DNA from: Saccharopolyspora gloriosae
GTDB taxonomy: Bacteria; Actinomycetota; Actinomycetes; Mycobacteriales; Pseudonocardiaceae
Direction: 5' to 3'
Assembly (NCBI RefSeq): GCF_022828475.1
Contig: NZ_CP059557.1
Location: forward strand, 5,007,470-5,071,469
DNA: 64,000 nt
Position 1 is the first letter of the stretch; every line of letters begins with the position of its first letter. The translations under genes and the position numbers were made by a program. Below the pieces are notes generated by a model. That model did not search any database and was not told the DNA's origin. It was given only the letters and a program-made list of their open reading frames with translations. Below are positions 1 to 64,000 of this stretch, piece by piece.

Positions 1-510
1 GGGCAGGTATTCGCGGGTGAGCCGGGCCGCGCCCATCGGCAGCGACACCACCTGGTCCGGGGTCTGCCCCGATCCGGTGGCGACTTCGGCGGTACCGCCG
101 CCGATGTCCACGGTGGTCAGCGGCGTGCCGTTCTTGCCGTGCCAGCGGCGGGCGGCGTGGAAGCAGAGCGCGGCTTCGGCGTGCGGGGTCATCGATCCGA
201 TGCGGGTGCCCGCCGCGATGGTGAGGCGCTCCCGGAGTTCGGCGCCGTTCTTGGCGTCGCGCACGGCGGCGGTCCCGAAGGCCACCAGCGGCCCGCGCAG
301 TTCCGTTCCGACGGCGCGCACGCAGTCCTCGACGGCGCGCACGGCCCGCGCCATGCCCTCTTCGGTCACCGAGCCATCGGCACGGGTGTGCTCGGCGAGG
401 CGGGTGCGCGCCTTGTGGCTCCAGGTGGCGCGCGGCAGGCGCCCGCGGTCGAGGTCGACCAGTTCCAGGCGTGCCGCAGTGGAACCGATGTCCAGAAGTC
501 CGAGCCTCAT
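1..510 (-). CDS. Ppx/GppA-type phosphatase, N-terminal part
   Basis: Partial gene: the start is at 510 on the minus strand and the 3' end runs off the window, leaving 170 codons. The visible protein begins MRLGLLDIGSTAARLELVDL, the phosphate-1 motif of the ASKHA fold, and has a second glycine-rich motif TTVDIGGGTAEVA near residues 136-148, as in exopolyphosphatase/guanosine pentaphosphate phosphatase enzymes that act on polyphosphate or (p)ppGpp. In these families the first motif is usually DxGSxxxRL, which fits. A GAGGGTGG Shine-Dalgarno stretch lies just before the ATG. It is divergent from the F420 oxidoreductase. The precise substrate cannot be told from this fragment. Confidence 0.85.
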   Translation of the reverse strand, partial: MRLGLLDIGSTAARLELVDLDRGRLPRATWSHKARTRLAEHTRADGSVTEEGMARAVRAVEDCVRAVGTELRGPLVAFGTAAVRDAKNGAELRERLTIAAGTRIGSMTPHAEAALCFHAARRWHGKNGTPLTTVDIGGGTAEVATGSGQTPDQVVSLPMGAARLTREYLP

Positions 511-817
511 ACCACCCTCACGTGTAGTCCTGACGGGCCGTCGCGCCGTACGGCGAACACCTGGGAGCAGCAATCCAGAACCATCGACATGTCCGAATCA
601 TGCCGTACGCACAGGGTTTGTTCATCGCCCGTTCGGATTTTCTTGATCCGTAATTGATGTCACTCCTCTACTTAGCACTACCGGTGTCACACGAGCGGTG
701 TTAAAAAAAGGGGGTCCCGAGACCGTGCTACCCGGCGGTAACATCGGGGTGACCCGGCGACGCGGCTGGTACGCGATGGGCGCGGCCGCTCGCTCGCCAG
801 CGACGGAGAGGACCACC
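511..817. promoter_or_regulatory. Divergent intergenic region, no firm promoter
   Basis: About 307 bases separate the divergent Ppx-like and F420-oxidoreductase genes and must hold both promoters. I see an A/T-richer patch around 640-680 (unusual for this DNA), a short run of seven A at about 703-709 and a GGAGAG ribosome binding site at 806-811 for the plus-strand gene. No convincing -35/-10 pair, operator or RNA structure can be asserted. Confidence 0.35.
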
Positions 818-1864
818 ATGCGCATCGGGATGCCGCTGAACTACAGCGGGGGCTTCAAAGAAACCGTGGACGAACTGGCGACCTACGAGAAGGCCGGGCT
901 GGACATCGTCTACGTAGCCGAAGCCTACTCGTTCGACGCGGTCAGCCAGATGGGCTTCATCGCCGCCCGCACCGAGCGGCTCGAGGTCGCCTCCGGAATT
1001 CTGCAGATCTACACCCGTACGCCCACCCTCACCGCCATGACCGCCGCGGGACTGGACTTCGTCTCCAACGGCCGCTTCACCCTGGGCATCGGCGCCTCCG
1101 GGCCGCAGGTCATCGAAGGGTTCCACGGCGTGCCCTACAACGCGCCGCTGGGCCGGACCCGAGAACTGGTCGACATCTGCCGCCAGGTGTGGCGCCGCGA
1201 ACGCGTCCAGCACGAGGGCAAGAACTACCAGATTCCGCTGCCCGAAGGTCAGGGCACGGGCCTGGGCAAACCGCTCAAGCTCATCAACCACCCGGTGCGC
1301 CCCAACATCCCGATCATGATCGCGGCCATCGGCCCGAAGAACGTCGCCATGGTCGCCGAGATCGGTGACGCCTGGGAGCCGATCTTCTACGTGCCGGAGA
1401 AGGCCGGCGAGGTCTGGGGCGAATCGCTGGCCGCGGGCAAGGCCAAGCGCAACCCCGAACTGGGCGAGCTCGACGTCGTCGGCCAGGCCCCGCTGGCCAT
1501 CGGTGACGACGTCGACGCCCTCGTCGACTCGATGCGCCCGATGCTCGCCCTCTACATCGGCGGCATGGGTGCGAAGGGCAAGAACTTCTACAACGACCTC
1601 GCCTGCCGCTACGGCTACGAAGCGGAGGCCGCGGAGATCCAGGACCTCTACCTGGCGGGCAAGAAGGACGAGGCCGCGGCGAAGGTGCCCGACGACCTCG
1701 TCGCCAAGAGCACCCTCATCGGCTCCGAGGGCCACGTGCGGGAGCGGCTCGCGGCGTTCAAGGAGTCCGGCGTGACCACGATGAACGTCACTCCCCTCGC
1801 GGGCAGCTTCGAGGAGCGCACCACGCTCATCGAGAAGATCCGCAAGATCGCCGACGAGATCTGA
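818..1864 (+). CDS. LLM-class F420-dependent oxidoreductase, Rv3520c-like
   Basis: 348 aa, cytosolic. The start MRIGMPLNYSGGFKETVDEL and the segment YEKAGLDIVYVAEAYSFDA match the luciferase-like monooxygenase subfamily typified by mycobacterial Rv3520c, in which reduced cofactor F420 serves as hydride donor. The TIM-barrel pattern (VASGILQIYTRTPTLTAMTA, GRFTLGIGASGPQVIEGFHG) is intact and the length is normal. The ATG at 818 is preferred over the upstream GTG at 698 because GGAGAG lies 7 bp before it and family similarity begins there. The substrate is unknown. Convergent with the downstream dehydrogenase, with a hairpin between them. Confidence 0.9.
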   Translation: MRIGMPLNYSGGFKETVDELATYEKAGLDIVYVAEAYSFDAVSQMGFIAARTERLEVASGILQIYTRTPTLTAMTAAGLDFVSNGRFTLGIGASGPQVIEGFHGVPYNAPLGRTRELVDICRQVWRRERVQHEGKNYQIPLPEGQGTGLGKPLKLINHPVRPNIPIMIAAIGPKNVAMVAEIGDAWEPIFYVPEKAGEVWGESLAAGKAKRNPELGELDVVGQAPLAIGDDVDALVDSMRPMLALYIGGMGAKGKNFYNDLACRYGYEAEAAEIQDLYLAGKKDEAAAKVPDDLVAKSTLIGSEGHVRERLAAFKESGVTTMNVTPLAGSFEERTTLIEKIRKIADEI

Positions 1865-1874
1865 TCCGCTTGGC

Positions 1875-1900
1875 GGCCGGGCGCGTCACCGCGCCCGGCC
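1875..1900. terminator. Perfect 11-bp hairpin between convergent genes
   Basis: GGCCGGGCGCG and its exact complement are separated by the loop TCAC, 10 bp past the stop of the F420 oxidoreductase and before the stop of the convergent dehydrogenase. There is no T tract, so it would work as a GC-only terminator or transcript 3'-end stabiliser, usable from both strands. Confidence 0.6.
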
Positions 1901-1933
1901 ATCGGCGAGGCCGGACCACCGCTCGCGTCGAGC

Positions 1934-2896
1934 TCAGCCGACGATCACCCGGATCGGCGCACCGTCCAAGTAGGCGCGGACGTCCTCGACGGTCTCCGCG
2001 TAGAACGCCTCGTAGGTGCCCTTCGTGACGTACCCGATGTGCGGGGTGAGCACGGTGCGCGGCGTGCCGCGCCACGGGTCGTCGGCGGGCAGCGGCTCCT
2101 GCGCGTAGACGTCGATGCCGGCACCGGCGATCCGCCCCGCGTGCAGCGCCTCGCGCAGCGCGGCCTCGTCCACGATCGGCCCGCGGGAGGTGTTCACCAG
2201 GTACGCCGTGGGCCGCATCAGCTCCAGCTCCGCCGCGCCGACCAGGCCTCGGGTGCGCTTGCTGAGCACCGTGTGGATGGTGAGCACATCGGCTTCGCGG
2301 AACAGGTCCTGCTTGCTCACCCGGCGCGCTCCCGCGGCGGACGCGGCCTCCTCGGTGAGGTTCTCGCTCCACGCGACGACGTCCATGCCGAAGGTCCTTG
2401 CGACCTTCGCGACCTGACTGCCGAGCCTGCCGAGCCCGAGTACGCCCAGCGTCCGCCCCGCCAGTTCGAACCCGACACCGCGCTGCCAGCCGCCCTCGCG
2501 GATCGACTTGTCCTGCAGCGGGATGTCCCGGGTGACGGCGAAGATCAAACCCCAGGTGAGCTCGGCCGTCGGCCCCCACGCCTGGTGCGGGGCCGATCCG
2601 TTTCCGGTCCCGCAGACCGTGATGCCGAGGTCGGCGGCGGCGTCCAGGTCGATCGCCGCGTTCCGCATGCCGGTGGTGACCAGCAGCTTCAGCTTCGGCA
2701 ACGCGGCGAGCAGGCCGCGCGGGAACGGGGTTCGTTCCCGCATCGCCGCGATCACGTCGAACGATTCGAGCCGTCGCACCAGCTCGTCGTGATCGGTGAC
2801 GGTGTCGTTGAACACTTCGACCTCGGCCGCCAGCGAATCCCAGTCCGCGTACTCCCGCGCGACACCCTGGTAGTCATCGAGCACGGCGATGCGCAT
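1934..2896 (-). CDS. D-2-hydroxyacid dehydrogenase family protein
   Basis: 320 aa. The NAD-binding domain is clear: GVLGLGRLGSQVAKVARTFG around residues 151-170 is the GxGxxG Rossmann motif, NTSRGPIVDEAALREAL around 232 carries the substrate-binding Arg region, and LTPHIGYVTKGTYEAF near 283 supplies the catalytic His. This is the architecture of enzymes that reduce 2-oxoacids with NAD(P)H (phosphoglycerate, glyoxylate or lactate dehydrogenase-like). The start ATG at 2896 has AGGAGTGC just upstream. The substrate cannot be assigned. Divergent from the DUF952-cupin gene. Confidence 0.9.
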   Translation of the reverse strand: MRIAVLDDYQGVAREYADWDSLAAEVEVFNDTVTDHDELVRRLESFDVIAAMRERTPFPRGLLAALPKLKLLVTTGMRNAAIDLDAAADLGITVCGTGNGSAPHQAWGPTAELTWGLIFAVTRDIPLQDKSIREGGWQRGVGFELAGRTLGVLGLGRLGSQVAKVARTFGMDVVAWSENLTEEAASAAGARRVSKQDLFREADVLTIHTVLSKRTRGLVGAAELELMRPTAYLVNTSRGPIVDEAALREALHAGRIAGAGIDVYAQEPLPADDPWRGTPRTVLTPHIGYVTKGTYEAFYAETVEDVRAYLDGAPIRVIVG

Positions 2897-3037
2897 GCAC
2901 TCCTCCTTCAGCGTTCGGCCGAGACGATCATAAATCGATCAGCCGTGGCCAACGGTCCGACGAAACCTCGCAAAAGCCCCTTTCTGCCCCGGGCGCGGAC
3001 CTGACAACACGTGGTTCGCCGGGGCAGACTGCGCGAT

Positions 3038-3820
3038 GTGACTCGATCCAGACTCCTGCACCTGCTGCCGATGAGCTCGTTCCACGCCGCATCGGACCTC
3101 ATCGAGGCCCCGTCGCTGGGCACCGATGGATTCGTGCACTGCTCACCGGACGTGGACACGACGCTCGCGGTGGCCAACTCGCTGTACGGGGACGCGACCG
3201 AGCAGCTGGTGGCGCTGGAACTCGATCCGCAACGGTTGTCGGCCCCGGTGCGCTGGGAGGCCGCCGACCCGGTGCCCCCGGCGGGCGTCGCCGCCGACGT
3301 GCTGTTCCCGCACGTCTACGGGGCGCTGGAGCGCTCCGCGGTGATCGGCCTGCACTACGCGCGCCGGGACGCGCAGGGCCGGTTCACGGCGTTGGAGACC
3401 CGCAGCCGCACCGCGGAGGAGCTCAATCTGCTGCCGCACCCGGAGGGCGGCTGGTACCGGCGCACGTGGACCAGCGACATCAAGGTCACCCCGGACGGCC
3501 GCGGCTCGCGGCCCACGGCGACGGCGATCTACTACCTGCTGGCCGCCGGGCACACCTCGGCGTGGCACGCGGTCGGCTCGGCGGAGCTGTGGTTGTGGCA
3601 TCGCGGCGGGCCGCTGACCCTGTCGCTGGGCGGCGACGGGGACGTGCCCTCGGAGCAGCCGCGCAACCACGTGCTCGGTGCGGGAGCCGGGCAGGACCCT
3701 CAGGTCCTGGTGCCCGCCGGGACGTGGCAGCGAGCGGTCGCCTCGGCGACGGTGGAATCGCTGGTGACCTGCGTGGTCTCGCCCGGGTTCGACTTCGCGG
3801 ACTTCAGCACGCCCGACTGA
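3038..3820 (+). CDS. DUF952-cupin_5 (DUF985) fusion protein
   Basis: About 260 aa made of two domains usually found as separate proteins. Residues ~4-105 match DUF952 (LLHLLPMSSFHAASDL, TDGFVHCSPD, LFPHVYGAL), and residues ~118-255 match the DUF985/cupin_5 sugar-epimerase-like fold (LNLLPHPEGGWYRRTW, ATAIYYLLAAG, SAWHAVGSAELWLWH, VLVPAGTWQRAVA). The role of either domain is not established. GTG at 3038 was chosen because the DUF952 start motif follows it directly; an in-frame GTG at 3011 would add nine residues. Divergent from the hydroxyacid dehydrogenase. Confidence 0.85.
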   Translation: MTRSRLLHLLPMSSFHAASDLIEAPSLGTDGFVHCSPDVDTTLAVANSLYGDATEQLVALELDPQRLSAPVRWEAADPVPPAGVAADVLFPHVYGALERSAVIGLHYARRDAQGRFTALETRSRTAEELNLLPHPEGGWYRRTWTSDIKVTPDGRGSRPTATAIYYLLAAGHTSAWHAVGSAELWLWHRGGPLTLSLGGDGDVPSEQPRNHVLGAGAGQDPQVLVPAGTWQRAVASATVESLVTCVVSPGFDFADFSTPD

Positions 3821-4223
3821 TCGGCGAGGTCGGCCGACAGCACGGGAACGCGGGGTTCGGTGCCCGCTCTCGGCGCGGTGATCGGCTCGACGGCGGGCTC
3901 GCCGGTCTGCGAGTCGGCGAGGGCGATCTTTGACTCGACGGCCTGCGACTCGACGGCCTGCGACTCGACGGCCTGCGGCTCGGCGGTCTGCTCTTCGGCA
4001 GGCAGCGGCTCAGCGGTCCGCTGCTCGGCGATCAGCGGTTCAACGCCCTGCGGCTCGGGCGGTTCCGGTTCGGTGCAGTGGTGCCGGGCCGGGCTCGGGA
4101 GGGGCTCCTCCCGAGCATGCGTCTCTCGAACCAGCACAGGGCGATCAACGAGCCAATGATCGTTCCGATGCCCAGCGAAGCCATCAGAACGAAGATCGCC
4201 AACGTGTTCAGCACCGACCTCAC
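3700..4223 (-). pseudogene. Membrane protein with frameshifted acidic Pro-Glu tail
   Basis: From a GTG at 4223 the minus strand encodes a single transmembrane helix (SVLNTLAIFVLMASLGIGTI then IGSLIALCWFERR) and stops at 4032 after 63 aa. In the -1 frame, from about 4110 down to 3700, there is an acidic repeat-rich stretch (EPEPPEPQGVEPLIAEQRTA, three AVESQ units) with codon use typical of the genome. Both halves look coding, so one base shift near 4080-4120 (around the GGAGCCCCTCCCGAG stretch) would join them into one membrane-anchored protein with a low-complexity tail. The tail frame then overlaps the end of the DUF952-cupin gene by about 120 bp, which is odd. Product function is unknown. 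A sequencing error, a true frameshift or translational slippage are all possible. Confidence 0.4.
3932..3976. repeat. 15-bp tandem repeat, three units
   Basis: Three exact head-to-tail copies of GACTCGACGGCCTGC. On the minus strand, in the frame of the acidic tail described in the next entry, each unit encodes AVESQ. Such repeats are typical of low-complexity, surface or linker regions. Confidence 0.85.
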
Positions 4224-4622
4224 CCCCGAGAGAAACCGTGCGCGGCATCGATTCCCGCCGAACCGACCGTGGTGAGCCGGTCCGACGAGCACCTCGCCGG
4301 AATTCACCGTAGGGCGGGACCTCGACCGGTGCCGGACACCTGACGGGGCGCAATCCGATCGAAGGAATTCAGCGTGATCGTGGTTTGGCTGGAGCCCTCG
4401 GCCAGGCGATCTCACCAACGTGGCGAACGTCCTTGATCAGGCAATTCGACCTTTATCGGGGCTACTATCGGGTGACTGTGCGCGCACCGCGACCTGGTCG
4501 CGATCCGTAGTCATCGCAGCCACCCGTTGTCGTGACGGTCCACGGTCCGGGGCAACGGATGTCCCGTGGAGTGCGTGCACCCAGTGATCGCCCTGACAAG
4601 CACGTCGAGCTGGGAGGTACCG

Positions 4623-4919
4623 GTGAAGAGCTACGCGGTGCATCTGCTCTTCCACGCGCTCACCCTGCTCTGCGGCGCCGCGCTGGGGCTCGCGGGGACG
4701 CTGTGGTGGGCGACCGGCAACGTTCCGGCGGGATGGGCGGCGTTCGCGGCGCTGCTGCTCGGCATCGCCGTGCTGGTGTTGCAGTGGCGGCACATCACCG
4801 CGAGCGCACCGCGATCCCGCCCGACGCGGGGGCCGCGGCCGGGCACCCGGCCGGAACTGGGGGCCACCGCCGTGCAGCGGTACGACGATCCGGCGGGCGC
4901 ACCGACGAGGCGGGGCTGA
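4623..4919 (+). CDS. Small two-helix membrane protein, unknown function
   Basis: 98 aa starting with GTG at 4623 (VKSYAVHLLFHAL), with GGGAGG at 4612-4617 at proper spacing. Two hydrophobic helices are visible (residues ~7-28 and ~33-52), followed by a basic, Pro/Arg-rich cytosolic tail. I do not recognise the family. It lies alone upstream of the GH2 gene. The upstream ATG at 4566 is rejected because it has no Shine-Dalgarno sequence and adds a non-conserved-looking extension. Confidence 0.65.
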   Translation: MKSYAVHLLFHALTLLCGAALGLAGTLWWATGNVPAGWAAFAALLLGIAVLVLQWRHITASAPRSRPTRGPRPGTRPELGATAVQRYDDPAGAPTRRG

Positions 4920-5022
4920 CCACCAGGCGGGAATCCTCGGACGGCCTCTAGCCGGGATGTTCACGACCGTGCTCGCATGGTGAGCGGCGAAGCCCGCGCT
5001 GCGCACGGAGGTCGGAACCCCG

Positions 5023-6966
5023 ATGACGGCTCCACGAGTGAACGCACTGGAGGGCGCCTGGTCGTTCGGCCCGCTGAGTCCGGGAACGCCCCCGGAGGCG
5101 GTGCCCGACGGGCGGCTCGGCACCGCGGTCGTTCCGCACGTCGTGGCGGAGTTGCCGTGGCGGGATTGGGATCCGGCGAGCTGGGAACGCGACTGGCTGT
5201 ACCGGAAGCGGTTCGCCGGGGCGGGCGATCCCGGTGTGCGGTACTTCCTGCGCTTCGCGGGCGTGCTCACCACGACGCGGCCGGTGCTCAACGGCCGTCC
5301 GCTGGAGCCGCACGCCGGTGGCTATCTGCCGTTCGAACGGGAGGTCACCGGGCTGCTGGCGGACCGCAACCGGCTGGACGTGGTCGTCGACGGCCGGTTC
5401 GACGCGGACGTGCCGCCGAACTCGGCACGCCCGAGCGACGTGGTGGACTTCTGGCAGCCGGCCGGGTTGTACCGGGAGGTGTCGCTGGTCGCGCGGCCCG
5501 CGGATCACGTGCGGGACGTGTTCGCGAAGCCGGTGCGGGTGCTCGACGACTCCCGCCGGGCGCTGCTGGTGCGGTGCGAACTCGACCTCGTCGACGGTGG
5601 TGCGCTGGAGCTGCTCGCGCAGCTGCGGTACGGGGACCGGCTCGTCGCCGCCGCCGACCGGGCGGTGAGCCTCGGCCCCGGGCGCAACACCGTGGAGTTG
5701 GCGATCGGCGGGCTCGGCGAAGTCCGCCTGTGGCAGCCGGATTCGCCGCACCTCTACGACGTGGTGGTGACGTTGCGCCGAGCCGGGCAGGTGGTGCACG
5801 AAAGGCGGGTGCGCACCGGGTTCCGCGAGGTCCGGTTCGATCGCGACGGGTTCCGGCTCAACGGCGAACGGCTCCGGCTGTTCGGGGTGAACCGGCATCA
5901 GCTGTTCCCGTTCGCCGGTGCGGCGATGCCGGCACGGGTGCAGCGCCGGGACGCGGAGATCCTGCGCGGCGAGTTGAACTGCACGATGGTCCGCACCTCG
6001 CACTACCCGCCGCACGAGGCGTTCCTGGACGCCTGCGACGAGCTGGGCCTGCTGGTGTGGGACGAACCGCCTGGCTGGCAGCACCTCGGTTCCGGGCGCT
6101 GGCTGGAGCGCGCGTACCGCGACGTGCACGACATGATCGTGCGGGACCGCAACCACCCCTCGGTGGTGCTGTGGGCGGCGCGGCTCAACGAGACTCCCGG
6201 CGACGCGGAGTTCTACACCCGGACGGAGCGGCTGGTGAAGTCGCTGGACGACTCGCGGCCGACGACCGGCGCGATCCTCGGCGCCGATCACGACACCACC
6301 GATTTCCAGCACGACGTGTTCGGCTACAACGACTATTCGGTGAGCACCGGCCCGGACGGCCTGCCGCAGCCGGAACCGGAGCCGCCTCGCCGGGACCTCC
6401 CGTACCTGATCAGTGAGGCCGTCGGCACGCTGTCCGGCCCGGCGAAGTTCTACCGGCGCACCGATCCGCAGGCCGTGCAGCAGGGGCAGGCGCTGGCGCA
6501 CGCGCGGGTGCACGACCTCGCGGGCGGCGATCCGGCTTACGCGGGAGTGCTGGGCTGGGCGGGTTTCGACTACCCCTCGGGGCACGGCAACATCGATCGG
6601 GGCGTGAAGTTGCCCGGTGTGATCGACCTGTTCCGGGTGCCGAAGCCGGGTGCGGCGATGTACCGGGCGCAGGTGAGTCCGCGTCGCCGTCCGGTGATCG
6701 AGCCGTCGTTCCACTGGGACCTCACCGGGCCGAGTCCCGTGCGGGAACTCGGCGAGGCCGCCATCTGGTCCAATGTGGACCGATTGGAGCTGTTCGTCGG
6801 CGGCGAGCCGTTCGGCACGCTCACCGCGGCGCGCGACCGGTACCCGAACCTGCCCTACCCGCCGTTCTTCGCCGATTTCGGTTCGGTGCGGGGGATTCCG
6901 GAATTGCGGGTGGACGGCTACCTCGACGACGTGCTGGTGCTGAGCCGATCGTTCTCGGCGGATTGA
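5023..6966 (+). CDS. Glycoside hydrolase family 2 protein, prematurely stopped
   Basis: 647 aa, probably a beta-glycosidase (galactosidase/glucuronidase-like). Domains in order: GH2 sugar-binding jelly roll (~1-170, with WRDWDPASWERDWLYRKRF), Ig-like domain (~175-265, ending VRTGFREVRF), then the TIM barrel (DRDGFRLNGERLRLFGVNRH, VRTSHYPPHEAFLDACDELG). Glu390 in WAARLNE fits the acid/base and Glu465 in YLISEAVGT the nucleophile. No signal peptide is seen, so it should be cytosolic. The reading frame is closed by TGA at 6964, yet the same frame continues downstream as a recognisable GH2 C-terminal domain (next entry). The ATG at 5023 has a GGAGG about 10 bp upstream. Confidence 0.85.
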   Translation: MTAPRVNALEGAWSFGPLSPGTPPEAVPDGRLGTAVVPHVVAELPWRDWDPASWERDWLYRKRFAGAGDPGVRYFLRFAGVLTTTRPVLNGRPLEPHAGGYLPFEREVTGLLADRNRLDVVVDGRFDADVPPNSARPSDVVDFWQPAGLYREVSLVARPADHVRDVFAKPVRVLDDSRRALLVRCELDLVDGGALELLAQLRYGDRLVAAADRAVSLGPGRNTVELAIGGLGEVRLWQPDSPHLYDVVVTLRRAGQVVHERRVRTGFREVRFDRDGFRLNGERLRLFGVNRHQLFPFAGAAMPARVQRRDAEILRGELNCTMVRTSHYPPHEAFLDACDELGLLVWDEPPGWQHLGSGRWLERAYRDVHDMIVRDRNHPSVVLWAARLNETPGDAEFYTRTERLVKSLDDSRPTTGAILGADHDTTDFQHDVFGYNDYSVSTGPDGLPQPEPEPPRRDLPYLISEAVGTLSGPAKFYRRTDPQAVQQGQALAHARVHDLAGGDPAYAGVLGWAGFDYPSGHGNIDRGVKLPGVIDLFRVPKPGAAMYRAQVSPRRRPVIEPSFHWDLTGPSPVRELGEAAIWSNVDRLELFVGGEPFGTLTAARDRYPNLPYPPFFADFGSVRGIPELRVDGYLDDVLVLSRSFSAD

Positions 6967-7278
6967 GCGGCTGACGTGCTGGCGCTGCGGCCCGACGATC
7001 GGGTGCTCGCCGCCGGCGGTGGCGATGCGACCCGAGTCGAGATCAGGGTGGTCGACCGCCACGGCGCCGACCGCCCGTACACGGCGGGCGACGTCACGCT
7101 GGAGCTCGACGGCCCCGCCGAACTCGTCGGCCCGCACCGGTTTCCGCTGGCGGAGACCGGCGGCGTCGGCGCGGTGTGGCTGCGCAGCGCCCGCACCGGC
7201 GCCGGACGGGTCCGGCTGCGGGCGCGGCATCCCTCGGCGGGCGCGGCGCAGGCCGAGCTCACCGTGCTGGCCGCGTGA
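6967..7278 (+). pseudogene. GH2 C-terminal domain cut off by in-frame TGA
   Basis: Read in the same frame as the GH2 gene after its TGA, this segment gives about 103 residues (VLALRPDDRVLAAGGGDATR, TLELDGPAELVG, GGVGAVWLRSARTGAG) typical of the Ig-like domain that ends many actinobacterial GH2 enzymes. Without the stop the protein would be about 751 aa. There is no ribosome binding site of its own before the GTG at 6976. It ends 20 bp inside the 3' end of the convergent acetate kinase gene. A nonsense mutation, a base-calling error or UGA readthrough could explain it. Confidence 0.6.
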
Positions 7279-8347
7279 GCACTTCCCGGGTCTGCCGGGC
7301 GATCTCCACGTCCTCCCGGGACTCGACGACGACGGTGCGCACCGCGGCGGAATCCGAGCTGATGTCGGCGTCCGAACCGGTCGCGGTGTTGCGGTCGGGA
7401 TCCACCTCGACGCCCAGGAACCCGAGGTTCCCGGCGAGGTCGGCGCGCAGCGGCGGCTGGTGCTCGCCGACTCCGCCGGTGAACACCAGCAGGTCCAGCC
7501 CGCCCATCGCCGCCACCATCGCCCCGGCGTGGCGCAGCAGGCTGTGCGCGTACACGTCGTAGGCGAGTTCGGCGTCGAGGTCGCAATCGGCGCGGGCGGC
7601 GAGCACGTCGCGCAGATCGCCCGAACCGCCGGTCAGCCCGGCCAGTCCGGAGCGCTTCTGCAACGTCGTGAACAACTCGTCCGGCTCGACCTTGCCGCTG
7701 GTCACCAGCCAGCCCAGCAGACCCGGATCGATCGACCCGCTGCGGGTCGCCATCACCAGGCCCTCGTCGGGGGTGAACCCCATCGTGGTGTCCACGCAGC
7801 GTCCGTCGCGCACCGCCGCCAGCGAGGCTCCCGCGCCCAAGTGGCAGCTCAACACCCGTCCGCCCGCCACTCCGGCGAGCTCGGCGCCGCGCCGCGACGC
7901 GTAGCCGTGCGAGAGGCCATGGAAACCGTAGCGGCGCAACGACCAGTGCCGGTTCCACTCCTTCGGCAGCGCATAGGTGCCGGCGGCCTCCGGCAACGTC
8001 GTGTGGAACGCGGTGTCCACGCAGACCACCGCCGGGGTGTCCGGCGCGCACTGCGAGGTCGCGCGGAGCCCGTCCAGCGCACGTGCCTGGTGCAGCGGCG
8101 CCAGGTCGGTCAGGCTCGTGAGGTAGCGCAGCAGCGGCTCGTCGAGCACGGCAGGCCCCAGCACCTTCGGCCCGCCGTGCACCACGCGATGCCCGACCGC
8201 CTGCGCGCCGTGCTCGTGGAAGAAGTCCCGGATCGGCTCCACCTCACCGCGCCACCGCTGCACGTCGTGTGAGGCCACCTGCTCGTCGTCGTCCAGCAGC
8301 CGGAGTTTGAGGCTGCTCGATCCCGCGTTCACCGTCAGCACCCGCAT
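7259..8347 (-). CDS. ackA: Acetate kinase
   Basis: 362 aa, cytosolic. Converts acetyl phosphate plus ADP to acetate plus ATP. N-terminal MRVLTVNAGSSSLKLRLLDD carries the conserved Asn and Ser-rich phosphate motif; GHRVVHGG, TAFHTTLP, YGFHGLSHGY, SCHLGAGASLAAV, DTTMGFTPDEGLVMATRSG and FTGGVGEHQPPLR are all family motifs. It is somewhat shorter than the usual ~400 aa, common in actinobacteria. It lies 88 bp downstream of the phosphoketolase gene in the same direction, so it would harvest the acetyl phosphate made by that enzyme. Confidence 0.95.
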   Translation of the reverse strand: MRVLTVNAGSSSLKLRLLDDDEQVASHDVQRWRGEVEPIRDFFHEHGAQAVGHRVVHGGPKVLGPAVLDEPLLRYLTSLTDLAPLHQARALDGLRATSQCAPDTPAVVCVDTAFHTTLPEAAGTYALPKEWNRHWSLRRYGFHGLSHGYASRRGAELAGVAGGRVLSCHLGAGASLAAVRDGRCVDTTMGFTPDEGLVMATRSGSIDPGLLGWLVTSGKVEPDELFTTLQKRSGLAGLTGGSGDLRDVLAARADCDLDAELAYDVYAHSLLRHAGAMVAAMGGLDLLVFTGGVGEHQPPLRADLAGNLGFLGVEVDPDRNTATGSDADISSDSAAVRTVVVESREDVEIARQTREVLTRPAR

Positions 8348-8390
8348 GCTCAGGAGTCCTTTCGGAGTGATCTTGTGGTCGTCGTGTCGT

Positions 8391-8410
8391 CAGCGGCGCA
8401 GCCGCTGAGG
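8391..8410 (-). promoter_or_regulatory. Short hairpin between phosphoketolase and acetate kinase genes
   Basis: TCAGCGGC and GCCGCTGA form an 8-bp stem with a GCA loop in the 88-bp spacer. It could be a processing point or weak attenuator that sets the ratio of the two products. No T tract follows. Confidence 0.35.
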
Positions 8411-8435
8411 TTCCGCTGCGCAGGCCCAACGGCCC

Positions 8436-10811
8436 TTAGGACCACTTCCAATCGCGGATTTCCGGCATGTCCTCGCCGTGAGTGGTGACGTAGCGCCGGT
8501 GTTCGATGAGCTTGCCGGTGAGTTCCTCGCGCGCGTACACCGCGTTCTCGCCCAGGCCCGGCACCCGATCGATCACGTCGATGGCGAGGTGGAAGCGGTC
8601 GATCTCGTTGAGCACGCACATGTCGAACGGGGTCGTGGTGGTGCCTTCCTCCTTGTAGCCGCGCACGTGGATGTTGTCGTGGTTGTGCCGCCGATACGTC
8701 AGCCGGTGGATCAGCCACGGGTAGCCGTGGTAGTCGAAGATCACCGGCTTGTCCGAGGTAAAAAGCGCATCGAACTCCACATCGGACAGTCCGTGCGAGT
8801 GTTCGCGCGGGTCCTGCAACCGCATCAGGTCCACCACGTTGACCACTCGGATGCGCAGCTGCGGGAGCCGTTGCCGCAGCCAGTCCACGGCGGCCAAAGT
8901 CTCCATCGTCGGCACGTCCCCGGCGCAGGCCAGCACCACGTCCGGTTCGCCGTCCCGGTCGTTGCTCGCCCAGTCCCAGATCCCGATGCCCTTGGTGCAG
9001 TGCACCACCGCGTCGTCCATGTCCAGGTACTGCGCGGCGGGCTGCTTGCCCGCGACGATCACGTTGATGTAGTCGCGGCTGCGCAGGCAGTGGTCGGCCA
9101 CCGACAGCAGCGTGTTCGCGTCCGGCGGCAGGTACACGCGCACGATCTCAGCCTTCTTGTTCATCACGTGGTCGATGAACCCGGGGTCCTGGTGGGAGAA
9201 GCCGTTGTGGTCCTGGCGCCACACGTGCGAGGTGAGCAGGTAGTTCAGCGACGCGATCGGCTGCCGCCACGCGAGCCCGGTGCTCACCTTCAGCCACTTC
9301 GCGTGCTGGTTCAGCATCGAGTCCACGAGATGCGCGAACGCCTCGTAGCAGGAGAAGAAGCCGTGCCTGCCGGTGAGCAGGTAGCCCTCCAGCCAACCCT
9401 GGCAGGTGTGCTCGGAGAGCACTTCCATGACCCGCCCGTCCGGTGCCAGCGATTCGTCACCGGGCTCGGACTCCCCCATCCACGCCCGCGAAGTCGCGTC
9501 CAGCACGGCGCCGAGCCGATTCGAGTTGTTCTCGTCCGGGGCGAACACCCGGAAGTTCGCGGCGGATTCGTTTAGCCGCATCGCGTCGCGCAGGAACGCG
9601 CCGAGGACTTGGGTCGCCTCACCGGTCGTGTTCCCCGGCTCGGGCACCGGGAGGCCGTACTCCTGGAAGTCCGGCAATCGCAGGCCGCGCAGCAGCAGGC
9701 CGCCGTTGGTGTGCGGGTTCGCGCTCATCCGGCGGTTCCCGTGCGGATTGTGCTCCCGGATCTCACGCACCGGGGCGCCGTCGGACTCGAACAGCTCCGC
9801 CGGTCCGTAGCTGCGCAGCCAGTCCTCCAGCATCCGCAGGTGGTCCGGATCGCCGCGCGGGTCGCCGAGCGGGATCTGGTGCGCGCGCCAGGTGCCTTCG
9901 ACCTGCTGCCCGTCGACGACGTCGGGTCCGGTCCAGCCCTTCGGGGTGCGCAGCACGATCATCGGCCAGCGGGGGCGTTCGGTGCCGCCTCGGCGGGCTC
10001 GGTCCCGGATGCGGTCGATCTCGTCGAGGCAGCCGTCGAGGGTGGCGGCGAACAGCTGGTGCATCGTCGCCGGGTCGGAGCCGGAGACCAGGTGCGGTTC
10101 GTAGCCGTAGCCGCGCAGCAGGCTCACCAGCTCGTCTTCGGGGATGCGGGCGAGCACGGTCGGGCTGGCGATCTTGTAGCCGTTGAGGTGCAGGATCGGC
10201 AGCACCGCGCCGTCCCGCGCCGGGTCGAGGAACTTGTTCGAATGCCAGCTCGCCGCCAGCGGCCCCGTCTCGGCCTCACCGTCGCCGATCACGCACGCCA
10301 CGGTCAGGTCCGGGTTGTCGAAGGCCGCGCCGAACGCGTGCGCCAGCGAATAACCCAGCTCACCGCCCTCGTTGATGGATCCCGGTGTTTCCGGGGCGGC
10401 GTGGCTCGGGATGCCACCGGGGAACGAGAACTGCGTGACCAGGCGCTGCAGTCCTGCTTCGTCCTGGGCCACATCCGGGTAGATCTCGCTGTAGGTGCCC
10501 TCCAGCCAGGCGGCGGCGACCACGCCCGGCCCGCCGTGTCCCGGTCCCGTCACGTAGATCATGTCCAGGTCGCGGTCCCGGATCGCCCGGTTCAGGTGGG
10601 CGTACAGGAACGTCAGTCCGGGAGTGGTGCCCCAGTGGCCGAGCAGCCGGGGCTTGACGTGTTCGGGCCGCAGCGGTTCCCGCAGCAGCGGGTTGCCCAT
10701 CAGGTAGATCTGTCCGGCGGAGAGGTAGTTCGCGGCCCGCCACCAGGTGTCGACGCGGTGCAGCTCGCGAGCGTCGAGATGTTCGGGAGCCTGCAAAGTC
10801 GGATTGCCCAT
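8436..10811 (-). CDS. xfp: Phosphoketolase (xylulose-5-P/fructose-6-P)
   Basis: 791 aa, full length for the family. A thiamine-diphosphate enzyme that splits xylulose 5-phosphate (or fructose 6-phosphate) with phosphate into acetyl phosphate and a sugar phosphate. Family signatures are strong: [20 protein letters not shown] at the N-terminus, [17 protein letters not shown], the [11 protein letters not shown] loop, the ThDP motif [17 protein letters not shown], and [12 protein letters not shown], SFSQDxxG-like [14 protein letters not shown], and [15 protein letters not shown]. It forms a pathway operon with ackA. The start has GGAGG at 10820-10824, which abuts a perfect 17-bp hairpin in the leader. 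Confidence 0.97.
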
Positions 10812-10821
10812 CCGGGGAACC

Positions 10822-10866
10822 TCCGGGGAACGCTGCGGTGTCCGTCACCCCGCAGCGTTCCCCGGA
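10822..10866 (-). promoter_or_regulatory. Perfect 17-bp hairpin overlapping the xfp ribosome binding site
   Basis: TCCGGGGAACGCTGCGG and its exact complement are separated by an 11-nt loop. In the xfp mRNA the downstream arm ends inside the GGAGG Shine-Dalgarno sequence (10820-10824), 11 bases before the ATG. It can be a terminator for the upstream Gfo/Idh/MocA gene, whose stop is 32 bp away, or a leader structure that limits xfp translation. No T tract is present, which favours a translational or processing role. Confidence 0.6.
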
Positions 10867-10898
10867 CGGCGCCGCGGCAACCCGGCAGCGGTGATCCG

Positions 10899-11948
10899 TC
10901 AGCTCAGCCGCACGATCTCGCCCTTCGCGGCCGAGTGGCGGGCCGCTTCGATGATCTCCAGGCCTGCGATGGCGTCCGCCGGATCCACGGGGAGCGCCGA
11001 GCCTTCGCGCAGGGCGGTGACCAGCTGGTCGTAGAACGCGGGGTAGGCGCCCGGCTCGGTGCGCACCGGCCGGGAGTCCTCGACGGTGCCGAGCAGGCCG
11101 TGCAGCTCTTCGGCCTCGATGCCCCAGCCCTGGCCGGGGCGCTCACCGGCGCGCAACGCGGCCTCCTGCGGGTCCAGCCCGAACTTCGTGTAGCCGGCGC
11201 GGTCGCCGAGCACCCGCAGCCGGGGGCCGTGCTGCGCGGCGAACTTGCCGACCCACAGGTGCGAGCGGACCCCGTTGACGTGGGTCAACGCCAGGAACGA
11301 GTCGTCGTCGACCTCGCTGCCCGGCCTGCGCACGTCCACTTCGGCGTAGACGGACGCGACCGGGCCGAACAGCGCGAGCGCCTGGTCGATGAGGTGGCTG
11401 CCCAGATCGTAGAGCACGCCGCCGGCCTCTTCCGGGCCGCCGGATTCGCGCCAGCCCGCCTTCGGGCGCGGCACCCAGCGTTCGAACCGGGACTCGAAGC
11501 GGTGCACCCGCCCGAGCTCCCCCGCGTCGATGAGGCCCTGGAGGGTGCGGAAGTCGTTGTCCCAGCGGCGGTTCTGGAACACGGTCAGCGGCAGCTCCCG
11601 GCGCTCGGCCTCGGCGACGAGGTCCCGCGCCGCGGCGGAGGTGGGGGCGAACGGCTTGTCCACCACGACCGGCAGCCCGGCGCGCAGCACCTCGGTTGTG
11701 TGCTCGACGTGCAGGCGGTTGGGGCTGGCCACCACGACGAGGTCGAGGCCGCCGCGCTCCAGCATCGCGGGCACGTCGTCGACCACCGCGGCACCCGGGT
11801 ACGCGGCCGCGATCTCCTTGCGCCGCTCCGGATTCCTCGTGACCACTGTGGACAATTCCAGTCCGGGGTTCGACGCGACCAGCGGCGCGTGGAACACCGC
11901 CCCGGCGATGCCGTACCCGACCAGCCCGACCCGCAGCGCAGCACTCAT
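10899..11948 (-). CDS. Gfo/Idh/MocA family oxidoreductase
   Basis: 349 aa, cytosolic. N-terminal Rossmann domain with VGLVGYGIAGAVFHAPLVAS (GxGxxG type) and the EKP-like motif GLPVVVDKPFAPTSAAAR near residues 90-110, where the Lys is the usual catalytic residue; the C-terminal alpha/beta domain holds GGVLYDLGSHLIDQALALFG with the conserved Asp/His. Such enzymes oxidise or reduce sugars and polyols with NAD(P). The substrate is not predictable. It is transcribed toward xfp, so it may belong to the same sugar-handling unit. Confidence 0.9.
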   Translation of the reverse strand: MSAALRVGLVGYGIAGAVFHAPLVASNPGLELSTVVTRNPERRKEIAAAYPGAAVVDDVPAMLERGGLDLVVVASPNRLHVEHTTEVLRAGLPVVVDKPFAPTSAAARDLVAEAERRELPLTVFQNRRWDNDFRTLQGLIDAGELGRVHRFESRFERWVPRPKAGWRESGGPEEAGGVLYDLGSHLIDQALALFGPVASVYAEVDVRRPGSEVDDDSFLALTHVNGVRSHLWVGKFAAQHGPRLRVLGDRAGYTKFGLDPQEAALRAGERPGQGWGIEAEELHGLLGTVEDSRPVRTEPGAYPAFYDQLVTALREGSALPVDPADAIAGLEIIEAARHSAAKGEIVRLS

Positions 11949-12093
11949 GCGCCCATTACATCAAGCCGCCTCCGGAGCCGCGTTCGACCCACCACCGGAC
12001 GCCGGAGGATGACCTGCGCAGCGGGTCACGCAGCGGCTTCCTCGCGGCCCTTTCGCCGGTGTGACCGCGTTTTCTCGCCGTACCGCTGAGCCG

Positions 12094-12789
12094 TCACACG
12101 GATGCTTCGGGACCGTTGACCTGGCCGGGCGAGACCAGACCCGTCTCGTAGGCGGTGATCACCAACTGGGTGCGCGAACTCAGGTGCAGCTTCTGCATCA
12201 CGTGGTACAGGTGCGATTTCACCGTCAGCTCGGCCAGCCCCAGGTTCCGCGCGATGTCGGCGTTGGAGCCGCCGCGCGCGACCTCCAACAGCACGTCCAG
12301 CTCGCGGTTGGTGAGCCCGCTCAGCTCGGACGACGCGTCCCGCACCCCTAACGAGGCGAACCGGTTGAGCAGCCGCCGCGTCACGCGCGGAGCCAGCAGC
12401 GCCTCCCCTGCGGCGACCGTGTGCACGGCGCGCACCAGTTCCTCCGGCGGGGCGTCCTTGAGCAGGAAACCGCTCGCCCCCGCGCGCAGTGCCGCGTACA
12501 CGTATTCGTCCAGGTCGTGCACGGTGAGCATGATGACCGAGGTCGCGCCCTCGGTGGCGGTGAGGATCTCGCGGGCCGCGGTGATGCCGTCCATGCCGGG
12601 CATCCGCACGTCCATCAGCACCACGTCCGGCCGGCGCCTGCGCACCGCCGACACCGCCGCGGCACCGTCCTCGGCTTCGGCGAGCACTCGCAGATCGGGT
12701 TCGGCGGACAGCAGCGCGACCAAGCCCGCGCGGATCATCGCTTGATCGTCAGCGACGAGCACGGTCGTTTCCGCGGGGGACTCCACCAC
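12094..12789 (-). CDS. LuxR/NarL-type response regulator
   Basis: 231 aa. Receiver domain (~8-125) with acidic residues VADDQ, phosphoacceptor Asp in PDVVLMDVRMPGMDG, and switch Lys in GFLLKDAPPEEL; C-terminal helix-turn-helix (~160-220) LTNRELDVLLEVARGGSNAD with IARNLGLAELTVKSHLYHVM. It lies 54 bp downstream of the histidine kinase in the same direction and is its evident partner. An extra alanine/serine linker and a VITAYETGLVSPG tail are unremarkable. Target genes are not visible. Confidence 0.93.
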   Translation of the reverse strand: MVESPAETTVLVADDQAMIRAGLVALLSAEPDLRVLAEAEDGAAAVSAVRRRRPDVVLMDVRMPGMDGITAAREILTATEGATSVIMLTVHDLDEYVYAALRAGASGFLLKDAPPEELVRAVHTVAAGEALLAPRVTRRLLNRFASLGVRDASSELSGLTNRELDVLLEVARGGSNADIARNLGLAELTVKSHLYHVMQKLHLSSRTQLVITAYETGLVSPGQVNGPEASV

Positions 12790-12843
12790 GGACCTCCTCC
12801 GTTCGGGCCGCCACTCGCCGGTCGGAACCGGCGTATTTACGGG

Positions 12844-14091
12844 TCAGGCAAGGTCCGAATGTTCCGGGCACGGTAGCACGGCGGCCAGGTGGAATCCGTT
12901 GGAAACCGGGTGCGCAGTGAACGTGCCGCCCAGCAACGCGACCCGTTCCCGCAGCCCGATCAGTCCCCGCCCGGAACCGCCACCGCCGGCCGACGACAAC
13001 TGCGGCAGCTTCACGGCCAGCGAATGCGCGAAGTTGTCCGGTCCGGTGGCGTGGTTGGTGATCTCCAGCCGCAGCCCGCTGCTGCCGTAGTCCAGCAAGA
13101 CCCGCGCGTATCCGGTGCCCGCGTGCTTGAGCACGTTGGTCACCGCCTCCTGCACGATGCGGTAAGCGGCCATTTCCACACCGGGTCCGAGTTCGCGCAC
13201 CTCGCCACGGCGGTCCAGCCGCCACACCACGCCGGTGCCGCGCACCGATTCCACCAGGTGATCCACCCGGTGCAGACCGGGAGCGGGCTGGCGTCCGGGA
13301 CCGTCGTCGGAACCGAGGTCGGTGCCCGGTTCCGGATCTTCGCGCAACCGGCCCAGCAGGCCGCGGAGCTCACCGAGCGCGGCCCGCGAAGTGTGCTCCA
13401 ACTCCCGCAGCGTCTGCTCCGCGTGCCCCGGGTCGCGGTCGACGAGCGCGCGGGCCACCCCCGCGCGCAACGCCACCACGGACAGGTTGTGCGAGACGAT
13501 GTCGTGGAATTCGCGGGCGATCCGCGCCCGCTCCCCCGCGACCGCTTCCGCGGCGAGCTGATCCCGGGCTTGATCGAGGAGTTCCACGGTGTGCTCCAAC
13601 TGAGCCGCCCGCCGCCTGCCGATGCGCACCGCGTAGGCCAGCCCGACGACCATGAACAGATCGATCGAGGCCATCACGGTGCTCACGATCGCCGACAGCG
13701 GCGGATCACCCCACGAATACAGCACCGGCCAGAGCATCGCGAGAACCGTGGCCACCACGGCGCCCACCATCCCACCCCGCTGGCACACCGAGTACACGCC
13801 CACCAGGATCGCGAAGTTCAGCGGATTCTCCGGCACCCCGATCAGAGTGAGCGCGGTGGCCGCGGCGAGGCAGCCGAACAAAGACACCCACGGCCACCTG
13901 CGCCGCAGCAGCAGCAACGTGAACGCCGGCACGCTGACCAGCATCATCGACCACCAGGGACGACCCGGCGGCCCTGGTGATTCGAGATGCAGGATCAGCG
14001 CGTGCATCACGGTGAACAGCACGACCATCGCGAGGTCGAGCAGGAAAGCTCGTTTCACCAAGGCATTCGGCACGCCCAGCAGTATGCGCAC
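12844..14091 (-). CDS. Sensor histidine kinase, HisKA_3 type
   Basis: About 415 aa from a GTG at 14091. Four or five hydrophobic segments fill residues ~10-165, followed by a coiled region, the dimerisation box ARIAREFHDIVSHNLSVVAL with the phospho-accepting His, and a HATPase_c domain ending GRGLIGLRERVALLGG. No extracellular ligand domain is visible, so sensing is probably within the membrane. It sits 14 bp downstream of the MBL hydrolase gene and upstream of the response regulator, suggesting co-transcription with the formaldehyde detoxification genes. The exact start is uncertain because several GTG codons are in frame. Confidence 0.88.
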   Translation of the reverse strand: MRILLGVPNALVKRAFLLDLAMVVLFTVMHALILHLESPGPPGRPWWSMMLVSVPAFTLLLLRRRWPWVSLFGCLAAATALTLIGVPENPLNFAILVGVYSVCQRGGMVGAVVATVLAMLWPVLYSWGDPPLSAIVSTVMASIDLFMVVGLAYAVRIGRRRAAQLEHTVELLDQARDQLAAEAVAGERARIAREFHDIVSHNLSVVALRAGVARALVDRDPGHAEQTLRELEHTSRAALGELRGLLGRLREDPEPGTDLGSDDGPGRQPAPGLHRVDHLVESVRGTGVVWRLDRRGEVRELGPGVEMAAYRIVQEAVTNVLKHAGTGYARVLLDYGSSGLRLEITNHATGPDNFAHSLAVKLPQLSSAGGGGSGRGLIGLRERVALLGGTFTAHPVSNGFHLAAVLPCPEHSDLA

Positions 14092-14105
14092 AACGCGCCC
14101 GAGAA

Positions 14106-14735
14106 TCAGTAGCCGCGGGCGACCCAATCCTCGAACTGGGGCAATACCTCGCCGACCGTGGTGCTCTCCCCGTGACCGGGGTGCACGGTGGTCACCTCGG
14201 GCAACGTGAGCAGCCGGTCCCGGATGGACTCGACGAGCACGTTGAAGTCCGAGTACGAACGCCCGGTCGCGCCCGGTCCGCCCGCGAACAAGGTGTCGCC
14301 GGTGAACACGGTGCCCAGGTCCGCCGAGTACAGGCACACCGAACCCGGCGCGTGCCCCGGCGTGTGCAGCACCTGCAGGCCGGTGCCCGCGACGCCGATC
14401 ACCTGCCGGTCGGCGAGGGTGCGCTCCGGTTCCCGATCCGGGTGGGTGAGCCGCCACAGCTCCTGGTCGTCCGGATGCAGGAAGATCGGCGCACCGACTT
14501 CCGCGGCCAGCTCCGGAGCCTTGCGCACGTGGTCGTCGTGGGCGTGCGTGGCGAGGATCGCGAGCACGGTACGCCCGGCGATCAGCTGCTTGATCGCTTC
14601 GACGTCGTGCGGGACGTCGATGACGACGCACTCGGTGTCGTCGCCGACGACCCAGGCGTTGTTGTCCACGTCGAAGGTCTGGCCGTCCAGCGAGAACGTG
14701 CCGGACGTCGTGGTGTGGTCGATCCGCGCGGCCAT
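14106..14735 (-). CDS. MBL-fold metallo-hydrolase (glyoxalase II-like)
   Basis: 209 aa. The zinc-binding THAHDDHVRKAPELA motif near residue 63 is the HxHxDH signature; further ligands are HTPGHAPGSVCLY and FTGDTLFAGG, with VHPGHGEST at the end. The start ATG overlaps the mscR stop (TGATG). In mycobacteria the mycothiol-dependent formaldehyde dehydrogenase gene is likewise followed by an MBL-fold hydrolase, and the accepted inference is that it hydrolyses the S-formylmycothiol product to formate and mycothiol. That role is inferred from context. Confidence 0.9.
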   Translation of the reverse strand: MAARIDHTTTSGTFSLDGQTFDVDNNAWVVGDDTECVVIDVPHDVEAIKQLIAGRTVLAILATHAHDDHVRKAPELAAEVGAPIFLHPDDQELWRLTHPDREPERTLADRQVIGVAGTGLQVLHTPGHAPGSVCLYSADLGTVFTGDTLFAGGPGATGRSYSDFNVLVESIRDRLLTLPEVTTVHPGHGESTTVGEVLPQFEDWVARGY

Positions 14736-15817
14736 CAGAAGACCACCACCGAACGCAGCACTTCACCGTCGTGCATCTTCGCGAACGCCGACTCGACCTG
14801 GTCCAGCGAGATCTCCTCGGTCACGAACTTCTCCAGCGGCAGCTTGCCCTGCTGGTAGAGCTCGGTGAGCATCGGGAAGTCCCTGCTGGGCAGGCAATCC
14901 CCGTACCAGGAGGACTTCAGCGAACCCCCGCGGGAGAACACGTCCTGCAGCGGCAGCTCCAGCTTCATGTCCGGAGTCGGCACCCCCACGAGCACCACGG
15001 TGCCCGCGAGGTCGCGGGCGTAGAACGCCTGCTCGTAGGTCGCGGGCACGCCGACGGCGTCGATCACGATGTCCGCGCCGAACCCGTCGGTGAGTTCGCG
15101 GATCGCCTCGACCGTGTTCGCCTCGGCGGCGTTGACGGTGTGCGTCGCACCGAACTGCTTGGCCCATTCCAGCTTGGTCGGGTCGGTGTCCACCGCGATG
15201 ACCCGCCGCGCGCCGGCCAGGTTCGCCCCGGCCACCGCACCGTCGCCGACGCCGCCGCAACCGATGACGGCGACCGTGTCGCCCGGTCCCGCGCCGCCGG
15301 TGTTCACGGCCGCACCGATACCGGCCATCACGCCGCAGCCCAGCAGACCCACCACGGCCGCACGCGCCGCCGGGTCGACCTTCGTGCACTGGCCCGCGTG
15401 CACCAGCGTCTTCTCGGCGAACGCGCCGATGCCCAGCGCCGGGGACAACGGGGTCCCGTCGGTGAGCGTCATCGGCTGCGCCGCGTTGTGCGTGTCGAAG
15501 CAGTACTGCGGCCGCCCGCGCTTGCAGGCACGGCAGACCCCGCACACCGCGCGCCAGTTGAGGACCACGAAGTCACCCGGCTCGACGTCCTGGACTCCGT
15601 CGCCGACGGCCTCCACGACACCGGCGGCTTCATGTCCGAGCAGGAAGGGGTAGTCGTCGTTGATGCCGCCCTCCCGGTAGTGCAGGTCGGTGTGACAGAC
15701 ACCGCACGCCTGCACCCGCACCACCGCCTCACCCGGCCCCGGGTCGGGGACGCGGATGTCGACGACCTCGACCGGCGCTCCCTTGCCGGTCGCCACGACC
15801 GCGCGAACCTCGGTCAC
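14735..15817 (-). CDS. mscR: S-(hydroxymethyl)mycothiol dehydrogenase
   Basis: 360 aa, the usual length. A zinc-dependent class III alcohol dehydrogenase relative that oxidises the formaldehyde-mycothiol adduct using NAD and can also reduce S-nitrosomycothiol. Visible motifs: catalytic zinc ligand in [28 protein letters not shown], four structural-zinc Cys in [15 protein letters not shown], and the NAD fold [23 protein letters not shown] at 15817 with GGAGG 5 bp upstream is chosen; the longer frame from 15907 lacks support. Presence of this enzyme implies mycothiol as the cell's thiol, an actinobacterial trait. Confidence 0.95.
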
Positions 15818-16076
15818 GAACACCTCCAGAAGTGTGTTTTTCACTGCCCGTCCAGCCGAATTCGGTCGGCTGCGGGCGCTGTCGGGAACATGGCCGGAAA
15901 TGCGCATATCGGCATCTCTGGCCGATCACCGACCATACCCCCCGATCGGCCGTAGCCCTCGGACGCTCGACTGCGGTTCCGTCTGTGGGACGCGCGCCAC
16001 GACAGGGCCGCTTCGACACGTTGTGTGAATCTGCGACTACTGTACGGTGTCGCCGACGAAGAACGAGGAGCACACC

Positions 16077-16889
16077 ATGGTCGACGCGCAACGCCTGTTG
16101 TCCAGGGAGATGGACATCGACCGGCCTTGCGCGGCGAGGATCTACGACGCGTTCCTCGGGGGTGGGCACAACTTCGGCGTGGAACGCGAGTTCGCCGAAC
16201 GACTGCAGACCGCGATGCCCGGTGTGGCCGGGATATTCCGGGACAGCAGGGCGTTCCTGCGCCGCTCCGTGGAGCACCTGCTGGCTCGCGGAGTGCGGCA
16301 ATTCGTGGAACTCGGCTCGGGCATCCCGACGATCGGTCACGTCCACGAGGTCGCGCTGCGCCGCACCCGGCGGTTCAGCGTGCTGTACGTGGACAACGAG
16401 CCGTTGACCGTCGCGCACAGCACGCCGCTGCTGCACGACGAGCCACGGGCGGCGATCATCCACGCCGACATCCGCGAACCGGAGGCGATCCTGCGGTCAC
16501 CGGAGGCCGCTGACCTGATCGACTTCGAGCAGCCCGTGGCGCTGCTGATGTCCGCGGTGCTGCACTTCCTCGACGACGCCGACGATCCCCTGCGGTTGGT
16601 GCGGACCTACCAGGACGCGGTGGCGCCCGGCAGCGCGCTGATGGTCTCGCACCTGACCGGCAGCGAGGAACCGGAGCCGATGAACCTGCTCACGGCGTTC
16701 TACACCGAGACGGCCGACCCGATGGTGGCTCGCCCGACGGAGTGGATCGCGGAGTGCTTCGCCGGATTCGAGCCGCAGGCCCCCGGCACCTGCTACATCG
16801 GTGATTGGCGACCGGAGCCCGATCAGCCCGCACACCGCCACCCGCGATACCGAATCATCCACGGCGGCGTCGCACGTAAGGCTCGTTGA
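16077..16889 (+). CDS. SAM-dependent methyltransferase, DUF574 family
   Basis: 270 aa, typical for the actinobacterial family PF04672 (Methyltransf_19). Signatures: DIDRPCAARIYDAFLGGGHN at the N-terminus, a SAM site FVELGSGIPTIGHVHEVALR, YVDNEPLTVAHSTPLL, and AVLHFLDDADDPLRLVRTYQ. Family members are of unknown substrate, often beside XRE regulators. ATG at 16077 has GAGGAG at 16065-16070. Divergent from mscR, and its stop is followed after a few bases by the dispersed hairpin element. Confidence 0.88.
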   Translation: MVDAQRLLSREMDIDRPCAARIYDAFLGGGHNFGVEREFAERLQTAMPGVAGIFRDSRAFLRRSVEHLLARGVRQFVELGSGIPTIGHVHEVALRRTRRFSVLYVDNEPLTVAHSTPLLHDEPRAAIIHADIREPEAILRSPEAADLIDFEQPVALLMSAVLHFLDDADDPLRLVRTYQDAVAPGSALMVSHLTGSEEPEPMNLLTAFYTETADPMVARPTEWIAECFAGFEPQAPGTCYIGDWRPEPDQPAHRHPRYRIIHGGVARKAR

Positions 16890-16896
16890 GGTTTCT

Positions 16897-17185
16897 CCGG
16901 TCGTTTGGGTTGGGTGTCCGGGTGGCGGAACCTCAGCTGTCTTCTCGCTGCGGGATCTTTTTCCCTAGTGGCTCCGCCACGAGGGAAAAAGCTGTCCTCG
17001 CGAGAAGACAGCTGAGAACCCGCGGGTGAGCGGCTTTTTGACGTGGGCTATGTGCTTCGCACATACAGGCACGGCTTCGCCGCACGGATTCGGCTTCGCC
17101 GCGAGGCACGGCCTTCGGCCGCGAGGCAGGCGGGGCTTTGCCGCCCTTTGCGGGCTTCGCCCGCCGACTGCGCGGCTTCGGCGCA
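16897..17185 (+). repeat. Covarying-stem intergenic element, copy A
   Basis: Lies between two convergent genes. It has a conserved leader (GGGTGTCCGGGTGGCGGAAC), a perfect 17-bp outer stem CTCAGCTGTCTTCTCGC (16932-16948) with its complement at 17000-17016, and an inner hairpin at 16957-16991 built of CTTTTTCCCT, GTGGC and their complements around TCC. A GCGGCTTTTTG tract follows at 17030-17040, then a TATGTGCTTCGCACATA hairpin and several short palindromes centred on TTC (GGCTTCGCC, GGCCTTCGGCC, GGGCTTCGCCC). It contains no gene: long open frames across it arise from its base composition. Confidence 0.9.
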
Positions 17186-17197
17186 AGGTGGGGAGGT

Positions 17198-18382
17198 TTA
17201 GTCGTGGCCTGGTCTTACGAATAGGAGTAGTACTCCGGCGATGATCGCGGCCATTCCGGCTGCCAGCCATGCTGAGGCGAGTCCGGCGTGTTCACCGAGG
17301 AAACCGAACAGGAGGGGTCCGGCGCTGCCGCCGAAGTAGATTCCGGTCTGGGTGAACGAGGTCGCGCTCGCGACTCGATCCGGCGCGATCTTGGCGACGG
17401 AGAAGTTCAACAGGCCCGGCCACGCCCAGCCCGCGCCGAAACCGACGGATACGCCGATCAGGAACAGAGTCGTCGACCCCAGCGCCATCAGGCCGTACCC
17501 GAGCGAGCCGACGATCAACATGATCGTGATGAGTCGCAGCAGGTTCACGTCCCAGCGGTCGGCGACGACACCGGCGAGCAGCCGGATGGTGAGTCCGGCG
17601 GCCGATCCGAGCGAGAGCACCAACCCTGCCGTGGACGGGCTGAACCCCACGTCGACGGCGGTGGTCGTGACGAAAGCACCGAGCGCGTTGGCCGCCGCGG
17701 ACCCGAGTCCGCCCGCGATCGCGATCAGCAGCAGCGCCCCGAAGCGGGACTGCCCGCTCGTCCCGGCGGACGCGGCTCGCGTGGACCGCTCCGCTTCCGG
17801 CAGCGAGGGCACCGCCAGCGCGGCGAGCAGGCCGATCACTCCGGCGAACACGAACACCCAGCGCCAGCCGATGGTGAGTGCGATGGCGGGCACCGCGATC
17901 CCCGCCAGCAGCGTCGCGGCCGGGATGGAGGACTGCTTGACGCCGAAGCCCATGCCCCGCCGGTTCGCGGGCACGCCCTGGGTGATGAGCAGGTTCGCGG
18001 CGGGCTGCGCCAGCGAGTTCGGCAACCCCGACAGGCACAGCAGTGCCAGCAGCCAGCCCGCGTCCCGCACCGTCGCGATCCCCAGCAGGCACAGCGCACT
18101 GCCCACGGCCCCGATGCGCATGCCGAGGCGGGAGCCGATGCGTTCCACGACCCAGCCCATGAAGCGCGACGCCGTCGCCGCGACGGCGAAGAACCCGGCG
18201 GCGGCTCCACCGAGCAGTGCCGCGCCGAAACCCAGTTCGGATTGCAGCTGCACCCCGAGTCCACCGACGAGGAACACGGGGAACACGCCGACGGTGACGA
18301 CGGCCGCGACCGAGGACAGCACCCGAACGGGGCCGACCGAACGTGCGCGCGGCCGACCGTCGTTGACCACCGCTGCGGGCAT
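17198..18382 (-). CDS. MFS transporter
   Basis: 394 aa with about 12 hydrophobic segments, cytoplasmic membrane. Motif A-like ASRFMGWVVERIGSRLGMR follows TM2 and a related motif, RLLAGVVADRWDVNLLR, appears in the second half. Members like this carry organic anions or drugs by proton exchange; the substrate is unknown. ATG at 18382 with GAGGAGG just upstream is used; the frame's extension to 19024 is antisense to the amidase. Divergent from the amidase gene, so it may import that enzyme's substrate (inference). Confidence 0.9.
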   Translation of the reverse strand: MPAAVVNDGRPRARSVGPVRVLSSVAAVVTVGVFPVFLVGGLGVQLQSELGFGAALLGGAAAGFFAVAATASRFMGWVVERIGSRLGMRIGAVGSALCLLGIATVRDAGWLLALLCLSGLPNSLAQPAANLLITQGVPANRRGMGFGVKQSSIPAATLLAGIAVPAIALTIGWRWVFVFAGVIGLLAALAVPSLPEAERSTRAASAGTSGQSRFGALLLIAIAGGLGSAAANALGAFVTTTAVDVGFSPSTAGLVLSLGSAAGLTIRLLAGVVADRWDVNLLRLITIMLIVGSLGYGLMALGSTTLFLIGVSVGFGAGWAWPGLLNFSVAKIAPDRVASATSFTQTGIYFGGSAGPLLFGFLGEHAGLASAWLAAGMAAIIAGVLLLFVRPGHD

Positions 18383-18592
18383 CGGTCCTCCTCTGTTCAG
18401 AGTCACCACCGAAAGGGCAGGCTCGTCACCAGCGTGTGAACCGGCGAAGCGTTTAGCAACGCTAACGTGACGCATGCCTCCAGGTGAGCACTCGAATGCA
18501 CTCCCCCACCGGACTTGACGACGCACCCGAGGCACGACACGGTCAGCGGGTGGCCGCATCTCCGGCCGCGTCGGGTTCGGACAGGAGGCCGG

Positions 18593-20044
18593 GTGGGCGC
18601 CGAGTTGAGCGGGATTCCGTCGGCGACCGTGCCCGAAGCGGTGCGGCTGGACGCGGTGGAACTGTCCTGGTCGATCAAACAGCGGGAACTGTCCTGCGTG
18701 CAGGTCGCCGAGGCGTTCCTGACGCAGATCGACCGGTTCAACCCGCTGGTCAACGCCATCGTGTCCCGCGCCGACGAGCAGGACGTGCTCGCGCAGGCCC
18801 GTGCTCGCGACGCCGAGCTGGATCGCGGCGAGTACGCCGGGTGGATGCACGGGTTCCCGATCGCGGTCAAGGACCTCAGCGACGCCGCTGGTTTTCCCAC
18901 CACGCAGGGATTTCAGCGCTCCGGCAACGCCACCGAGGACGCGCTGTTCGTGCGCCGCATGAAGGACGCGGGCGCGATCGTCGTGGGCAAGACGAACGTG
19001 CCGGAGTTCGGACTCGGCTCGCACACGTTCAACTCGCTGTTCGGCACCACGGCGAATCCGTACGACCAGACTCGAACGGCGGGCGGCAGCAGCGGCGGGG
19101 CCGCGGCGGCGCTGGCGATGCGGATGCTGCCGGTGGCCGACGGCAGCGATTTCATGGGCTCACTGCGCAATCCGGCGGCGTTCTGCAACGTGCTGTCGTT
19201 GCGGCCCGGTTTCGGCCGGATCCCGGCGCCCGGTTTCCTCAGCGACCCGTCGGTGCCCGGCCCGATGGCGCGCACCGTCCGGGACCTCGCGATGCTGCTG
19301 TCCACCATGGCCGGTTCGGATGAACGGGCGCCGCTGAGCGTGCCGCAGGATCCGGCGCTGTTCACCGAGGCCCCGCAGCGGGACGTGGCCGGATTGCGGA
19401 TCGGCTGGGTCGGCGACTTCGACGGGTACCTCGCGACCGAGCCCGGGGTGCTCGACCTGTGCCGGGACGCGGCGGAGCTGTTCGAGTCGCTGGGCTGCGT
19501 CGTGGAGGCGGTGCCGCGACCACCGGTGGAGCAGGCTTGGGAGACGTTCCTGCTGTGGCGGCGCTGGATGGTCGGCGAGAAGCTGCACGACGTCTACGCC
19601 TCCCCCACCGCGCGCGCCCGGATGAAGCCGGAGGCGCTGTTCGAGGTCGAGGGCTATCTGGACCTGACGGTGCGGGACATCGCGGCGGCCCGTTCCGGGC
19701 GCGAGGTGTGGCGCGGCATCGTCTCGGACCTGTTCGACCGCTACGACTTCCTGCTCGCGCCGAGCGCCCAGGTGTTCCCGTTCGACGCGGAGCTGCGCTG
19801 GCCCGCGGAGATCGACGGCAGGCCGATGGACACCTATCACCGCTGGATGGAGACGACGGCGCCGTGGACGTTGTCGGGGCATCCGGTGCTGAACCTGCCC
19901 GCCGGTTTCCACGATTCGGGCCTGCCGACGGGCGTGCAGCTCATCGGGCCGGGGCACGCCGAGTGGCCGCTGCTGCAGCTCGGTCATGCCTACGAGCAGG
20001 CCAGCGATTGGGTGCACACCGTCCTGCCGCCACCGCTGACCTGA
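18593..20044 (+). CDS. Amidase (amidase signature family)
   Basis: 483 aa, cytosolic. The Ser-cisSer-Lys catalytic triad is visible: Lys in PIAVKDLSDAAGFPTT, and the Gly/Ser-rich GGSSGGAAAALAMRMLPVAD with DGSDFMGSLRNPAAF beyond it. These enzymes hydrolyse carboxamides to acid plus ammonia. GTG at 18593 with AGGAGG at 18583-18588 marks the start. Followed at 190 bp by an SDR gene. Natural substrate unknown; neighbours (MFS, SDR, RidA) hint at catabolism of a nitrogenous compound. Confidence 0.9.
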   Translation: MGAELSGIPSATVPEAVRLDAVELSWSIKQRELSCVQVAEAFLTQIDRFNPLVNAIVSRADEQDVLAQARARDAELDRGEYAGWMHGFPIAVKDLSDAAGFPTTQGFQRSGNATEDALFVRRMKDAGAIVVGKTNVPEFGLGSHTFNSLFGTTANPYDQTRTAGGSSGGAAAALAMRMLPVADGSDFMGSLRNPAAFCNVLSLRPGFGRIPAPGFLSDPSVPGPMARTVRDLAMLLSTMAGSDERAPLSVPQDPALFTEAPQRDVAGLRIGWVGDFDGYLATEPGVLDLCRDAAELFESLGCVVEAVPRPPVEQAWETFLLWRRWMVGEKLHDVYASPTARARMKPEALFEVEGYLDLTVRDIAAARSGREVWRGIVSDLFDRYDFLLAPSAQVFPFDAELRWPAEIDGRPMDTYHRWMETTAPWTLSGHPVLNLPAGFHDSGLPTGVQLIGPGHAEWPLLQLGHAYEQASDWVHTVLPPPLT

Positions 20045-20234
20045 GCGAGCGCCGTCGCCGATCGGCGGCGCGGCGGGCTGCCGGAGGACGTGTCGCGGTG
20101 TCCGGCACACCGCGATTTCTCACGAACTCATCGCGTTTCTGAGAACTGTCAAGTGGAGGTGACGCGTTCGACGACCAGCGGCGAACATGTGCGAGGCTGC
20201 ACCTCGATAGGTCGGCATTTCGGGAAGGTGACAA

Positions 20235-20993
20235 TTGGGTACCGAGGTTTTTTCCCTGCAGGACAAGGTGGCGCTGGTGACCGGCGCCGGGCAGGGCATC
20301 GGTCTGGAGATCGCGAAGTCGCTGCGGTCGGCCGGCGCCCACGTGGTGATCGGTGAGATCAACCCGGAGACGGGCAAGGCCGCCGCCGAGCAGGTCGAGG
20401 GCGAGTTCCTCCCGCTCGACGTGACGAACTCCGCCGAGGTCGCCGCCGGGATCGCACGTATCGTGGCCGATCACGGCCGCCTCGACATTTCCGTGCACAA
20501 CGCGGGAATGGTGCGCAACGAGCCCGCCGAGGAGATGAGCGACGAGTCGTGGCGCAAGGTCGTGGGGCTGAACCTGGACGGGGTGTTCTACTGCTCCCGC
20601 GAAGCGGGCAAGCAGATGCTCGCGCAGGGTTCCGGTTCGATCATCAACATCGCGTCGATGTCGGGGATGATCTCGAACCACCCGCAGCCGCAGGTCTCGT
20701 ACAACTCCTCCAAGGCCGGCGTCATCATGCTGACCAAGTCGCTGGCCGGCGAGTGGGGCCGCCGCGGCGTGCGGGTCAACTCGATCTCGCCCGGTTACAC
20801 CGGCACCGAACTGCTGCAGGGCGTGCGGGACAAGGACCCGGAGCTGTTCGACGGCTGGATGGAGCAGACCCCGATGGGCCGCGCGGGCAAGCCGGAGGAA
20901 CTGGGACCGGTCGCCGTCTTCCTCGCCTCCGAAGCCAGCAGCTTCGTCACCGGCAGCAACGTCGTGGCAGACGGCGGCTTCACCATCTGGTGA
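20235..20993 (+). CDS. SDR family NAD(P)-dependent oxidoreductase
   Basis: 252 aa. Classical short-chain dehydrogenase: cofactor motif TGAGQGIG near residue 16, ISVHNAG variant of NNAG, catalytic Ser in IINIASMSG, and YxxxK as YNSSKAG near residue 155. The C-terminus ends in FVTGSNVVADGGFTIW, which is typical. The start is a TTG preceded by GGGAAGGTGA. It may act on a polyol or sugar; substrate unknown. Convergent with the RidA gene, with a hairpin terminator between. Confidence 0.92.
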   Translation: MGTEVFSLQDKVALVTGAGQGIGLEIAKSLRSAGAHVVIGEINPETGKAAAEQVEGEFLPLDVTNSAEVAAGIARIVADHGRLDISVHNAGMVRNEPAEEMSDESWRKVVGLNLDGVFYCSREAGKQMLAQGSGSIINIASMSGMISNHPQPQVSYNSSKAGVIMLTKSLAGEWGRRGVRVNSISPGYTGTELLQGVRDKDPELFDGWMEQTPMGRAGKPEELGPVAVFLASEASSFVTGSNVVADGGFTIW

Positions 20994-21008
20994 ACCGCCA
21001 CGCCGGAC

Positions 21009-21049
21009 TTCCCGGCCGGTCCTGATCGCGGGTCACGACCGGCCGGGAA
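21009..21049. terminator. Bidirectional hairpin terminator
   Basis: TTCCCGGCCGGTC and its exact complement GACCGGCCGGGAA flank a 15-nt loop in the 66-bp gap between the convergent SDR and RidA genes. The outer A/T pairs give a short T run on either strand. Confidence 0.65.
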
Positions 21050-21059
21050 CCGTTCGCGG

Positions 21060-21488
21060 TCACACGCGGGCGGTGAACTTCACCTCGACCAACTGCTCCG
21101 GGAACGCCAATCGCGGCGTGGCGAGCATCGTGCTCGCGACCTGCGGGTCGGGTCTCCCGTACGCCTCCTTGCGCACCGGTCCGGCCACGGCGAACAGCGC
21201 GTCGCAGTCGAGCGCGTAGACGACCTCCTCCACCACGTCGTCCAGCGAGGCGCCGAAGCGCCCCAGCAGTTCCGCGGCATTGGCGTAGCTGCGGCGGAGC
21301 TGCTCGCCCATGTTGCTGAAATCGGTGATCACGCCGTTGACGACCGGTGCCGGGGCCACGAGCCGATCCCCGTCGTGCGCGAGCTGGCCGGAGATGTAGA
21401 TCGTGTCGCCGCGTTGAACTGCTTGCACGTAGCCGTAGCTCTCCTCCCACGGGACCCCGTGGCGTTCGGTCCGATTCGCCATGCTCAT
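21060..21488 (-). CDS. RidA family protein
   Basis: 142 aa. Rid/YjgF fold: YGYVQAVQRGDTIYISGQLA near the N-terminus and the helix NAAELLGRFGASLDDVVEEV are characteristic. The C-terminal catalytic Arg signature seen in true imine deaminases is not clear here (PRLAFPEQLVEVKFTARV), so it may be a Rid7-type member rather than a canonical 2-aminoacrylate deaminase. An in-frame ATG at 21482 is an alternative start. Divergent from the GlxA-type regulator. Confidence 0.85.
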   Translation of the reverse strand: MSMANRTERHGVPWEESYGYVQAVQRGDTIYISGQLAHDGDRLVAPAPVVNGVITDFSNMGEQLRRSYANAAELLGRFGASLDDVVEEVVYALDCDALFAVAGPVRKEAYGRPDPQVASTMLATPRLAFPEQLVEVKFTARV

Positions 21489-21654
21489 TCAGCTCCGATC
21501 ATCAAGGTGCCCGGTCGCACCTCGATGACGGTATCGAGGCTGGTCATCGACTTGCCAGCGGTTCCAGTGCCAGTTCTGGAAAGCATCGTGCCAAGCCGGC
21601 GGCGGCGCATCGCCCCGTAATCTGGAGGCGGAGAGCGCGAATCGAGGAGCGGCG

Positions 21655-22605
21655 ATGGGGTCGGCGGACGGTAGGACGATCGCGGCGATCCTCGCGCTGC
21701 CGCGGCTGATCGCGCTGGATTTCAGCATTCCCGCGCACGTGCTGGGAACTCATCCCGGATACGAACTGCTCGTGTGCGGTGGGGCGGAGCCTGCCGCGAC
21801 CGGGGGGATTCGGCCGACGCACCCCCTCGCTGATGCGCGACGCGCCGATCTGGTGGTCGTTCCGAGCTACGACGCCCCGGAGCTGCCCGTTCCGGAAGAC
21901 CACTCGGCGGCGATCCGGGAGGCCGCCGAGCGAGGTGCGCGAATCGTCTCGGCCTGCACCGGAACGTTCGCCGTCGCGGCGAGCGGGATCCTGGACGGCA
22001 GGACGGCGACCACCCACTGGCAGTACACCGACCTGCTGCGCAGGCTGCACCCGAGGGTCGACGTGGTCGAGAACCAGGTGTTCGTCGAGGACGGCCCGGT
22101 GCTGACCTCGGCGGGTGCCGGTGCGTTGATCGATGCCTGCCTGCACGTGGTGCGATCCGATTTCGGGGCCGCGTCCGCCGATGTGGTGGCGAAGGACCTC
22201 GTGTTCTCCCCCGCCCGCGGTGCGACCGAACCGCAGTACGTTGATCCGCGCACCCCTGATCGGGCCGAGCTTCGCGCGATCCGCGAGTGGGTGTTGGAGA
22301 ACATCGGAGCGCCGATCACGGTGCAGCGCATGGCGGACCGCAGCGGGCTGACGCGGCGGACCTTCATCCGCCGCTTCGAGCGCGAGGTGGGGATGCCGCC
22401 GATGCGCTGGGTGGCGCGGCAGCGGATCCTCAGCGTCCGGCGTCTCCTGGAGACCTCGGACTGGTCCGTGGAGCGCATCGCCGAGCACACCGGCTTCGGC
22501 ACCGCGCCGAACCTCCGCGCGTTGTTCCGCAGGGAGGTCGGCACCACCCCTACCGACTACCGCAAGCAGCACGCCCGCCACGGCGATCCGCTCCCGAACA
22601 GGTAG
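21655..22605 (+). CDS. GlxA-type AraC regulator with DJ-1/PfpI domain
   Basis: 316 aa. Residues ~8-165 form a DJ-1/PfpI-like domain (ADLVVVPSYDAPE, RIVSACTGTFAVAASGILDG with the nucleophile-position Cys, ATTHWQYTDLLRRLHP); residues ~215-310 contain two AraC helix-turn-helix units (ITVQRMADRSGLTRRTFIRR, WSVERIAEHTGFGTAPNLRA). Such proteins are cytosolic transcription activators. GAGGAGCG precedes the ATG. It is divergent from the RidA gene, a likely target. Confidence 0.92.
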   Translation: MGSADGRTIAAILALPRLIALDFSIPAHVLGTHPGYELLVCGGAEPAATGGIRPTHPLADARRADLVVVPSYDAPELPVPEDHSAAIREAAERGARIVSACTGTFAVAASGILDGRTATTHWQYTDLLRRLHPRVDVVENQVFVEDGPVLTSAGAGALIDACLHVVRSDFGAASADVVAKDLVFSPARGATEPQYVDPRTPDRAELRAIREWVLENIGAPITVQRMADRSGLTRRTFIRRFEREVGMPPMRWVARQRILSVRRLLETSDWSVERIAEHTGFGTAPNLRALFRREVGTTPTDYRKQHARHGDPLPNR

Positions 22606-22616
22606 AGCCGGCCGGG

Positions 22617-23798
22617 TCAGCGGAAAGCGGCTGTGCCCGTCAACGCTTGGCCGATGGTCAAGGCGTGCATTTCGCTGGTTCCTTCGTAGGTGAGCACGGA
22701 TTCCAGGTTGGTCATGTGGCGGATGACCGGGTATTCCAAGGAGATCCCGTTGGCGCCGAGGATGGTGCGGGAGGTTCGGGCCACTTCCAGTGCGCCGCGA
22801 ACGTTGTCGAGTTTGCCGAAGCTGACCTGTTGGGGCAGCAGGGTTCCGGCGTCCTTGCGCTTGCCGAGGTGCAGCGCGAGCAGCCGCCCGTTCTGCACGC
22901 GTACGGCCATGTCGGCGAGCTTCTGCTGGGTGAGCTGGAATCCGGCGAGCGGTTTGCCGAACTGCTCGCGGCTGCCCGCGTAGTCCAGCACCGTTTCCAG
23001 GCAGTCGCGGGCCGCGCCGTTGGCGCCCCACACGATGCCGTAGCGGGCTTCGTTCAGGCAGCTCAGCGGCCCGCGCAGGCCGATCGCTTCGGGCAGCGCC
23101 GCCGAGTCCGGCAGCCGCACCCCGTCCAGCACCAGTTCGCTGGTCACCGAAGCGCGCAGCGACAGCTTCTTCTTGAGTTCCGGCGCGGAGAAACCCGGTG
23201 TGTCGGTCGGAACGACGAAGCCGCGCACGCCGTCCTCGGTCTGCGCCCAGACGACGGCGACGTCGGCGATGCTGCCATTGGTGATCCACATCTTGCGGCC
23301 GTCGAGCACCCAGTCCGAGCCGTCGCGGCGGGCTCGGGTGGTCATCGACGCCGGGTCCGAGCCGTGGTCGGGTTCGGTGAGGCCGAAGCAGCCGATGGCC
23401 TCACCCGCGGCCATCCGCGGCAGCCACTGCTGCTTGTGCTCTTCGGAGCCCCAGCGCCAGATCCCGTACATGGCGAGGGATCCCTGCACCGAGACGAGCG
23501 AGCGCAGGCCGGAGTCGGCGGCTTCGAGTTCTTCGCAGGCCACGCCGTAGTCGACGGCGGAGCCGCCCGCGCAGCCGTAGCCCTCCAGGTGCATGCCGAG
23601 CACGCCGAGCTTGCCCAGCTCGCGCGCGAGTTCCCTGGCCTGCGGGAATTCGCCGCGTTCGAACCAGTCGGCCACGTTCGGCCGCACCAGGTCCCGGCAC
23701 ACGGCGCGCACGCTGTCGCGCAACGCGAGCTGTTCGGTGCTGAGCTCGGCGTCGATGCCCAGCGGGTCGCGGGGATCGAAGTCGGGTCGGGCGCTCAT
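22617..23798 (-). CDS. Acyl-CoA dehydrogenase, glutaryl-CoA type
   Basis: 393 aa FAD enzyme that introduces a 2,3-double bond into an acyl-CoA. The N-terminal DPLGIDAELSTEQLALRDSV, GCFGLTEPDHGSDPASM flavin loop, WVLDGRKMWITNGSIADVAV and ILGANGISLEYPVIRHMTNL resemble glutaryl-CoA dehydrogenases, with the catalytic Glu expected in the TYEGTSEMHALTIG region. Its start overlaps the CoA-transferase stop by 4 bp, so the two are translationally coupled, and family III CoA-transferases commonly feed such dehydrogenases. Confidence 0.93.
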   Translation of the reverse strand: MSARPDFDPRDPLGIDAELSTEQLALRDSVRAVCRDLVRPNVADWFERGEFPQARELARELGKLGVLGMHLEGYGCAGGSAVDYGVACEELEAADSGLRSLVSVQGSLAMYGIWRWGSEEHKQQWLPRMAAGEAIGCFGLTEPDHGSDPASMTTRARRDGSDWVLDGRKMWITNGSIADVAVVWAQTEDGVRGFVVPTDTPGFSAPELKKKLSLRASVTSELVLDGVRLPDSAALPEAIGLRGPLSCLNEARYGIVWGANGAARDCLETVLDYAGSREQFGKPLAGFQLTQQKLADMAVRVQNGRLLALHLGKRKDAGTLLPQQVSFGKLDNVRGALEVARTSRTILGANGISLEYPVIRHMTNLESVLTYEGTSEMHALTIGQALTGTAAFR

Positions 23799-24988
23799 CG
23801 GTGACCTCCTCGGGACGGGTCCTCGGACAACCGCGCCAGGGGTGACGGTTCACCCGCCAGCCAGGCGCGTACCTCATCGGTGTGCTCCCCCAAGCGCGGC
23901 GGCGCGAGCGGGTCCGCCACGTCGATGCCGGAGAACTCGATCGGCATCCGGGTCTGCGCCACGCCACCGTCACCTGGGGCGACCATGGGGCGCAGGCCGA
24001 GCGTTTCGGCGTAGTGCACGGCGTGGGCGAGGTCGTTGACCTGGCCGCAGGCGATACCGGCGCGGTGCAGGCGGTCCTGCCAGTCCGCGGCCCGGCGCGC
24101 GCCCAGCACGTTCTCCAGCTCTTCCACCAGGGCCGCGCGGTTGGCGACGCGCTCGGAGTTCGCGGCGAACCGGGGGTCGTCGGCCATGCCGATGAGGCCG
24201 AGCGCCTCGGTGAACCGGCGGAACTGGGCGTCGTTTCCGACGGCGACCGCCAGCAATCCGTCCTCGCAGCGCAGCGTTTCGTACGGGGCGATGCTGGGGT
24301 GCCGGTTGCCCATCCGTTCGGGGGCGATGCCGGTGGTGAGCAGGCCGCTCATCTGGTTCACCAGCGACGCCAGCAGGCTGGAGAGCAGGTTGACCTCGAT
24401 GTGCTGGCCTTCCCCGGTGGCGTCCCGTTGCCGCAGCGCGGCGAGGATGCCCAGGCTCAGGTCCTTCCCGGTGAGCACGTCGACGACGGCCACGCCGACC
24501 TTCGTCGGCGGCCCGTCCGGTGCGCCGGTGATGCTCATCAGCCCGCCGACGGCCTGCACGACGAAGTCGTAGCCGGGCAGGTCCGCGCCGGGGCCGCTGC
24601 CGAAGCCGGAGACGGAGGCGTAGATCAGCCGGGGGTTGAGGTCCAGCGCGCCGTCGTGGTCGAGGCCGCAGCGGGCCAGCACGCCGGGCCGGAAGTTCTC
24701 CACCAGCACGTCGGCGCGGCGGACGAGTTCCCGCGCCGCTTCCCGGTCCTGCTCGTCGTCGAAGTCGAGCACCACGCTGCGTTTGCTGCGGTTGACCGAT
24801 TCGAAGTACGCGGAGCTGCGGTCGGTCCACGGCGGTCCCCACCCGCGGGTGTCGTCTCCGCCGCCGGGGCGTTCGACCTTGATCACGGTGGCGCCGAGGT
24901 CGGCGAGCGCCATCGTCGCGTACGGACCGGCCAGCACTCTGCTGAAGTCCGCCACGACGACACCGTCCAACGGCAGCGGCCGCCCCAT
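23795..24988 (-). CDS. CaiB/BaiF family III CoA-transferase
   Basis: 397 aa. N-terminal LDGVVVADFSRVLAGPYATM and LGATVIKVERPGGGDDTRGW are hallmarks; the catalytic Asp is expected in TGKDLSLGILAALRQRDATG. It moves CoA between carboxylic acids and forms intertwined dimers. First gene of a two-gene operon with the acyl-CoA dehydrogenase: together they would activate and oxidise a dicarboxylic or aromatic-derived acid such as glutarate (inference). The divergent GntR regulator and its operator lie immediately upstream. Confidence 0.93.
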   Translation of the reverse strand: MGRPLPLDGVVVADFSRVLAGPYATMALADLGATVIKVERPGGGDDTRGWGPPWTDRSSAYFESVNRSKRSVVLDFDDEQDREAARELVRRADVLVENFRPGVLARCGLDHDGALDLNPRLIYASVSGFGSGPGADLPGYDFVVQAVGGLMSITGAPDGPPTKVGVAVVDVLTGKDLSLGILAALRQRDATGEGQHIEVNLLSSLLASLVNQMSGLLTTGIAPERMGNRHPSIAPYETLRCEDGLLAVAVGNDAQFRRFTEALGLIGMADDPRFAANSERVANRAALVEELENVLGARRAADWQDRLHRAGIACGQVNDLAHAVHYAETLGLRPMVAPGDGGVAQTRMPIEFSGIDVADPLAPPRLGEHTDEVRAWLAGEPSPLARLSEDPSRGGHR

Positions 24989-25069
24989 CGCTCACCTTCC
25001 CGGTTCTGGATCTCCCGAAATCTGGGTCTTCCGGTTCGCGCATTCCACCTGGTGTTGCGCGTCGCTGGA

Positions 25070-25081
25070 ATTGGATCCAAT
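25070..25081. promoter_or_regulatory. VanR/FadR-type operator palindrome ATTGGATCCAAT
   Basis: A perfect 12-bp palindrome in the space between the divergent CoA-transferase operon and the GntR-FCD regulator gene. The same sequence is the known operator of VanR, a GntR/FadR-family repressor of Caulobacter. It is followed by TATACAGT, which is a fair -10 candidate for the regulator gene. It is therefore the likely site through which the regulator controls both itself and the operon. Confidence 0.75.
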
Positions 25082-25185
25082 ATACAGTGGGCAAGCGTCA
25101 GGTCAACAAGGTTCGCGCCTCTCGAACGAGTGATCGCGCGGGCCGCGACACCGAACCATCCGCGACGACCGACCGGCGGGAGCCG

Positions 25186-25911
25186 ATGCCAGCAGACCCG
25201 AACCCTCGACCCGACGGCGACCTCGCGGCGGCGCTACGGCCCGATTTGCGCTGGCACGAAACGGAACGACCGTCGACCACGCAGGCGTTCGTGCTGGAGG
25301 CGCTGCGCCGGGCGATCACGACCGGTTCGCTGGCGCCGGGCGAACCGATCCGCCAGGACGCGGTCGCCGCGGAGCTGGGCGTGAGCCGTGTTCCGCTGCG
25401 GGAGGCGCTCAAGACGCTGGCGGCCGAGGGCCAGGTGATCTACCGCCCGCATCGCGGTTATGCGGTGGCGGAGCTGTCGCTGGACGATCTGCTGGAGGTG
25501 TACCGCCTGCGCGGCTTGCTGGAGTCGGATGCCGTCGCCGTCGCGGCAGGCCGGTTCACCGACGCCGACCTGACCGTGATCGGCGAGGCCGCACGGGACG
25601 TCGAGCGCGCTGCGGAGGCGGCCGACCTGGTAGGGATGATCACGGCGAACCGCCGCTTCCACTTCGCCCTGCTGGAACCGTGCGCGATGCCGCGCATGCT
25701 GCGCATGGTCCGCACCCTCTGGGACGCCACCGACGCCTACCGCGCCGTCTACTACAACACCGCCACCAACCGCGACCGAGTCCGCGCCGAACACGACGCG
25801 ATCCTCCAAGCCGCCACCGAATCCCACGCCGACCGCCTGGTCACCCTCCTCCACGACCACCGCCTCCACGCCATCGCCGCGCTCCGCCGAACAATCGGCG
25901 AACCCACCTGA
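25186..25911 (+). CDS. GntR-family regulator with FCD domain
   Basis: 241 aa from ATG 25186 (CGGGAG at 25177-25182); a GTG at 25087 would extend it over the promoter and is disfavoured. N-terminal winged helix AFVLEALRRAITTGSLAPGE and AVAAELGVSRVPLREALKTL; C-terminal all-helical FCD ligand domain with EVYRLRGLLESDAVAVAAGR, NRRFHFALLEPCAMPRMLRM and HDHRLHAIAALR, where His residues usually bind a metal and carboxylate ligand. It should repress the divergent acyl-CoA genes and be released by an acid or acyl-CoA. The final 200 bases are C-rich in third positions. Confidence 0.92.
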   Translation: MPADPNPRPDGDLAAALRPDLRWHETERPSTTQAFVLEALRRAITTGSLAPGEPIRQDAVAAELGVSRVPLREALKTLAAEGQVIYRPHRGYAVAELSLDDLLEVYRLRGLLESDAVAVAAGRFTDADLTVIGEAARDVERAAEAADLVGMITANRRFHFALLEPCAMPRMLRMVRTLWDATDAYRAVYYNTATNRDRVRAEHDAILQAATESHADRLVTLLHDHRLHAIAALRRTIGEPT

Positions 25912-26048
25912 CCACGCCCCGCTCACCCCCACCAAGGCAGCACGATCAGCACCAACTCCGCCCAGCCACCAGCGAACCCGCACGGTTCGGCGACGAAGCC
26001 CGCAAAGGACAGCGAGACCACCCCGCCTCCCAGCGATAGCCATCCCTT

Positions 26049-26299
26049 ACGACCGAAGGCCGCGCCGTTGGCGGCGAAGCCCGCGAAGGGCGGGCGAAGC
26101 CACGCCTGCCTTGCGGCCGAAGGCCGTGCCTGTATGTGCGAAGCACATAGCCCACGTCAAGAAAACGACCACCGGCGGGTTCTCAGTGAGCCTCTCGCGA
26201 GGACAGCTTTTTCCCTCGTGGCGGAGCCACTAGGGAAAAAGATCCCGCAGCGAGAGGCTCACTGAGGTTCCGCTACCCGGACACCCAAGCAAAACGACC
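26049..26299 (-). repeat. Covarying-stem intergenic element, copy B
   Basis: Minus-strand copy between convergent genes. The conserved leader starts directly at the stop of the 3-hydroxyacyl-CoA dehydrogenase gene (GGTCGTTTT, then GTCCGGGTAGCGGAAC). Outer stem CTCAGTGAGCCTCTCGC pairs perfectly (26250-26266 with 26182-26198); inner hairpin at 26207-26241 is identical to copy A. The TATGTGCTTCGCACATA hairpin and the TTC-centred palindromes follow toward 26049. The remaining stretch 25912-26048 has no gene or clear motif apart from diverged array-like sequence. Confidence 0.9.
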
Positions 26300-27166
26300 T
26301 CAGGCGGAGTAGTCGTAAAACCCCTTGCCGGACTTCTTGCCGTACAAGCCCGCATCGACCATCCGCTCAAGCAGAGGCGGAGCAGCGTAAAGCGGTTCCT
26401 TGTACTCGCCGTACATCGAGTCGCCGATGGCCTTGAGGGTGTCCAGGCCGACCATGTCGGACAGCGTCAGCGGCCCCATCGGGTGGGCGCAGCCGAGCAC
26501 CATGCCGTTGTCGATGTCCTCCGCGGTGGCGATGCCGCTTTCGTACATCCGGATCGCGGAGAACAGGTACGGCACGAGCAGCGCGTTGACGACGAACCCG
26601 GAGCGGTCCTTGGCGCGGATGCTCTGCTTGCCGAGCCCGTCGGCGGCGAAGGTCTCGATCCGCTGCACGGTCTGCTCGGAGGTGACCAGCGAGGGCACGA
26701 GCTCGACGAGCTTGAGCACCGGCACGGGGTTGAAGAAGTGCACGCCGATCACTTGTGCGGGCCGCTCGGTGGCGCCGGCGAGTTTCGCGATCGGGATGGA
26801 GGAGGTGTTGGACGCGAGGATCGCGTCCGGGTCGGTGACCACCCGGTCGAGCTCGGCGAAGACACCGGTTTTGAGCTGTTCGTTCTCGGCGATGGCTTCG
26901 ATGACCAGTTGCCGGTCCGCGAGGTCCGCCAGCGAGGTGGTGAACCGCAGGCGGCCCAGGGTCGCGTCCCGCTCGGCTTCGTCGAGCTTGCCGCGACTCA
27001 CCGCGCGGTCGAGCGATTTCGTGATCCGCGCCCGGCCTGCTTCGGCGGCGTCTTCGCTGACTTCCGAGACGATGACGTCCAGGCCGCTGCGGGCGCTGAC
27101 TTCAGCGATGCCCGCACCCATGAGCCCGGAGCCCACCACGCCTACGCGTTCGATTTCCGTCACCAC
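26300..27166 (-). CDS. 3-hydroxybutyryl-CoA dehydrogenase
   Basis: 288 aa, cytosolic, NAD(P)-dependent oxidation/reduction between 3-hydroxyacyl-CoA and 3-oxoacyl-CoA. Rossmann motif VGVVGSGLMGAGIAEVSARS at the N-terminus; LASNTSSIPIAKLAGATERP and VIGVHFFNPVPVLKLVELVP contain the catalytic His and Ser/Asn context; the C-terminal domain ends DAGLYGKKSGKGFYDYS. GTG at 27166, preceded by GGAAGGAT, gives the family's usual length; the frame's upstream ATG at 27223 is less likely. Actinobacteria use it in butyrate/PHB or beta-oxidation metabolism. Confidence 0.93.
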   Translation of the reverse strand: MVTEIERVGVVGSGLMGAGIAEVSARSGLDVIVSEVSEDAAEAGRARITKSLDRAVSRGKLDEAERDATLGRLRFTTSLADLADRQLVIEAIAENEQLKTGVFAELDRVVTDPDAILASNTSSIPIAKLAGATERPAQVIGVHFFNPVPVLKLVELVPSLVTSEQTVQRIETFAADGLGKQSIRAKDRSGFVVNALLVPYLFSAIRMYESGIATAEDIDNGMVLGCAHPMGPLTLSDMVGLDTLKAIGDSMYGEYKEPLYAAPPLLERMVDAGLYGKKSGKGFYDYSA

Positions 27167-27522
27167 ACCGATCCTTCCGTCCACGACTTCGTCGTCGAGT
27201 CGCTGTCGGCGCGATGATGTCAAAGCGAACGATTACCAACGGGTACAGAGTGCTGTAAGACACGGCACGGGCACCGGCGGCCACCAGGAGCGGCGCGGGT
27301 TCGGACGGGCTCGAAGAAGTCGGGCCGCACGTTCCCGGCCCGACTTCCCGACTCCCCAAAGCCCCCGACTTCAAGCCCCCCGGCTCGTACCCTGACCCCC
27401 TGAGCGTCGTCATCGTATATCAATGAGGTTGAACAGATCCACATGTTTCGATCATCTATGTGGATGAACCCGTTCACGACATCGGCGGTGTCACAGAGAT
27501 CGCGACCCCTTACAGTCGAGGC
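27167..27522. promoter_or_regulatory. Divergent promoter region with inverted repeat
   Basis: Holds an inverted repeat ATCCACAT (27437-27444) / ATGTGGAT (27458-27465) with a 13-nt spacer, upstream of a TGTCAC...TACAGT pair with 16-bp spacing that would place transcription start at or near the GTG at 27523. This suggests a leaderless XRE gene with an upstream operator. The part near the 3-hydroxyacyl-CoA dehydrogenase start shows nothing distinct. Confidence 0.4.
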
Positions 27523-28050
27523 GTGCGGTTCCCCTCCGACTCCTCCGACGCCGGTTCCGACGGCGGTCCCGCTGCCGACGGCGGCAGGGCTTCGGGCAGT
27601 TCCATCAGCGTGCACGTGTTCGCCGAGCGGCTGACCGAACTGCTGCAGGGACGGCCCGACCCGGAGACCGGCAAGCCCTACAGCAGCGAGCGGATGGCCG
27701 CGCTGCTGACCGGACGCGGAGTGCGCATGTCCGGCACGCACATGTGGCATCTGCGCACCGGCCGCGCCGTGCCGCGGCTCACCGAGGTCGTGGCGTTCGC
27801 CGAGTTCTTCGGGGTGGGCCTGGACTTCTTCGACCCGGCGATCGCGCCCGAGCTGCTGGCGCAGTGGCGCTTGGCCGGGGAGTTGCGCAGCCACGGCGTG
27901 GAGGAGGTCGCGTTGCGCCAGCTCACCGACCAGTTCCCGGAGCAGGACCGGCCGCACGTCACCGATGCGATTCTGGGTGTGCTGCAGGGTTTCAAGGCGT
28001 TGCGCGCCGCGGACGGGCGCGGTGGGCAGAACGCCCCGGAGCAGTCGTGA
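27523..28050 (+). CDS. XRE-like DNA-binding regulator
   Basis: About 175 aa if started at GTG 27523; an in-frame GTG at 27460 gives 196 aa but overlaps an inverted repeat. A helix-turn-helix is visible in VHVFAERLTELLQGRPDPET, YSSERMAALLTGRGVRMSGT and HMWHLRTGRAVPRLTEVVAF, followed by FFGVGLDFFDPAIAPELLAQ and an alpha-helical C-terminus. Its stop overlaps the next gene's GTG by 4 bp. It heads an apparent four-gene unit with an HExxH protein, a DUF6545-like membrane protein and a P450-like protein, a gene set recurrent in actinobacteria. Confidence 0.75.
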   Translation: MRFPSDSSDAGSDGGPAADGGRASGSSISVHVFAERLTELLQGRPDPETGKPYSSERMAALLTGRGVRMSGTHMWHLRTGRAVPRLTEVVAFAEFFGVGLDFFDPAIAPELLAQWRLAGELRSHGVEEVALRQLTDQFPEQDRPHVTDAILGVLQGFKALRAADGRGGQNAPEQS

Positions 28051-28604
28051 AACTGCTGGTGTGGAGCGACGGACGTCGTTCGAGGTGGAGCGGTTCGCGC
28101 CGGTTGCTGCGGTGGCGCAGCGGGAAGCGGCTCGACGCGCTGGGCCTGCCGCGCCGGTTCACCGCCCAGCAGCTGCTGGAGCGGGCGCGGGAGCACCTGG
28201 GCCGGGACATCTACTTCGCGGCGGTGGAGTTGCCGCCGCGCGCCCCGAGCGGCCTGGCGCTGCTGCCGGAGGGCTGCGTGATCATCGTGGCGGACGCGCG
28301 CACCACGCGCTGGCATCGCTGGCACATCTGGTTGCATGAGCTGATGCACCTGCTGTGGGGCCATGTCGGGCGTCCGATGTCCGATCCGGCTCCGGCGTTG
28401 CGTTCGCTGTTCGGCGAGCTGCCGCCGGAGGTCCTGGACCGCGTGCTGACCCGCACCGGTTGTTCCGCTCACGAGGAGGCCGCGGCGGAGATGATGGCTT
28501 CGGTGGCGATGCGGCGGATCAGCTCCTGGGAATCGCCGCAGGCCCAGCAGGTGCCCGATGAGGCGCGGGAGATCCTGCGCCGCTTCCAGTCGACCCTCGG
28601 GTGA
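28047..28604 (+). CDS. HExxH protein, ImmA/IrrE-like or toxin-like
   Basis: 185 aa from GTG 28047. The centre carries a zinc-metallopeptidase motif HELMHLLWGH within WHIWLHELMHLLWG, preceded by LALLPEGCVIIVADARTTRW as in the IrrE/ImmA peptidase fold; TGCSAHEEAAAEMMASVAMR may supply the third zinc ligand (Glu). ImmA-type proteases cleave partner XRE repressors, and the partner gene lies immediately upstream with a 4-bp overlap. Some relatives are annotated as toxin-like. Cleavage of the upstream regulator is an inference. Confidence 0.75.
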   Translation: MKLLVWSDGRRSRWSGSRRLLRWRSGKRLDALGLPRRFTAQQLLERAREHLGRDIYFAAVELPPRAPSGLALLPEGCVIIVADARTTRWHRWHIWLHELMHLLWGHVGRPMSDPAPALRSLFGELPPEVLDRVLTRTGCSAHEEAAAEMMASVAMRRISSWESPQAQQVPDEAREILRRFQSTLG

Positions 28605-28608
28605 TCCG

Positions 28609-29835
28609 GTGTTCGCCGTCCTGTATCCGCTGGCCCTGTTGTTGCAGCTGAGCGCGTTTCTCTGGAAGCTGCGCGATTTCCTGCGCGATCCGCGGGATCC
28701 GCGGCTGGGTGCGATCACGTTGGCGTTGCTGTTCGTGGCGTCCGGGTTCAACTTCGCCATCCCCGGCGTGTACTTGGCGGTGGGCGCCGCGTCCGGGGTG
28801 CCGAACCTGTCGACGCTGGCGGTGTACTCGTCGATCGTGCTGTGCACCGCGTCGTTGCAGGTGTGCTCGGTGAACTTGGCGCGCTCCAGGGAGGCGGCGG
28901 TGCCCGCCGGCCGGACGCTGGTGCTGGGCACGGCGGCCGTGCTGGTCGTGATGGCCGGGCTGTTCGTGGTGGCTCCGGTGCACGACGAACCGCACGTGCT
29001 GGATTTCGACGCGCACTACGCGGGCGTTCCGGCCATCACCGGATTCCTCGCGGTGTACTTGGGCGCGTATTCGCTGGGTTTGGTGCGCAGTGCGCTGATC
29101 TGCCTGCGGATCCGCCCGCACGCGCAGGACCGCTGGCTGCGGCTGGGGGTCACGCTGGTGCCGGTGGGCGTCGCGTTCGGCCTGGGTTACTCGGTGCTGA
29201 AGGTGGTCGCGGTGGCCGCCACGTGGCTCGGCGGGGATCTGGCCGTGGTGAGCACGGTGGCGGCGCCGGTGAGCGCGACCGTCGGGGCGAGCGTGATGGC
29301 GGTGGGTTACGTGCTGCCGTCCATGTCGCGACTGCTGCGCCGCTGGCGCGCACGCCGGTACCTGCGCCCGATGTTGCAGGCGTTGCGGCCGCTGGATCCG
29401 GAGCTGGTGCGCAACACCCGGCTGGAGTCGGCGGAGTACCGCTGGTTGATCGCCACCGACGACCTGCTGCGGGAACTGCGCCCCTACCTGGATCCGCGAG
29501 TCGTGCCGCTGGCCGAGCGGCACGTCGACCGCGCGGGGCTCACCGGCGATGAGCGCGCCGCGACGATCGAGGCCGCCCGCATCGCCGCCGGGCTGCGCGC
29601 GCACGACTCCGGCGAACGCCCCGGGTCCGGTAGCGCCATGATCCGCGAGGACGTCGGCATGGACGGTGCCGAAGCGGCGGTGTGGCGCTTTCCTGAGCAG
29701 GATCCGAGGCGTGATCTCGCCGAGGAGCTGCACTGGTTGTGCCTGATCGGCGAGGCGTTCACCGGCCCGCACCCGGTGGTCCGGGACGTGCTGGCGGACC
29801 TCGATCAAGCCACGGCGGGAACGGAATCCGCTTAG
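28609..29835 (+). CDS. Membrane protein, DUF6545/MAB_1171c-like
   Basis: 408 aa from GTG 28609, four bases after the HExxH gene. Seven hydrophobic segments occupy residues ~1-240 (FAVLYPLALLLQLSAFLWKL first), then a cytosolic domain of ~170 residues containing RRYLRPMLQALRPLDPELVR, ESAEYRWLIATDDLLRELRP, ERAATIEAARIAAGLRAHDS and DLAEELHWLCLIGEAF. This organisation matches the actinobacterial MAB_1171c-type proteins, which are sometimes called transporters without experimental proof. It is coupled in position to the XRE/HExxH pair. Confidence 0.75.
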   Translation: MFAVLYPLALLLQLSAFLWKLRDFLRDPRDPRLGAITLALLFVASGFNFAIPGVYLAVGAASGVPNLSTLAVYSSIVLCTASLQVCSVNLARSREAAVPAGRTLVLGTAAVLVVMAGLFVVAPVHDEPHVLDFDAHYAGVPAITGFLAVYLGAYSLGLVRSALICLRIRPHAQDRWLRLGVTLVPVGVAFGLGYSVLKVVAVAATWLGGDLAVVSTVAAPVSATVGASVMAVGYVLPSMSRLLRRWRARRYLRPMLQALRPLDPELVRNTRLESAEYRWLIATDDLLRELRPYLDPRVVPLAERHVDRAGLTGDERAATIEAARIAAGLRAHDSGERPGSGSAMIREDVGMDGAEAAVWRFPEQDPRRDLAEELHWLCLIGEAFTGPHPVVRDVLADLDQATAGTESA

Positions 29836-30150
29836 TCCCGCACCGGCTCCGGGTGAACGTCGCCTTTGACCGGTCCTTTCGGTCGAATGGGCTATGCACC
29901 CGGTGCCACGGCTGGAGCGGATGGTCCCGCTGACCGGGCGGTTGACGGAGGCACGGCGGTGCGGGTTCCGGTGGAGAGGCGGTTTCCGGAGGAACCGCCG
30001 CCCTGTGGCGCCGGGCTCCCGCCGCACGGCCCGGAGGCCGTGCAGTCGGCGGCGGAACCCGCGAAGATCATTCCGCGAGGGCGCGGCGGGCGTCCGATCG
30101 CTCGACGGCTGGCAAGATGGATCAAAAGATCATTCTGGAAGGACGCCGCA
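29836..30150. other. Gene-free stretch, nothing assignable
   Basis: About 315 bases between the membrane protein and the P450-like gene. It contains small imperfect palindromes (for example GACCGGTCCTTTCGGTC) and an AAGATGGATCAAAAGATC A/T-richer patch near 30110-30133 that might hold a promoter. The open frame from 29866 continues into the P450 gene but its translated upstream part is Pro/Gly/Arg-rich and non-conserved in character. Confidence 0.4.
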
Positions 30151-31278
30151 GTGACCGATCCCTTCACCGCGTCCGACCCGTTCGCGTCGCTCGCCGCGCT
30201 GCGGGCCGCAGGCCCGGTGCACCGGGTCAGCACTCCCGACGGTCCACGGGCGTGGCTGCTCACCCGCTACGCCGACGTGCGGAGTTCGCTGGGTGATCAG
30301 CGGCTCGCGTTGAACCGCGACCACTCGAACGGCGCGGACTACGCGGGTTTCGACCTGCCGCCGCAGCTGGACGCGCACCTGCTCAACAGCGATCCGCCGC
30401 GGCACACCCGGCTGCGGCGGGAGATCGCGCCGAGCTTCACCGCGCAGCGAGTGCGGGCGATGACCCCGCAAGTGCGGGCGGTGGCCGACGATCTCGCCCG
30501 CTCGCTGCCCGCCGGAGTGGACCTGGTCGCCGATTACGCGGTGGTGCTGCCGGTGCGGATCATCGCCGAGCTGCTGCCGCTGCCCGCCGCGGCTCGCCGG
30601 GATTTCGCGACGTGGGCGGACGGACTGCTGCTCCACTCCCCCGGCGCGGAGCCGCGAGCGCGCGACACCATGAACGACATGCGGCGGATCATCGGCGGGG
30701 CGTTGAGCTCCGAACCGCCGGAGGGATCGTTGCTGTCCGGCCTGCTGGCCGCCCGCGCCGGCGCTCGGCTCGATGCCGATGAGCTCACCAGCATGGTGTT
30801 CTACCTGCTGTTCGTCTGGCACGAGATCATGGTGCACGCGGTGTCGTCCACGGTGCTGCGGCTGCTCGGCACGTCCGCGTCACTCGATTCGGGCGTGGAG
30901 GAGGTGCTGCGCTTCCACCCGCCGCAGCTGCTCGCCGCACCCCGCTACGCGCTGGCGGAGCTGACCGTCGGCGGTGTCACCATCCCCGCCGGGGACACGC
31001 TGCTGCTGTCGCTGGCGGCGGCGAACCGCGACGAGCACGTCTTCGACGACGCGGAGACGTTCACCCCGGACCGCTCACCGAACCCGCACCTGAGCCTCGG
31101 CCACGGCATCCACGCCTGCCCGGCCTCGGCCTTGACCCGCGTGATCGCGGTGGCGGCCGTGCAGGCGCTGCACGAGGTCCGGCCTGAGCTCTCGCTCGCG
31201 GTCACGCCGGACACCGCTACCTGGCGCGGCAACTTCCGCCACCACGGCCCGGCGGCGCTGCCCGTGTCGACTTCCTAA
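30151..31278 (+). CDS. Cytochrome P450-like protein with degenerate I-helix
   Basis: 375 aa from GTG 30151 (GGAAGGACG upstream). P450 fold features: LLTRYADVRSSLGDQR, DPPRHTRLRREIAPSFTAQR (C-helix His/Arg), ExxR in EEVLRFHPPQ, and heme loop LSLGHGIHACPASALTR with the thiolate Cys. The I-helix reads FVWHEIMVHAV, where catalytic P450s have the AGxET acid-alcohol pair. The heme loop also lacks the usual Phe and Leu-Gly after Cys. It may bind heme but be impaired in oxygen activation, or work with a different oxidant. Convergent with the glycosylase gene, overlapping by 4 bp. Confidence 0.8.
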   Translation: MTDPFTASDPFASLAALRAAGPVHRVSTPDGPRAWLLTRYADVRSSLGDQRLALNRDHSNGADYAGFDLPPQLDAHLLNSDPPRHTRLRREIAPSFTAQRVRAMTPQVRAVADDLARSLPAGVDLVADYAVVLPVRIIAELLPLPAAARRDFATWADGLLLHSPGAEPRARDTMNDMRRIIGGALSSEPPEGSLLSGLLAARAGARLDADELTSMVFYLLFVWHEIMVHAVSSTVLRLLGTSASLDSGVEEVLRFHPPQLLAAPRYALAELTVGGVTIPAGDTLLLSLAAANRDEHVFDDAETFTPDRSPNPHLSLGHGIHACPASALTRVIAVAAVQALHEVRPELSLAVTPDTATWRGNFRHHGPAALPVSTS

Positions 31279-32060
31279 CCAGCGGGCTGGCAACGCGGGC
31301 AGTGGTAGGTGGTGCGGCCCGCCGTCGTGCTCCGGGCGAGGCCGGTGCCGCAGCGCGGGCAGTGCGGGTCGGGTTCGTCGCGGTGCCCGGTGAGCCACGA
31401 CGGCCGGTCCGGCACGTGGGCGAGCTTCGCGGACTGGCGCAGCACGGCGTGCGCTCGGCGGCTGAGCCGGGACAGGTCGTCGCGGCTGAGTTCGCGGGTG
31501 CTTCGGGCGGGGTGGATGAGGGACTGCCAGAGGACCTCGTCCGCGGTGAGATTTCCCAGCCCCGCCAGCACCGCCTGGTCCATCAGCGCGGATTTGACAC
31601 CGCGCCTGGTCCGGGGGATCCGGTGGCGGTAGTCGGCGGCGGAGGCGGCGAGCGCGTCCGGGCCGAGGTCGCCGAGCAGCGCGTCGAGGTCGGCCCGCTC
31701 GCGCGCCAGGTGCAGGCCGGTGAGCTTGCGCATGTCCCGGTATCGCAGGCCCCCGTCCTGGAAGCGCAGCAGCACGCGGTCGTGGTCGTGGAGCTCGTCG
31801 CCGGGGTCGCACCACAGCAGGCGGCCGGTCATGCCGAAGTGCAGCAGCAGCTGCGGGAATTCCTCGGCGGTGGGCAGCACGAGCCACTTGCCGTGCCGCC
31901 AGGGGGTGCCGAGCCGGGTTTCGCGCATCGCCTCGCGGAACCCGGCTTCCGAGACTCCGCGCAGCACCTGCGCGTCGCGCACCTCCACGCCGCGCACGGT
32001 GCGCCCCGTCGCGCGCTCGGCGACCCGGCGGAACCCTTCGACGTCCGGCAGTTCAGGCAC
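31275..32060 (-). CDS. Fpg/Nei family DNA glycosylase
   Basis: 261 aa. Base-excision repair enzyme for oxidised bases. The mature N-terminus PELPDVEGFRR provides Pro2 and Glu3 for the Schiff-base chemistry; LLLHFGMTGRLLWC, LAGLGNLTADEVLWQSLIHP (H2TH region) and a C-terminal zinc finger CPRCGTGLARSTTAGRTTYH with CPRCQ are present. The common consensus PEG/PELPEVE is PELPDVE here, as in a known actinobacterial subgroup. Length is typical. Confidence 0.93.
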   Translation of the reverse strand: MPELPDVEGFRRVAERATGRTVRGVEVRDAQVLRGVSEAGFREAMRETRLGTPWRHGKWLVLPTAEEFPQLLLHFGMTGRLLWCDPGDELHDHDRVLLRFQDGGLRYRDMRKLTGLHLARERADLDALLGDLGPDALAASAADYRHRIPRTRRGVKSALMDQAVLAGLGNLTADEVLWQSLIHPARSTRELSRDDLSRLSRRAHAVLRQSAKLAHVPDRPSWLTGHRDEPDPHCPRCGTGLARSTTAGRTTYHCPRCQPAG

Positions 32061-32107
32061 GTTCCCGGCCTACCCGCCCGCTCGCCGCCGCAACCTCTGC
32101 CCCGAGC

Positions 32108-32419
32108 TCAGTTCGGGTCGAGGGCGTGGCGCAGCTTGGCGAGCCAGTCGAGGTGGGCGCGGAGGACGTCACGGCCGTGCGGGGTGAGCTGGAACCAGGT
32201 GCGGGGCTTGCGGCCCACCGAGCCCTTGCGCACTTCGAGGTAGCCGGCTTCTTCGAGGGTGCGGCTGTGCTTGGAGATCGCGGAGTCGCTCACCCCCAGC
32301 ATGTCGCGGGCGGTGGCGAAATCGACCCACTCGGCTCCTTGCAGCAGCGCGCACAGCGCTAGCCGGGGTCCGGTCTCGAAGATCGGCTCGCGGCCGTCCG
32401 CCTGGGCGTGACCGGTCAC
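32108..32419 (-). CDS. Winged-helix transcriptional regulator
   Basis: 103 aa from GTG 32419. A single winged helix: FATARDMLGVSDSAISKHSR is the recognition region and LEVRKGSVGRKPRTWFQLTP the wing, with terminal helix GRDVLRAHLDWLAKLRHALD. It resembles the MarR/PF13601 group of small regulators. Its start overlaps the stop of the upstream membrane gene (GTGA), so it is translated together with that protein and may regulate it. A CTTTC/GAAAG inverted repeat upstream of the pair is a candidate site. Confidence 0.85.
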   Translation of the reverse strand: MTGHAQADGREPIFETGPRLALCALLQGAEWVDFATARDMLGVSDSAISKHSRTLEEAGYLEVRKGSVGRKPRTWFQLTPHGRDVLRAHLDWLAKLRHALDPN

Positions 32420-32880
32420 TGCCGGACCCGGCCCTGTTCGATGTCCCGCATCATCGCCGAACGGAGCTTGATCTGGAGCCCGAACACGGCGAGCCCCACG
32501 ACCGGCAGCACCAGGAGCGCACTCCCGATCTGCTCGCGGGCGACCCAAAAGTTGATCACGAAGAACCCGACGAGCGCGACCGCGAGACCGCCCAGCCAGA
32601 ACGGCCGGGCGCTGGGATAGGAGCCGACCCGCTTGGCGAGGTAGACCCCGGAGCGGCGCCGCCGGGTCCAGGAGTAGACGGCCGAGGCGAGGACGAGCGC
32701 GACGAGCCCCCACTCGAGGTACGACCTGCCGGTCGGCAACAGAAAAATCCAGATCGGGAGCCCGGCGGCGAGCACCAGGACGACTCCGGCGAGCGTCCAG
32801 TACGCGACGGGGAACCGGGTGTGGGCGGCGATCCGGCGACGTGCGTCGGCGACCTGGTCGAGCTCAGGCGTATCGGACAT
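32416..32880 (-). CDS. Membrane protein of unknown function
   Basis: About 154 aa from the ATG at 32880 (MSDTPELDQVADARRRIAAH); an ATG at 32895 is also in frame. Four hydrophobic stretches pair as two hairpins (VAYWTLAGVVLVLAAGLPIW, YLEWGLVALVLASAVYSW, FWLGGLAVALVGFFVINFW, LLVLPVVGLAVFGLQI). The cytosolic N-terminus is charged. Not recognised beyond being the usual partner of small winged-helix regulators. Confidence 0.75.
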   Translation of the reverse strand: MSDTPELDQVADARRRIAAHTRFPVAYWTLAGVVLVLAAGLPIWIFLLPTGRSYLEWGLVALVLASAVYSWTRRRRSGVYLAKRVGSYPSARPFWLGGLAVALVGFFVINFWVAREQIGSALLVLPVVGLAVFGLQIKLRSAMMRDIEQGRVRQ

Positions 32881-32903
32881 CAGGCGGTCTCCCATCCGGA
32901 CTA

Positions 32904-32919
32904 CTTTCTATATGGAAAG
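32904..32919. promoter_or_regulatory. Candidate operator CTTTC-N6-GAAAG
   Basis: Short inverted repeat 24 bp upstream of the membrane-protein/regulator operon. Read on the minus strand it contains TATAGA, which could be a -10 box, so a bound regulator would block the promoter. The arms are only 5 bp, so chance occurrence is possible. Confidence 0.35.
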
Positions 32920-32965
32920 CATACACGGATCGGGAAGTGGTTCTACGAAGGCCGCTTCGAGAGGT

Positions 32966-33613
32966 TCACCTCGACGGTGCCGGGGAGGCGAGGTGGGCGG
33001 TGAACCAGCTCGCTGCTTCGTCGGCCACCCGGCTCAGCGCGCCGGGTTCCTCGAAGAGGTGTGTCGCACCTTCGACGACGTGCAGGTCGTGCGGGGCGGT
33101 GAGCTTTCCGGCGACGCGGCGGTTGAGTTCGAGGACCTCGGGGTCGCTGCCACCGACGATCAGCAGCGTCGGAGCTCGCAGGCCGGACAGGGATTCGGAG
33201 GCCAGATCCGGCCTGCCACCTCTCGACACCACCGCCCGCACGTCGTCCGGTCGGCGGGCGGCGGCACCGAGCGCGGCGGCGGCGCCGGTGCTCGCGCCGA
33301 ACAGACCGACGGGACGGCGCCACCAGTCGAGGACGCCGAGCACGCGCACTGTGAGCAGCGGGATGTTGAAGCGCATTTCGCCGTGGGCGTCGCGGTCGCA
33401 CTCCTCGTCGGTGAGCAGGTCCAGCAGCAGGGTGCCGAAGCCGGCTTCCTGCAACCGCGCGGCGACCCACCGGTTGCGTTCGCTGTGCCGGGAGGAGCCG
33501 CTGCCGTGGGCGAAGACCACCAGCGGCGCTTCGTCGTGCGGCAGCGTCAGGTCACCGGTGAGCGCACCGGCTCCGTGCACCGCGGGCAGCGATACCTGCT
33601 CAGGTTCCGCCAT
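32966..33613 (-). CDS. Alpha/beta hydrolase, dienelactone-hydrolase-like
   Basis: 215 aa from ATG 33613. HGSGSSRHSERNRWVAARLQ supplies the oxyanion region, LFGASTGAAAALGAAARRPD the nucleophile elbow (G-A-S-T-G), IVGGSDPEVLELNRR the acid, and VEGATHLFEEPG the His. All three catalytic residues are therefore visible. Cytosolic, substrate unknown. The start lies 14 bp inside the end of the DUF5709 gene, indicating translational coupling. Confidence 0.88.
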   Translation of the reverse strand: MAEPEQVSLPAVHGAGALTGDLTLPHDEAPLVVFAHGSGSSRHSERNRWVAARLQEAGFGTLLLDLLTDEECDRDAHGEMRFNIPLLTVRVLGVLDWWRRPVGLFGASTGAAAALGAAARRPDDVRAVVSRGGRPDLASESLSGLRAPTLLIVGGSDPEVLELNRRVAGKLTAPHDLHVVEGATHLFEEPGALSRVADEAASWFTAHLASPAPSR

Positions 33614-34124
33614 CCCGCACCCGCTCCGCGTTCTCCTCCGGCGAGGTTCGCGAGGTTTCGGCGACGGCGCCTTCGGCAGAAGACGCGGACAGGCCGGTGT
33701 TCTCGACGTCGGTTCCTTCGAGGACGACGCCCGGTTCCTCGTCGGTCGCCGACTCGGCGGCGACCTGGTCCCCGGCGGCACCGTCGGCGACCTCGCGGTC
33801 GGCCCGCTCGTCGACGGTCTCGTCGAGTTCGCTCAGATCCGTTTCCGCGAGGGGTTCGCCGCGGTCGGCGCCGAGATCCGGGCGTTCCTCGGCGAGCCGT
33901 TCGTCGATGGTGTCGCCCTCGCGCTCCTCGCGGGGCGTGGGGCGGGCCGCGGTGGTCTGCGACCAGCTCTCCGGCGGCTCGACGCCCTCCTCCAGCGGAT
34001 CCACGCCGAGTTGGTCCTCGTCGAGGTCACCGGCGGATTGCAGTTCGGCCGGGTCCTGCGGGTCTTCGGGGTCCGGGCCGACCTCGTCAGCCGACGGAGT
34101 CGAAGCGTCCAGCGGGTCCGACAT
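33600..34124 (-). CDS. DUF5709 acidic protein
   Basis: 174 aa, strongly acidic and without hydrophobic segments. DEDQLGVDPLEEGVEPPESW followed by ERLAEERPDLG is the pattern of DUF5709, an uncharacterised actinobacterial family predicted to be largely disordered. The C-terminal half is low complexity (Glu/Asp/Ala). The 3' end overlaps the hydrolase start by 14 bp. Confidence 0.85.
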   Translation of the reverse strand: MSDPLDASTPSADEVGPDPEDPQDPAELQSAGDLDEDQLGVDPLEEGVEPPESWSQTTAARPTPREEREGDTIDERLAEERPDLGADRGEPLAETDLSELDETVDERADREVADGAAGDQVAAESATDEEPGVVLEGTDVENTGLSASSAEGAVAETSRTSPEENAERVRDGGT

Positions 34125-34209
34125 CGTGCGGGTCTCCGTTCTCGTGAGGACATGACATCCGCACCCGGGCTACCCGCACAGGCGTGGGCTAATCACGGCA
34201 GATCCATTC

Positions 34210-34267
34210 GACCGGAAAGACCGGTCGAGGGCCGTTCACCTCATGAGCATGTTCAGGTGAACGGCCC
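34210..34267 (-). terminator. Double hairpin after the ABC importer operon
   Basis: Two adjoining stems: GACCGG/CCGGTC (34210-34226) and GGGCCGTTCACCT/AGGTGAACGGCCC (34229-34241 with 34255-34267, 13-nt loop). They lie about 110 bp beyond the last gene of the importer operon and 140 bp from DUF5709. The first lies downstream of the second in the sense of transcription. No T tract is seen. Confidence 0.55.
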
Positions 34268-34376
34268 GTTCGACCAAGAGGAGTGGGCGGAGAAGGCATT
34301 CATCTGGCGGGGTTCGGAGCGGAGAGGCCTTCCAACGGGCACGGTCGATGGTCCAGGTGGCGCCGAGCGAGGCGAC

Positions 34377-35219
34377 TCAGCGCAAGGCACCCGCTGTGAG
34401 GCCACGGACCAAATAGCGTTGGAGCAGGAGGAAGCCGACGACCACGGGGAAGCTGACCGTGAGCGACGCGGCCATCACCTCGTTCCAGTACACCGAGGAC
34501 TCCGTGGAGTATTCCCGCAGGCCCACGGCGAGCGTCCGCGAACCCGCGTTGGTCATGACCGAGGCGAACAGCGTCTCACCCCACGCCGTCATGAACGCGT
34601 AGATCGCCACCGCCGCCACACCGGGCTTCGCCGCGGGCAGCACCACTCGCAGCAAGGCGCCGAGCGCGCCGGTCCCGTCGATCACCGCCGCCTCGTCGAG
34701 CTCCGCGGGCACCGTGTCGAAGTAGCCGACCAGCATCCAGATCGAGAACGGCAGCGAGAACGTCAGGTACGTGATGATCAGGCCGACCTGGTTGCCCTGC
34801 AACAGGATTCCCGTCAGCTGGCCGATCGAGGCGTAGATCAGGTACAGCGGCAGCAGGAACAGGATGCCGGGCAGCATCTGCGTCGACAGCACCGCCGCCC
34901 GGAACAGGTCGCGGCCGGGAAAGCGGTAGCGGCTCACCGCGTACGCGGCAGGCACCGCGATGAACACCGACAGCGCCGCCGAACTCACGGCCACCACGCC
35001 GCTGTTCACGAAGTACTCGGCCAAGTCCACAGTGGACCACATGGTGCCGAACGCCTCCCACGTCAGCCGCGACGGCCACCAGGCGAACCCGTCGCGCACG
35101 TCGTCGAGCGGCTTGAGCGCGGTGATCGCCATGACGTACAGCGGCAGCACCGTGAACACACCGAGCGCGCCGAGCGCGGTGACCCGCAGCACCGGCAGCC
35201 AGCGCGGTTCACGCCGCAC
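34377..35219 (-). CDS. Sugar ABC transporter permease, MalG type
   Basis: 280 aa with six membrane helices. The EAA loop contacts the ATPase: FDTVPAELDEAAVIDGTGAL is the conserved EAA-x3-G pattern (ELDEAAVIDGTG). N-terminal ALGVFTVLPLYVMAITALKP is typical. The start overlaps the MalF-type gene by 11 bp. It forms the inner-membrane channel with that protein; no ATPase gene lies in the operon, so a shared MsiK-like ATPase is expected, as usual for actinobacterial sugar importers. Confidence 0.93.
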   Translation of the reverse strand: MRREPRWLPVLRVTALGALGVFTVLPLYVMAITALKPLDDVRDGFAWWPSRLTWEAFGTMWSTVDLAEYFVNSGVVAVSSAALSVFIAVPAAYAVSRYRFPGRDLFRAAVLSTQMLPGILFLLPLYLIYASIGQLTGILLQGNQVGLIITYLTFSLPFSIWMLVGYFDTVPAELDEAAVIDGTGALGALLRVVLPAAKPGVAAVAIYAFMTAWGETLFASVMTNAGSRTLAVGLREYSTESSVYWNEVMAASLTVSFPVVVGFLLLQRYLVRGLTAGALR

Positions 35220-36117
35220 GCCTGCTCCTCGAAGTCAGGGCTAGGAACAACGCGACCACTACCAGCAGGAACAGCAGCAGCAACGTCGACATCGCCGCTC
35301 CCAGGCCGAAGTTCCAGGTCAGGAACGAACTCTGGTACACGTGCACCGAGACCAGGTTCGCCGCCGACGGCACCGACTGGTCGAACAGCACGTACGGCAC
35401 GGTGAAGTCGTTGAAGGTCCACAGGAACAGCACCAGCACCAGCACCCGCGCCACCGGCCGCAACATCGGCAGCGTGATCAGCCGGAACCGCTGGCCCGGA
35501 CCGGCGCCGTCCACCTCGGCGGCGTCGTAGAGCTCCGCCGGAATCGACTGCAGCCCCGCCATCAACGCCAGGAACGCGAACGGCCACAGCCGCCACACCG
35601 CCGTCACCACCAGGCTCAGGAACGCGTTCTGCCCCAGCAGCCAGAACTCCCCGCCGCCCCAGCCGAGTCCGCGCAGCGCCGAGTTCACCGCGCCGTCCCC
35701 GCGATCGAGCATGAACTTCCACACCAGCACCGCCGTGTACACCGGCAACGCGTACGGCACCAGGAACAGTCCGCGCACCAGGAAGCGGCCGCGGAACGGC
35801 CGCTGCAACAACGTCGCCGCCACCAGGCCCAGGCCGAACGAGAACGCCACCGTCAGCGCCGAGAACGCCGCGGTGACGGCGAACGAACGCAGCAGCTCCG
35901 CGCCCACCGCGCCGTCGAAGTCCACGGCGAACCGGTAGTTGTCCAGCCCCGCGAACGGCGCCGACGTCCAATCCCGCACGAAGAACTGGTTCAACTCGTG
36001 CAGGCTCATCCACAGCCCGCCGAGCATCGGCAGCAGGTGAACCAGGATCTCGAAGACCAACGCGGGCGCCAACAGCAGGTACGGCACCGACCGGCCGCAC
36101 GGGACGCTCGTGGTCAT
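35209..36117 (-). CDS. Sugar ABC transporter permease, MalF type
   Basis: 302 aa with six helices (YLLLAPALVFEILVHLLPML, VTAAFSALTVAFSFGLGLVA, etc.). EAA motif: QSIPAELYDAAEVDGAGPGQ. The start overlaps the substrate-binding protein stop by 4 bp. Pairs with the MalG-type permease to import a sugar, likely an alpha-glucoside. Confidence 0.93.
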   Translation of the reverse strand: MTTSVPCGRSVPYLLLAPALVFEILVHLLPMLGGLWMSLHELNQFFVRDWTSAPFAGLDNYRFAVDFDGAVGAELLRSFAVTAAFSALTVAFSFGLGLVAATLLQRPFRGRFLVRGLFLVPYALPVYTAVLVWKFMLDRGDGAVNSALRGLGWGGGEFWLLGQNAFLSLVVTAVWRLWPFAFLALMAGLQSIPAELYDAAEVDGAGPGQRFRLITLPMLRPVARVLVLVLFLWTFNDFTVPYVLFDQSVPSAANLVSVHVYQSSFLTWNFGLGAAMSTLLLLFLLVVVALFLALTSRSRRAA

Positions 36118-37451
36118 CCGCCGCCCCCGGCGGCGCGCATCTGCTGCTGCGCCTGCTCCAGCTCGGCCCGCACCTGCTCGCGCCCCACCCGCTCGCCCAG
36201 GGCGGCACCGGCGAACAGGTCGCGCACCGCGCCGCCCACCGTCGTCTCGAAGCGGCTCTCGTCGGGGATCATCGGCACGGGCACCGACTCGTGCGCCAGC
36301 AGCCGCCCGAAGACCGCGGCGTGGCCGGTGGAGAACTCCGGATCGTCGTAGGCGTCCACGACCACCGGGAGGCTGCCGTAGCTGCGGCTGAGCTCCACCT
36401 GAGTCCGCTTGCTGGTCAGGAATTCCACCAGCCGCAGCGACTGCTCGCGGCGCGGGCCGTCGCGCAGCACCGCGACGTTGCTGCCGCCGACATGACTGCG
36501 TGCGGGGGACCCGCCGGGTGGCAGCGGATCGGGCAGCGGCAAGGGGAACACCCCGACATCCTCGGTCGGCATCCCGCTGTCCACAATGGCCGGGAGGGCG
36601 CTGTTCTGCGCGATCAGCATCGCCGCGCGCCCGGCGGTGAAGTCGTCGACCGATTCCGGGGCCGAACCCACCTCGGCGTCGTCGGGGCGCACCACCCGCT
36701 GTTCGCTCATCAATCGCACGTAGCGCAGCACCGACTCCACCGCCTGCGGTGAGGTGAACGCGGCCGCACCGCGCTCGTCGATGAACCGGGCGCCCTGCTG
36801 CATGCCGAACAGGAACGCGAAGTGCGCGTTCTGCGTGTAGCTCGCGCCGGGAATCGTCAGCCCCGCGCGGTCACCGTCGGTCAGCCGGTCCGCGACGGTG
36901 AGGAATTCCGCCCAGGTTTCCGGGATTCGAGTGATCCCCGCTTCGCGGAAGCGCTGCTTGTCGTAGAACACCGCGTAGGACAACCCGTACAGCGGCACCG
37001 AGGCGGGCGGCCGTCCGGGCATCCCGGCGGAGCTCATGCTGCTCGCCAGGAACCGATCCCGGCCGCCCAACCGGTCCAGCAGCTCCTCGTCGAACTCGAC
37101 GAATGCACCCGTGGCCTGCAACGACGCCGACCAGGTGTTGCCCAGGTCCACCACGTCCGGGCCGGTACCGGAGGTCGCCGCTCCCAGGATGCGGTTGAGC
37201 AGATCGTTCCACGGGATCACGTCGACCTCGACGGGAATGCCGGTGTCGCGGGTGAACCGGGCCAGCTGGGCGCGCAGGATCTCGCGATCCTGCGCGGTGC
37301 TCGCACCCTGGTTGCTCGCCCAGTACACGAGGCGCCTCGGCTCCGTCCCGCAGCCCGCGAGCGCTCCCGCCAGCACCAGCACCACCAGCGCCAGCACCGG
37401 ACATCGTGCGGCCACCGCACGCGATCGGGCCTCGTTCGAACGTGGGAACAC
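36114..37451 (-). CDS. Sugar ABC transporter substrate-binding lipoprotein
   Basis: 445 aa from GTG 37451 with GAGGAG upstream. A signal peptide ends in a lipobox (VLVLAGALAGCGTE), so it is anchored outside the membrane. The mature segment LVYWASNQGASTAQDREIL, DVIPWNDLLNRILGAATSGT, GPDVVDLGNTWSASLQ and PLYGLSYAVFYDKQRFREAG resemble trehalose/alpha-glucoside-binding proteins of the family 1 solute-binding group. It follows the LacI regulator by 34 bp and begins the permease operon. Confidence 0.9.
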   Translation of the reverse strand: MFPRSNEARSRAVAARCPVLALVVLVLAGALAGCGTEPRRLVYWASNQGASTAQDREILRAQLARFTRDTGIPVEVDVIPWNDLLNRILGAATSGTGPDVVDLGNTWSASLQATGAFVEFDEELLDRLGGRDRFLASSMSSAGMPGRPPASVPLYGLSYAVFYDKQRFREAGITRIPETWAEFLTVADRLTDGDRAGLTIPGASYTQNAHFAFLFGMQQGARFIDERGAAAFTSPQAVESVLRYVRLMSEQRVVRPDDAEVGSAPESVDDFTAGRAAMLIAQNSALPAIVDSGMPTEDVGVFPLPLPDPLPPGGSPARSHVGGSNVAVLRDGPRREQSLRLVEFLTSKRTQVELSRSYGSLPVVVDAYDDPEFSTGHAAVFGRLLAHESVPVPMIPDESRFETTVGGAVRDLFAGAALGERVGREQVRAELEQAQQQMRAAGGGG

Positions 37452-37485
37452 CGTTGTCTCCTCGTTCTCCGACCCCGTGCTCAGC

Positions 37486-38502
37486 TCACCCGGAGTCACC
37501 CGCCGTGCTAGCCCGCGGGATCAGCACGCGCGGCGGGACGTCCAGGTCCTCGGCGGCGCCGGTCTCGATCAACTCCAGCAGAAGGTGCACCGCCGCGGCC
37601 GCGTCGTCTCCGACCTCTTGCGACAACGCCGTCACCGGCGGGGTCACCACCCGGCACAGCATCGAGTCCTGCCAGGACAGCACCGCGAGATCAGCAGGCA
37701 CCCGGACGTCGAGTTCCGCGGCCCGCGCCACCGCGGCCACCGCCATCAGGTCATTGTCGTAGACGATCGCCGTCGGCGGCGGATCGGCGGCGAGAAGTCG
37801 CCAAGTGGCTTGTGCCGCACCGGTTTCCGTGGGATCGGCCTCGACCTTCACCAGGTCGGTTCCGAGCCGCTCCCGCACCCACGCGCGCAGCAGCGCGTTG
37901 CGACGCCGGGTGTGCTCCAGGTCGAAACCGCCCTGCACGTGACCGATCCGGGTGTGCCCGAGTTCCGCGAAGTGCTCCACCACGGCACGGACCTCGTCGA
38001 CCAGGGCGAAGCGCAGCACCGCCACGTTCTGAGTCCGCTCGTGCTCGCCGATGACCACGGCGGGCAGGTTCAGCTCGCGCAGCAACGGCACCCGAGGATC
38101 CTCGGGGCGCAGGTCCGTCACGATCACGCCGTCCACGCGGCGCTCCGCCGCCCACTGGCGGTAGGTGCCGAGTTCGGCGTCCTCGTCCGAGGTCAGCGCC
38201 ACGTGCAGCACCAGGCCGTACTCGGCCAGCGCCGACTCCATGCCCGCCAGCCAGTTCACCATCGACGGTTCGGCGCGGATCTCCTGCGGCGGACGGGCCA
38301 GCACCAGGCCGATCGTGCCGGTGCGGTCGGCGGCGGGCGTCCGCGCCGGACCGGCGGCGTCCCAGCCGAGCTGGGCGGCGACGTCGAGGATGCGTTCCCT
38401 GGTGGCCGCCGACACTCCGGCCCGGCCGTTGAGGGCGTAGGACACCGCGGCCTTCGACACGCCCACGTGACGCGCGATGTCGATGATGGTGGGCCGTTTC
38501 AC
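37486..38502 (-). CDS. LacI-family transcriptional regulator
   Basis: 338 aa. N-terminal MKRPTIIDIARHVGVSKAAV and SYALNGRAGVSAATRERILD form the helix-turn-helix plus hinge; the remainder is a periplasmic-binding-type sugar sensor (TGTIGLVLARPPQEIRAEPS, DGVIVTDLRPEDPRVPLLRE, LPADLAVLSWQDSM). It sits directly upstream of the sugar importer genes and presumably represses them until the sugar binds. No glycosidase gene is visible in the operon. Confidence 0.93.
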   Translation of the reverse strand: MKRPTIIDIARHVGVSKAAVSYALNGRAGVSAATRERILDVAAQLGWDAAGPARTPAADRTGTIGLVLARPPQEIRAEPSMVNWLAGMESALAEYGLVLHVALTSDEDAELGTYRQWAAERRVDGVIVTDLRPEDPRVPLLRELNLPAVVIGEHERTQNVAVLRFALVDEVRAVVEHFAELGHTRIGHVQGGFDLEHTRRRNALLRAWVRERLGTDLVKVEADPTETGAAQATWRLLAADPPPTAIVYDNDLMAVAAVARAAELDVRVPADLAVLSWQDSMLCRVVTPPVTALSQEVGDDAAAAVHLLLELIETGAAEDLDVPPRVLIPRASTAGDSG

Positions 38503-38588
38503 CGTGCGATCCCCTCGTAGCCGTCAGCGAGACGCCAGCGTAGCGAAACCCCCACCTTCCCGAGCCCGAACCGTTCAACGCGGTCGAA

Positions 38589-39524
38589 TCAGCCGAGGTT
38601 GTCGAGGAGGGGTTCGGCGGCCTCGGTGACGACCTCGGAGGCTTCCGAGTAGCTCTTCGAGGTGGGCTGGGTGGACAGCAGGGCCACGGCGTAGCGGCGG
38701 TCCGGGCCGATCAGGCCGGCGCTGTGGACCGTGCGGCGGCCGTCGTCGCAGCACATCCAGCCCGCTTTCACCGCCACCGGACGCGTCGAGTCCTTCAGGC
38801 CGTAGCCCTGGTCGAAGCCTTCCGCCGCCGTGCGCGGTGCCGCGTCCAGCGGGCCGAGGAGCAGGTCCCGCTCCGCGGCGGGCAACGTGGGAATCTGCGC
38901 CAGCACCGTCGCCACGTCCCGCGCGGAGGTCTCGGTACCGCCCCAGTTGCCCGGAACCTCCGGCGGCCGGGTCCGGGTGAGCCCGTAGCGGACGGCCAGC
39001 CTCGATATCGCGCCCGCGCCGTCGAACCGATCCCACAACGCGTTCATCGCGGCGTCATCGCTGATCGACAGCGCACGGCGGATCAGGTCGACGTCCGCAT
39101 CCGCCACCGGCATGCCCTCGGTGTGCCGCCGCGCCACGTCGACCGCCACCAGCAGCTTCGACAACGATGCCGTGCCGAACCGCTCGTCGGCGTGCTCACC
39201 GCCGATGACCTCACCGGTTTCGCGGTCCAGCACCGCCACCGCGACGGTGCTGCCGGACAGTTCACCGGCTTTCGCGTCGACCTGGCGCACCGCTTCCCGC
39301 ACCGCCGGATCCGTGCTCGGCCGGGGCTCGTGCAGCTGCGGCTTCGGGTATCCCGTGCGGGAGCCCCACCACTGGGTCGACTCGCCTTCCGCCGGCGCGC
39401 CGCCGATGGCCGGCCACCCGCAGGCAGCACCGAACAACATCAGGACCAGGAACAGGCAGCCGAGCGACGCGGGCAGCCGGAAGGCTCGTACGGGCGTGCA
39501 TTGCCAACGATCGGAATCATCCAT
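38589..39524 (-). CDS. Beta-lactamase-like serine hydrolase lipoprotein
   Basis: 311 aa. Signal peptide with a lipobox-like LMLFGAACGW, so likely an exported lipoprotein. The class A beta-lactamase fold is indicated by SxxK (TASLSKLLVAVDVARRH), SISDDAAMNALWDRFDGAGA in place of SDN, and VKAGWMCCDDGRR in place of the KTG triad. The SDD and KAG variants and a Cys pair suggest a relative (for example a D,D-peptidase-like or non-lactamase protein) rather than a resistance enzyme. Monocistronic in appearance. Confidence 0.8.
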   Translation of the reverse strand: MDDSDRWQCTPVRAFRLPASLGCLFLVLMLFGAACGWPAIGGAPAEGESTQWWGSRTGYPKPQLHEPRPSTDPAVREAVRQVDAKAGELSGSTVAVAVLDRETGEVIGGEHADERFGTASLSKLLVAVDVARRHTEGMPVADADVDLIRRALSISDDAAMNALWDRFDGAGAISRLAVRYGLTRTRPPEVPGNWGGTETSARDVATVLAQIPTLPAAERDLLLGPLDAAPRTAAEGFDQGYGLKDSTRPVAVKAGWMCCDDGRRTVHSAGLIGPDRRYAVALLSTQPTSKSYSEASEVVTEAAEPLLDNLG

Positions 39525-39616
39525 GAGGAGCCCATCACGTCGAGACCCGGCGGGAGAGCCGGGCTATCGAACGTGCCCTCAGGACGGTAACGCCGCCACG
39601 AGCTCGATCGCAGAAC

Positions 39617-39946
39617 TCAACCGCCGCGGCGGTTCTCGCCCAGCTCCTCCTCGATCGGATTCACCGGAGCCTGCCGCTGGTGCTCGGCGACCCCTGGCGG
39701 GACGTTCTGCCGATCCTGCCGGGCCTTGTCCGAGTCGGACTGGCCTTCCTCCTCGGCCTTGTCCAGCGGCACGGAGCGCACCACCTCGGTGAGGTTCTCG
39801 TACTCCGCGGGAGGCATCGCCCGCAATGCGCTCACCGTGCCGTCGTCCGCGCCGTTGTTGCGGGCATAGTCGACCAGTTGTTCTTTGTCCGCCGGGAAAT
39901 CAACGGCGGACAGGGACTTCTGCAACGTCTCGCGCGTCGTCGTCAT
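39617..39946 (-). CDS. DUF2795 domain protein
   Basis: 109 aa from ATG 39946. The core TLQKSLSAVDFPADKEQLVD and YARNNGADDGTVSALRAMPP with AEYENLTEVVRSV is the DUF2795 fold, a small helical domain of unknown role common in actinobacterial stress gene clusters. The C-terminal ~45 residues are charged and probably disordered. It lies 20 bp downstream of the Rv2629-like gene. Confidence 0.85.
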   Translation of the reverse strand: MTTTRETLQKSLSAVDFPADKEQLVDYARNNGADDGTVSALRAMPPAEYENLTEVVRSVPLDKAEEEGQSDSDKARQDRQNVPPGVAEHQRQAPVNPIEEELGENRRGG

Positions 39947-39966
39947 GTTCCGCTCCCTGAATCCGA

Positions 39967-41085
39967 TCACTCGGCGGCGTAGCGCAGGATCGCGCCGATC
40001 CCCTCGGTGAGCTCCACCTTGTCCGGGTCGACCAGCACCAGGTCCGCGTCGGTACCGGCCGCCGCCCACACCACGGCGGCACTGGCCGGGGCCTGGCCGG
40101 GACTGGACACGCCCATGTCGGTGAGCTCCCGCTCGTCCAGCGCGACCTGGTTCGGCACCGGGCCGACGTGCAGCCAGGACACCGACTCCGGACGCCCCCA
40201 CAGCACCGTGCGCACCTGTCCGCGCTGCAACGCCTCGACCACCGGACGCCAGCCTTCAGCGGCACGCTCCTGCCTGCCGCGTTCCTGTTCGAACTGGCGC
40301 ACCGCCTCGTCCACGTGGGCGCTCACCGCGGAGTCCACGGTGTCGGCGACTTCGCGGCGCAGACCTTCGCCGGAGGAGCCGCGGTCCAGGTGGCCGGTCT
40401 CCGTCTGCACCGTGCGCTCCCGGACGCCGCCGGGCAGGTTCTCGTGCACCAGCTTGCGCTGCTTCGGATCCCCGGCGAGCACCACGACCTCGGCACCGAC
40501 CCGCATGGCCTGCTTGCCGATCTCCTCGGCCGCTTCCTTCGCGTTGTGCAGCCACTGCTCCTCCACCGCGTTCTGAAGGCGCTGCTCGTTCGCCTCTGGT
40601 CCCGCGCTCGCCTTGTGCACCGGGTGGTCCCCGCCCTGCACCTTGCGCGTGCGCGGTTCGGCACCGGCCGCGACGATCGTCAGCTCCGCCTCGACGTGAT
40701 CGACCAGCGCCACCACGTGCGGGATGCGCGACGCCCGCAACCGCAGGTACGGCAGCAGGTGCGGCAGGGTCCCGAAGTGCACCTTCTCGTCGTCGGAGGC
40801 GTCGGTCGGCGGCTGCGGCAACTCCTCGCCGAACACCACCTCGCCCCCGGTGCCGACCAGGACCTGGCCGCGCTGGCCGATGCGGTACTCGTGCCGGTCC
40901 ACGGTTTCGTCGAGCGCGCGCAGCGTCGGCTCGTCCGCGCCCGCGTTCGCGAGCTGTTCCCGGGCCGAGCGCCAACGCAGCTGCACGGCCTTCGCCGCGT
41001 CCTCCGCATCGGCCGAGGTGTCCAGGTACACGGTCGCGAACGGCCCTTGATATCCGTAGACGTCTTGCAGGAACGCGAGTTTCAT
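39967..41085 (-). CDS. Rv2629/baeRF2-like release-factor family protein
   Basis: 372 aa from ATG 41085 (MKLAFLQDVYGYQGPFATVY), matching the length of mycobacterial Rv2629 (374 aa). The protein has an N-terminal domain with LRWRSAREQLANAGADEPTL, a middle HVVALVDHVEAELTIVAAG strand set and a C-terminal eL30-like domain VVEALQRGQVRTVLWGRPES and LVDPDKVELTEGIGAILRYA, as in the bacterial archaeo-eukaryotic release factor (baeRF, Vms1-related) group. Rv2629 is linked to dormancy and ribosome-related stress. Operon with PfpI and DUF2795. Confidence 0.85.
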   Translation of the reverse strand: MKLAFLQDVYGYQGPFATVYLDTSADAEDAAKAVQLRWRSAREQLANAGADEPTLRALDETVDRHEYRIGQRGQVLVGTGGEVVFGEELPQPPTDASDDEKVHFGTLPHLLPYLRLRASRIPHVVALVDHVEAELTIVAAGAEPRTRKVQGGDHPVHKASAGPEANEQRLQNAVEEQWLHNAKEAAEEIGKQAMRVGAEVVVLAGDPKQRKLVHENLPGGVRERTVQTETGHLDRGSSGEGLRREVADTVDSAVSAHVDEAVRQFEQERGRQERAAEGWRPVVEALQRGQVRTVLWGRPESVSWLHVGPVPNQVALDERELTDMGVSSPGQAPASAAVVWAAAGTDADLVLVDPDKVELTEGIGAILRYAAE

Positions 41086-41114
41086 CGGCCACTCCTCTGC
41101 TCGGCCACGCCGGT

Positions 41115-41693
41115 TCACGCGCTGCGCGCTTGCGCGCGGTGCTTGCCCTCCGCGATCTCTTCGACGACCTTCGCGCAGAACGCGGGAAGGTCGCCCGGGT
41201 TCCGGCTGGTCACCAGGCCCGAGTCCACGACCACTTCCTCATCCACCCATTCGGCGCCCGCGTTGCGCAGATCGGTGCGCAGGCTCGGATACGACGTGAG
41301 CCTGCGGCCGCGCACCACGTCCGCCTCCACCAGCAACCACGGGGCGTGGCAGATCGCGGCGACCGGTTTCCGCTGCGCGAAGAACTCGCCCGCGAACCGG
41401 ACCGCGTCCGGAACCCGGCGCAACGCGTCCGGATTCGCCAACCCGCCGGGCAGCACGAGCGCCTCGTACTCGTCCGGCGTCACCTCGGCGACGACCTTGT
41501 CCACGGGGAACGTGTCCGCCTTCTCCAAGTGGTCCCGCCCCTGCACCGAACCGGCTTGCAGCGAGACCAGTTCCGGACGGCCGCCCGCCTGCTCCACTGC
41601 CTGCCACGGCTCGGTCAGCTCCACCTGCTCGATGCCGTCCTGTGCCACCAGGAAAGCGACCTTGGCACCGTTCAGGTTCGTCATTTCTCGCAC
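41115..41693 (-). CDS. DJ-1/PfpI family protein
   Basis: 192 aa; an ATG at 41684 (MTNLNGAKVAFLVAQDGIEQ) is also plausible. Nucleophile elbow AAICHAPWLLVEADVVRGRR with Cys and the Glu of GIEQVELTEPW are conserved, and EYEALVLPGGLANPDALRR is typical of the YhbO/PfpI subgroup, whose members act as protease, glyoxalase or deglycase-like stress proteins. Upstream of the Rv2629-like gene by 29 bp and divergent from the peroxiredoxin. Confidence 0.92.
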   Translation of the reverse strand: MREMTNLNGAKVAFLVAQDGIEQVELTEPWQAVEQAGGRPELVSLQAGSVQGRDHLEKADTFPVDKVVAEVTPDEYEALVLPGGLANPDALRRVPDAVRFAGEFFAQRKPVAAICHAPWLLVEADVVRGRRLTSYPSLRTDLRNAGAEWVDEEVVVDSGLVTSRNPGDLPAFCAKVVEEIAEGKHRAQARSA

Positions 41694-41925
41694 CTCCGAT
41701 TGGGCGACGCGGCGGGCGTTCGTGCCTCACCGCTCAGTCGTGCCCTACCCGGCGCACCACGGCGGCAAACCGACGCGACGTCGGGCCGGAAGCCCGGAAA
41801 GATCCGCTGAGAGCACTCGCCGAGACCGAACTGCGGCCTCGATTGCAGATCGTCGCCGCGCACGTGACCAAGGTCGAAGACCGCCGGTTAAGGTGGCCGT
41901 GCCAGCCACGATCAAGGAGCCGGAC

Positions 41926-42384
41926 ATGCGCCCAGGCGACACCGTCGACGACTTCGCCCTGCCCGATCAGCACGGCACCGAACGCAAGCTCTCCGAGCTG
42001 CTCGGCAACGGCACCGTGGTGCTGTTCTTCTACCCGGCGGCGATGACCTCCGGGTGCACGGCCGAGAGCTGCCACTTCCGCGACCTGTCCGCGGAGTTCG
42101 CCGAGCTCCGCGCGCAGCCCGTCGGCATCAGCACCGACACCGTCGCCAAGCAGGCCACCTTCGCGCAGAGCAACTCGTTCGACTATCCGCTGCTGTCCGA
42201 CCGCGAAGGCGTCGTCGCGCGCCAGTTCGGCGTGAAGCGCCGCTTCGGCCCGCTGCCGGTGAAGCGCCACACCTTCGTCATCGGCCCGGACCGGACAGTG
42301 CTGGAAGTGGTGCGCAGCGAGTTCAACATGGCCTCGCACGCCGACACCGCGCTCACCTTCCTGCGGGAGGAGCGCGGCGCCTAA
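41926..42384 (+). CDS. Thioredoxin-dependent peroxiredoxin, BCP/PrxQ type
   Basis: 152 aa from ATG 41926 (AAGGAG upstream). The peroxidatic Cys sits in FFYPAAMTSGCTAESCHFRD, where the usual T-P-G-C is replaced by TSGC; the second Cys five residues later is the resolving residue of PrxQ-type enzymes. It reduces hydroperoxides using thioredoxin. VKRRFGPLPVKRHTFVIGPD is normal for the family. Divergent from the PfpI-Rv2629-DUF2795 unit, a context that suggests oxidative-stress function. Confidence 0.92.
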   Translation: MRPGDTVDDFALPDQHGTERKLSELLGNGTVVLFFYPAAMTSGCTAESCHFRDLSAEFAELRAQPVGISTDTVAKQATFAQSNSFDYPLLSDREGVVARQFGVKRRFGPLPVKRHTFVIGPDRTVLEVVRSEFNMASHADTALTFLREERGA

Positions 42385-42431
42385 ACGGTGGGCGCCACAC
42401 CGCACGGGAACGCGGCAGGCCCGACCCGGGC

Positions 42432-42454
42432 GTGCCCGTTTCCGGCGGGCACGG
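42432..42454. terminator. Hairpin between convergent genes
   Basis: CGTGCCCG and CGGGCACG pair around a 7-nt loop after the peroxiredoxin gene and before the convergent hypothetical gene. No T tract. Confidence 0.5.
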
Positions 42455-42503
42455 CCCGACCCGCCACATCCTCGGGGCCGTACCGGAACGACCGGCCACG
42501 ACC

Positions 42504-42881
42504 TCACCGTTCGAGCTCGTCGCCGTCGCTTCCGAGGCCTTCCGCCCAGATGAGGTGGGGCCGCACCGTCGCCCGGCGGAAGCCGATGAGCGTGTCCTCG
42601 GCTGAGGCCAGACTCATCCACAGCCGGCCGTCGACGGTGATCGCCTCCACGTGATCCTCGAACGCCATGCCCCACGCGGCGACCTCGGCGTCGACCCGTT
42701 CGCCGTACTCCTGCACCACCGCGAACAGCCTGGGCGTGTCCATCGCGACGAGCTCTCGCATGATCTCGGCGAATTCCTGTTCGCCGCACAGCGGCGGGGC
42801 GTCGGTCAGGCTGATCGTGTCGTCGAGCGGATGCGTCCGCCCGTCCCCGTGGGCCGGTGATGCCGCCGAGTCAGTTGACAT
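42504..42881 (-). CDS. Hypothetical protein beside XRE/DUF397 genes
   Basis: 125 aa from ATG 42881 with GAGGAGG upstream. Soluble and acidic; FAEIMRELVAMDTPRLFAVV, EYGERVDAEVAAWGMAFEDH and AITVDGRLWMSLASAEDTLI suggest an alpha/beta fold. I do not recognise the family. It is divergent from the XRE-DUF5753 regulator, an arrangement in which this kind of hypothetical protein is common in actinomycetes. Confidence 0.75.
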   Translation of the reverse strand: MSTDSAASPAHGDGRTHPLDDTISLTDAPPLCGEQEFAEIMRELVAMDTPRLFAVVQEYGERVDAEVAAWGMAFEDHVEAITVDGRLWMSLASAEDTLIGFRRATVRPHLIWAEGLGSDGDELER

Positions 42882-42959
42882 GCGTGCGCCTCCTCGGGCT
42901 GTTCGGTTTCGCCTCGGGTGGAGGCCGGTGCGGAAATGTCGGACCACGTGATTACTCTG

Positions 42960-43000
42960 TGGCATTGTTCTGACACGGAACGTACATTGCATATATGCCA
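42960..43000. promoter_or_regulatory. Nested palindromes in a divergent promoter region
   Basis: GCATATATGC (42989-42998) is a perfect 10-bp palindrome, and TGGCAT at 42960-42965 mirrors ATGCCA at 42995-43000. The A/T-rich palindrome lies about 85 bp upstream of the XRE start and could be its operator and contain a -10 sequence. Not a match to any motif I can name. Confidence 0.4.
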
Positions 43001-43080
43001 TGATCCATAACACCTTCGGGTGGCTCGACGCTTCGACGGAGCGCCGAGCGGAAACCCGTTGCGAGACAAGGAGAATCACC

Positions 43081-43950
43081 GTGGTCGACCGCCGAGCCGA
43101 CCCGTCGGCGCTGCGCTTCCTCATCGGCCACGACCTCCGAGCGGCACGCGAACGCGCCGGGCTCAAGCAGATCGAAGCGGCCAAAGTCCTCGGATGCAGT
43201 CAGGCGAAGATCAATTACCTGGAGTCCGGGCGCACCCAGCAGCAGCCCGGCCAGGTCACCGACCTGCTGCGCGCCTACGGCGCCGAAGTCGAGCACGTGG
43301 ACCGGATGGCCTCGCTGTCCGGCCGAGCCGACCAGGACACCTGGTGGGCGCCGTTCGGCGACGTGCTGCCGAACTGGTTCCGGATCTTCGTGGGGCTGGA
43401 AGGTCTCGCGACCAGGGCGTTCACCTACAAGTCCCTGGTGATTCCCGGACAACTCCAGACCGCGGATTACGCCGAAGGGCTGCTGGAGAACAACCTGCGC
43501 GTGCCACCGATGGAAACAGGCCAGGTCGTGCGAGCGCGGTTGGCTCGCCAGCGGCTGACCGAGTCGACCGCTCCACTGCGATTCCGCGCGGTGATCGAGG
43601 AACACGTCCTGGACCGGACGGTCGGCGGCCCCGGTGTGATGCGCGCCCAGCTAGCGCACCTGCTCGAACTCATGCGGTACGAGAACGTGGAGCTTCGCGT
43701 GATGTCCGCCCGCACATCAGTCCACGATGGACTGGACGGCGATTTTCTGTTGCTGGACTTCGACGAAGCCCGGAGCATCGGCTACATCGAGTACCCCACT
43801 GGCGCGATCTACGTACAGGATCAGGACCAGGTCTCGACGTATGCTCTGTCCTCGAACAGATTGCGCGACGCCGCCATGTCGTTATCCGAATCCGCGGACG
43901 CGATCGGCGCGCGGATCGCCGCGCTGGACGCGAACGGAGGACTGAGATGA
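43081..43950 (+). CDS. XRE regulator with DUF5753 domain
   Basis: 289 aa from GTG 43081 with AAGGAGAATCACC upstream. N-terminal helix-turn-helix LGHDLRAARERAGLKQIEAA-like (IGHDLRAARERAGLKQIEAA) and VLGCSQAKINYLESGRT; the remaining ~180 residues are DUF5753 (WWAPFGDVLPNWFRIFVGLE, YKSLVIPGQLQTADYAEGLL, DFLLLDFDEARSIGYIEYPT). This is the BldB-linked regulator type of streptomycetes. The 3' end overlaps the DUF397 gene by ATGA, the standard arrangement. Confidence 0.93.
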   Translation: MVDRRADPSALRFLIGHDLRAARERAGLKQIEAAKVLGCSQAKINYLESGRTQQQPGQVTDLLRAYGAEVEHVDRMASLSGRADQDTWWAPFGDVLPNWFRIFVGLEGLATRAFTYKSLVIPGQLQTADYAEGLLENNLRVPPMETGQVVRARLARQRLTESTAPLRFRAVIEEHVLDRTVGGPGVMRAQLAHLLELMRYENVELRVMSARTSVHDGLDGDFLLLDFDEARSIGYIEYPTGAIYVQDQDQVSTYALSSNRLRDAAMSLSESADAIGARIAALDANGGLR

Positions 43951-44291
43951 ATTCGACCGCCCAACTCGCCTGGCGAACGTCCAGTTACAGCAGCAATGGG
44001 GAGTCCTGCGTCGATGTCGCCCCCGCAGAGGGAGAAGTGCTGGTCCGGCACAGCAAGCATCACGAAGCCGGAACCATCAGCTTTCCGCACGACGCTTGGG
44101 ACCTCTTCTTATCGGAAGCCCGCCACGGCTCACCCAGCGACAACGGCGTCGTCACCACCACCCGCGACGGGACCGACACCACGCTCACCGCACTGCGCAC
44201 CGAGGTGACGCTGCGCTTCGACCACGACGAGTGGGCCGCGTTCACCGCCGGAGCCGAGGACGGCGAGTTCGACTTCGCCGCCCCGGCCTGA
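43947..44291 (+). CDS. DUF397 domain protein, two tandem units
   Basis: 114 aa. The first unit contains LAWRTSSYSSNGESCVDVAP and ends HDAWDLFLSEARHG; the second contains TLTALRTEVTLRFDHDEWAA and FTAGAEDGEFD, so it is a duplication of a DUF397 (Asx/Ser-rich) fold. These small proteins act with their XRE partner, sometimes as antitoxin-like or regulatory modules, and have links to development in Streptomyces. Translationally coupled to the upstream regulator. Confidence 0.9.
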   Translation: MNSTAQLAWRTSSYSSNGESCVDVAPAEGEVLVRHSKHHEAGTISFPHDAWDLFLSEARHGSPSDNGVVTTTRDGTDTTLTALRTEVTLRFDHDEWAAFTAGAEDGEFDFAAPA

Positions 44292-44297
44292 GCGGAG

Positions 44298-45299
44298 TCA
44301 CTGCGGCGGGTCGGCGCAGGACGGGTTCAGCAGCTTCTGGATCTCCGGGGTGGCCATGTTCTCCTTCGTGACCACCGTGGAGCCGGTGTTCGTGTTCGGC
44401 GCCTCCGCCTGCTCGCCGCGGATCTCGGTGATCGCCGAGTTCACCGAGGCGAAGCCCATCTTGAACGGGTTCTGCGCGATCAGACCGGTGATCACGCCCT
44501 CCCGCAGCGAATCGATCTGCCCCTCCGAGGTGTCCCACCCGATGATCTTGATCTCGCCCTGCTTGCCCGCCTGGCGCACCGCCTCCGCCGCGCCCAGCAC
44601 GCTCGGCTCGTTGCCCGCGTAGATCCCGTTCAGGTTCGGATTCGCCGTCAAGATGTCCTGGGTGACCTGCAACGCCGTGTTGTAGTCGCTGTTCGACGAC
44701 TGGCGCGCCACCAGCTTCAGCCCCGGATTCTTCGCCAGCCCGCGCTGGAAACCCTCCGCGCGCGTCTCGTTCGTGCTGGTGCCCGGCAGGAACTCGATGA
44801 ACGCCACCTCGCCCTGGCCGCCCAGCTGATCCGCGAGCAACTGGGTGCCCTGCTCGGCGGCGGCCACGTTGTCCGTCGCGAACACCGGCACCTCCGGCGG
44901 CTGCGGCGTGGTGCCCGAATCCATGTTCACCACCGTCGTGCCCTGCTGCCGGGCCGACTTCGTGACCTCGGCCAGCGCCTTCGCGTCCGTCGCCGCGAAC
45001 ACCAGGCCCTGCACGCCCTGCGCCAGCGAATCCTGCAACAGGCTCTGCTGGCCGCTGACATCGTCCTCCGAAGTCACCCCGTCCCAGTGCACGTTGACGT
45101 TCGGGTGCTTCGTGGCCGCGCACTCCGCGCCCACCCGCACCTGCTCCCAGAAGTCGAACCCGATCGCCTTCGGGATCACCGCCAACCGGATCGCGTCGCC
45201 CTCCTGCGCGTTGACGCCGGTCGGCCTGCGGACCTCCAAGCTGCACGCCGACGACACCAGCAGCACCGTCAGGCACAGCAGTGGCAGCACCTTCTTCAT
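44298..45299 (-). CDS. Ribose-type sugar-binding lipoprotein
   Basis: 333 aa from ATG 45299. Signal peptide with lipobox MKKVLPLLCLTVLLVSSACS. The mature part is a family 2 periplasmic-binding fold: AVIPKAIGFDFWEQVRVGAE, GLVFAATDAKALAEV, NMDSGTTPQPPEVPVFATDN, NGIYAGNEPSVLGAAEAVRQ and IIGWDTSEGQIDSLREGVIT. It captures a monosaccharide or similar ligand for the permease/ATPase upstream. Convergent with the DUF397 gene, only 6 bp apart. Confidence 0.92.
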   Translation of the reverse strand: MKKVLPLLCLTVLLVSSACSLEVRRPTGVNAQEGDAIRLAVIPKAIGFDFWEQVRVGAECAATKHPNVNVHWDGVTSEDDVSGQQSLLQDSLAQGVQGLVFAATDAKALAEVTKSARQQGTTVVNMDSGTTPQPPEVPVFATDNVAAAEQGTQLLADQLGGQGEVAFIEFLPGTSTNETRAEGFQRGLAKNPGLKLVARQSSNSDYNTALQVTQDILTANPNLNGIYAGNEPSVLGAAEAVRQAGKQGEIKIIGWDTSEGQIDSLREGVITGLIAQNPFKMGFASVNSAITEIRGEQAEAPNTNTGSTVVTKENMATPEIQKLLNPSCADPPQ

Positions 45300-45325
45300 C
45301 GCAGCGAACTCCCTCGTTCCCGAGC

Positions 45326-46378
45326 TCAACCGGCATCGCCGGCGAGCTTGCGGCGCTGGTAGAAGTCCCACCACACGGCCAGCCAAATGATCACGCCGAT
45401 GAGCACGTTCTGGTAGAAGGTGCCGATGTTCAGCTGCACCGCGCCGTTGCGGATCACCGCCACCAGGAACGCGCCGATCAGCGAGCCCCACACCGTGCCG
45501 CGCCCGCCGAACAGGCTCGCGCCGCCGATCACGACCGCGGCGATCACGTCCAGCTCCAAGCCCTCGCCGAAGTTCGGCTGGCCCGAATTGATCCGCGAAG
45601 CGGCGATCATGCCGCCCAGCCCGGCCAAGCTGCCCGCCACCACGTACACCCAGGTGGTGTGCTTGCGCACCGGCACGCCGGAGAGCCGAGCGGCCTCCGA
45701 GTTCGACCCCATCACGTACGCGTAGCGGCCCAGCCGGGTCCGGGTCAGCACCACGTGCCCCGCCACCGCCACCAGCAGGATCAACAGCACCGGCACCGGA
45801 ATCGGCCCCAGCACACCCTGCCCGAGCAGCCGGAACGACTCCGGTGCGCCGAACACCGCCACCGCGCCCGTCGCGATCAGCACCAGGCCGCGCGCCACGC
45901 TGAGCATGCCGAGCGTCGCGATGAACGGCGGCAACCCCACCGTCGACACCAGCAGCCCGTTGACCAGGCCCGCGGCCGCGCCGACCAAGATCCCGCCGAG
46001 GATGCCCAGCAGCGGGTGGAAGCCGAAGTCCGCCATGAGCATCACGCCCAGCACCCCGGACAACGCCGCCACCGAACCCACCGACAGGTCGATGCCACCC
46101 GTGATGATCACCAGCGTGACGCCGACCGCCATCACCGCGTTCACCGAAGTCTGCGACCCCAGGTTGAACAGGTTGTCCGCCGTCAGGAACGACGGCGCCA
46201 CGATCGACAGGCCCACGAACACCACGATCAGCGCGCCCGCCGCCGCCACCTGCGAGACCGCGCCCGACAACCGATCCTTCAGCCCGCCGCCGGACCCGTT
46301 CGATGCCTTCGTCGCGGTCGCCGCACCGCCACCGCCTTCCGGCGTGGCGTCCTCGTCCTTCCCCGACTGGTCGCTCAC
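45326..46378 (-). CDS. Ribose-type ABC transporter permease
   Basis: 350 aa with about ten membrane helices. GVTLVIITGGIDLSVGSVAA is the family hallmark, as are VNGLLVSTVGLPPFIATLGM and ARGLVLIATG, AASRINSGQPNFGEGLELDV, VIGGASLFGGRGTVWGSLIG. Start overlaps the ATPase stop by 4 bp. Confidence 0.95.
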   Translation of the reverse strand: MSDQSGKDEDATPEGGGGAATATKASNGSGGGLKDRLSGAVSQVAAAGALIVVFVGLSIVAPSFLTADNLFNLGSQTSVNAVMAVGVTLVIITGGIDLSVGSVAALSGVLGVMLMADFGFHPLLGILGGILVGAAAGLVNGLLVSTVGLPPFIATLGMLSVARGLVLIATGAVAVFGAPESFRLLGQGVLGPIPVPVLLILLVAVAGHVVLTRTRLGRYAYVMGSNSEAARLSGVPVRKHTTWVYVVAGSLAGLGGMIAASRINSGQPNFGEGLELDVIAAVVIGGASLFGGRGTVWGSLIGAFLVAVIRNGAVQLNIGTFYQNVLIGVIIWLAVWWDFYQRRKLAGDAG

Positions 46379-47910
46379 TGGCCCTCCTTCGCTCCGGTAG
46401 CGAGCGCGACGACGCGTTCCTCCGAGAACTCCGCGCGCTCGACCTCACCCGTGATCCGGCCCTCGCGCAGCACGAGGATCCGATCGCACATGTTCAGCAA
46501 CTCCGGCAGATAGCTGGAGATCAGCACGATCGCCTTGCCCTGCGCGGCCAGCGCGTCGAGCTGGCTGAACATCTCCGACTTCGCGCCGACGTCCATGCCG
46601 CGACCGGGCTCGTCGAAGAACAGCACTTCCGCCTCGGTCTGCAACCAGCGCGCCAGCACCACCTTCTGCTGGTTGCCGCCGGACAGCGCCTGCACCGGTC
46701 TGCCCATCCACGGAACCCGGATGTTGAGCCGGTCCCGTTCCTTCTCGGCGATGCGGCGCTCCGCGCCCAGGTCGATCATTCCCGCCACCATCGGCAGCTT
46801 CGCCAGCGTGATGTTCTTGTCCAGCCCCAGTTGCAGCGCCAGCCCGTCCGCTTTGCGGCTCTCCGTGAGGTAGCCGATGCCCGCGGCGATCGCGTCCGCC
46901 GGGCCGCGGATCTTGAGCTGCGCGCCGTCGAGCGAGACCACGCCCGCATCCGGCGGTTCCGCACCGAACACCGACCTGGCGAGCTCCGTGCGGCCCGCCC
47001 CGACCAGGCCCGCCATGCCGACGATCTCCCCGGCGCGCACCTCGAAGGACACGTCGCGCACGACGTCGCCCCGGCTCAGGCCGCGCACGCTCAGCCGCAC
47101 CTCGCCCGGCTCCGAATAGGTGCGCGGATACAGGTTCTGCACATCGCGGCCCACCATCAGCGTCACCAGCCGCGACTCGTCGAGTTCCGCGACCGGGCGG
47201 GTCGCCACCACCGCGCCGTCGCGCAGCACCGTGACCCGATCACCGATCTCGAAGATCTCGTCCAGCCGGTGCGAGATGTAGAGCACGCCGATGCCCTGCG
47301 CGGTGAGTTCCCGGACAATGCCGAAAAGCTCTTCGGTCTCGCGCTCGGTCAGCGTCGCCGTCGGCTCATCCAGGATGAGCACCTTCGCCTGCACCGCCAG
47401 CGCCTTCGCCAGCTCCACCCGCTGCTGCTCGGCGGTGGACAGCCGGCCAGCCCGCCTGCCCGGATCGACCCGCAGCCCCACTTTCTCCAGCAGGTCGCGG
47501 GCCGCTCGGCGCTCCTCGGTGCGCGAAATCCAGCCGCCGCTGCCGGGTTCGTGGCCGATGAACAAGTTCTCCGCGACCGACAGGTCCGGGGCCAGCGCGA
47601 ACTCCTGGTGCACCATCGAGATCCCGAGGCGCCGCGCCGAAGCCGGACCCTGATAGGTGACCTGCTCGCCGTCGACCTCGATCCGGCCGGACGTCGGCGG
47701 CTCCACCTGCGCCACCAGCTTCATCAACGTCGACTTGCCCGCACCGTTCTCCCCGGCCAGCACGTGCACCTCACCGGCCCGCACGTCGAGGTCCACATCG
47801 GACACCGCGACGACGCCGGGGAATCGTTTGCTCACACCGGAAAGCCGAACCACTGCACGCTGCTGCACCGAACCCGCATCATCCGACCCGGATTGCAAGG
47901 ATTGCGACAC
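46375..47910 (-). CDS. Ribose-type ABC transporter ATPase, fused pair
   Basis: 511 aa from GTG 47910, which has GGGAGG at good distance; a frame to 47931 is less likely. Two ATPase halves: first Walker A GENGAGKSTLMKLVAQVEPP, signature LSTAEQQRVELAKALAVQAK and Walker B VLILDEPTATLTERE; the second half has the usual degenerate Walker A (GLVGAGRTELARSVFGAEPP), signature LSGGNQQKVVLARWLQTEAE and FFDEPGRGMDVG. This matches RbsA/MglA-like proteins. Operon of ATPase, permease and binding protein. Confidence 0.96.
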   Translation of the reverse strand: MSQSLQSGSDDAGSVQQRAVVRLSGVSKRFPGVVAVSDVDLDVRAGEVHVLAGENGAGKSTLMKLVAQVEPPTSGRIEVDGEQVTYQGPASARRLGISMVHQEFALAPDLSVAENLFIGHEPGSGGWISRTEERRAARDLLEKVGLRVDPGRRAGRLSTAEQQRVELAKALAVQAKVLILDEPTATLTERETEELFGIVRELTAQGIGVLYISHRLDEIFEIGDRVTVLRDGAVVATRPVAELDESRLVTLMVGRDVQNLYPRTYSEPGEVRLSVRGLSRGDVVRDVSFEVRAGEIVGMAGLVGAGRTELARSVFGAEPPDAGVVSLDGAQLKIRGPADAIAAGIGYLTESRKADGLALQLGLDKNITLAKLPMVAGMIDLGAERRIAEKERDRLNIRVPWMGRPVQALSGGNQQKVVLARWLQTEAEVLFFDEPGRGMDVGAKSEMFSQLDALAAQGKAIVLISSYLPELLNMCDRILVLREGRITGEVERAEFSEERVVALATGAKEGQ

Positions 47911-48120
47911 GCCGCCTCCCTCGATCTTCATCGATCGCCCGCCGCAGCGGTGCGCCGGAGCATACTCACAACATCACAAGCTCGAAAGGCTTGCAGCGAC
48001 GCCAAGAAACCGATTACCGATCGTTGCACGCGAACGGCGGTTGCGACATCCGCGAACGCCGCAACCACGACCTCCGTAAGCTCGACAGGGCCACCGCAGT
48101 AATCCAGAGGGGGACGAGAC

Positions 48121-49740
48121 GTGCAGCCGCTGCTGGCCAGCGAACCGGACAGAGTCGGTGACTACCGGCTACTCGCGCGGATCGGAGGGGGCGCGATGGG
48201 AGCCGTGTACCTCGCACGCTCCCGTGGCGGCCGCGGCGTGGCGATCAAAGTGGTACGTCCGGAGCTCGCCGACGACGGCGAGTTCCGCGAACGATTCCGC
48301 CGCGAAGTCGACATGGCCCGCTCCGTCGGCGGGTTCTGGACGGCCACCGTCATCGACGCCGACACCGAGGCGCAGCAGCCGTGGCTGGCCACCGAATACG
48401 TACCCGGCCCCACCCTGCACCGGGCCGTCGCCGACCACGGACCGCTACCCGAGCAGACGGTGCGCACCCTCGCCGCCGGTCTCGCCGAGGCGCTCGGCGC
48501 CATCCACCGGGCCGGGCTCGTGCACCGCGACCTCAAACCCGGCAACGTGCTGCTCGGCCCCGACGGGCCGCGCGTCATCGACTTCGGCATCTCGCGGGCC
48601 ATGAGCAGCAGCAACCTCACCGCCACCGGGATCTTCCTCGGCACCCCCGGCTTCTTCTCCCCCGAACAGACCGTCGGCAGCGACGTCGGACCCGCCAGCG
48701 ACGTGTTCTCCCTCGGCGCGGTGCTCATGTTCGCCGCCACCGGCGCCGGGCCGTTCGGCAACGAGAACACCGCCGCCATGCTGTACCGCGTCGTGCACAA
48801 CGAACCCGACCTGAGCTCGCTGCCCGACGGGTTGCGGACGCTCATCGGATCCTGCCTGGCGAAAGCCCCCGGTGACCGGCCGAGCCCCGCCGCGCTGCTC
48901 GACCAAGTCGGCGAATCCTCACCGCAGAACGACAGCTGGCTGCCCGCCGAGATCACCGCCGTGATCACCGAACACACCTCGCACCTCAAACAGGCCTCCG
49001 AAGCGGCTCCGCCCGTCGCCGCACCCGCCGCCCCGGAAGCCCAGCCGCCACCGCGAACTCAGCGCGGCGGCTCGGACTGGTCGGCCGCCCCGGCCGCGCC
49101 CGCGAAGCCGATCATCCCGTCGCGGCCGAAACCGACCGCGCAGCAACCCGGCCCCGGCACCGCCGCGCCCGCCCGCATCGCGCCCTCCCGGCCGACGCCG
49201 CCCGTCGAACGGGTCCGCGCGGGCGGCCCCGGCCCGGTCTTCGCAGTCGGCGGCCGAACCGCGGCGCTGCTGTCCGCGGCGATCATGTTCGGGCTGATCT
49301 ACCTGGCCTACCAGGTCGGCCGGTCCGGCATCTGGGACTCGGAGATATGGGCGCTGGCCCAATTCGGCATGGTGCTGCTGGCCGTCAGCGGCACGCTCTC
49401 CCTGGGCAAGGCACTGCTGCCGAGCCTGCGGCTCAAAATCAGCGGTGAAGGGTTGCGGGTATCCCGCGCCGGGCTCGCCAGGGAGATCCCGTGGAGCCAG
49501 GTCAGCCGCGTCGCCATCGTCGGCAGCGGCAAGCGGCAGTCCGTGACCGTGTGGTCCCGCCCCGGCTCCCCCGGCCAGAGATGGCGGATCTGGAACCCGA
49601 CCCGGCCGTACCACGGCGGCGTGCGGGTGTTCCCGATCGGCGCGGCGGGCGGCCCGATCGCCCGCCGCCAAGAAGGCCGCCGAGTCCGCCAAGCACTCCA
49701 GCAATACAGCCGAGGCACCTTCGACGATCGGATGGTGTGA
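48121..49740 (+). CDS. Membrane Ser/Thr protein kinase
   Basis: 539 aa from GTG 48121 (GGGGGACGAGAC upstream). Kinase domain at ~14-265 with ATP loop IGGGAMGAVYLARSRGGRG, Lys in GVAIKVVRPE, catalytic VHRDLKPGNVLLGPDG, DFG in VIDFGISRA and GTPGFFSPEQ. A Pro/Ala-rich linker follows, then two hydrophobic segments (~380-430) and a C-terminal ~95-residue domain (GEGLRVSRAGLAREIPWSQV) that looks like a bacterial PH-like fold. No PASTA repeats. The target is unknown. Its stop is followed at 7 bp by the covarying element. Confidence 0.93.
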   Translation: MQPLLASEPDRVGDYRLLARIGGGAMGAVYLARSRGGRGVAIKVVRPELADDGEFRERFRREVDMARSVGGFWTATVIDADTEAQQPWLATEYVPGPTLHRAVADHGPLPEQTVRTLAAGLAEALGAIHRAGLVHRDLKPGNVLLGPDGPRVIDFGISRAMSSSNLTATGIFLGTPGFFSPEQTVGSDVGPASDVFSLGAVLMFAATGAGPFGNENTAAMLYRVVHNEPDLSSLPDGLRTLIGSCLAKAPGDRPSPAALLDQVGESSPQNDSWLPAEITAVITEHTSHLKQASEAAPPVAAPAAPEAQPPPRTQRGGSDWSAAPAAPAKPIIPSRPKPTAQQPGPGTAAPARIAPSRPTPPVERVRAGGPGPVFAVGGRTAALLSAAIMFGLIYLAYQVGRSGIWDSEIWALAQFGMVLLAVSGTLSLGKALLPSLRLKISGEGLRVSRAGLAREIPWSQVSRVAIVGSGKRQSVTVWSRPGSPGQRWRIWNPTRPYHGGVRVFPIGAAGGPIARRQEGRRVRQALQQYSRGTFDDRMV

Positions 49741-49747
49741 CTGTTCA

Positions 49748-50078
49748 CCCGGTCGTTTTGGTGTGGGTGTCCGGGTGGCGGAACCTCAGTTGGTCTCTCG
49801 CTGCGGGATCTTTTTCCCAAGTGGCTCCGCCACGAGGGAAAAAGCTGTCCTCGCGAGAGACCAACTGAGAACCCGCTGGCGAGGGGCTTTTGGACGTGGG
49901 CTATGCGCTGACGCGCATACAAGCACGGCCTTCGGCCGCAAGGCACGGCCTTCGGCCGCAAGGCAGGCGTGGCTTCGCCCGCCCTTCGCGGACTCCGCCG
50001 CTAAAAGCACGGCTACGCCGCACGGCACGGCCTCCGGCCGCAAAGCAAGCGGGGCTTCGCCCGGGCTTCGCCGCCGAA
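49748..50078 (+). repeat. Covarying-stem intergenic element, copy C
   Basis: Between the kinase gene and the convergent lactonase gene. Outer stem CTCAGTTGGTCTCTCGC (49785-49801) pairs with 49853-49869 exactly. The inner hairpin differs from copies A/B only in AA for TA before GTGGC. The small hairpin reads TATGCGC...GCGCATA (A/B have TATGTGC...GCACATA), another compensatory change. The array starts with two copies of GCACGGCCTTCGGCCGCAAG and is less regular toward 50078. Confidence 0.9.
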
Positions 50079-50096
50079 AGTACGGGCGGCGGCGGG

Positions 50097-51136
50097 TCAG
50101 GCCGGGAGGATGCAGACCGGGGTCGGGGAGGATGCGGGGTCCGTGATCGGGGTGAGAGCGCCCGTGGTGGAGACGGCAAATGCTTGGATCGTGTCGCTGA
50201 GCTCGCCTGCCGCGTAGAGCACGTCGCCCTGTGGGGACAGCGCGATGTGCCGAGGCCCGCGCACTCCCGCGGGCACGATGTCGACGAGCTCGAAATCGCC
50301 GCCGGAGAACACCGCGATGCTGTCGTGGCCCCGGTTCGAGGCGAACACGAACCGGCCGTCCGGGGAGACCACGACCTCCGCGGCCAGGCTCGTGCCCGAG
50401 AAGTCCGCCGGGAGCAGCGACAACGTCCGGCCGGGCCGCACCACCCCGGTGTCCGCGTCGAACCCGAACTCGGTGATCGTCGACGTCAACTCCCCCACCA
50501 AGTAGCCGCGGTCACCGTCGGGGTGGAACGCCAGGTGGCGCGGCCCGGTCCCCGCCTGCCACTCGACCTCGTGCTTGAGCACCATGTGCCCGGTGTCCGC
50601 GTCGAACGCGTACACGTACACGGCGTCCGTGCCCAAGTCAGCGGCGAGCACAAAACGGCCGTCCGGGGACGGCAGGATCTGGTGCGCGTGCGGGCCCTCC
50701 TGGCGGTCCTTGGCCGGCCCCTGCCCGCTGTGCTGCACCGCGTGGCACGCCTCCCGCAGCACCCCGCCCTCACCGATCGGGTGCACCACGACGTTGCCCG
50801 ACAAGTAGTTGGCGGTCAGCAGGAACCGGCCGGAGGGGTGCACGCTCAGATGGCACGGCGCCGAACCGTGCGTCGGCTGCGAGTTGATCTCCACGAGCCT
50901 GCCGTCCGGGCGCACCTCGAACGCCACCACCCGGCCGTGCGCGACCTCGTTCACCGCGAACAACGTCCGCCCGTCCGGAGCGAGCGCCAAGAACGACGGC
51001 TCGTAGGTGTCGGCGACCGTGTCGGTGCACCGCAGCAGGCCCGCCGCATCGGCGAACGCGAGGCGGATCCCGTTCGCCCCCGACTCCGGGCCGGTGTAGG
51101 CCCCACGTACACCCGAAATTGCGCGTCCTGCGGCAT
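50097..51136 (-). pseudogene. Lactonase (6-phosphogluconolactonase-type), frameshifted
   Basis: PF10282-type seven-bladed propeller protein; known relatives hydrolyse 6-phosphogluconolactone. The N-terminus MPQDAQFRVYVG begins at ATG 51136 with GGAGG upstream, but the body AYTGPESGANGIRLAFADAA is in another frame. Reading GTGGGG as GTGGGGG at 51101-51104 would restore RVYVGAYTGPESG, so one G is missing from a homopolymer run. The rest (PSFLALAPDGRTLFAVNE, HPSGRFLLTANYLSGNVVVH, GTGPRHLAFHPDGDRGYLVG) is intact to the stop, about 346 aa in total. Either the gene is broken or the base was lost in assembly. Confidence 0.7.
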
Positions 51137-51347
51137 GAACGACCTCCACCGATGGTCCGGGATCCTCTGCTGCGCGCGCTCGAATCGTGTGCCGCCAGGC
51201 GGGGCGTGCGCACCGGGACCGACCATCCCGGAGACACGATCCGCACACGCTGAGTCATGGACGGTACACGCGTTGTTCATCGAGTCAGGCCCGACACTAG
51301 CGCGCGCCACGGGTCCCGGACAGCCCCCGAACGCCCCGGCACCAACG

Positions 51348-51359
51348 ATCGAAACGTTT
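51348..51359. promoter_or_regulatory. LacI-like palindrome CGAAACGTTTCG
   Basis: A perfect 12-bp palindrome in the divergent space between the lactonase and rocD genes (51137-51449), centred on ACGT with CG flanks as in many LacI-family operators. The rest of the 313-base stretch shows no gene, RNA or clear promoter. Confidence 0.4.
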
Positions 51360-51449
51360 CGCGTCCAGCCCGAATCACGCAACGAACCGCCGGAACAAGC
51401 AACGCCTCACGGCTGAAACGAAGGCCCTGGCCGGAATAGCCTGAACAGT

Positions 51450-52694
51450 ATGACCTCCGCCTCTCCCGAGATCCTGCCCGCCGCGGCCGGGGCCTCCCGC
51501 ACCCCCGAGTTCCTGCGCCTCGACGACGAGTACAGCGCGCACAACTACCACCCGCTGCCGGTCGTGATCGCCGAGGCGGAAGGGGCGTGGATGACCGATG
51601 TGGACGGTCGCCGCTACCTGGACTTCCTGGCCGGCTACTCGGCGCTGAACTTCGGGCACCGGCACCCGGACCTCGTCGCCGCAGCCACCGAGCAGCTCGG
51701 GCGGGTCACGCTGACCAGCCGCGCCTTCCACCACGACCAGTTCGGCCCGTTCTGCCGCGAACTGGCCGAGCTCACCGGCACCGAGCAAGTGCTGCTGATG
51801 AACTCCGGGGCCGAAGCCGTCGAATCCGCCATCAAGATCGCCCGAAAGTGGGCTTACCAGGTCAAAGGCGTGCCCGCGGACCAAGCCGAGATCATCGTCG
51901 CCGGCTCCAACTTCCACGGCCGCACCACCACGATCGTGTCGTTCTCCACCGACTCCACGGCCCGCGCCGGCTTCGGGCCGTTCACACCCGGCTTCACCGT
52001 CACCGCCTACGGCGACGCGGCCGCAGTCGAGGACGCGATCAACGAGCGCACCGCGGCCGTCCTCGTCGAACCGCTGCAGGGCGAAGCGGGTGTCGTGGTG
52101 CCGCCCAGCGGCTACCTGCGCAGGCTGCGCGAACTCTGCGACGAGCGGAACGTGCTGCTGATCGCCGACGAGATCCAGTCCGGACTGGCCCGCACCGGCG
52201 AGCTGCTGGCCTGCGACCACGACGGCGTGCGCGCGGACCTGTACACCCTGGGCAAAGCACTGGGCGGCGGACTGCTCCCCGTCTCGGCCGTCGTCGGCAA
52301 CCGCGCGGTGCTCGGTGTGCTGCGGCCCGGCGAGCACGGCTCCACGTTCGGCGGCAACCCGCTGGCCTGCGCCGTCGGGCGCGCGGTGGTGCGGCTGCTG
52401 GCGACCGGGGAATTCCAGCGGCGCTCCCGCGAACTCGGCGCGCACCTGCACGCCCGGCTCGGCGAACTCGTCGGCCACGGCGCCGCCGAAGTGCGCGGCC
52501 GGGGGCTGTGGGCCGGAGTGGAGATCGCCCCAGGCGGCCCCACCGGACGTCAGATCAGCGAACGCCTCGCGGCGAACGGCGTGCTGTGCAAGGAAACCCA
52601 AGACACGACACTCCGCATCGCGCCTCCTCTGACCGTTTCGCGCGATGAGCTTGATCAGGGCATCGACGCGATCACGGTGGCTCTTCGTTCGTGA
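51450..52694 (+). CDS. rocD: Ornithine aminotransferase
   Basis: 414 aa, PLP enzyme converting ornithine plus 2-oxoglutarate to glutamate 5-semialdehyde. EYSAHNYHPLPVVIAEAEGA near the N-terminus and GYSALNFGHRHPDLVAAATE are characteristic of rocD; LLMNSGAEAVESAIKIARKW is the cofactor phosphate site; VLLIADEIQSGLARTG holds the Asp and DLYTLGKALGGGLLPVSAVV the Schiff-base Lys. Its stop is followed directly by the covarying element copy D. Confidence 0.93.
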   Translation: MTSASPEILPAAAGASRTPEFLRLDDEYSAHNYHPLPVVIAEAEGAWMTDVDGRRYLDFLAGYSALNFGHRHPDLVAAATEQLGRVTLTSRAFHHDQFGPFCRELAELTGTEQVLLMNSGAEAVESAIKIARKWAYQVKGVPADQAEIIVAGSNFHGRTTTIVSFSTDSTARAGFGPFTPGFTVTAYGDAAAVEDAINERTAAVLVEPLQGEAGVVVPPSGYLRRLRELCDERNVLLIADEIQSGLARTGELLACDHDGVRADLYTLGKALGGGLLPVSAVVGNRAVLGVLRPGEHGSTFGGNPLACAVGRAVVRLLATGEFQRRSRELGAHLHARLGELVGHGAAEVRGRGLWAGVEIAPGGPTGRQISERLAANGVLCKETQDTTLRIAPPLTVSRDELDQGIDAITVALRS

Positions 52695-52698
52695 CTTC

Positions 52699-53060
52699 CA
52701 CGGCTCGTTCTGCTCTGGTGGTCGGGTAGCGGAACCTCAGTTGCTTCCTCGCTGCGGGATCTTTTTCCCAAGTGGCTCCGCCACGAGGGAAAAAGCTGTC
52801 CTCGCGAGGAAGCAACTGAGAACCCGCCGGTGGTCGGCTTCTCGACGTGGGCTATGCGCTTCGCGCATCCAAGCACGGCTACGCCGCCAAACACGGCCTT
52901 CAGCCGCAAAACAAGCGGAGCTTCGCCCGCCAACTACACGGCTACGCCGCCAAACACGGCCATCGGCCGCAAAACAAGCGGAGCTTCGCCCGCCAACTAC
53001 ACGGCTACGCCGCCAAACACGGCCTTCAGCCGCAAAGCAAGCGGGGCTTCGTGCGCCCTT
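52699..53060 (+). repeat. Covarying-stem intergenic element, copy D
   Basis: Between rocD and the convergent zapE. Outer stem CTCAGTTGCTTCCTCGC (52736-52752) pairs with 52804-52820 exactly; the inner hairpin is the same as in copy C. Small hairpin ATGCGCTTCGCGCAT follows. The array is replaced by a 63-bp tandem repeat, nearly three units (52875, 52938, 53001), each holding GGCTACGCCGCC, a palindrome CGGCCTTCAGCCG or its variant, and GGAGCTTCGCCCG. Confidence 0.9.
52875..53060 (+). repeat. 63-bp tandem repeat inside copy D
   Basis: Units start at 52875, 52938 and 53001 and differ at few positions (CTTCAG versus CATCGG in the middle unit, and GGGGC for GGAGC in the third). The period is a multiple of three but no coding gene is supported. 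It is a local expansion of the palindrome module of the element. Confidence 0.9.
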
Positions 53061-53079
53061 TGCCGGAGGTCTGCTCGGG

Positions 53080-54105
53080 TCAGGACTTGACGGTGTCGCG
53101 GGAAAGGGCGGTGAGGCGGCTCAGGGCTCGCAGGTACTTCTTTCGGTAGCCGCCACGGAGCATTTCCTCGGTGAACAGCGACGACAGGGGTTCGCCGGAC
53201 ACTCGGACCGGGACCGCGCGGTCGTAGAGGCGGTCCGCGAAGGCCACCAGGCGCAGGCCGACGGTCTGGTTCGGCGCCGCGTGCAGGCCGCGCAGGTGCA
53301 CGGCCGCCACATCGTCCACGAGCTTCCCGTACTTCGACGGGTGCACTCCGGCCAGGTGATCGCACAACGCGTCGAAATCGTCGAGCGTCGCCCCGGGCAG
53401 CGAGTCGGCTTCGGCGGTGAGTTCCGCGTCGTCCACCGACTCCGGCGGATCTGGCAGGCCCCGGTGCCGGTAGTCCGGCCCGTCGACGCGCAGCACCTCG
53501 AAGCGCTCGGACATCGCGTGGATCTCGCGCAGGAAGTCCACCGCCGCGAACCGGCCCTCGCCGAGCTTGCCGGGCAACGTGTTCGAGGTGGCGGCGATGT
53601 GCACGCCCGCCTCGGTGAGCTTCGCGATCAGCTGGGTGACCAGCATCGTGTCGCCCGGGTCGTCCAGTTCGAACTCGTCGATCGCCAGCAGCCGGTGCTC
53701 GGAGAGCCGCTTCACCGTCTCGGTGAACCCGAGCGCGCCCACGAGGTTGGTGACCTCGACGAACGTGCCGTAGGACTTCGGTCCGGGAACGGCATGCCAC
53801 AACGAGGCCAGCAGGTGCGTCTTGCCGACGCCGAAACCGCCGTCCAAGTACAGGCCCTGTTTCCCGGCGGGCGCGCGACCACCGCCGAACAGCGAACGCC
53901 ACCACGAGCCGTTCTTGCCGCCCGCCCCGGCCCGGTCCGCGAACGCGCGGCAGGCCTCGACGGCGGCGGCCTGGCTCGGCTCCTCCGGGTTCGGCACGTA
54001 GGTCTCGAACCGCGCTTCGTCGAACCGCGGCGGCGGCGTCATCGCGTCGACCATGTCGGCCGGGCTCAGCTCGGGACGGCGGTCGATGAGGCGTGCGGCG
54101 GTCAT
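53080..54105 (-). CDS. zapE: Cell division protein ZapE (AFG1-like ATPase)
   Basis: 341 aa. Walker A in YLDGGFGVGKTHLLASLWHA, Walker B LLAIDEFELDDPGDTMLVTQ, sensor region TSNTLPGKLGEGRFAAVDFL and RVDGPDYRHR are typical of this AAA+-like family, which in E. coli interacts with FtsZ and in mitochondria handles inner-membrane proteins. The start overlaps nothing; it is divergent from the RibD-like gene. Confidence 0.93.
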   Translation of the reverse strand: MTAARLIDRRPELSPADMVDAMTPPPRFDEARFETYVPNPEEPSQAAAVEACRAFADRAGAGGKNGSWWRSLFGGGRAPAGKQGLYLDGGFGVGKTHLLASLWHAVPGPKSYGTFVEVTNLVGALGFTETVKRLSEHRLLAIDEFELDDPGDTMLVTQLIAKLTEAGVHIAATSNTLPGKLGEGRFAAVDFLREIHAMSERFEVLRVDGPDYRHRGLPDPPESVDDAELTAEADSLPGATLDDFDALCDHLAGVHPSKYGKLVDDVAAVHLRGLHAAPNQTVGLRLVAFADRLYDRAVPVRVSGEPLSSLFTEEMLRGGYRKKYLRALSRLTALSRDTVKS

Positions 54106-54262
54106 GCGCCGACTCTATAACCGCTGCTCCCGCAGGAACCGGTGGCAGTGGTCACCCTCGGTGCCGCCGCGATCTCCGCTCCAGGTCGCGGGGCGTCACC
54201 GGACCGGCGCGGTGAGCAGCCCCTCCCCGCTCACCCCGGGCGAGCCGTGTTGGGATGGGCAG

Positions 54263-55036
54263 GTGGACAGGCTGTGGCCCCCAGACGGCGAACCGCTCGG
54301 TGTGACGACCCCGGCCGAAGTGACGCCCGAGATCGAAGAGTTCTACGACTACCCCGCTGACCTGACCCGGCCATGGCTGCGCACGAACTTCGTGTCCAGC
54401 CTGGACGGCGCGGTCACCGTGCGCGGCAGCTCCCGCGGCCTGTCCTCGCCCGCCGACCGGGTCGCGATGGCGCTGATCCGGGACCTCTCCGACCTGGTCC
54501 TGGTCGGGGCGGGCACCGCGATGACCGAGGGCTATCGCGGAGTCAAGCGCAAAGAGGTCGACGCGCAACGCCGGGCGCGCTTCGGTCTCTCCGAAGTGCC
54601 GCCGATCGCGGTGGTGACCGCGCGCTGCTCACTGGAACCCGACTCGCCGCTGCTGACCGACACCGTGGTCCCGCCGATCGTGATCACCTGCGGCTCCGCC
54701 CCGGAAGCTCGCCGGGTCGTGCTGGCCGACGCGGGAGCGGACGTCGTGGTCGCGGGAACCGAGTCGGTCGACCTGCCCGCGGCGCTGGCCGCGCTCGGCG
54801 AACGCGGACTGCTGCGCGTCGGCTGCGAAGGCGGACCGCAGCTGTTCGGTGATCTCCTCGCCGCGGACCTCGTGGACGAACTGTGCCTCACCGTCTCGCC
54901 GCTGCTGGCCGGTGGCGACGCCGGGCGCATCGCGAACGGACCGAACCTGGCGGCACCGCACGCGATGCGGCTGCTGTCGGTGCTGCACGCCGAGGAGTCG
55001 CTGCTGCTGTTGCGATACGGGAGACTCCCCGCGTGA
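54263..55036 (+). CDS. RibD C-terminal-type pyrimidine reductase
   Basis: 257 aa from GTG 54263. RibD_C/dihydrofolate reductase-like fold: WLRTNFVSSLDGAVTVRGSS, LVLVGAGTAMTEGYRGVK, VVVAGTESVDLPAALAALGE and VGCEGGPQLFGDLLAADLVD with ELCLTVSPLLAGG. NADPH-dependent reductases of this type act in riboflavin synthesis, but stand-alone actinobacterial members are of unknown substrate. Its stop overlaps the sigma factor GTG by 4 bp. A shorter or longer N-terminus is possible. Confidence 0.88.
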   Translation: MDRLWPPDGEPLGVTTPAEVTPEIEEFYDYPADLTRPWLRTNFVSSLDGAVTVRGSSRGLSSPADRVAMALIRDLSDLVLVGAGTAMTEGYRGVKRKEVDAQRRARFGLSEVPPIAVVTARCSLEPDSPLLTDTVVPPIVITCGSAPEARRVVLADAGADVVVAGTESVDLPAALAALGERGLLRVGCEGGPQLFGDLLAADLVDELCLTVSPLLAGGDAGRIANGPNLAAPHAMRLLSVLHAEESLLLLRYGRLPA

Positions 55037-55602
55037 CCGAGCGGGCCGACAGCGACGCGAACCTCATGGCCGCCGCCCAGCACGGCGACGGGGTCGCCTT
55101 CGACGAGCTCGTCCGCAGGCACACCCGTGCCATGTACCGGGTGGCGTACCGGATCCTCAACGATCAGTCCGAAGCCGAGGACGCGGTGCAGGACGCCTGG
55201 GTCTCGGCTTGGCGGTCGCTGTCCCGGTTCCGCGGTGAGTCCGCCCCGACGACGTGGCTGTACCGAGTCGTCACCAACGCCGCGCTGGGCCAGGTCAGGC
55301 GGCGCAAGAACACCGTCGCGCTGGACGTCAACGACGAGTCCATGAGCCACCTCGTCTCCGACCACGACTCCGGAAACCCCGAAGGCCACGCGGTGCGCGC
55401 CGAGGAGGCCGACCTGGTGCACCGCGCCATCGCCACGCTGGAACCGTCCCAGCGGGTGCCGTTGGTGCTGCGCGAATTCGAGGGGATGTCTTACGAACAG
55501 ATCGCCGAGGTGCTAGAGGTGAACGTGACGGCGTTGCGATCGCGGTTGCACCGTGCTCGGCTCGCCCTGCTGTCCAGGTTGAAGGAGATGCACCATGGGT
55601 GA
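55033..55602 (+). CDS. ECF-type RNA polymerase sigma factor
   Basis: 189 aa. Sigma70 region 2: AFDELVRRHTRAMYRVAYRI, LNDQSEAEDAVQDAWVSAWR; region 4: TLEPSQRVPLVLREFEGMSY, EQIAEVLEVNVTALRSRLHR with ARLAL. GTG start overlaps the reductase stop; its own stop lies 8 bp inside the next gene, a zinc-binding candidate anti-sigma factor. Likely drives the Asp23/Gls24 genes downstream in response to envelope stress (inference). Confidence 0.93.
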   Translation: MTERADSDANLMAAAQHGDGVAFDELVRRHTRAMYRVAYRILNDQSEAEDAVQDAWVSAWRSLSRFRGESAPTTWLYRVVTNAALGQVRRRKNTVALDVNDESMSHLVSDHDSGNPEGHAVRAEEADLVHRAIATLEPSQRVPLVLREFEGMSYEQIAEVLEVNVTALRSRLHRARLALLSRLKEMHHG

Positions 55603-56164
55603 ACCTTCCTTCAATCCGGAGCACGTGCTGCCCTGCGGCCACACCGTCGGCGAACTCGTCGACCACCTCGCCGGCGACGCCCCGGAAGATTTCGCCGCGC
55701 ACGCGCGGACCTGCCCGCACTGCCGGGCGGAGCTCGCCGAACTGGCCCCCGGCGGTTGGGAACCGGTGCGGCGGGCCGCCGGACTCGCGGTGGAACCACC
55801 CGAAGGACTGGTATCGCGAACGCTGCTCACGGTGCGCGAACTGCGCGGCGGCGCCGCCGGATCCCCCGCGGAGGTGGCCCAGGAATTCGGCACCCTGCGG
55901 GTGACGCCGCAGGCGACTCTGGTGCTCGCACGCCGGTTGAGCCTGGAACTGCTCGCGGAACGCGGCGGCGCTCGCCTGCTGGCCTGCACCGGGGACGTGC
56001 GCGAGATCCGGCTCGACGTGGTGATCGACTACGGGCTGCCCGCTCCTGCGCTGGCAGCGCAACTACAGGACGATCTGGACCGGGCGTTGCGGGCGTACCT
56101 CGGTGCGGCCGCACCCGCGGTGTGGGTGCGGATCGCAGATGTCGCACCCCCGCAAAGCTCATGA
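55595..56164 (+). CDS. Anti-sigma-like zinc protein with Asp23-like C-terminus
   Basis: 189 aa. The N-terminus has the ZAS-type metal motif HxxxCxxC (HARTCPHC) preceded by a Cys-Gly-His (LPCGHTVGELVDHLAGDAPE), as in zinc-binding anti-sigma factors. Residues ~95-180 (TLVLARRLSLELLAERGGAR, LDVVIDYGLPAPALAAQL) look like an Asp23/Gls24 domain, so the protein seems to fuse a sigma-controlling module to a stress-shell domain. The start is inside the sigma-factor gene (8-bp overlap). No transmembrane helix is seen, so it should be cytosolic. Confidence 0.75.
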   Translation: MGEPSFNPEHVLPCGHTVGELVDHLAGDAPEDFAAHARTCPHCRAELAELAPGGWEPVRRAAGLAVEPPEGLVSRTLLTVRELRGGAAGSPAEVAQEFGTLRVTPQATLVLARRLSLELLAERGGARLLACTGDVREIRLDVVIDYGLPAPALAAQLQDDLDRALRAYLGAAAPAVWVRIADVAPPQSS

Positions 56165-56314
56165 TTAGCTCGACAATGTGACTTGCGTCGCAGTTCCGCG
56201 ATGTTTCGGGATCACGCACATCTGATCTTTCGTCCCGGACATCGCAGGCCGGTCCGGCCGCTGCGATGACGCAACGGCGACAACAAGGATCTTCGCAGGG
56301 GAAGGAGCCCTTTC

Positions 56315-56869
56315 ATGGCCCAGACGAGTGGTACCTCCACGCCGAGCACCGAGTCCCAGAGCGGCGCCACGTCCGGCGGCGGCAAGGGCCTCGCCACCGG
56401 TGGCAGTGGCAGCGGCACCACCCCCGCCCGGCTCGCCGACGACACCTCGCAGGGCAAGACGACGATCGCCGCCAACGTGGTGCAGAAGATCGCCGGCATC
56501 GCCGCGCGGGAGATCTCCGGCGTGCACGCCATGGGCGGTGGCGTCTCGCGCGCCTTCGGCGCCATCCGCGAGCGCATCCCCGGTGGCGGCGGCAGCAGCT
56601 CCAGCACCACCTCCGGCGTGCAGGTCGAGGTCGGCGAGAAGCAGGCCGCGATCGACCTGGACATCGTCGTCGAGTACGGCGCCTCCATCGTGGAGCTGGC
56701 CCGCGCCGTGCGCCGCAACGTCATCACCGGCGTCGAACGGATGACGGGCCTCGAGGTCATCGAGGTCAACATCGCGGTCAACGACATCCACCTCCCTTCG
56801 GAGGACGACGAGGACAGCGGCAACGGCAACGGTGGCCAGAACGCCGGCGCCTCGTCCCGAGTGGAGTGA
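56315..56869 (+). CDS. Asp23/Gls24 family envelope stress protein
   Basis: 184 aa from ATG 56315 (GGGGAAGGAGCCC upstream). Core domain: GKTTIAANVVQKIAGIAARE with ISGVHAMGG, VEVGEKQAAIDLDIVVEYGA, IVELARAVRRNVITGVERMT, GLEVIEVNIAVNDIHLP, the complete Asp23 signature. Gly/Ser/Thr-rich and Pro-rich tails flank it. The Staphylococcus homologue coats the inner face of the membrane through AmaP. First clear Asp23 protein of the island. Confidence 0.93.
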   Translation: MAQTSGTSTPSTESQSGATSGGGKGLATGGSGSGTTPARLADDTSQGKTTIAANVVQKIAGIAAREISGVHAMGGGVSRAFGAIRERIPGGGGSSSSTTSGVQVEVGEKQAAIDLDIVVEYGASIVELARAVRRNVITGVERMTGLEVIEVNIAVNDIHLPSEDDEDSGNGNGGQNAGASSRVE

Positions 56870-56945
56870 GAACGCGCGTGGTCCCGGCTGCCCCGACCGG
56901 GACCACGCGTTCCCCCGTCCCGGCCCGCTCTCGAAGGACACCGAC

Positions 56946-57311
56946 ATGACCGAATCCGCGCCCGGTGACCGTGGCCGGGAAGCCCCCGAAGGCGAAGAGA
57001 TCGCCGACCGGATCGCCGAGGTGGTTCGCGCCCATCCGGCGGTGGCTCGGCTGGACGGCGGCGCTCACGGCAACATCGCCGCCTACCTGCCCGGCCGCCA
57101 GGTCACCGGAGTTCGTGCGAGCGACGCCGGTTCGGCAGTGGAGGTCGGTGTCGTGCTGCGCATGACCGACCCGCTGCCGGAGATCGTGGACGCGCTGCGC
57201 AAGCAGGTGCTGGCCGTGACCGGCCCGGTCCCGGTCGACATCACCGTCGTCGACGTGATCACCTCGGAAGACGCCGATACTCCCGGCGGAAGCGAGGCGC
57301 ACAGCCGATGA
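56946..57311 (+). CDS. Asp23/Gls24-like protein, short
   Basis: 121 aa from ATG 56946. EIADRIAEVVRAHPAVARLD, GGAHGNIAAYLPGRQVTGVR, AVEVGVVLRMTDPLPEIVDA and LRKQVLAVTGPVPVDITVVD fit a shorter Gls24-type domain. Its stop overlaps the following gene by 4 bp (ATGA). Confidence 0.8.
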   Translation: MTESAPGDRGREAPEGEEIADRIAEVVRAHPAVARLDGGAHGNIAAYLPGRQVTGVRASDAGSAVEVGVVLRMTDPLPEIVDALRKQVLAVTGPVPVDITVVDVITSEDADTPGGSEAHSR

Positions 57312-57607
57312 CGGGTACGCCGGACGACGACGCGCGGGCTCACCTGCGCGCGTTCGTCCGCGCCCACCACCCCGATGTGGGCGGTGACCCCGAGACCTTC
57401 GCGGCGGGCCTCGCCGAATTGCGAGCGCGCCGCGACGCGGCCCGAACTCCCGGATCCGCGGTTGCGGAACATGTCCCGTCCCGGAACCGCCCACCGGACC
57501 GCTATGACGCCCCGGTGGTCATCGCGCCCGGCCGGCACGGGTTGCACGGCATGCTTCGCCGGATCCGGATCTGGCGGCTGCGGAAACGCCGCACCCGCGT
57601 GCGGTGA
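57308..57607 (+). CDS. Small protein with J-domain-like HPD motif
   Basis: 99 aa. RAHLRAFVRAHHPDVGGDPE with TFAAGLAELRARRDAA resembles the part of a DnaJ J-domain that carries His-Pro-Asp and the following helix; helix I of a full J-domain is missing. The C-terminus is very basic (RRIRIWRLRKRRTRVR), which may bind nucleic acid or membrane lipid. The role is unknown; a link to a DnaK-type chaperone is speculative. It overlaps the upstream Asp23-like gene by 4 bp. Confidence 0.65.
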   Translation: MTGTPDDDARAHLRAFVRAHHPDVGGDPETFAAGLAELRARRDAARTPGSAVAEHVPSRNRPPDRYDAPVVIAPGRHGLHGMLRRIRIWRLRKRRTRVR

Positions 57608-57659
57608 TCGTTTTGTCAGCCGACGAACGGCCCTCCCAGTCAGGAAGGTTTCTCCCACG

Positions 57660-57839
57660 ATGAACGCAACGCAGTCCGGTCTGTTCGCCGGTCTCCTCCT
57701 CGGTGTGGCCGCCGCCCACGGGGGTTTCACCGGTTTCCTCATCGCTCTGGTGCTCGGCGCCATCGGCTTGCTCGTCGGCCGCGTCCTGGACGGCGAGCTG
57801 GAGATCGGCGACTTCCTCGGCCGGGGCAAGGACCGATGA
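57660..57839 (+). CDS. Small membrane protein, DUF2273-like
   Basis: 59 aa: MNATQSGLFAGLLLGVAAAH then GGFTGFLIALVLGAIGLLVG and a charged tail RVLDGELEIGDFLGRGKDR. Two membrane helices. Small proteins like this (DUF2273) typically occur in Asp23/AmaP operons of Firmicutes and Actinobacteria. AGGAAGG precedes the ATG; its stop overlaps the next gene by ATGA. Confidence 0.75.
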   Translation: MNATQSGLFAGLLLGVAAAHGGFTGFLIALVLGAIGLLVGRVLDGELEIGDFLGRGKDR

Positions 57840-58249
57840 GCGCCCCCGCCACCGAGCGGGCCAGGGCCGCCGAGCCCGCCACCGAAAAGACCTCCGGAAC
57901 CGACGATCCCGCCGACCGAGGTCACCTGGACATCGACCGGGCGGTGCTGCGCAAGATCGCCGAGCACGCCGCGGACAGCGCCTCCGGAACCACCCGCGCG
58001 CAGCGGCGGATCGCCGGAGTCGGCGTCGGCACCCACGGCTCCAGCGCCCGGCTGACCGGCCCGGACCGGGAACTCCAGGTCCGGCTGGACCTGGCGGTGC
58101 GCTATCCGACCCCGGTGCGCGAGACGGTGCGCGCGGTGCGCGAACGCGTCCGCGACGAGCTGGACCGGCTGGCCGGCTGCCGGGTGGCCTCCGTCCAGGT
58201 CGTCGTGTCCGCGCTGGTGTCCGCCCCGAAACGAGACCGAGTGGAGTGA
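57836..58249 (+). CDS. Asp23/Gls24 family protein
   Basis: 137 aa. After a Pro/Ala-rich 35-residue N-terminus the domain reads LDIDRAVLRKIAEHAADSAS, GVGVGTHGSSARLTGPDREL, VRLDLAVRYPTPVRETVRAV and VRERVRDELDRLAGCRVASV. Normal Asp23 layout. Translationally coupled to the membrane protein upstream. Confidence 0.85.
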   Translation: MSAPATERARAAEPATEKTSGTDDPADRGHLDIDRAVLRKIAEHAADSASGTTRAQRRIAGVGVGTHGSSARLTGPDRELQVRLDLAVRYPTPVRETVRAVRERVRDELDRLAGCRVASVQVVVSALVSAPKRDRVE

Positions 58250-58253
58250 GCCC

Positions 58254-58787
58254 GTGCGTGCCGTTGTCCGTTTGATCACCGCCCTGGCCGGGCTGATCGC
58301 CCTCGCCGCGGGCGTGCTGCTGATCGTGGAGGCCATCGGGGCTTGGGCGAGTCCCGGCACCGGTGGAGTGCTGGTGCCCTGGTCGTCCGCCGGGTCCGCG
58401 ATGCGCGGACTGAGCTGGCAGGACCTCGCGACCCGGCTGGCAGCGGGCGCCGCCGTGCTGCTCGGCCTGATCCTGCTGCTGGCCGCGTCCCGCGCCGGGC
58501 GCAGCGAAGTGCGACTGCTCGATCCGGCCCCCGAAGTCACCGTGACCACCGACCCGCGTTCGCTGGCGCGGCTGGTCGGCCACCGGGTGCGCGCGGAGGA
58601 CGGGGTGGCCGCCGCCTCCGTCACCGCGGACCGCCGCAAGGTGAAGGTCAAGGCGCAGAGCCGGTTCCGGAGCGTCGGCGACCTGCGGGACCGGGTGTCG
58701 AAGACGGCCGCGTCCGCCGTCGGCGACCTGCCATTGCAGCGCCGGCCCCGCGTGTCGGTGTCGGTCTCCCCCGCGAAGGAGCGGTGA
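58254..58787 (+). CDS. DUF6286-like membrane protein
   Basis: 177 aa from GTG 58254. Two membrane helices (LITALAGLIALAAGVLLIVE and LAAGAAVLLGLILLLAAS) followed by a soluble domain (SEVRLLDPAPEVTVTTDPRS, LARLVGHRVRAEDGVAAASV, KVKVKAQSRFRSVGDLRDRV). The DUF6286 family is always met in Asp23 operons of actinobacteria; its function is unknown. Confidence 0.8.
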   Translation: MRAVVRLITALAGLIALAAGVLLIVEAIGAWASPGTGGVLVPWSSAGSAMRGLSWQDLATRLAAGAAVLLGLILLLAASRAGRSEVRLLDPAPEVTVTTDPRSLARLVGHRVRAEDGVAAASVTADRRKVKVKAQSRFRSVGDLRDRVSKTAASAVGDLPLQRRPRVSVSVSPAKER

Positions 58788-59440
58788 TGTCGACCCGAGA
58801 AGCCACTGCCACCGCCGACAAGCCCGCCGCCTCCCCGGCGTCCTCGGCCCGGCCCAGTCGCACGGCCATCGGCCGCTCGTTGGGCTTCGAACGGTCGCTG
58901 ACCACTGTGCTCGGCCTGGTGCTGCTGCTCGCAGGCCTGGCGGCGCTCGTCGTCAGCGCGGGCTGGCTCGGCCGGTTCCGCGCGCTACGTTCGGTGCTGG
59001 ACCCGATGGTCACCCAGTGGCTCACCGGCAACCGCTCGCTCAGCTACGTGGTGGCGATCGTGGCGGGAATCGTGCTGGCGCTGCTGGGGATCTGGTGGCT
59101 GCTGCGGGCGCTGCGCCCCGAGGGACGGCCCGATCTGCAGCTGCACGGCGACTCCGAGGGTTCGGCGACGATCACCTCGAGCGCGTTGACCGAGGCCGTG
59201 CGCGCCGACGCGGAGAACGTCACCGGCGTGACCCGCGCCAAGGTGCGGATGGCGGGCACCGCGCAACGCCCGAACGTGCGGCTCACGCTCGCGCTGCAGG
59301 AAGGCACGAACGTGCGGCACGTGTGGGAGGAACTCGACGAGAAGGTGCTCTCCCGCGCCCGCAGCTCCCTCGAAGTCGAGGAACTGCCGACCGCGGTCCG
59401 CCTCCAGCTGGACCGGGCCGCACGCCAGCGGGTGCGCTGA
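58787..59440 (+). CDS. AmaP-like alkaline shock membrane anchor protein
   Basis: 217 aa from ATG 58787, overlapping the previous stop by 1 bp. A disordered N-terminus, two helices (SLTTVLGLVLLLAGLAALVV and LSYVVAIVAGIVLALLGIWW) and a soluble Asp23-like C-terminus (ATITSSALTEAVRADAENVT, GVTRAKVRMAGTAQRPNVRL) match AmaP, which tethers Asp23 to the membrane. Last gene of the stress island; spacing to the ligase gene (58 bp) leaves room for a separate promoter. Confidence 0.88.
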   Translation: MSTREATATADKPAASPASSARPSRTAIGRSLGFERSLTTVLGLVLLLAGLAALVVSAGWLGRFRALRSVLDPMVTQWLTGNRSLSYVVAIVAGIVLALLGIWWLLRALRPEGRPDLQLHGDSEGSATITSSALTEAVRADAENVTGVTRAKVRMAGTAQRPNVRLTLALQEGTNVRHVWEELDEKVLSRARSSLEVEELPTAVRLQLDRAARQRVR

Positions 59441-59498
59441 ATTCGCCGACCTCGCGGGACATACTCGGACCGTCGACCGCACATCCCGGGAGGTTCTG

Positions 59499-60590
59499 GT
59501 GGCGCTGAACGTGCATCCGCCGGTCAAACCGATGCTCGCCGGGCCGGTCGACGGCATTCCCGAGCGGGCCGGGATGTGCTTCGAACCCAAATGGGACGGG
59601 TTCCGCTGCCTGGTGTTCGCCGATCCCGGTGGGGCCGAACCCGTCGTGTTGCAGTCGCGGACGGGCAAGTCGCTCAACCGGTACTTCCCCGAGGTGCTCA
59701 ACGCCGTCGAGGCCCGGTTGCGGCGGCCTGTGGTGCTCGACGGGGAACTGGTCGTGGTGCGCTCCGACGAGCACGGGCAGCGCCTCGACTGGGACGCGCT
59801 GGGCGAGCGGATCCATCCCGCGGCGAGCCGGGTCCGGACGCTGGCGGAGCGGACTCCGGCCCGGTTCATCGCGTTCGACCTGCTCGCGCTCGACGACGGC
59901 GACCTGCGCGAGCAGCCGTTCGCGGACCGCAGGCGACGGCTGGACGCACTGGAACTCACCGGCCCCGAACTGCTCACAACGCCCATGACCACGGATCACC
60001 GCACGGCGGCCGACTGGTTCCGGGTGTTCGAGGGTGCCGGGCTCGACGGCATCATCGGCAAGGACGCGGAAACTCCCTACCTGCCCGGCAAGCGCACCAT
60101 GCTCAAGATCAAGCACGCGCGCACCGCGGACTGCGTCGTAGCCGGGCTGCGCTGGCACGCGAACACCGAACCCGGCACCGCGGTCGGTTCCTTGCTGCTC
60201 GGGCTGCTCGACGACCAGGACGTGCTGCACCACGTGGGCGTGGTCGGCGCGTTCCCCGCCGCGAAGCGCCGGGAACTCGCCGCCGAGCTGAGCCCGCTGC
60301 GCACCGACGGCGAGCACCCGTGGCTCGGCGAGCACGCCGCCGACGGGCGCAGGCTGCCCGGTTCGATCAACCGCTGGCGCAGCGCGGAGCAACCGTGGCA
60401 ACCGCTGCGCCCGGAGCGGGTCATCGAAGTCGCCTACGACCACACCGAAGGCGGCGTCCCGTCCCGATTCCGCCACACCACGCAGTTCGTGCGGTGGCGC
60501 CCGGACCGGGAGCCCGCCTCATGCCGGTACGACCAGCTCGACGAACCCACCCGCTACGACCTCGACGCCGTACTGCGCGGCGAAGTGTGA
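59499..60590 (+). CDS. ligC: ATP-dependent DNA ligase, LigC type
   Basis: 363 aa. Nucleotidyltransferase motifs: active-site Lys in MCFEPKWDGFRCLVFADP, motif III FIAFDLLAL, motif IV DGIIGKDAETPYLPGKRTML, motif V MLKIKHARTADCVV; the C-terminal OB domain ends PSRFRHTTQFVRWRPDREPA. Actinobacterial LigC enzymes seal nicks and are auxiliary to NHEJ. No LigD or Ku gene is in the window. The stop is followed by 51 bp to the convergent exporter gene. Confidence 0.93.
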   Translation: MALNVHPPVKPMLAGPVDGIPERAGMCFEPKWDGFRCLVFADPGGAEPVVLQSRTGKSLNRYFPEVLNAVEARLRRPVVLDGELVVVRSDEHGQRLDWDALGERIHPAASRVRTLAERTPARFIAFDLLALDDGDLREQPFADRRRRLDALELTGPELLTTPMTTDHRTAADWFRVFEGAGLDGIIGKDAETPYLPGKRTMLKIKHARTADCVVAGLRWHANTEPGTAVGSLLLGLLDDQDVLHHVGVVGAFPAAKRRELAAELSPLRTDGEHPWLGEHAADGRRLPGSINRWRSAEQPWQPLRPERVIEVAYDHTEGGVPSRFRHTTQFVRWRPDREPASCRYDQLDEPTRYDLDAVLRGEV

Positions 60591-60641
60591 GCGGCGGGAC
60601 TCAGTGGCTTCCTGGCTGCGCGCCATCCCGGCGTACGCCCG

Positions 60642-61544
60642 TCACTGGGCGCGGGTGGCGCCGACGGAGGCGAGCACGACGCAGCTGATGGCCAGCCACT
60701 GCACCACTCCGAGCGCCTCGTGCAGCACCAGCAGGCCCGCGAGCGCCGCGACCGCGGGCTCCAGGCTCATCAGCACGCCGAACACTCGCGGCGGCATACG
60801 CCGCAGCGCTTCCAGTTCCAGCGAGTACGGCACCACCGAGGACATCAGCGCCACCACCAGGCCCGCGACGAGCACGGTCGGGGACAGCAGCTCCGCGCCG
60901 CCGCCGGTGATCCCGAACGGCAACGCCACCAGCGCCCCGAACGCCATGCCCAGTGCGAGACCGTTGCCGCCGCTCGTGTACTGCCCCAGCTTCGCGCCCG
61001 CCAAGATGTAGGACGCCCACAGCACGGCCGCGGCCAGCGCGAACCCCACCCCCACCGGGTCCAGGCCGCCCTCCACGCGGGACAGCAGCAGCACGCCGAG
61101 CCCGGCCAGCGCCGCCCACACCAAGTCCAGCTTGCGCCGCGAGCCGAACACGGCCACGGCCAGCGGCCCCAGGAACTCGATGGTCACCGCCACGCCGAGC
61201 GGGATGCGTTCGATGGCCTGGTAGAGGCACAGGTTCATGCCTGCCAGCACCGTGCCGTACGCGGCGACCACGAGCCACGTCGTGCGGTCCAAGCGCAGCG
61301 AAGGACGCCAGATCAGCAGCAGCACCAGCGCCGCGAACAGCAGCCGCAACGTGACCACCCCGGACGCGCCCGCCAACGCGAACAGCTGCTTGGCGAACGC
61401 GGCACCGACCTGCAGGCTGATCACGCCCAGCAGCACCAGCACCGGAGGCGGGACGGCGCCGAAACCACGCGCCAGGAGCGGCTGCGCACCGGTCCACATC
61501 GGCCGCCTGCTCGACGACGCACCGTCCATGTTCACCGCGACCAC
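60642..61544 (-). CDS. EamA/RhtA-type exporter
   Basis: About 300 aa from GTG 61544 with GGAGGAG 7 bp upstream. Ten helices in two EamA repeats: LVLLGVISLQVGAAFAKQLF, WLVVAAYGTVLAGMNLCLYQ, IERIPLGVAVTIEFLGPLAV, WASYILAGAKLGQYTSG, GLVVALMSSVVPYSLELEAL, RRMPPRVFGVLMSLEPAVAA. This is the RhtA subgroup, which exports threonine/homoserine-like metabolites. The true start may be the ATG at 61529. Divergent from the lipoprotein hydrolase. Confidence 0.9.
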   Translation of the reverse strand: MVAVNMDGASSSRRPMWTGAQPLLARGFGAVPPPVLVLLGVISLQVGAAFAKQLFALAGASGVVTLRLLFAALVLLLIWRPSLRLDRTTWLVVAAYGTVLAGMNLCLYQAIERIPLGVAVTIEFLGPLAVAVFGSRRKLDLVWAALAGLGVLLLSRVEGGLDPVGVGFALAAAVLWASYILAGAKLGQYTSGGNGLALGMAFGALVALPFGITGGGAELLSPTVLVAGLVVALMSSVVPYSLELEALRRMPPRVFGVLMSLEPAVAALAGLLVLHEALGVVQWLAISCVVLASVGATRAQ

Positions 61545-61766
61545 GCCTGCTCCTCCAGTTCCCGGCCGGGCGCACGCCCGATCCGTCCACTCCCCTGTAC
61601 CCGGCGCCCGCGGTCGTGCTCGCTCCCGGTCGCGGCGCCCGGCGAACCGTAGCCGCCGCCCGAATCTCGCCCAACCGGATTGCGACGAGGCCCGCACCCC
61701 TCACCTCGGACTCACGCCGATCATGCGATGCTCACCGCAGGATCCGCCCACGCAGAGGGAGCAGTC

Positions 61767-63323
61767 GTGCCGCGCACCAGCCATCGCATCGGTGCCCTGC
61801 TGCTGCTCGCCCTGATCACCGCGGGCTGTTCGGCCGGTCCGTCGCAGCGCCCGGCCGTCGCCTACCGCGATGCCGAGCAGCCCGTCGCGCCCGCGCCGAA
61901 ACCGCCCGGGCCGGCCCCGCTGCCCGCACTGGGGCCGTCCGCAGGCAGCGCCCTGAACTGGGAGGACTGCACCGGCGAAACGCGGCAGGAGCTGTCGCTG
62001 CCCGCGGGTGGACCGTCGTTCTCCTGCTCGCAGCTGCTGACCACACTGGACTCGCCGGAAGCGCCCGCCGAGGGCACCACCCGCGCCGCGCTGCTGAGCA
62101 CCGGCACCGGCGGGATTCCGCTGGTGGTGCTCGGGGACGTCAACGGGGAACCGGGCACGTCGGTGGCGGCTCGGCTGGCGCTGACGCTGCCCTCGGAAAT
62201 GCTCAGCACGTTCCGGATCATCGGCATGGATCGGCGCGGCACCGGCCAGTCCGACCCCGCCGACTGCATGCCGCCCGCGCAGCGCGAGTCCATCGTCGGT
62301 TTCGACCCGCGCGCGACGGACCGGGCTTCGCTGGACCGGTTGCTCACCTCGGTGCGGTTGTCGAGCCAGGAGTGCCTGCTGGACCTGGACGACCGGTTGC
62401 AGGCCTACGACTCGTGGCGCACCGCCGCCGACCTGGAGGAACTGCGCCTCGAACTGGACGTGCCGAAGCTGCACGCCATCGGGCGCGGTGAAGCGTCGCG
62501 GGTGCTCACCAGCTATGCGCAGCGCTATCCCGACTCGGTGGGCCGGATGGTGTTCGACGGCGGCCCCGATCCGCAGCTGGACGCGATGGGTGAGGCCGGA
62601 GCGCAGGCGCAGGGCGCGGAGCAGACCTTCGACGCGTTCGCCGCGGACTGCCTCGGCCGGAGCTCCTGCCCGTTGGGGCCGGATCCGCGCCGCACGGTGG
62701 AAAGCCTGGTGGACCGCACCCGGACGACGTCGCTGCCCGCCGCCGACGGGCCGGTGAGCAGCGGGAAGATCGTGCGCGTGCTGCTCGCCGAGCTGGGCGA
62801 ACCGCGACGCTGGCCGCAGCTGAGCGCGGCGCTCGCCGCGGCGAACAACGGGGACGGCGGCCGGATCAGCGCGCTGGCGGCGCCGCTGGTGCGGGAGAAC
62901 GGAGCGGATCCCGCTCAGCTCGACGGTGCGCTGATCACCAGCTGCAACGACACCCGGCTGCGGCTGCCCTCGGAACGGCTCGTGCACGTGGCGGCCGAAT
63001 GGGTCGGGACGCACCCCCTGTTCGGCGGAGTCTTCGCGCAACGCCTCGCCTGGTGCGCGCAGTGGCCGGAGCCGCAGGAGGAACCGCCGCCGCCGTCCGT
63101 TCCCGGACTGCCGCCGATCCCGGTGGTGACGACTGCGAACGACCCGCTGGTACCGGTGCAGAGCAGCAAGCACCTGGCCGAGCAACTGCCGACCGGTGTC
63201 GCGGTGAACTGGCAGGGTTCCGGGCACGGCGCCCTCGGCCGGTCGGACTGCGTGACCGACACGATCAGCCGATTCCTCGTGCAGGGCACGCTCCCCGCCG
63301 ACGGCATGGCCTGCCCCGCCTGA
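61767..63323 (+). CDS. Secreted alpha/beta-hydrolase lipoprotein, nucleophile missing
   Basis: 518 aa from GTG 61767 (GAGGGAGCAGTC upstream). Signal peptide with lipobox ALLLLALITAGCS, then a Pro-rich linker, then a fold like secreted tripeptidyl aminopeptidases (WEDCTGETRQELSLPAG, IIGMDRRGTGQSDPADC, LEELRLELDVPKLHAIGRGE, AQRYPDSVGRMVFDGGPDPQ). At the nucleophile elbow the usual G-x-S-Y-G is replaced by G-R-G-E-A, so the catalytic Ser is Gly. Later Asp (TTANDPLVPVQSSK) and His (QGSGHGALGRSDC) positions are kept. It may be a binding pseudoenzyme. Confidence 0.85.
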   Translation: MPRTSHRIGALLLLALITAGCSAGPSQRPAVAYRDAEQPVAPAPKPPGPAPLPALGPSAGSALNWEDCTGETRQELSLPAGGPSFSCSQLLTTLDSPEAPAEGTTRAALLSTGTGGIPLVVLGDVNGEPGTSVAARLALTLPSEMLSTFRIIGMDRRGTGQSDPADCMPPAQRESIVGFDPRATDRASLDRLLTSVRLSSQECLLDLDDRLQAYDSWRTAADLEELRLELDVPKLHAIGRGEASRVLTSYAQRYPDSVGRMVFDGGPDPQLDAMGEAGAQAQGAEQTFDAFAADCLGRSSCPLGPDPRRTVESLVDRTRTTSLPAADGPVSSGKIVRVLLAELGEPRRWPQLSAALAAANNGDGGRISALAAPLVRENGADPAQLDGALITSCNDTRLRLPSERLVHVAAEWVGTHPLFGGVFAQRLAWCAQWPEPQEEPPPPSVPGLPPIPVVTTANDPLVPVQSSKHLAEQLPTGVAVNWQGSGHGALGRSDCVTDTISRFLVQGTLPADGMACPA

Positions 63324-63486
63324 GGATTCCTTTCAGAACGACCTGCGCAGTGGGTCACTCAGCGGAAACCTCGCCGTCGCCGGCACGACCGAAGATCGTT
63401 CTGCAAAGCCCTGAAGACCGTGGACGGTTCGGCGCGGTCGCGGGTTCCGGAAGCACGGAGACCGCACTTCCCGGAACCCGCTCCGA

Positions 63487-63585
63487 TCAGCAACCCGAGC
63501 AACACCCGCAAGAGGGGCCGCTGCAGCTCGCGCAGCAGCTGCAGCCACCGGCCTGCGGAGTGGTCTCGTTCTCGGTGGGAACCAT
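63487..63585 (-). CDS. 32-aa Cys-rich peptide, candidate RiPP precursor or metal binder
   Basis: Too short for most gene finders. The ATG at 63585 has GAGGAG 6 bp upstream; the peptide is a 14-residue polar leader MVPTENETTPQAGG ending in Gly-Gly, then an 18-residue core CSCCASCSGPSCGCCSGC with eight Cys and nothing but Cys, Ser, Gly, Ala and Pro. This design fits a thiazole/oxazole-type or other ribosomally made peptide precursor, or a tiny metallothionein. No modifying enzyme is in the window, which ends about 400 bp upstream. Convergent with the lipoprotein gene; the strong ribosome site argues it is translated. Confidence 0.55.
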   Translation of the reverse strand: MVPTENETTPQAGGCSCCASCSGPSCGCCSGC

Positions 63586-63776
63586 GGCGATCTCCTCACG
63601 TCCTTGAGCATCAGCGGTAGCGATCGTGCGCGCCCGAGCACCACTGGAGACACCGCCGAGCGAGCGATGCGCCGTCCGCCAACCTGCTGAACAGGCAACA
63701 TGCACTCATTGCAATCCGTGTCTTTGATCTTGTGGTGGGCCGGTGGCGACGAACGAGCGGACCGCGCCCACCCGCG

Positions 63777-64000
63777 TCAGACCCCTCCAGGCGACCCGGC
63801 TGCGCCCACCACCGCCACCCAGAGATCGGCCCGGCCTGCGGCGGTGTCGACGCTGCGGCCGGTGAGGCGCTCGATCCTGGCGATCCGCTTGCGCAGCGTG
63901 TTGCGGTGGATGCCCATGTCGTCGGCCGTGGGCTGCCAACGGCCGAGGTGGAACAGATAGCTGTGCAAGGTGCGGAGCAGTTCCGGCTCATCGGCCAGCT
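63777..64000 (-). CDS. PucR-type regulator, C-terminal end only
   Basis: Partial at its 5' end, which lies beyond the window; about 74 codons are visible. LLRTLHSYLFHLGRWQPTAD, DMGIHRNTLRKRIARIERLT and GRSVDTAAGRADLWVAV are the PucR C-terminal helix-turn-helix (HTH_30), where HRNTLRKRI is the recognition helix. PucR proteins activate purine or other nitrogen catabolism genes. It is transcribed toward the Cys-rich peptide gene, with 190 bp between. Start and N-terminal domain cannot be seen. Confidence 0.8.
   Translation of the reverse strand, partial: LADEPELLRTLHSYLFHLGRWQPTADDMGIHRNTLRKRIARIERLTGRSVDTAAGRADLWVAVVGAAGSPGGV

Follow-up and report, generated by a model that had tools for sequence, protein, structure and literature searches.

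A dispersed hairpin repeat with a covarying 7-bp helix in the Pseudonocardiaceae

We describe here a structured repeat of about 150–190 bp that, in the searches made, occurs only in the Pseudonocardiaceae. It is best read as a structure-selected, dispersed and concertedly evolving repeat that multiplied and that behaves like REPIN or ERIC sequences. The explanation that we prefer as a whole, to which we give roughly an even chance, is a structure-selected Pseudonocardiaceae repeat that would work as a folded, single-stranded molecule, most probably an RNA at the 3′ borders of transcription units.

Structure of the Element

The window, i.e., the whole stretch of 64,000 nucleotides that was analyzed, contains four copies. 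The hairpin of copy 1 lies at 16925–17023 on the plus strand of the window (arms 16932–16948 and 17000–17016, core CTGTCTT), that of copy 2 at 26175–26273 on its minus strand (arms 26182–26198 and 26250–26266, core TGAGCCT), and those of copies 3 and 4 on the plus strand at 49778–49876 (arms 49785–49801 and 49853–49869, core TTGGTCT) and 52729–52827 (arms 52736–52752 and 52804–52820, core TTGCTTC), respectively. Reading the window confirmed the positions and 7-base cores that an earlier note had given for these copies, the perfect pairing of all four stems over 17 bp and the near-identity of the sequence between the arms, in which a single loop base varies (T, T, A, A). The 5′ pattern with seven free bases occurs four times in the window and 0 times in 100 dinucleotide shuffles. 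The covariance-model check proposed in the same note recovered the four copies in the window and nothing else below E 0.07, and this model, built on the complement strand, scored them at 123–126 bits on the complement and 46–48 bits on the opposite strand.

Conservation extends from about 30 nt ahead of the hairpin to about 45–55 nt beyond it, and in many copies an array of small hairpins then follows. The conserved 5′ flank of copy 1 (16899–16924, plus strand, bounds approximate) begins about 10 nt past the stop codon of the gene at 16047–16889, and its 3′ flank with the small-hairpin array spans 17024–17190 on the plus strand (right end set by eye). The corresponding 3′ flanks and arrays are located at 26025–26174 on the minus strand for copy 2 (end by eye), at 49877–50096 on the plus strand for copy 3, reaching a convergent gene at 50097, and at 52828–53065 on the plus strand for copy 4 (end by eye). 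A 100-aa open reading frame called at 52847–53149, within the array of copy 4, is probably spurious. Elsewhere in the window, positions 3932–3991 hold a tandem repeat of about four 15-bp units, the last of which is imperfect.

When applied to the element, "minus" denotes hereafter the complement of the orientation in which the finding was first described. The order on this strand is GCGGGTTCTCAG, seven free bases, CTCGCGAGGACAGC, a variable tip hairpin and then the 3′ half, which comprises GATCCCGCAGCGAG, the seven partner bases and CTGAGGTTCCGC. The minus strand can form a long hairpin that begins with an outer helix of fixed sequence, continues with a sequence-free and mostly paired 7-bp helix and ends, past another fixed helix and an internal loop that is asymmetric, in the variable tip. 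The tetranucleotide at the hairpin foot is GTAG in 102 and GTGG in 135 of 295 copies. Many copies show TTGC/CTGC and GGTG motifs both before and after the hairpin, which gives the impression of a short direct repeat flanking it. In the small-hairpin arrays of 57 regions of the own genome, 153 of 228 hairpins with a stem of 5 or more have 3-base loops, and 107 of these 153 triloops read GNA on the minus strand (C-GNA-G), an excess that is weak support because the array units share descent.

Distribution and Copy Number

Further copies, which the earlier note had suggested looking for in this genome and its relatives, were found in both. The pattern at up to three mismatches identified 262 copies in the own genome (G000; 6.88 Mb, one contig), 130 and 132 on the two strands, while the reversed control gave 0. 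Genomes of the own genus Saccharopolyspora, a member of the Pseudonocardiaceae, carry 30–342 copies each, and the number overall ranges from 1 (covariance model) to 342 (pattern). The pattern matched five of five congeners, seven of 30 family genomes of other genera and none of 24 genomes from other families of the order. With the covariance model, matches were obtained in 57 of 200 family genomes (13 of 44 genera), in 24 of 298 order genomes, all 24 of them Pseudonocardiaceae, and in one of 396 phylum genomes, which is the own genome; the three samples overlap and include the own genome. Exact pattern matches in named records come from Saccharopolyspora species, Halopolyspora, Halosaccharopolyspora and Actinopolyspora. 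The genomes compared further below include NFXS83 (G002), which shares the genus of the own genome, HNM0986 (G004) and Halosaccharopolyspora lacisalsi (G010).

Among the partial matches listed, seven were five-prime-only and 14 three-prime-only, and by eye these resemble diverged copies. The region from about 1.6 to 3.65 Mb of the own genome seems element-poor, with 11 of about 100 exact matches among those listed (to 4.95 Mb). In NFXS83, L160:6975–7339 holds two oppositely oriented copies about 330 bp apart. Carriage by plasmids or phages was rejected, as blastn of copy 1 against a plasmid collection and a phage collection gave no match in either.

Position Relative to Genes

The element lies mostly after stop codons, between convergent genes or in tandem arrangements, and rarely in divergent gaps. 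Of 107 own-genome copies placed against genes called by a crude ORF filter, four fell within ORF calls; 75 of the remaining 103 lie behind a gene of the same sense, and in 59 of these the hairpin is ≤60 nt from the stop codon. Convergent gaps contain 40 copies versus seven in divergent gaps (p 1e-6), and tandem gaps contain 35 sense and 21 antisense copies (p 0.08).

The preferred mechanism would give the folded strand a role at the 3′ borders of transcription units, as a terminator or 3′-end element. A different account of the same positions is that the repeat is a non-autonomous mobile hairpin, copied as folded minus-strand single-stranded DNA by some nuclease or recombinase, which we consider possible but rather unlikely. 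The post-stop sites would then be those where insertion is tolerated or targeted, and pairing would be selected only because unfolded copies cannot be copied.

Arm Pairing and Covariation

Covariation of the element is real yet imperfect, and dispersed copies decay. In 80 chosen copies (78 distinct), 97.6% of 2488 cells in 32 pairs are paired, and both sides have changed in 18 of the 32 pairs, compared with 10.9 in shuffles and 7–13 in slid controls. The covariation score is 0.364, versus 0.104 when shuffled (0 of 500) and 0.049–0.097 when slid, where the structure is the alignment's own consensus and is thereby favored over its slid versions and the shuffles ignore relatedness. Covariation is seen in the 7-bp helix as well as in the tip helix. 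The co-change of the two halves suggests that the fold itself is preserved, and the textbook covariation of a selected hairpin proposed in the earlier note is supported by these figures together with the compensated changes in the copy behind gatB (see below).

The same core is present on both arms in 78 of 111 copies of the own genome, 41 of 56 of G001 and 58 of 86 of NFXS83, where arm shuffling leads to expectations of 11.5, 4.7 and 13.8. The statement that all stems are perfectly paired thus holds for the four window copies and fails for the family: at least one core mismatch occurs in 33 of the 111 own-genome copies, four arm chimeras among them, and unpaired cores, named beforehand as an observation against the covariation, are to this extent present. 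Arm chimeras of two common classes were found in 4 of 111 copies of the own genome, 0 of 56 of G001 and 5 of 86 of NFXS83 (a draft assembly). In the own genome, pairing is retained by 62 of 72 copies whose body is intact and by 4 of 18 whose body carries at least three changes. That intact copies are mostly paired and older ones decayed is also consistent with a mobile hairpin.

Strand Preference and Folding

Core mismatches in 295 copies, as read, comprise 81 A.C, 33 G.T and 42 others (A.C vs. G.T, p 8e-6); these copies are not independent, and 93 distinct arm pairs give 72 A.C vs. 29 G.T. The ratio is 30 vs. 1 in HNM0986, G005 and the other genera taken together, while the bias is weak in three high-copy genomes (46 vs. 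30). Because A.C corresponds to G.U on the opposite strand, the minus strand is probably the one that has been kept foldable. Likewise, AAC stands opposite AAC in 79 of 80 copies, which on the minus strand becomes G.U, U.U and U.G, and an A.C within the core is present in 10 of 15 copies of other genera. Fold z-scores for one copy are −4.9 for minus RNA, −5.1 for minus DNA and −3.6 for plus RNA, and the similarity of the two minus values means that fold energies cannot separate RNA from single-stranded DNA. A mobile hairpin would also agree with the significant DNA fold and with the C-GNA-G form of the small hairpins on that strand (107 of 153 triloops).

These mismatches also bear on the second process that the earlier note had offered, hairpin-templated correction, in which a mutation or short recombination patch is copied from arm to arm during replication and the arms stay complementary without selection on the fold. 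Copies that differ in the cores of both arms can have identical interiors, as this process would produce, and the arm chimeras (4/111, 0/56 and, in the draft assembly, 5/86) could be its intermediates. However, AAC opposite AAC is left uncorrected in 79 of 80 copies and, in other genera, an A.C within the core remains in 10 of 15 copies, so that non-Watson–Crick positions persist beside changing pairs; copying does not predict that the mismatches favor one strand's wobble; and pairing is lost in copies with more body changes. We therefore regard templated correction as most improbable.

Turnover of Sites and Core Classes

At sites shared between Saccharopolyspora species, the core differs and the body is kept. 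A 400-kb syntenic block between the own genome and G001, with aligned pieces 87–94% identical, contains 15 copies in the former and 17 in the latter. The mapped G001 interval has an element for nine of the 15, none for five and is missing for one (unmapped); six of the 17 G001 copies have no element in the own genome, and one is unmapped. None of the eight same-orientation pairs aligned, three of which have poorly aligned flanks, carries the same core on both arms, and one shares the 3′ arm; one opposite-orientation pair and one loosely mapped pair were left out of this alignment. The site of copy 2 is occupied in four species, with the cores TGAGCCT, CTGTCTT, a chimera and CGGGATT, and has no element in HNM0986 and G005. 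At the site of copy 1 the element is absent in G001, NFXS83 and G003, and it was therefore probably gained there. The existence of such sites without the element in relatives, and a copy number that ranges from 1 (model) to 342 (pattern), are in line with a mobile hairpin.

The commonest core classes differ among the own genome, G001 and NFXS83, although some are common to them. Across six classes (65 copies), the core is linked to the body, with many sites above all shuffles, and mean interior differences are 3.7 within and 7.8 between classes (72 copies). This pattern could arise if the element were a functionless REP/ERIC-type repeat, in which amplification started from a small number of sources with differing stems, the covariation reflects these ancestral sources and no selection acts on the fold at dispersed sites. 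The discrete core classes common to many copies, the neutral-looking decay and the correlation of body with core over all classes (3.7 vs. 7.8; six-class linkage) agree with it. In the three youngest classes (43 copies), by contrast, the arms are fully linked to each other while the core shows next to no linkage to the interior: a three-state tip base, the single polymorphic position between the arms, is unlinked, and sites outside the arms have no or a weak link, strongest in the 3′ flank. This decoupling of core and body is claimed for the youngest classes only. As compensated changes are, in addition, observed in genomes with a single match, we consider a functionless repeat unlikely.

Sites far apart are mostly unlinked too, so that copies look like mosaics, an exception being the arms, which are linked. 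Own-genome copies of four classes, G001 copies of seven and NFXS83 copies of three have one and the same 61-base interior. Pairs of different class share their interior in 244 of 2577 cases in the own genome, 135 of 754 in G001 and 16 of 1293 in NFXS83, and pairs of the same class in 86 of 426, 13 of 66 and 7 of 360, respectively. Local conversion between neighbors was rejected: neighboring copies have the same core class in 5 of 101 cases vs. 9.8 when shuffled, and core classes therefore do not cluster among neighbors.

Of all observations, the one with the poorest explanation is that both arms change jointly while the interior stays as it was. One reading, which we hold to be very unlikely, is that the paired 7-bp helix is an exchangeable unit, the classes of the youngest copies passing as a matched pair without dragging along the 61-base interior. 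If true, the folded hairpin would be what undergoes exchange, and a recombinase acting on a single-stranded stem, with the 7 bp as the crossover region and the fixed helices as binding arms, could, for example, carry it out.

The Copy Behind gatB

In genus g56, the covariance model identified one copy each in G122, G095, G141 and G062 and two to four in three other genomes. The element lies directly behind gatB in five of these seven genomes and is the only match in three (L421, L422 and L423); it was placed by sequence in G122, G095 and G141 and by position in G172 and G186, with GatB named by NCBIfam. The own genome has no element behind gatB. Across G122, G095 and G141 the element is 95.5, 86.7 and 84.7% identical, compared with 80.6, 76.0 and 77.3% at fourfold sites of gatB in the same three comparisons, and the 150 bp beyond it align no better than shuffled DNA. 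The differences include two, four and six compensated pairs, and where G141 is compared, paired columns also hold four changes on one side only.

G122, G095 and G141 yielded no donor copy, so that the gatB element looks like change in place. Its evolution appears to be change in place under constraint, although copies may have been replaced by transfer from another strain. Mobility by itself would not lead one to expect such constraint on a sole copy, which argues against the mobile hairpin. The favored minus strand is antisense to gatB, and a simple 3′-UTR role therefore does not fit here; fold z-scores of the gatB copy are −2.0 on the plus and −2.4 on the minus strand.

Search for a Mobilizer and Comparison With Known Systems

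Genomes were searched for Y1 transposases (PF01797) and reverse transcriptases (PF00078). The search comprised 19 genomes, 12 of them element-bearing, with G030 and the later-found genera left out. Y1 transposase was undetected in eight of the 12, the two densest included (0 matches in G000, G001, G002, G003, G018, G019, G031 and G035), and PF01797 is present in G004, G005, G010 and G017. Matches to PF00078 among the 19 genomes are confined to G002, G009 and G017, so that reverse transcriptase was undetected in 10 of the 12 element-bearing genomes, again with the two densest. Retrocopying by a resident reverse transcriptase was thus rejected for G000 and G001 (0 matches). With regard to these two families, the results speak against a mobile hairpin. 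Terminal inverted repeats and a target-site duplication, which would mark a MITE of a DD(E/D) transposon, were not seen by eye, in copies whose spacers are too diverged to judge duplications or fix the right end.

The R boxes of integron attC sites, GTTRRRY and RYYYAAC, pair with each other. The element does not fit this motif, as its arms carry AAC opposite AAC rather than the pairing GTT/AAC. A known Rfam RNA, a match to which the earlier note had named as evidence against its reading, was likewise not found: no family reached the gathering score in the window, and a lax search of copy 1 gave six matches, all below that score.

REPINs are doublets of REP sequences that form hairpins and are linked to RAYT transposases. 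As high-copy intergenic hairpins able to fold, REPs and REPINs are matched by the element. It differs from REPINs in several ways: two fixed helices enclose its variable helix, G000, G001, G002 and G003 have no detected Y1 transposase, only 102 of 295 copies bear the GTAG tag, and a conserved single-copy locus exists. Membership in the RAYT/REPIN system was rejected on the eight element-bearing genomes in which no Y1 was detected and on this frequency of the GTAG foot. One REPIN study describes compensatory changes within the hairpin as common (PMC3116915), and dispersed intergenic hairpins with conserved outer blocks, as in the element, are a further likeness. GTAG- and CGTC-tagged palindromic repeats are, like the element, short dispersed palindromes, and the CGTC type is described without a dedicated transposase in PMC3733652, the main text of which does not contain the words Saccharopolyspora, actinobacter- or Streptomyces. 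These repeats measure 20–40 bp, whereas the element measures 150–190 bp and has several fixed internal blocks.

ERIC sequences, which we take to be the enterobacterial intergenic repeat units of 103–168 bp, differ from the element in sequence and hosts, and we know of no description of paired core classes for them. Such units of 103–168 bp occur in multiple intergenic regions and have been compared with MITEs, according to PMC2759123, and on that description the element is likewise a multi-copy intergenic repeat. No described family for the element was found in the accessible text of the open-access literature (including PMC3827479, PMC3733652, PMC3116915 and PMC12306157).

Implications

In the explanation that we prefer, the pairing of the element would be under selection, a host factor may make contact with the fixed helices, and the 7-bp helix may be a spacer for which length and a duplex form are what counts. 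Copies would overwrite one another, i.e., evolve in concert. The antisense orientation at gatB, the four one-sided changes of G141 at this locus, the folding of the plus strand as well, the decay of dispersed copies, the weak strand bias in high-copy genomes and the 42 core mismatches that are neither A.C nor G.T weigh against this explanation.

For dispersed palindromes in bacteria, the usual explanation is a resident Y1 transposase, or else they are regarded as debris. Here, in a family with strong strand-biased covariation, the densest genomes yielded no Y1 transposase, and at the gatB locus a sole copy seems to be evolving in place under constraint. The question of what selects the hairpin of a dispersed repeat becomes directly testable, and the core classes provide a natural record of how copies rewrite each other.
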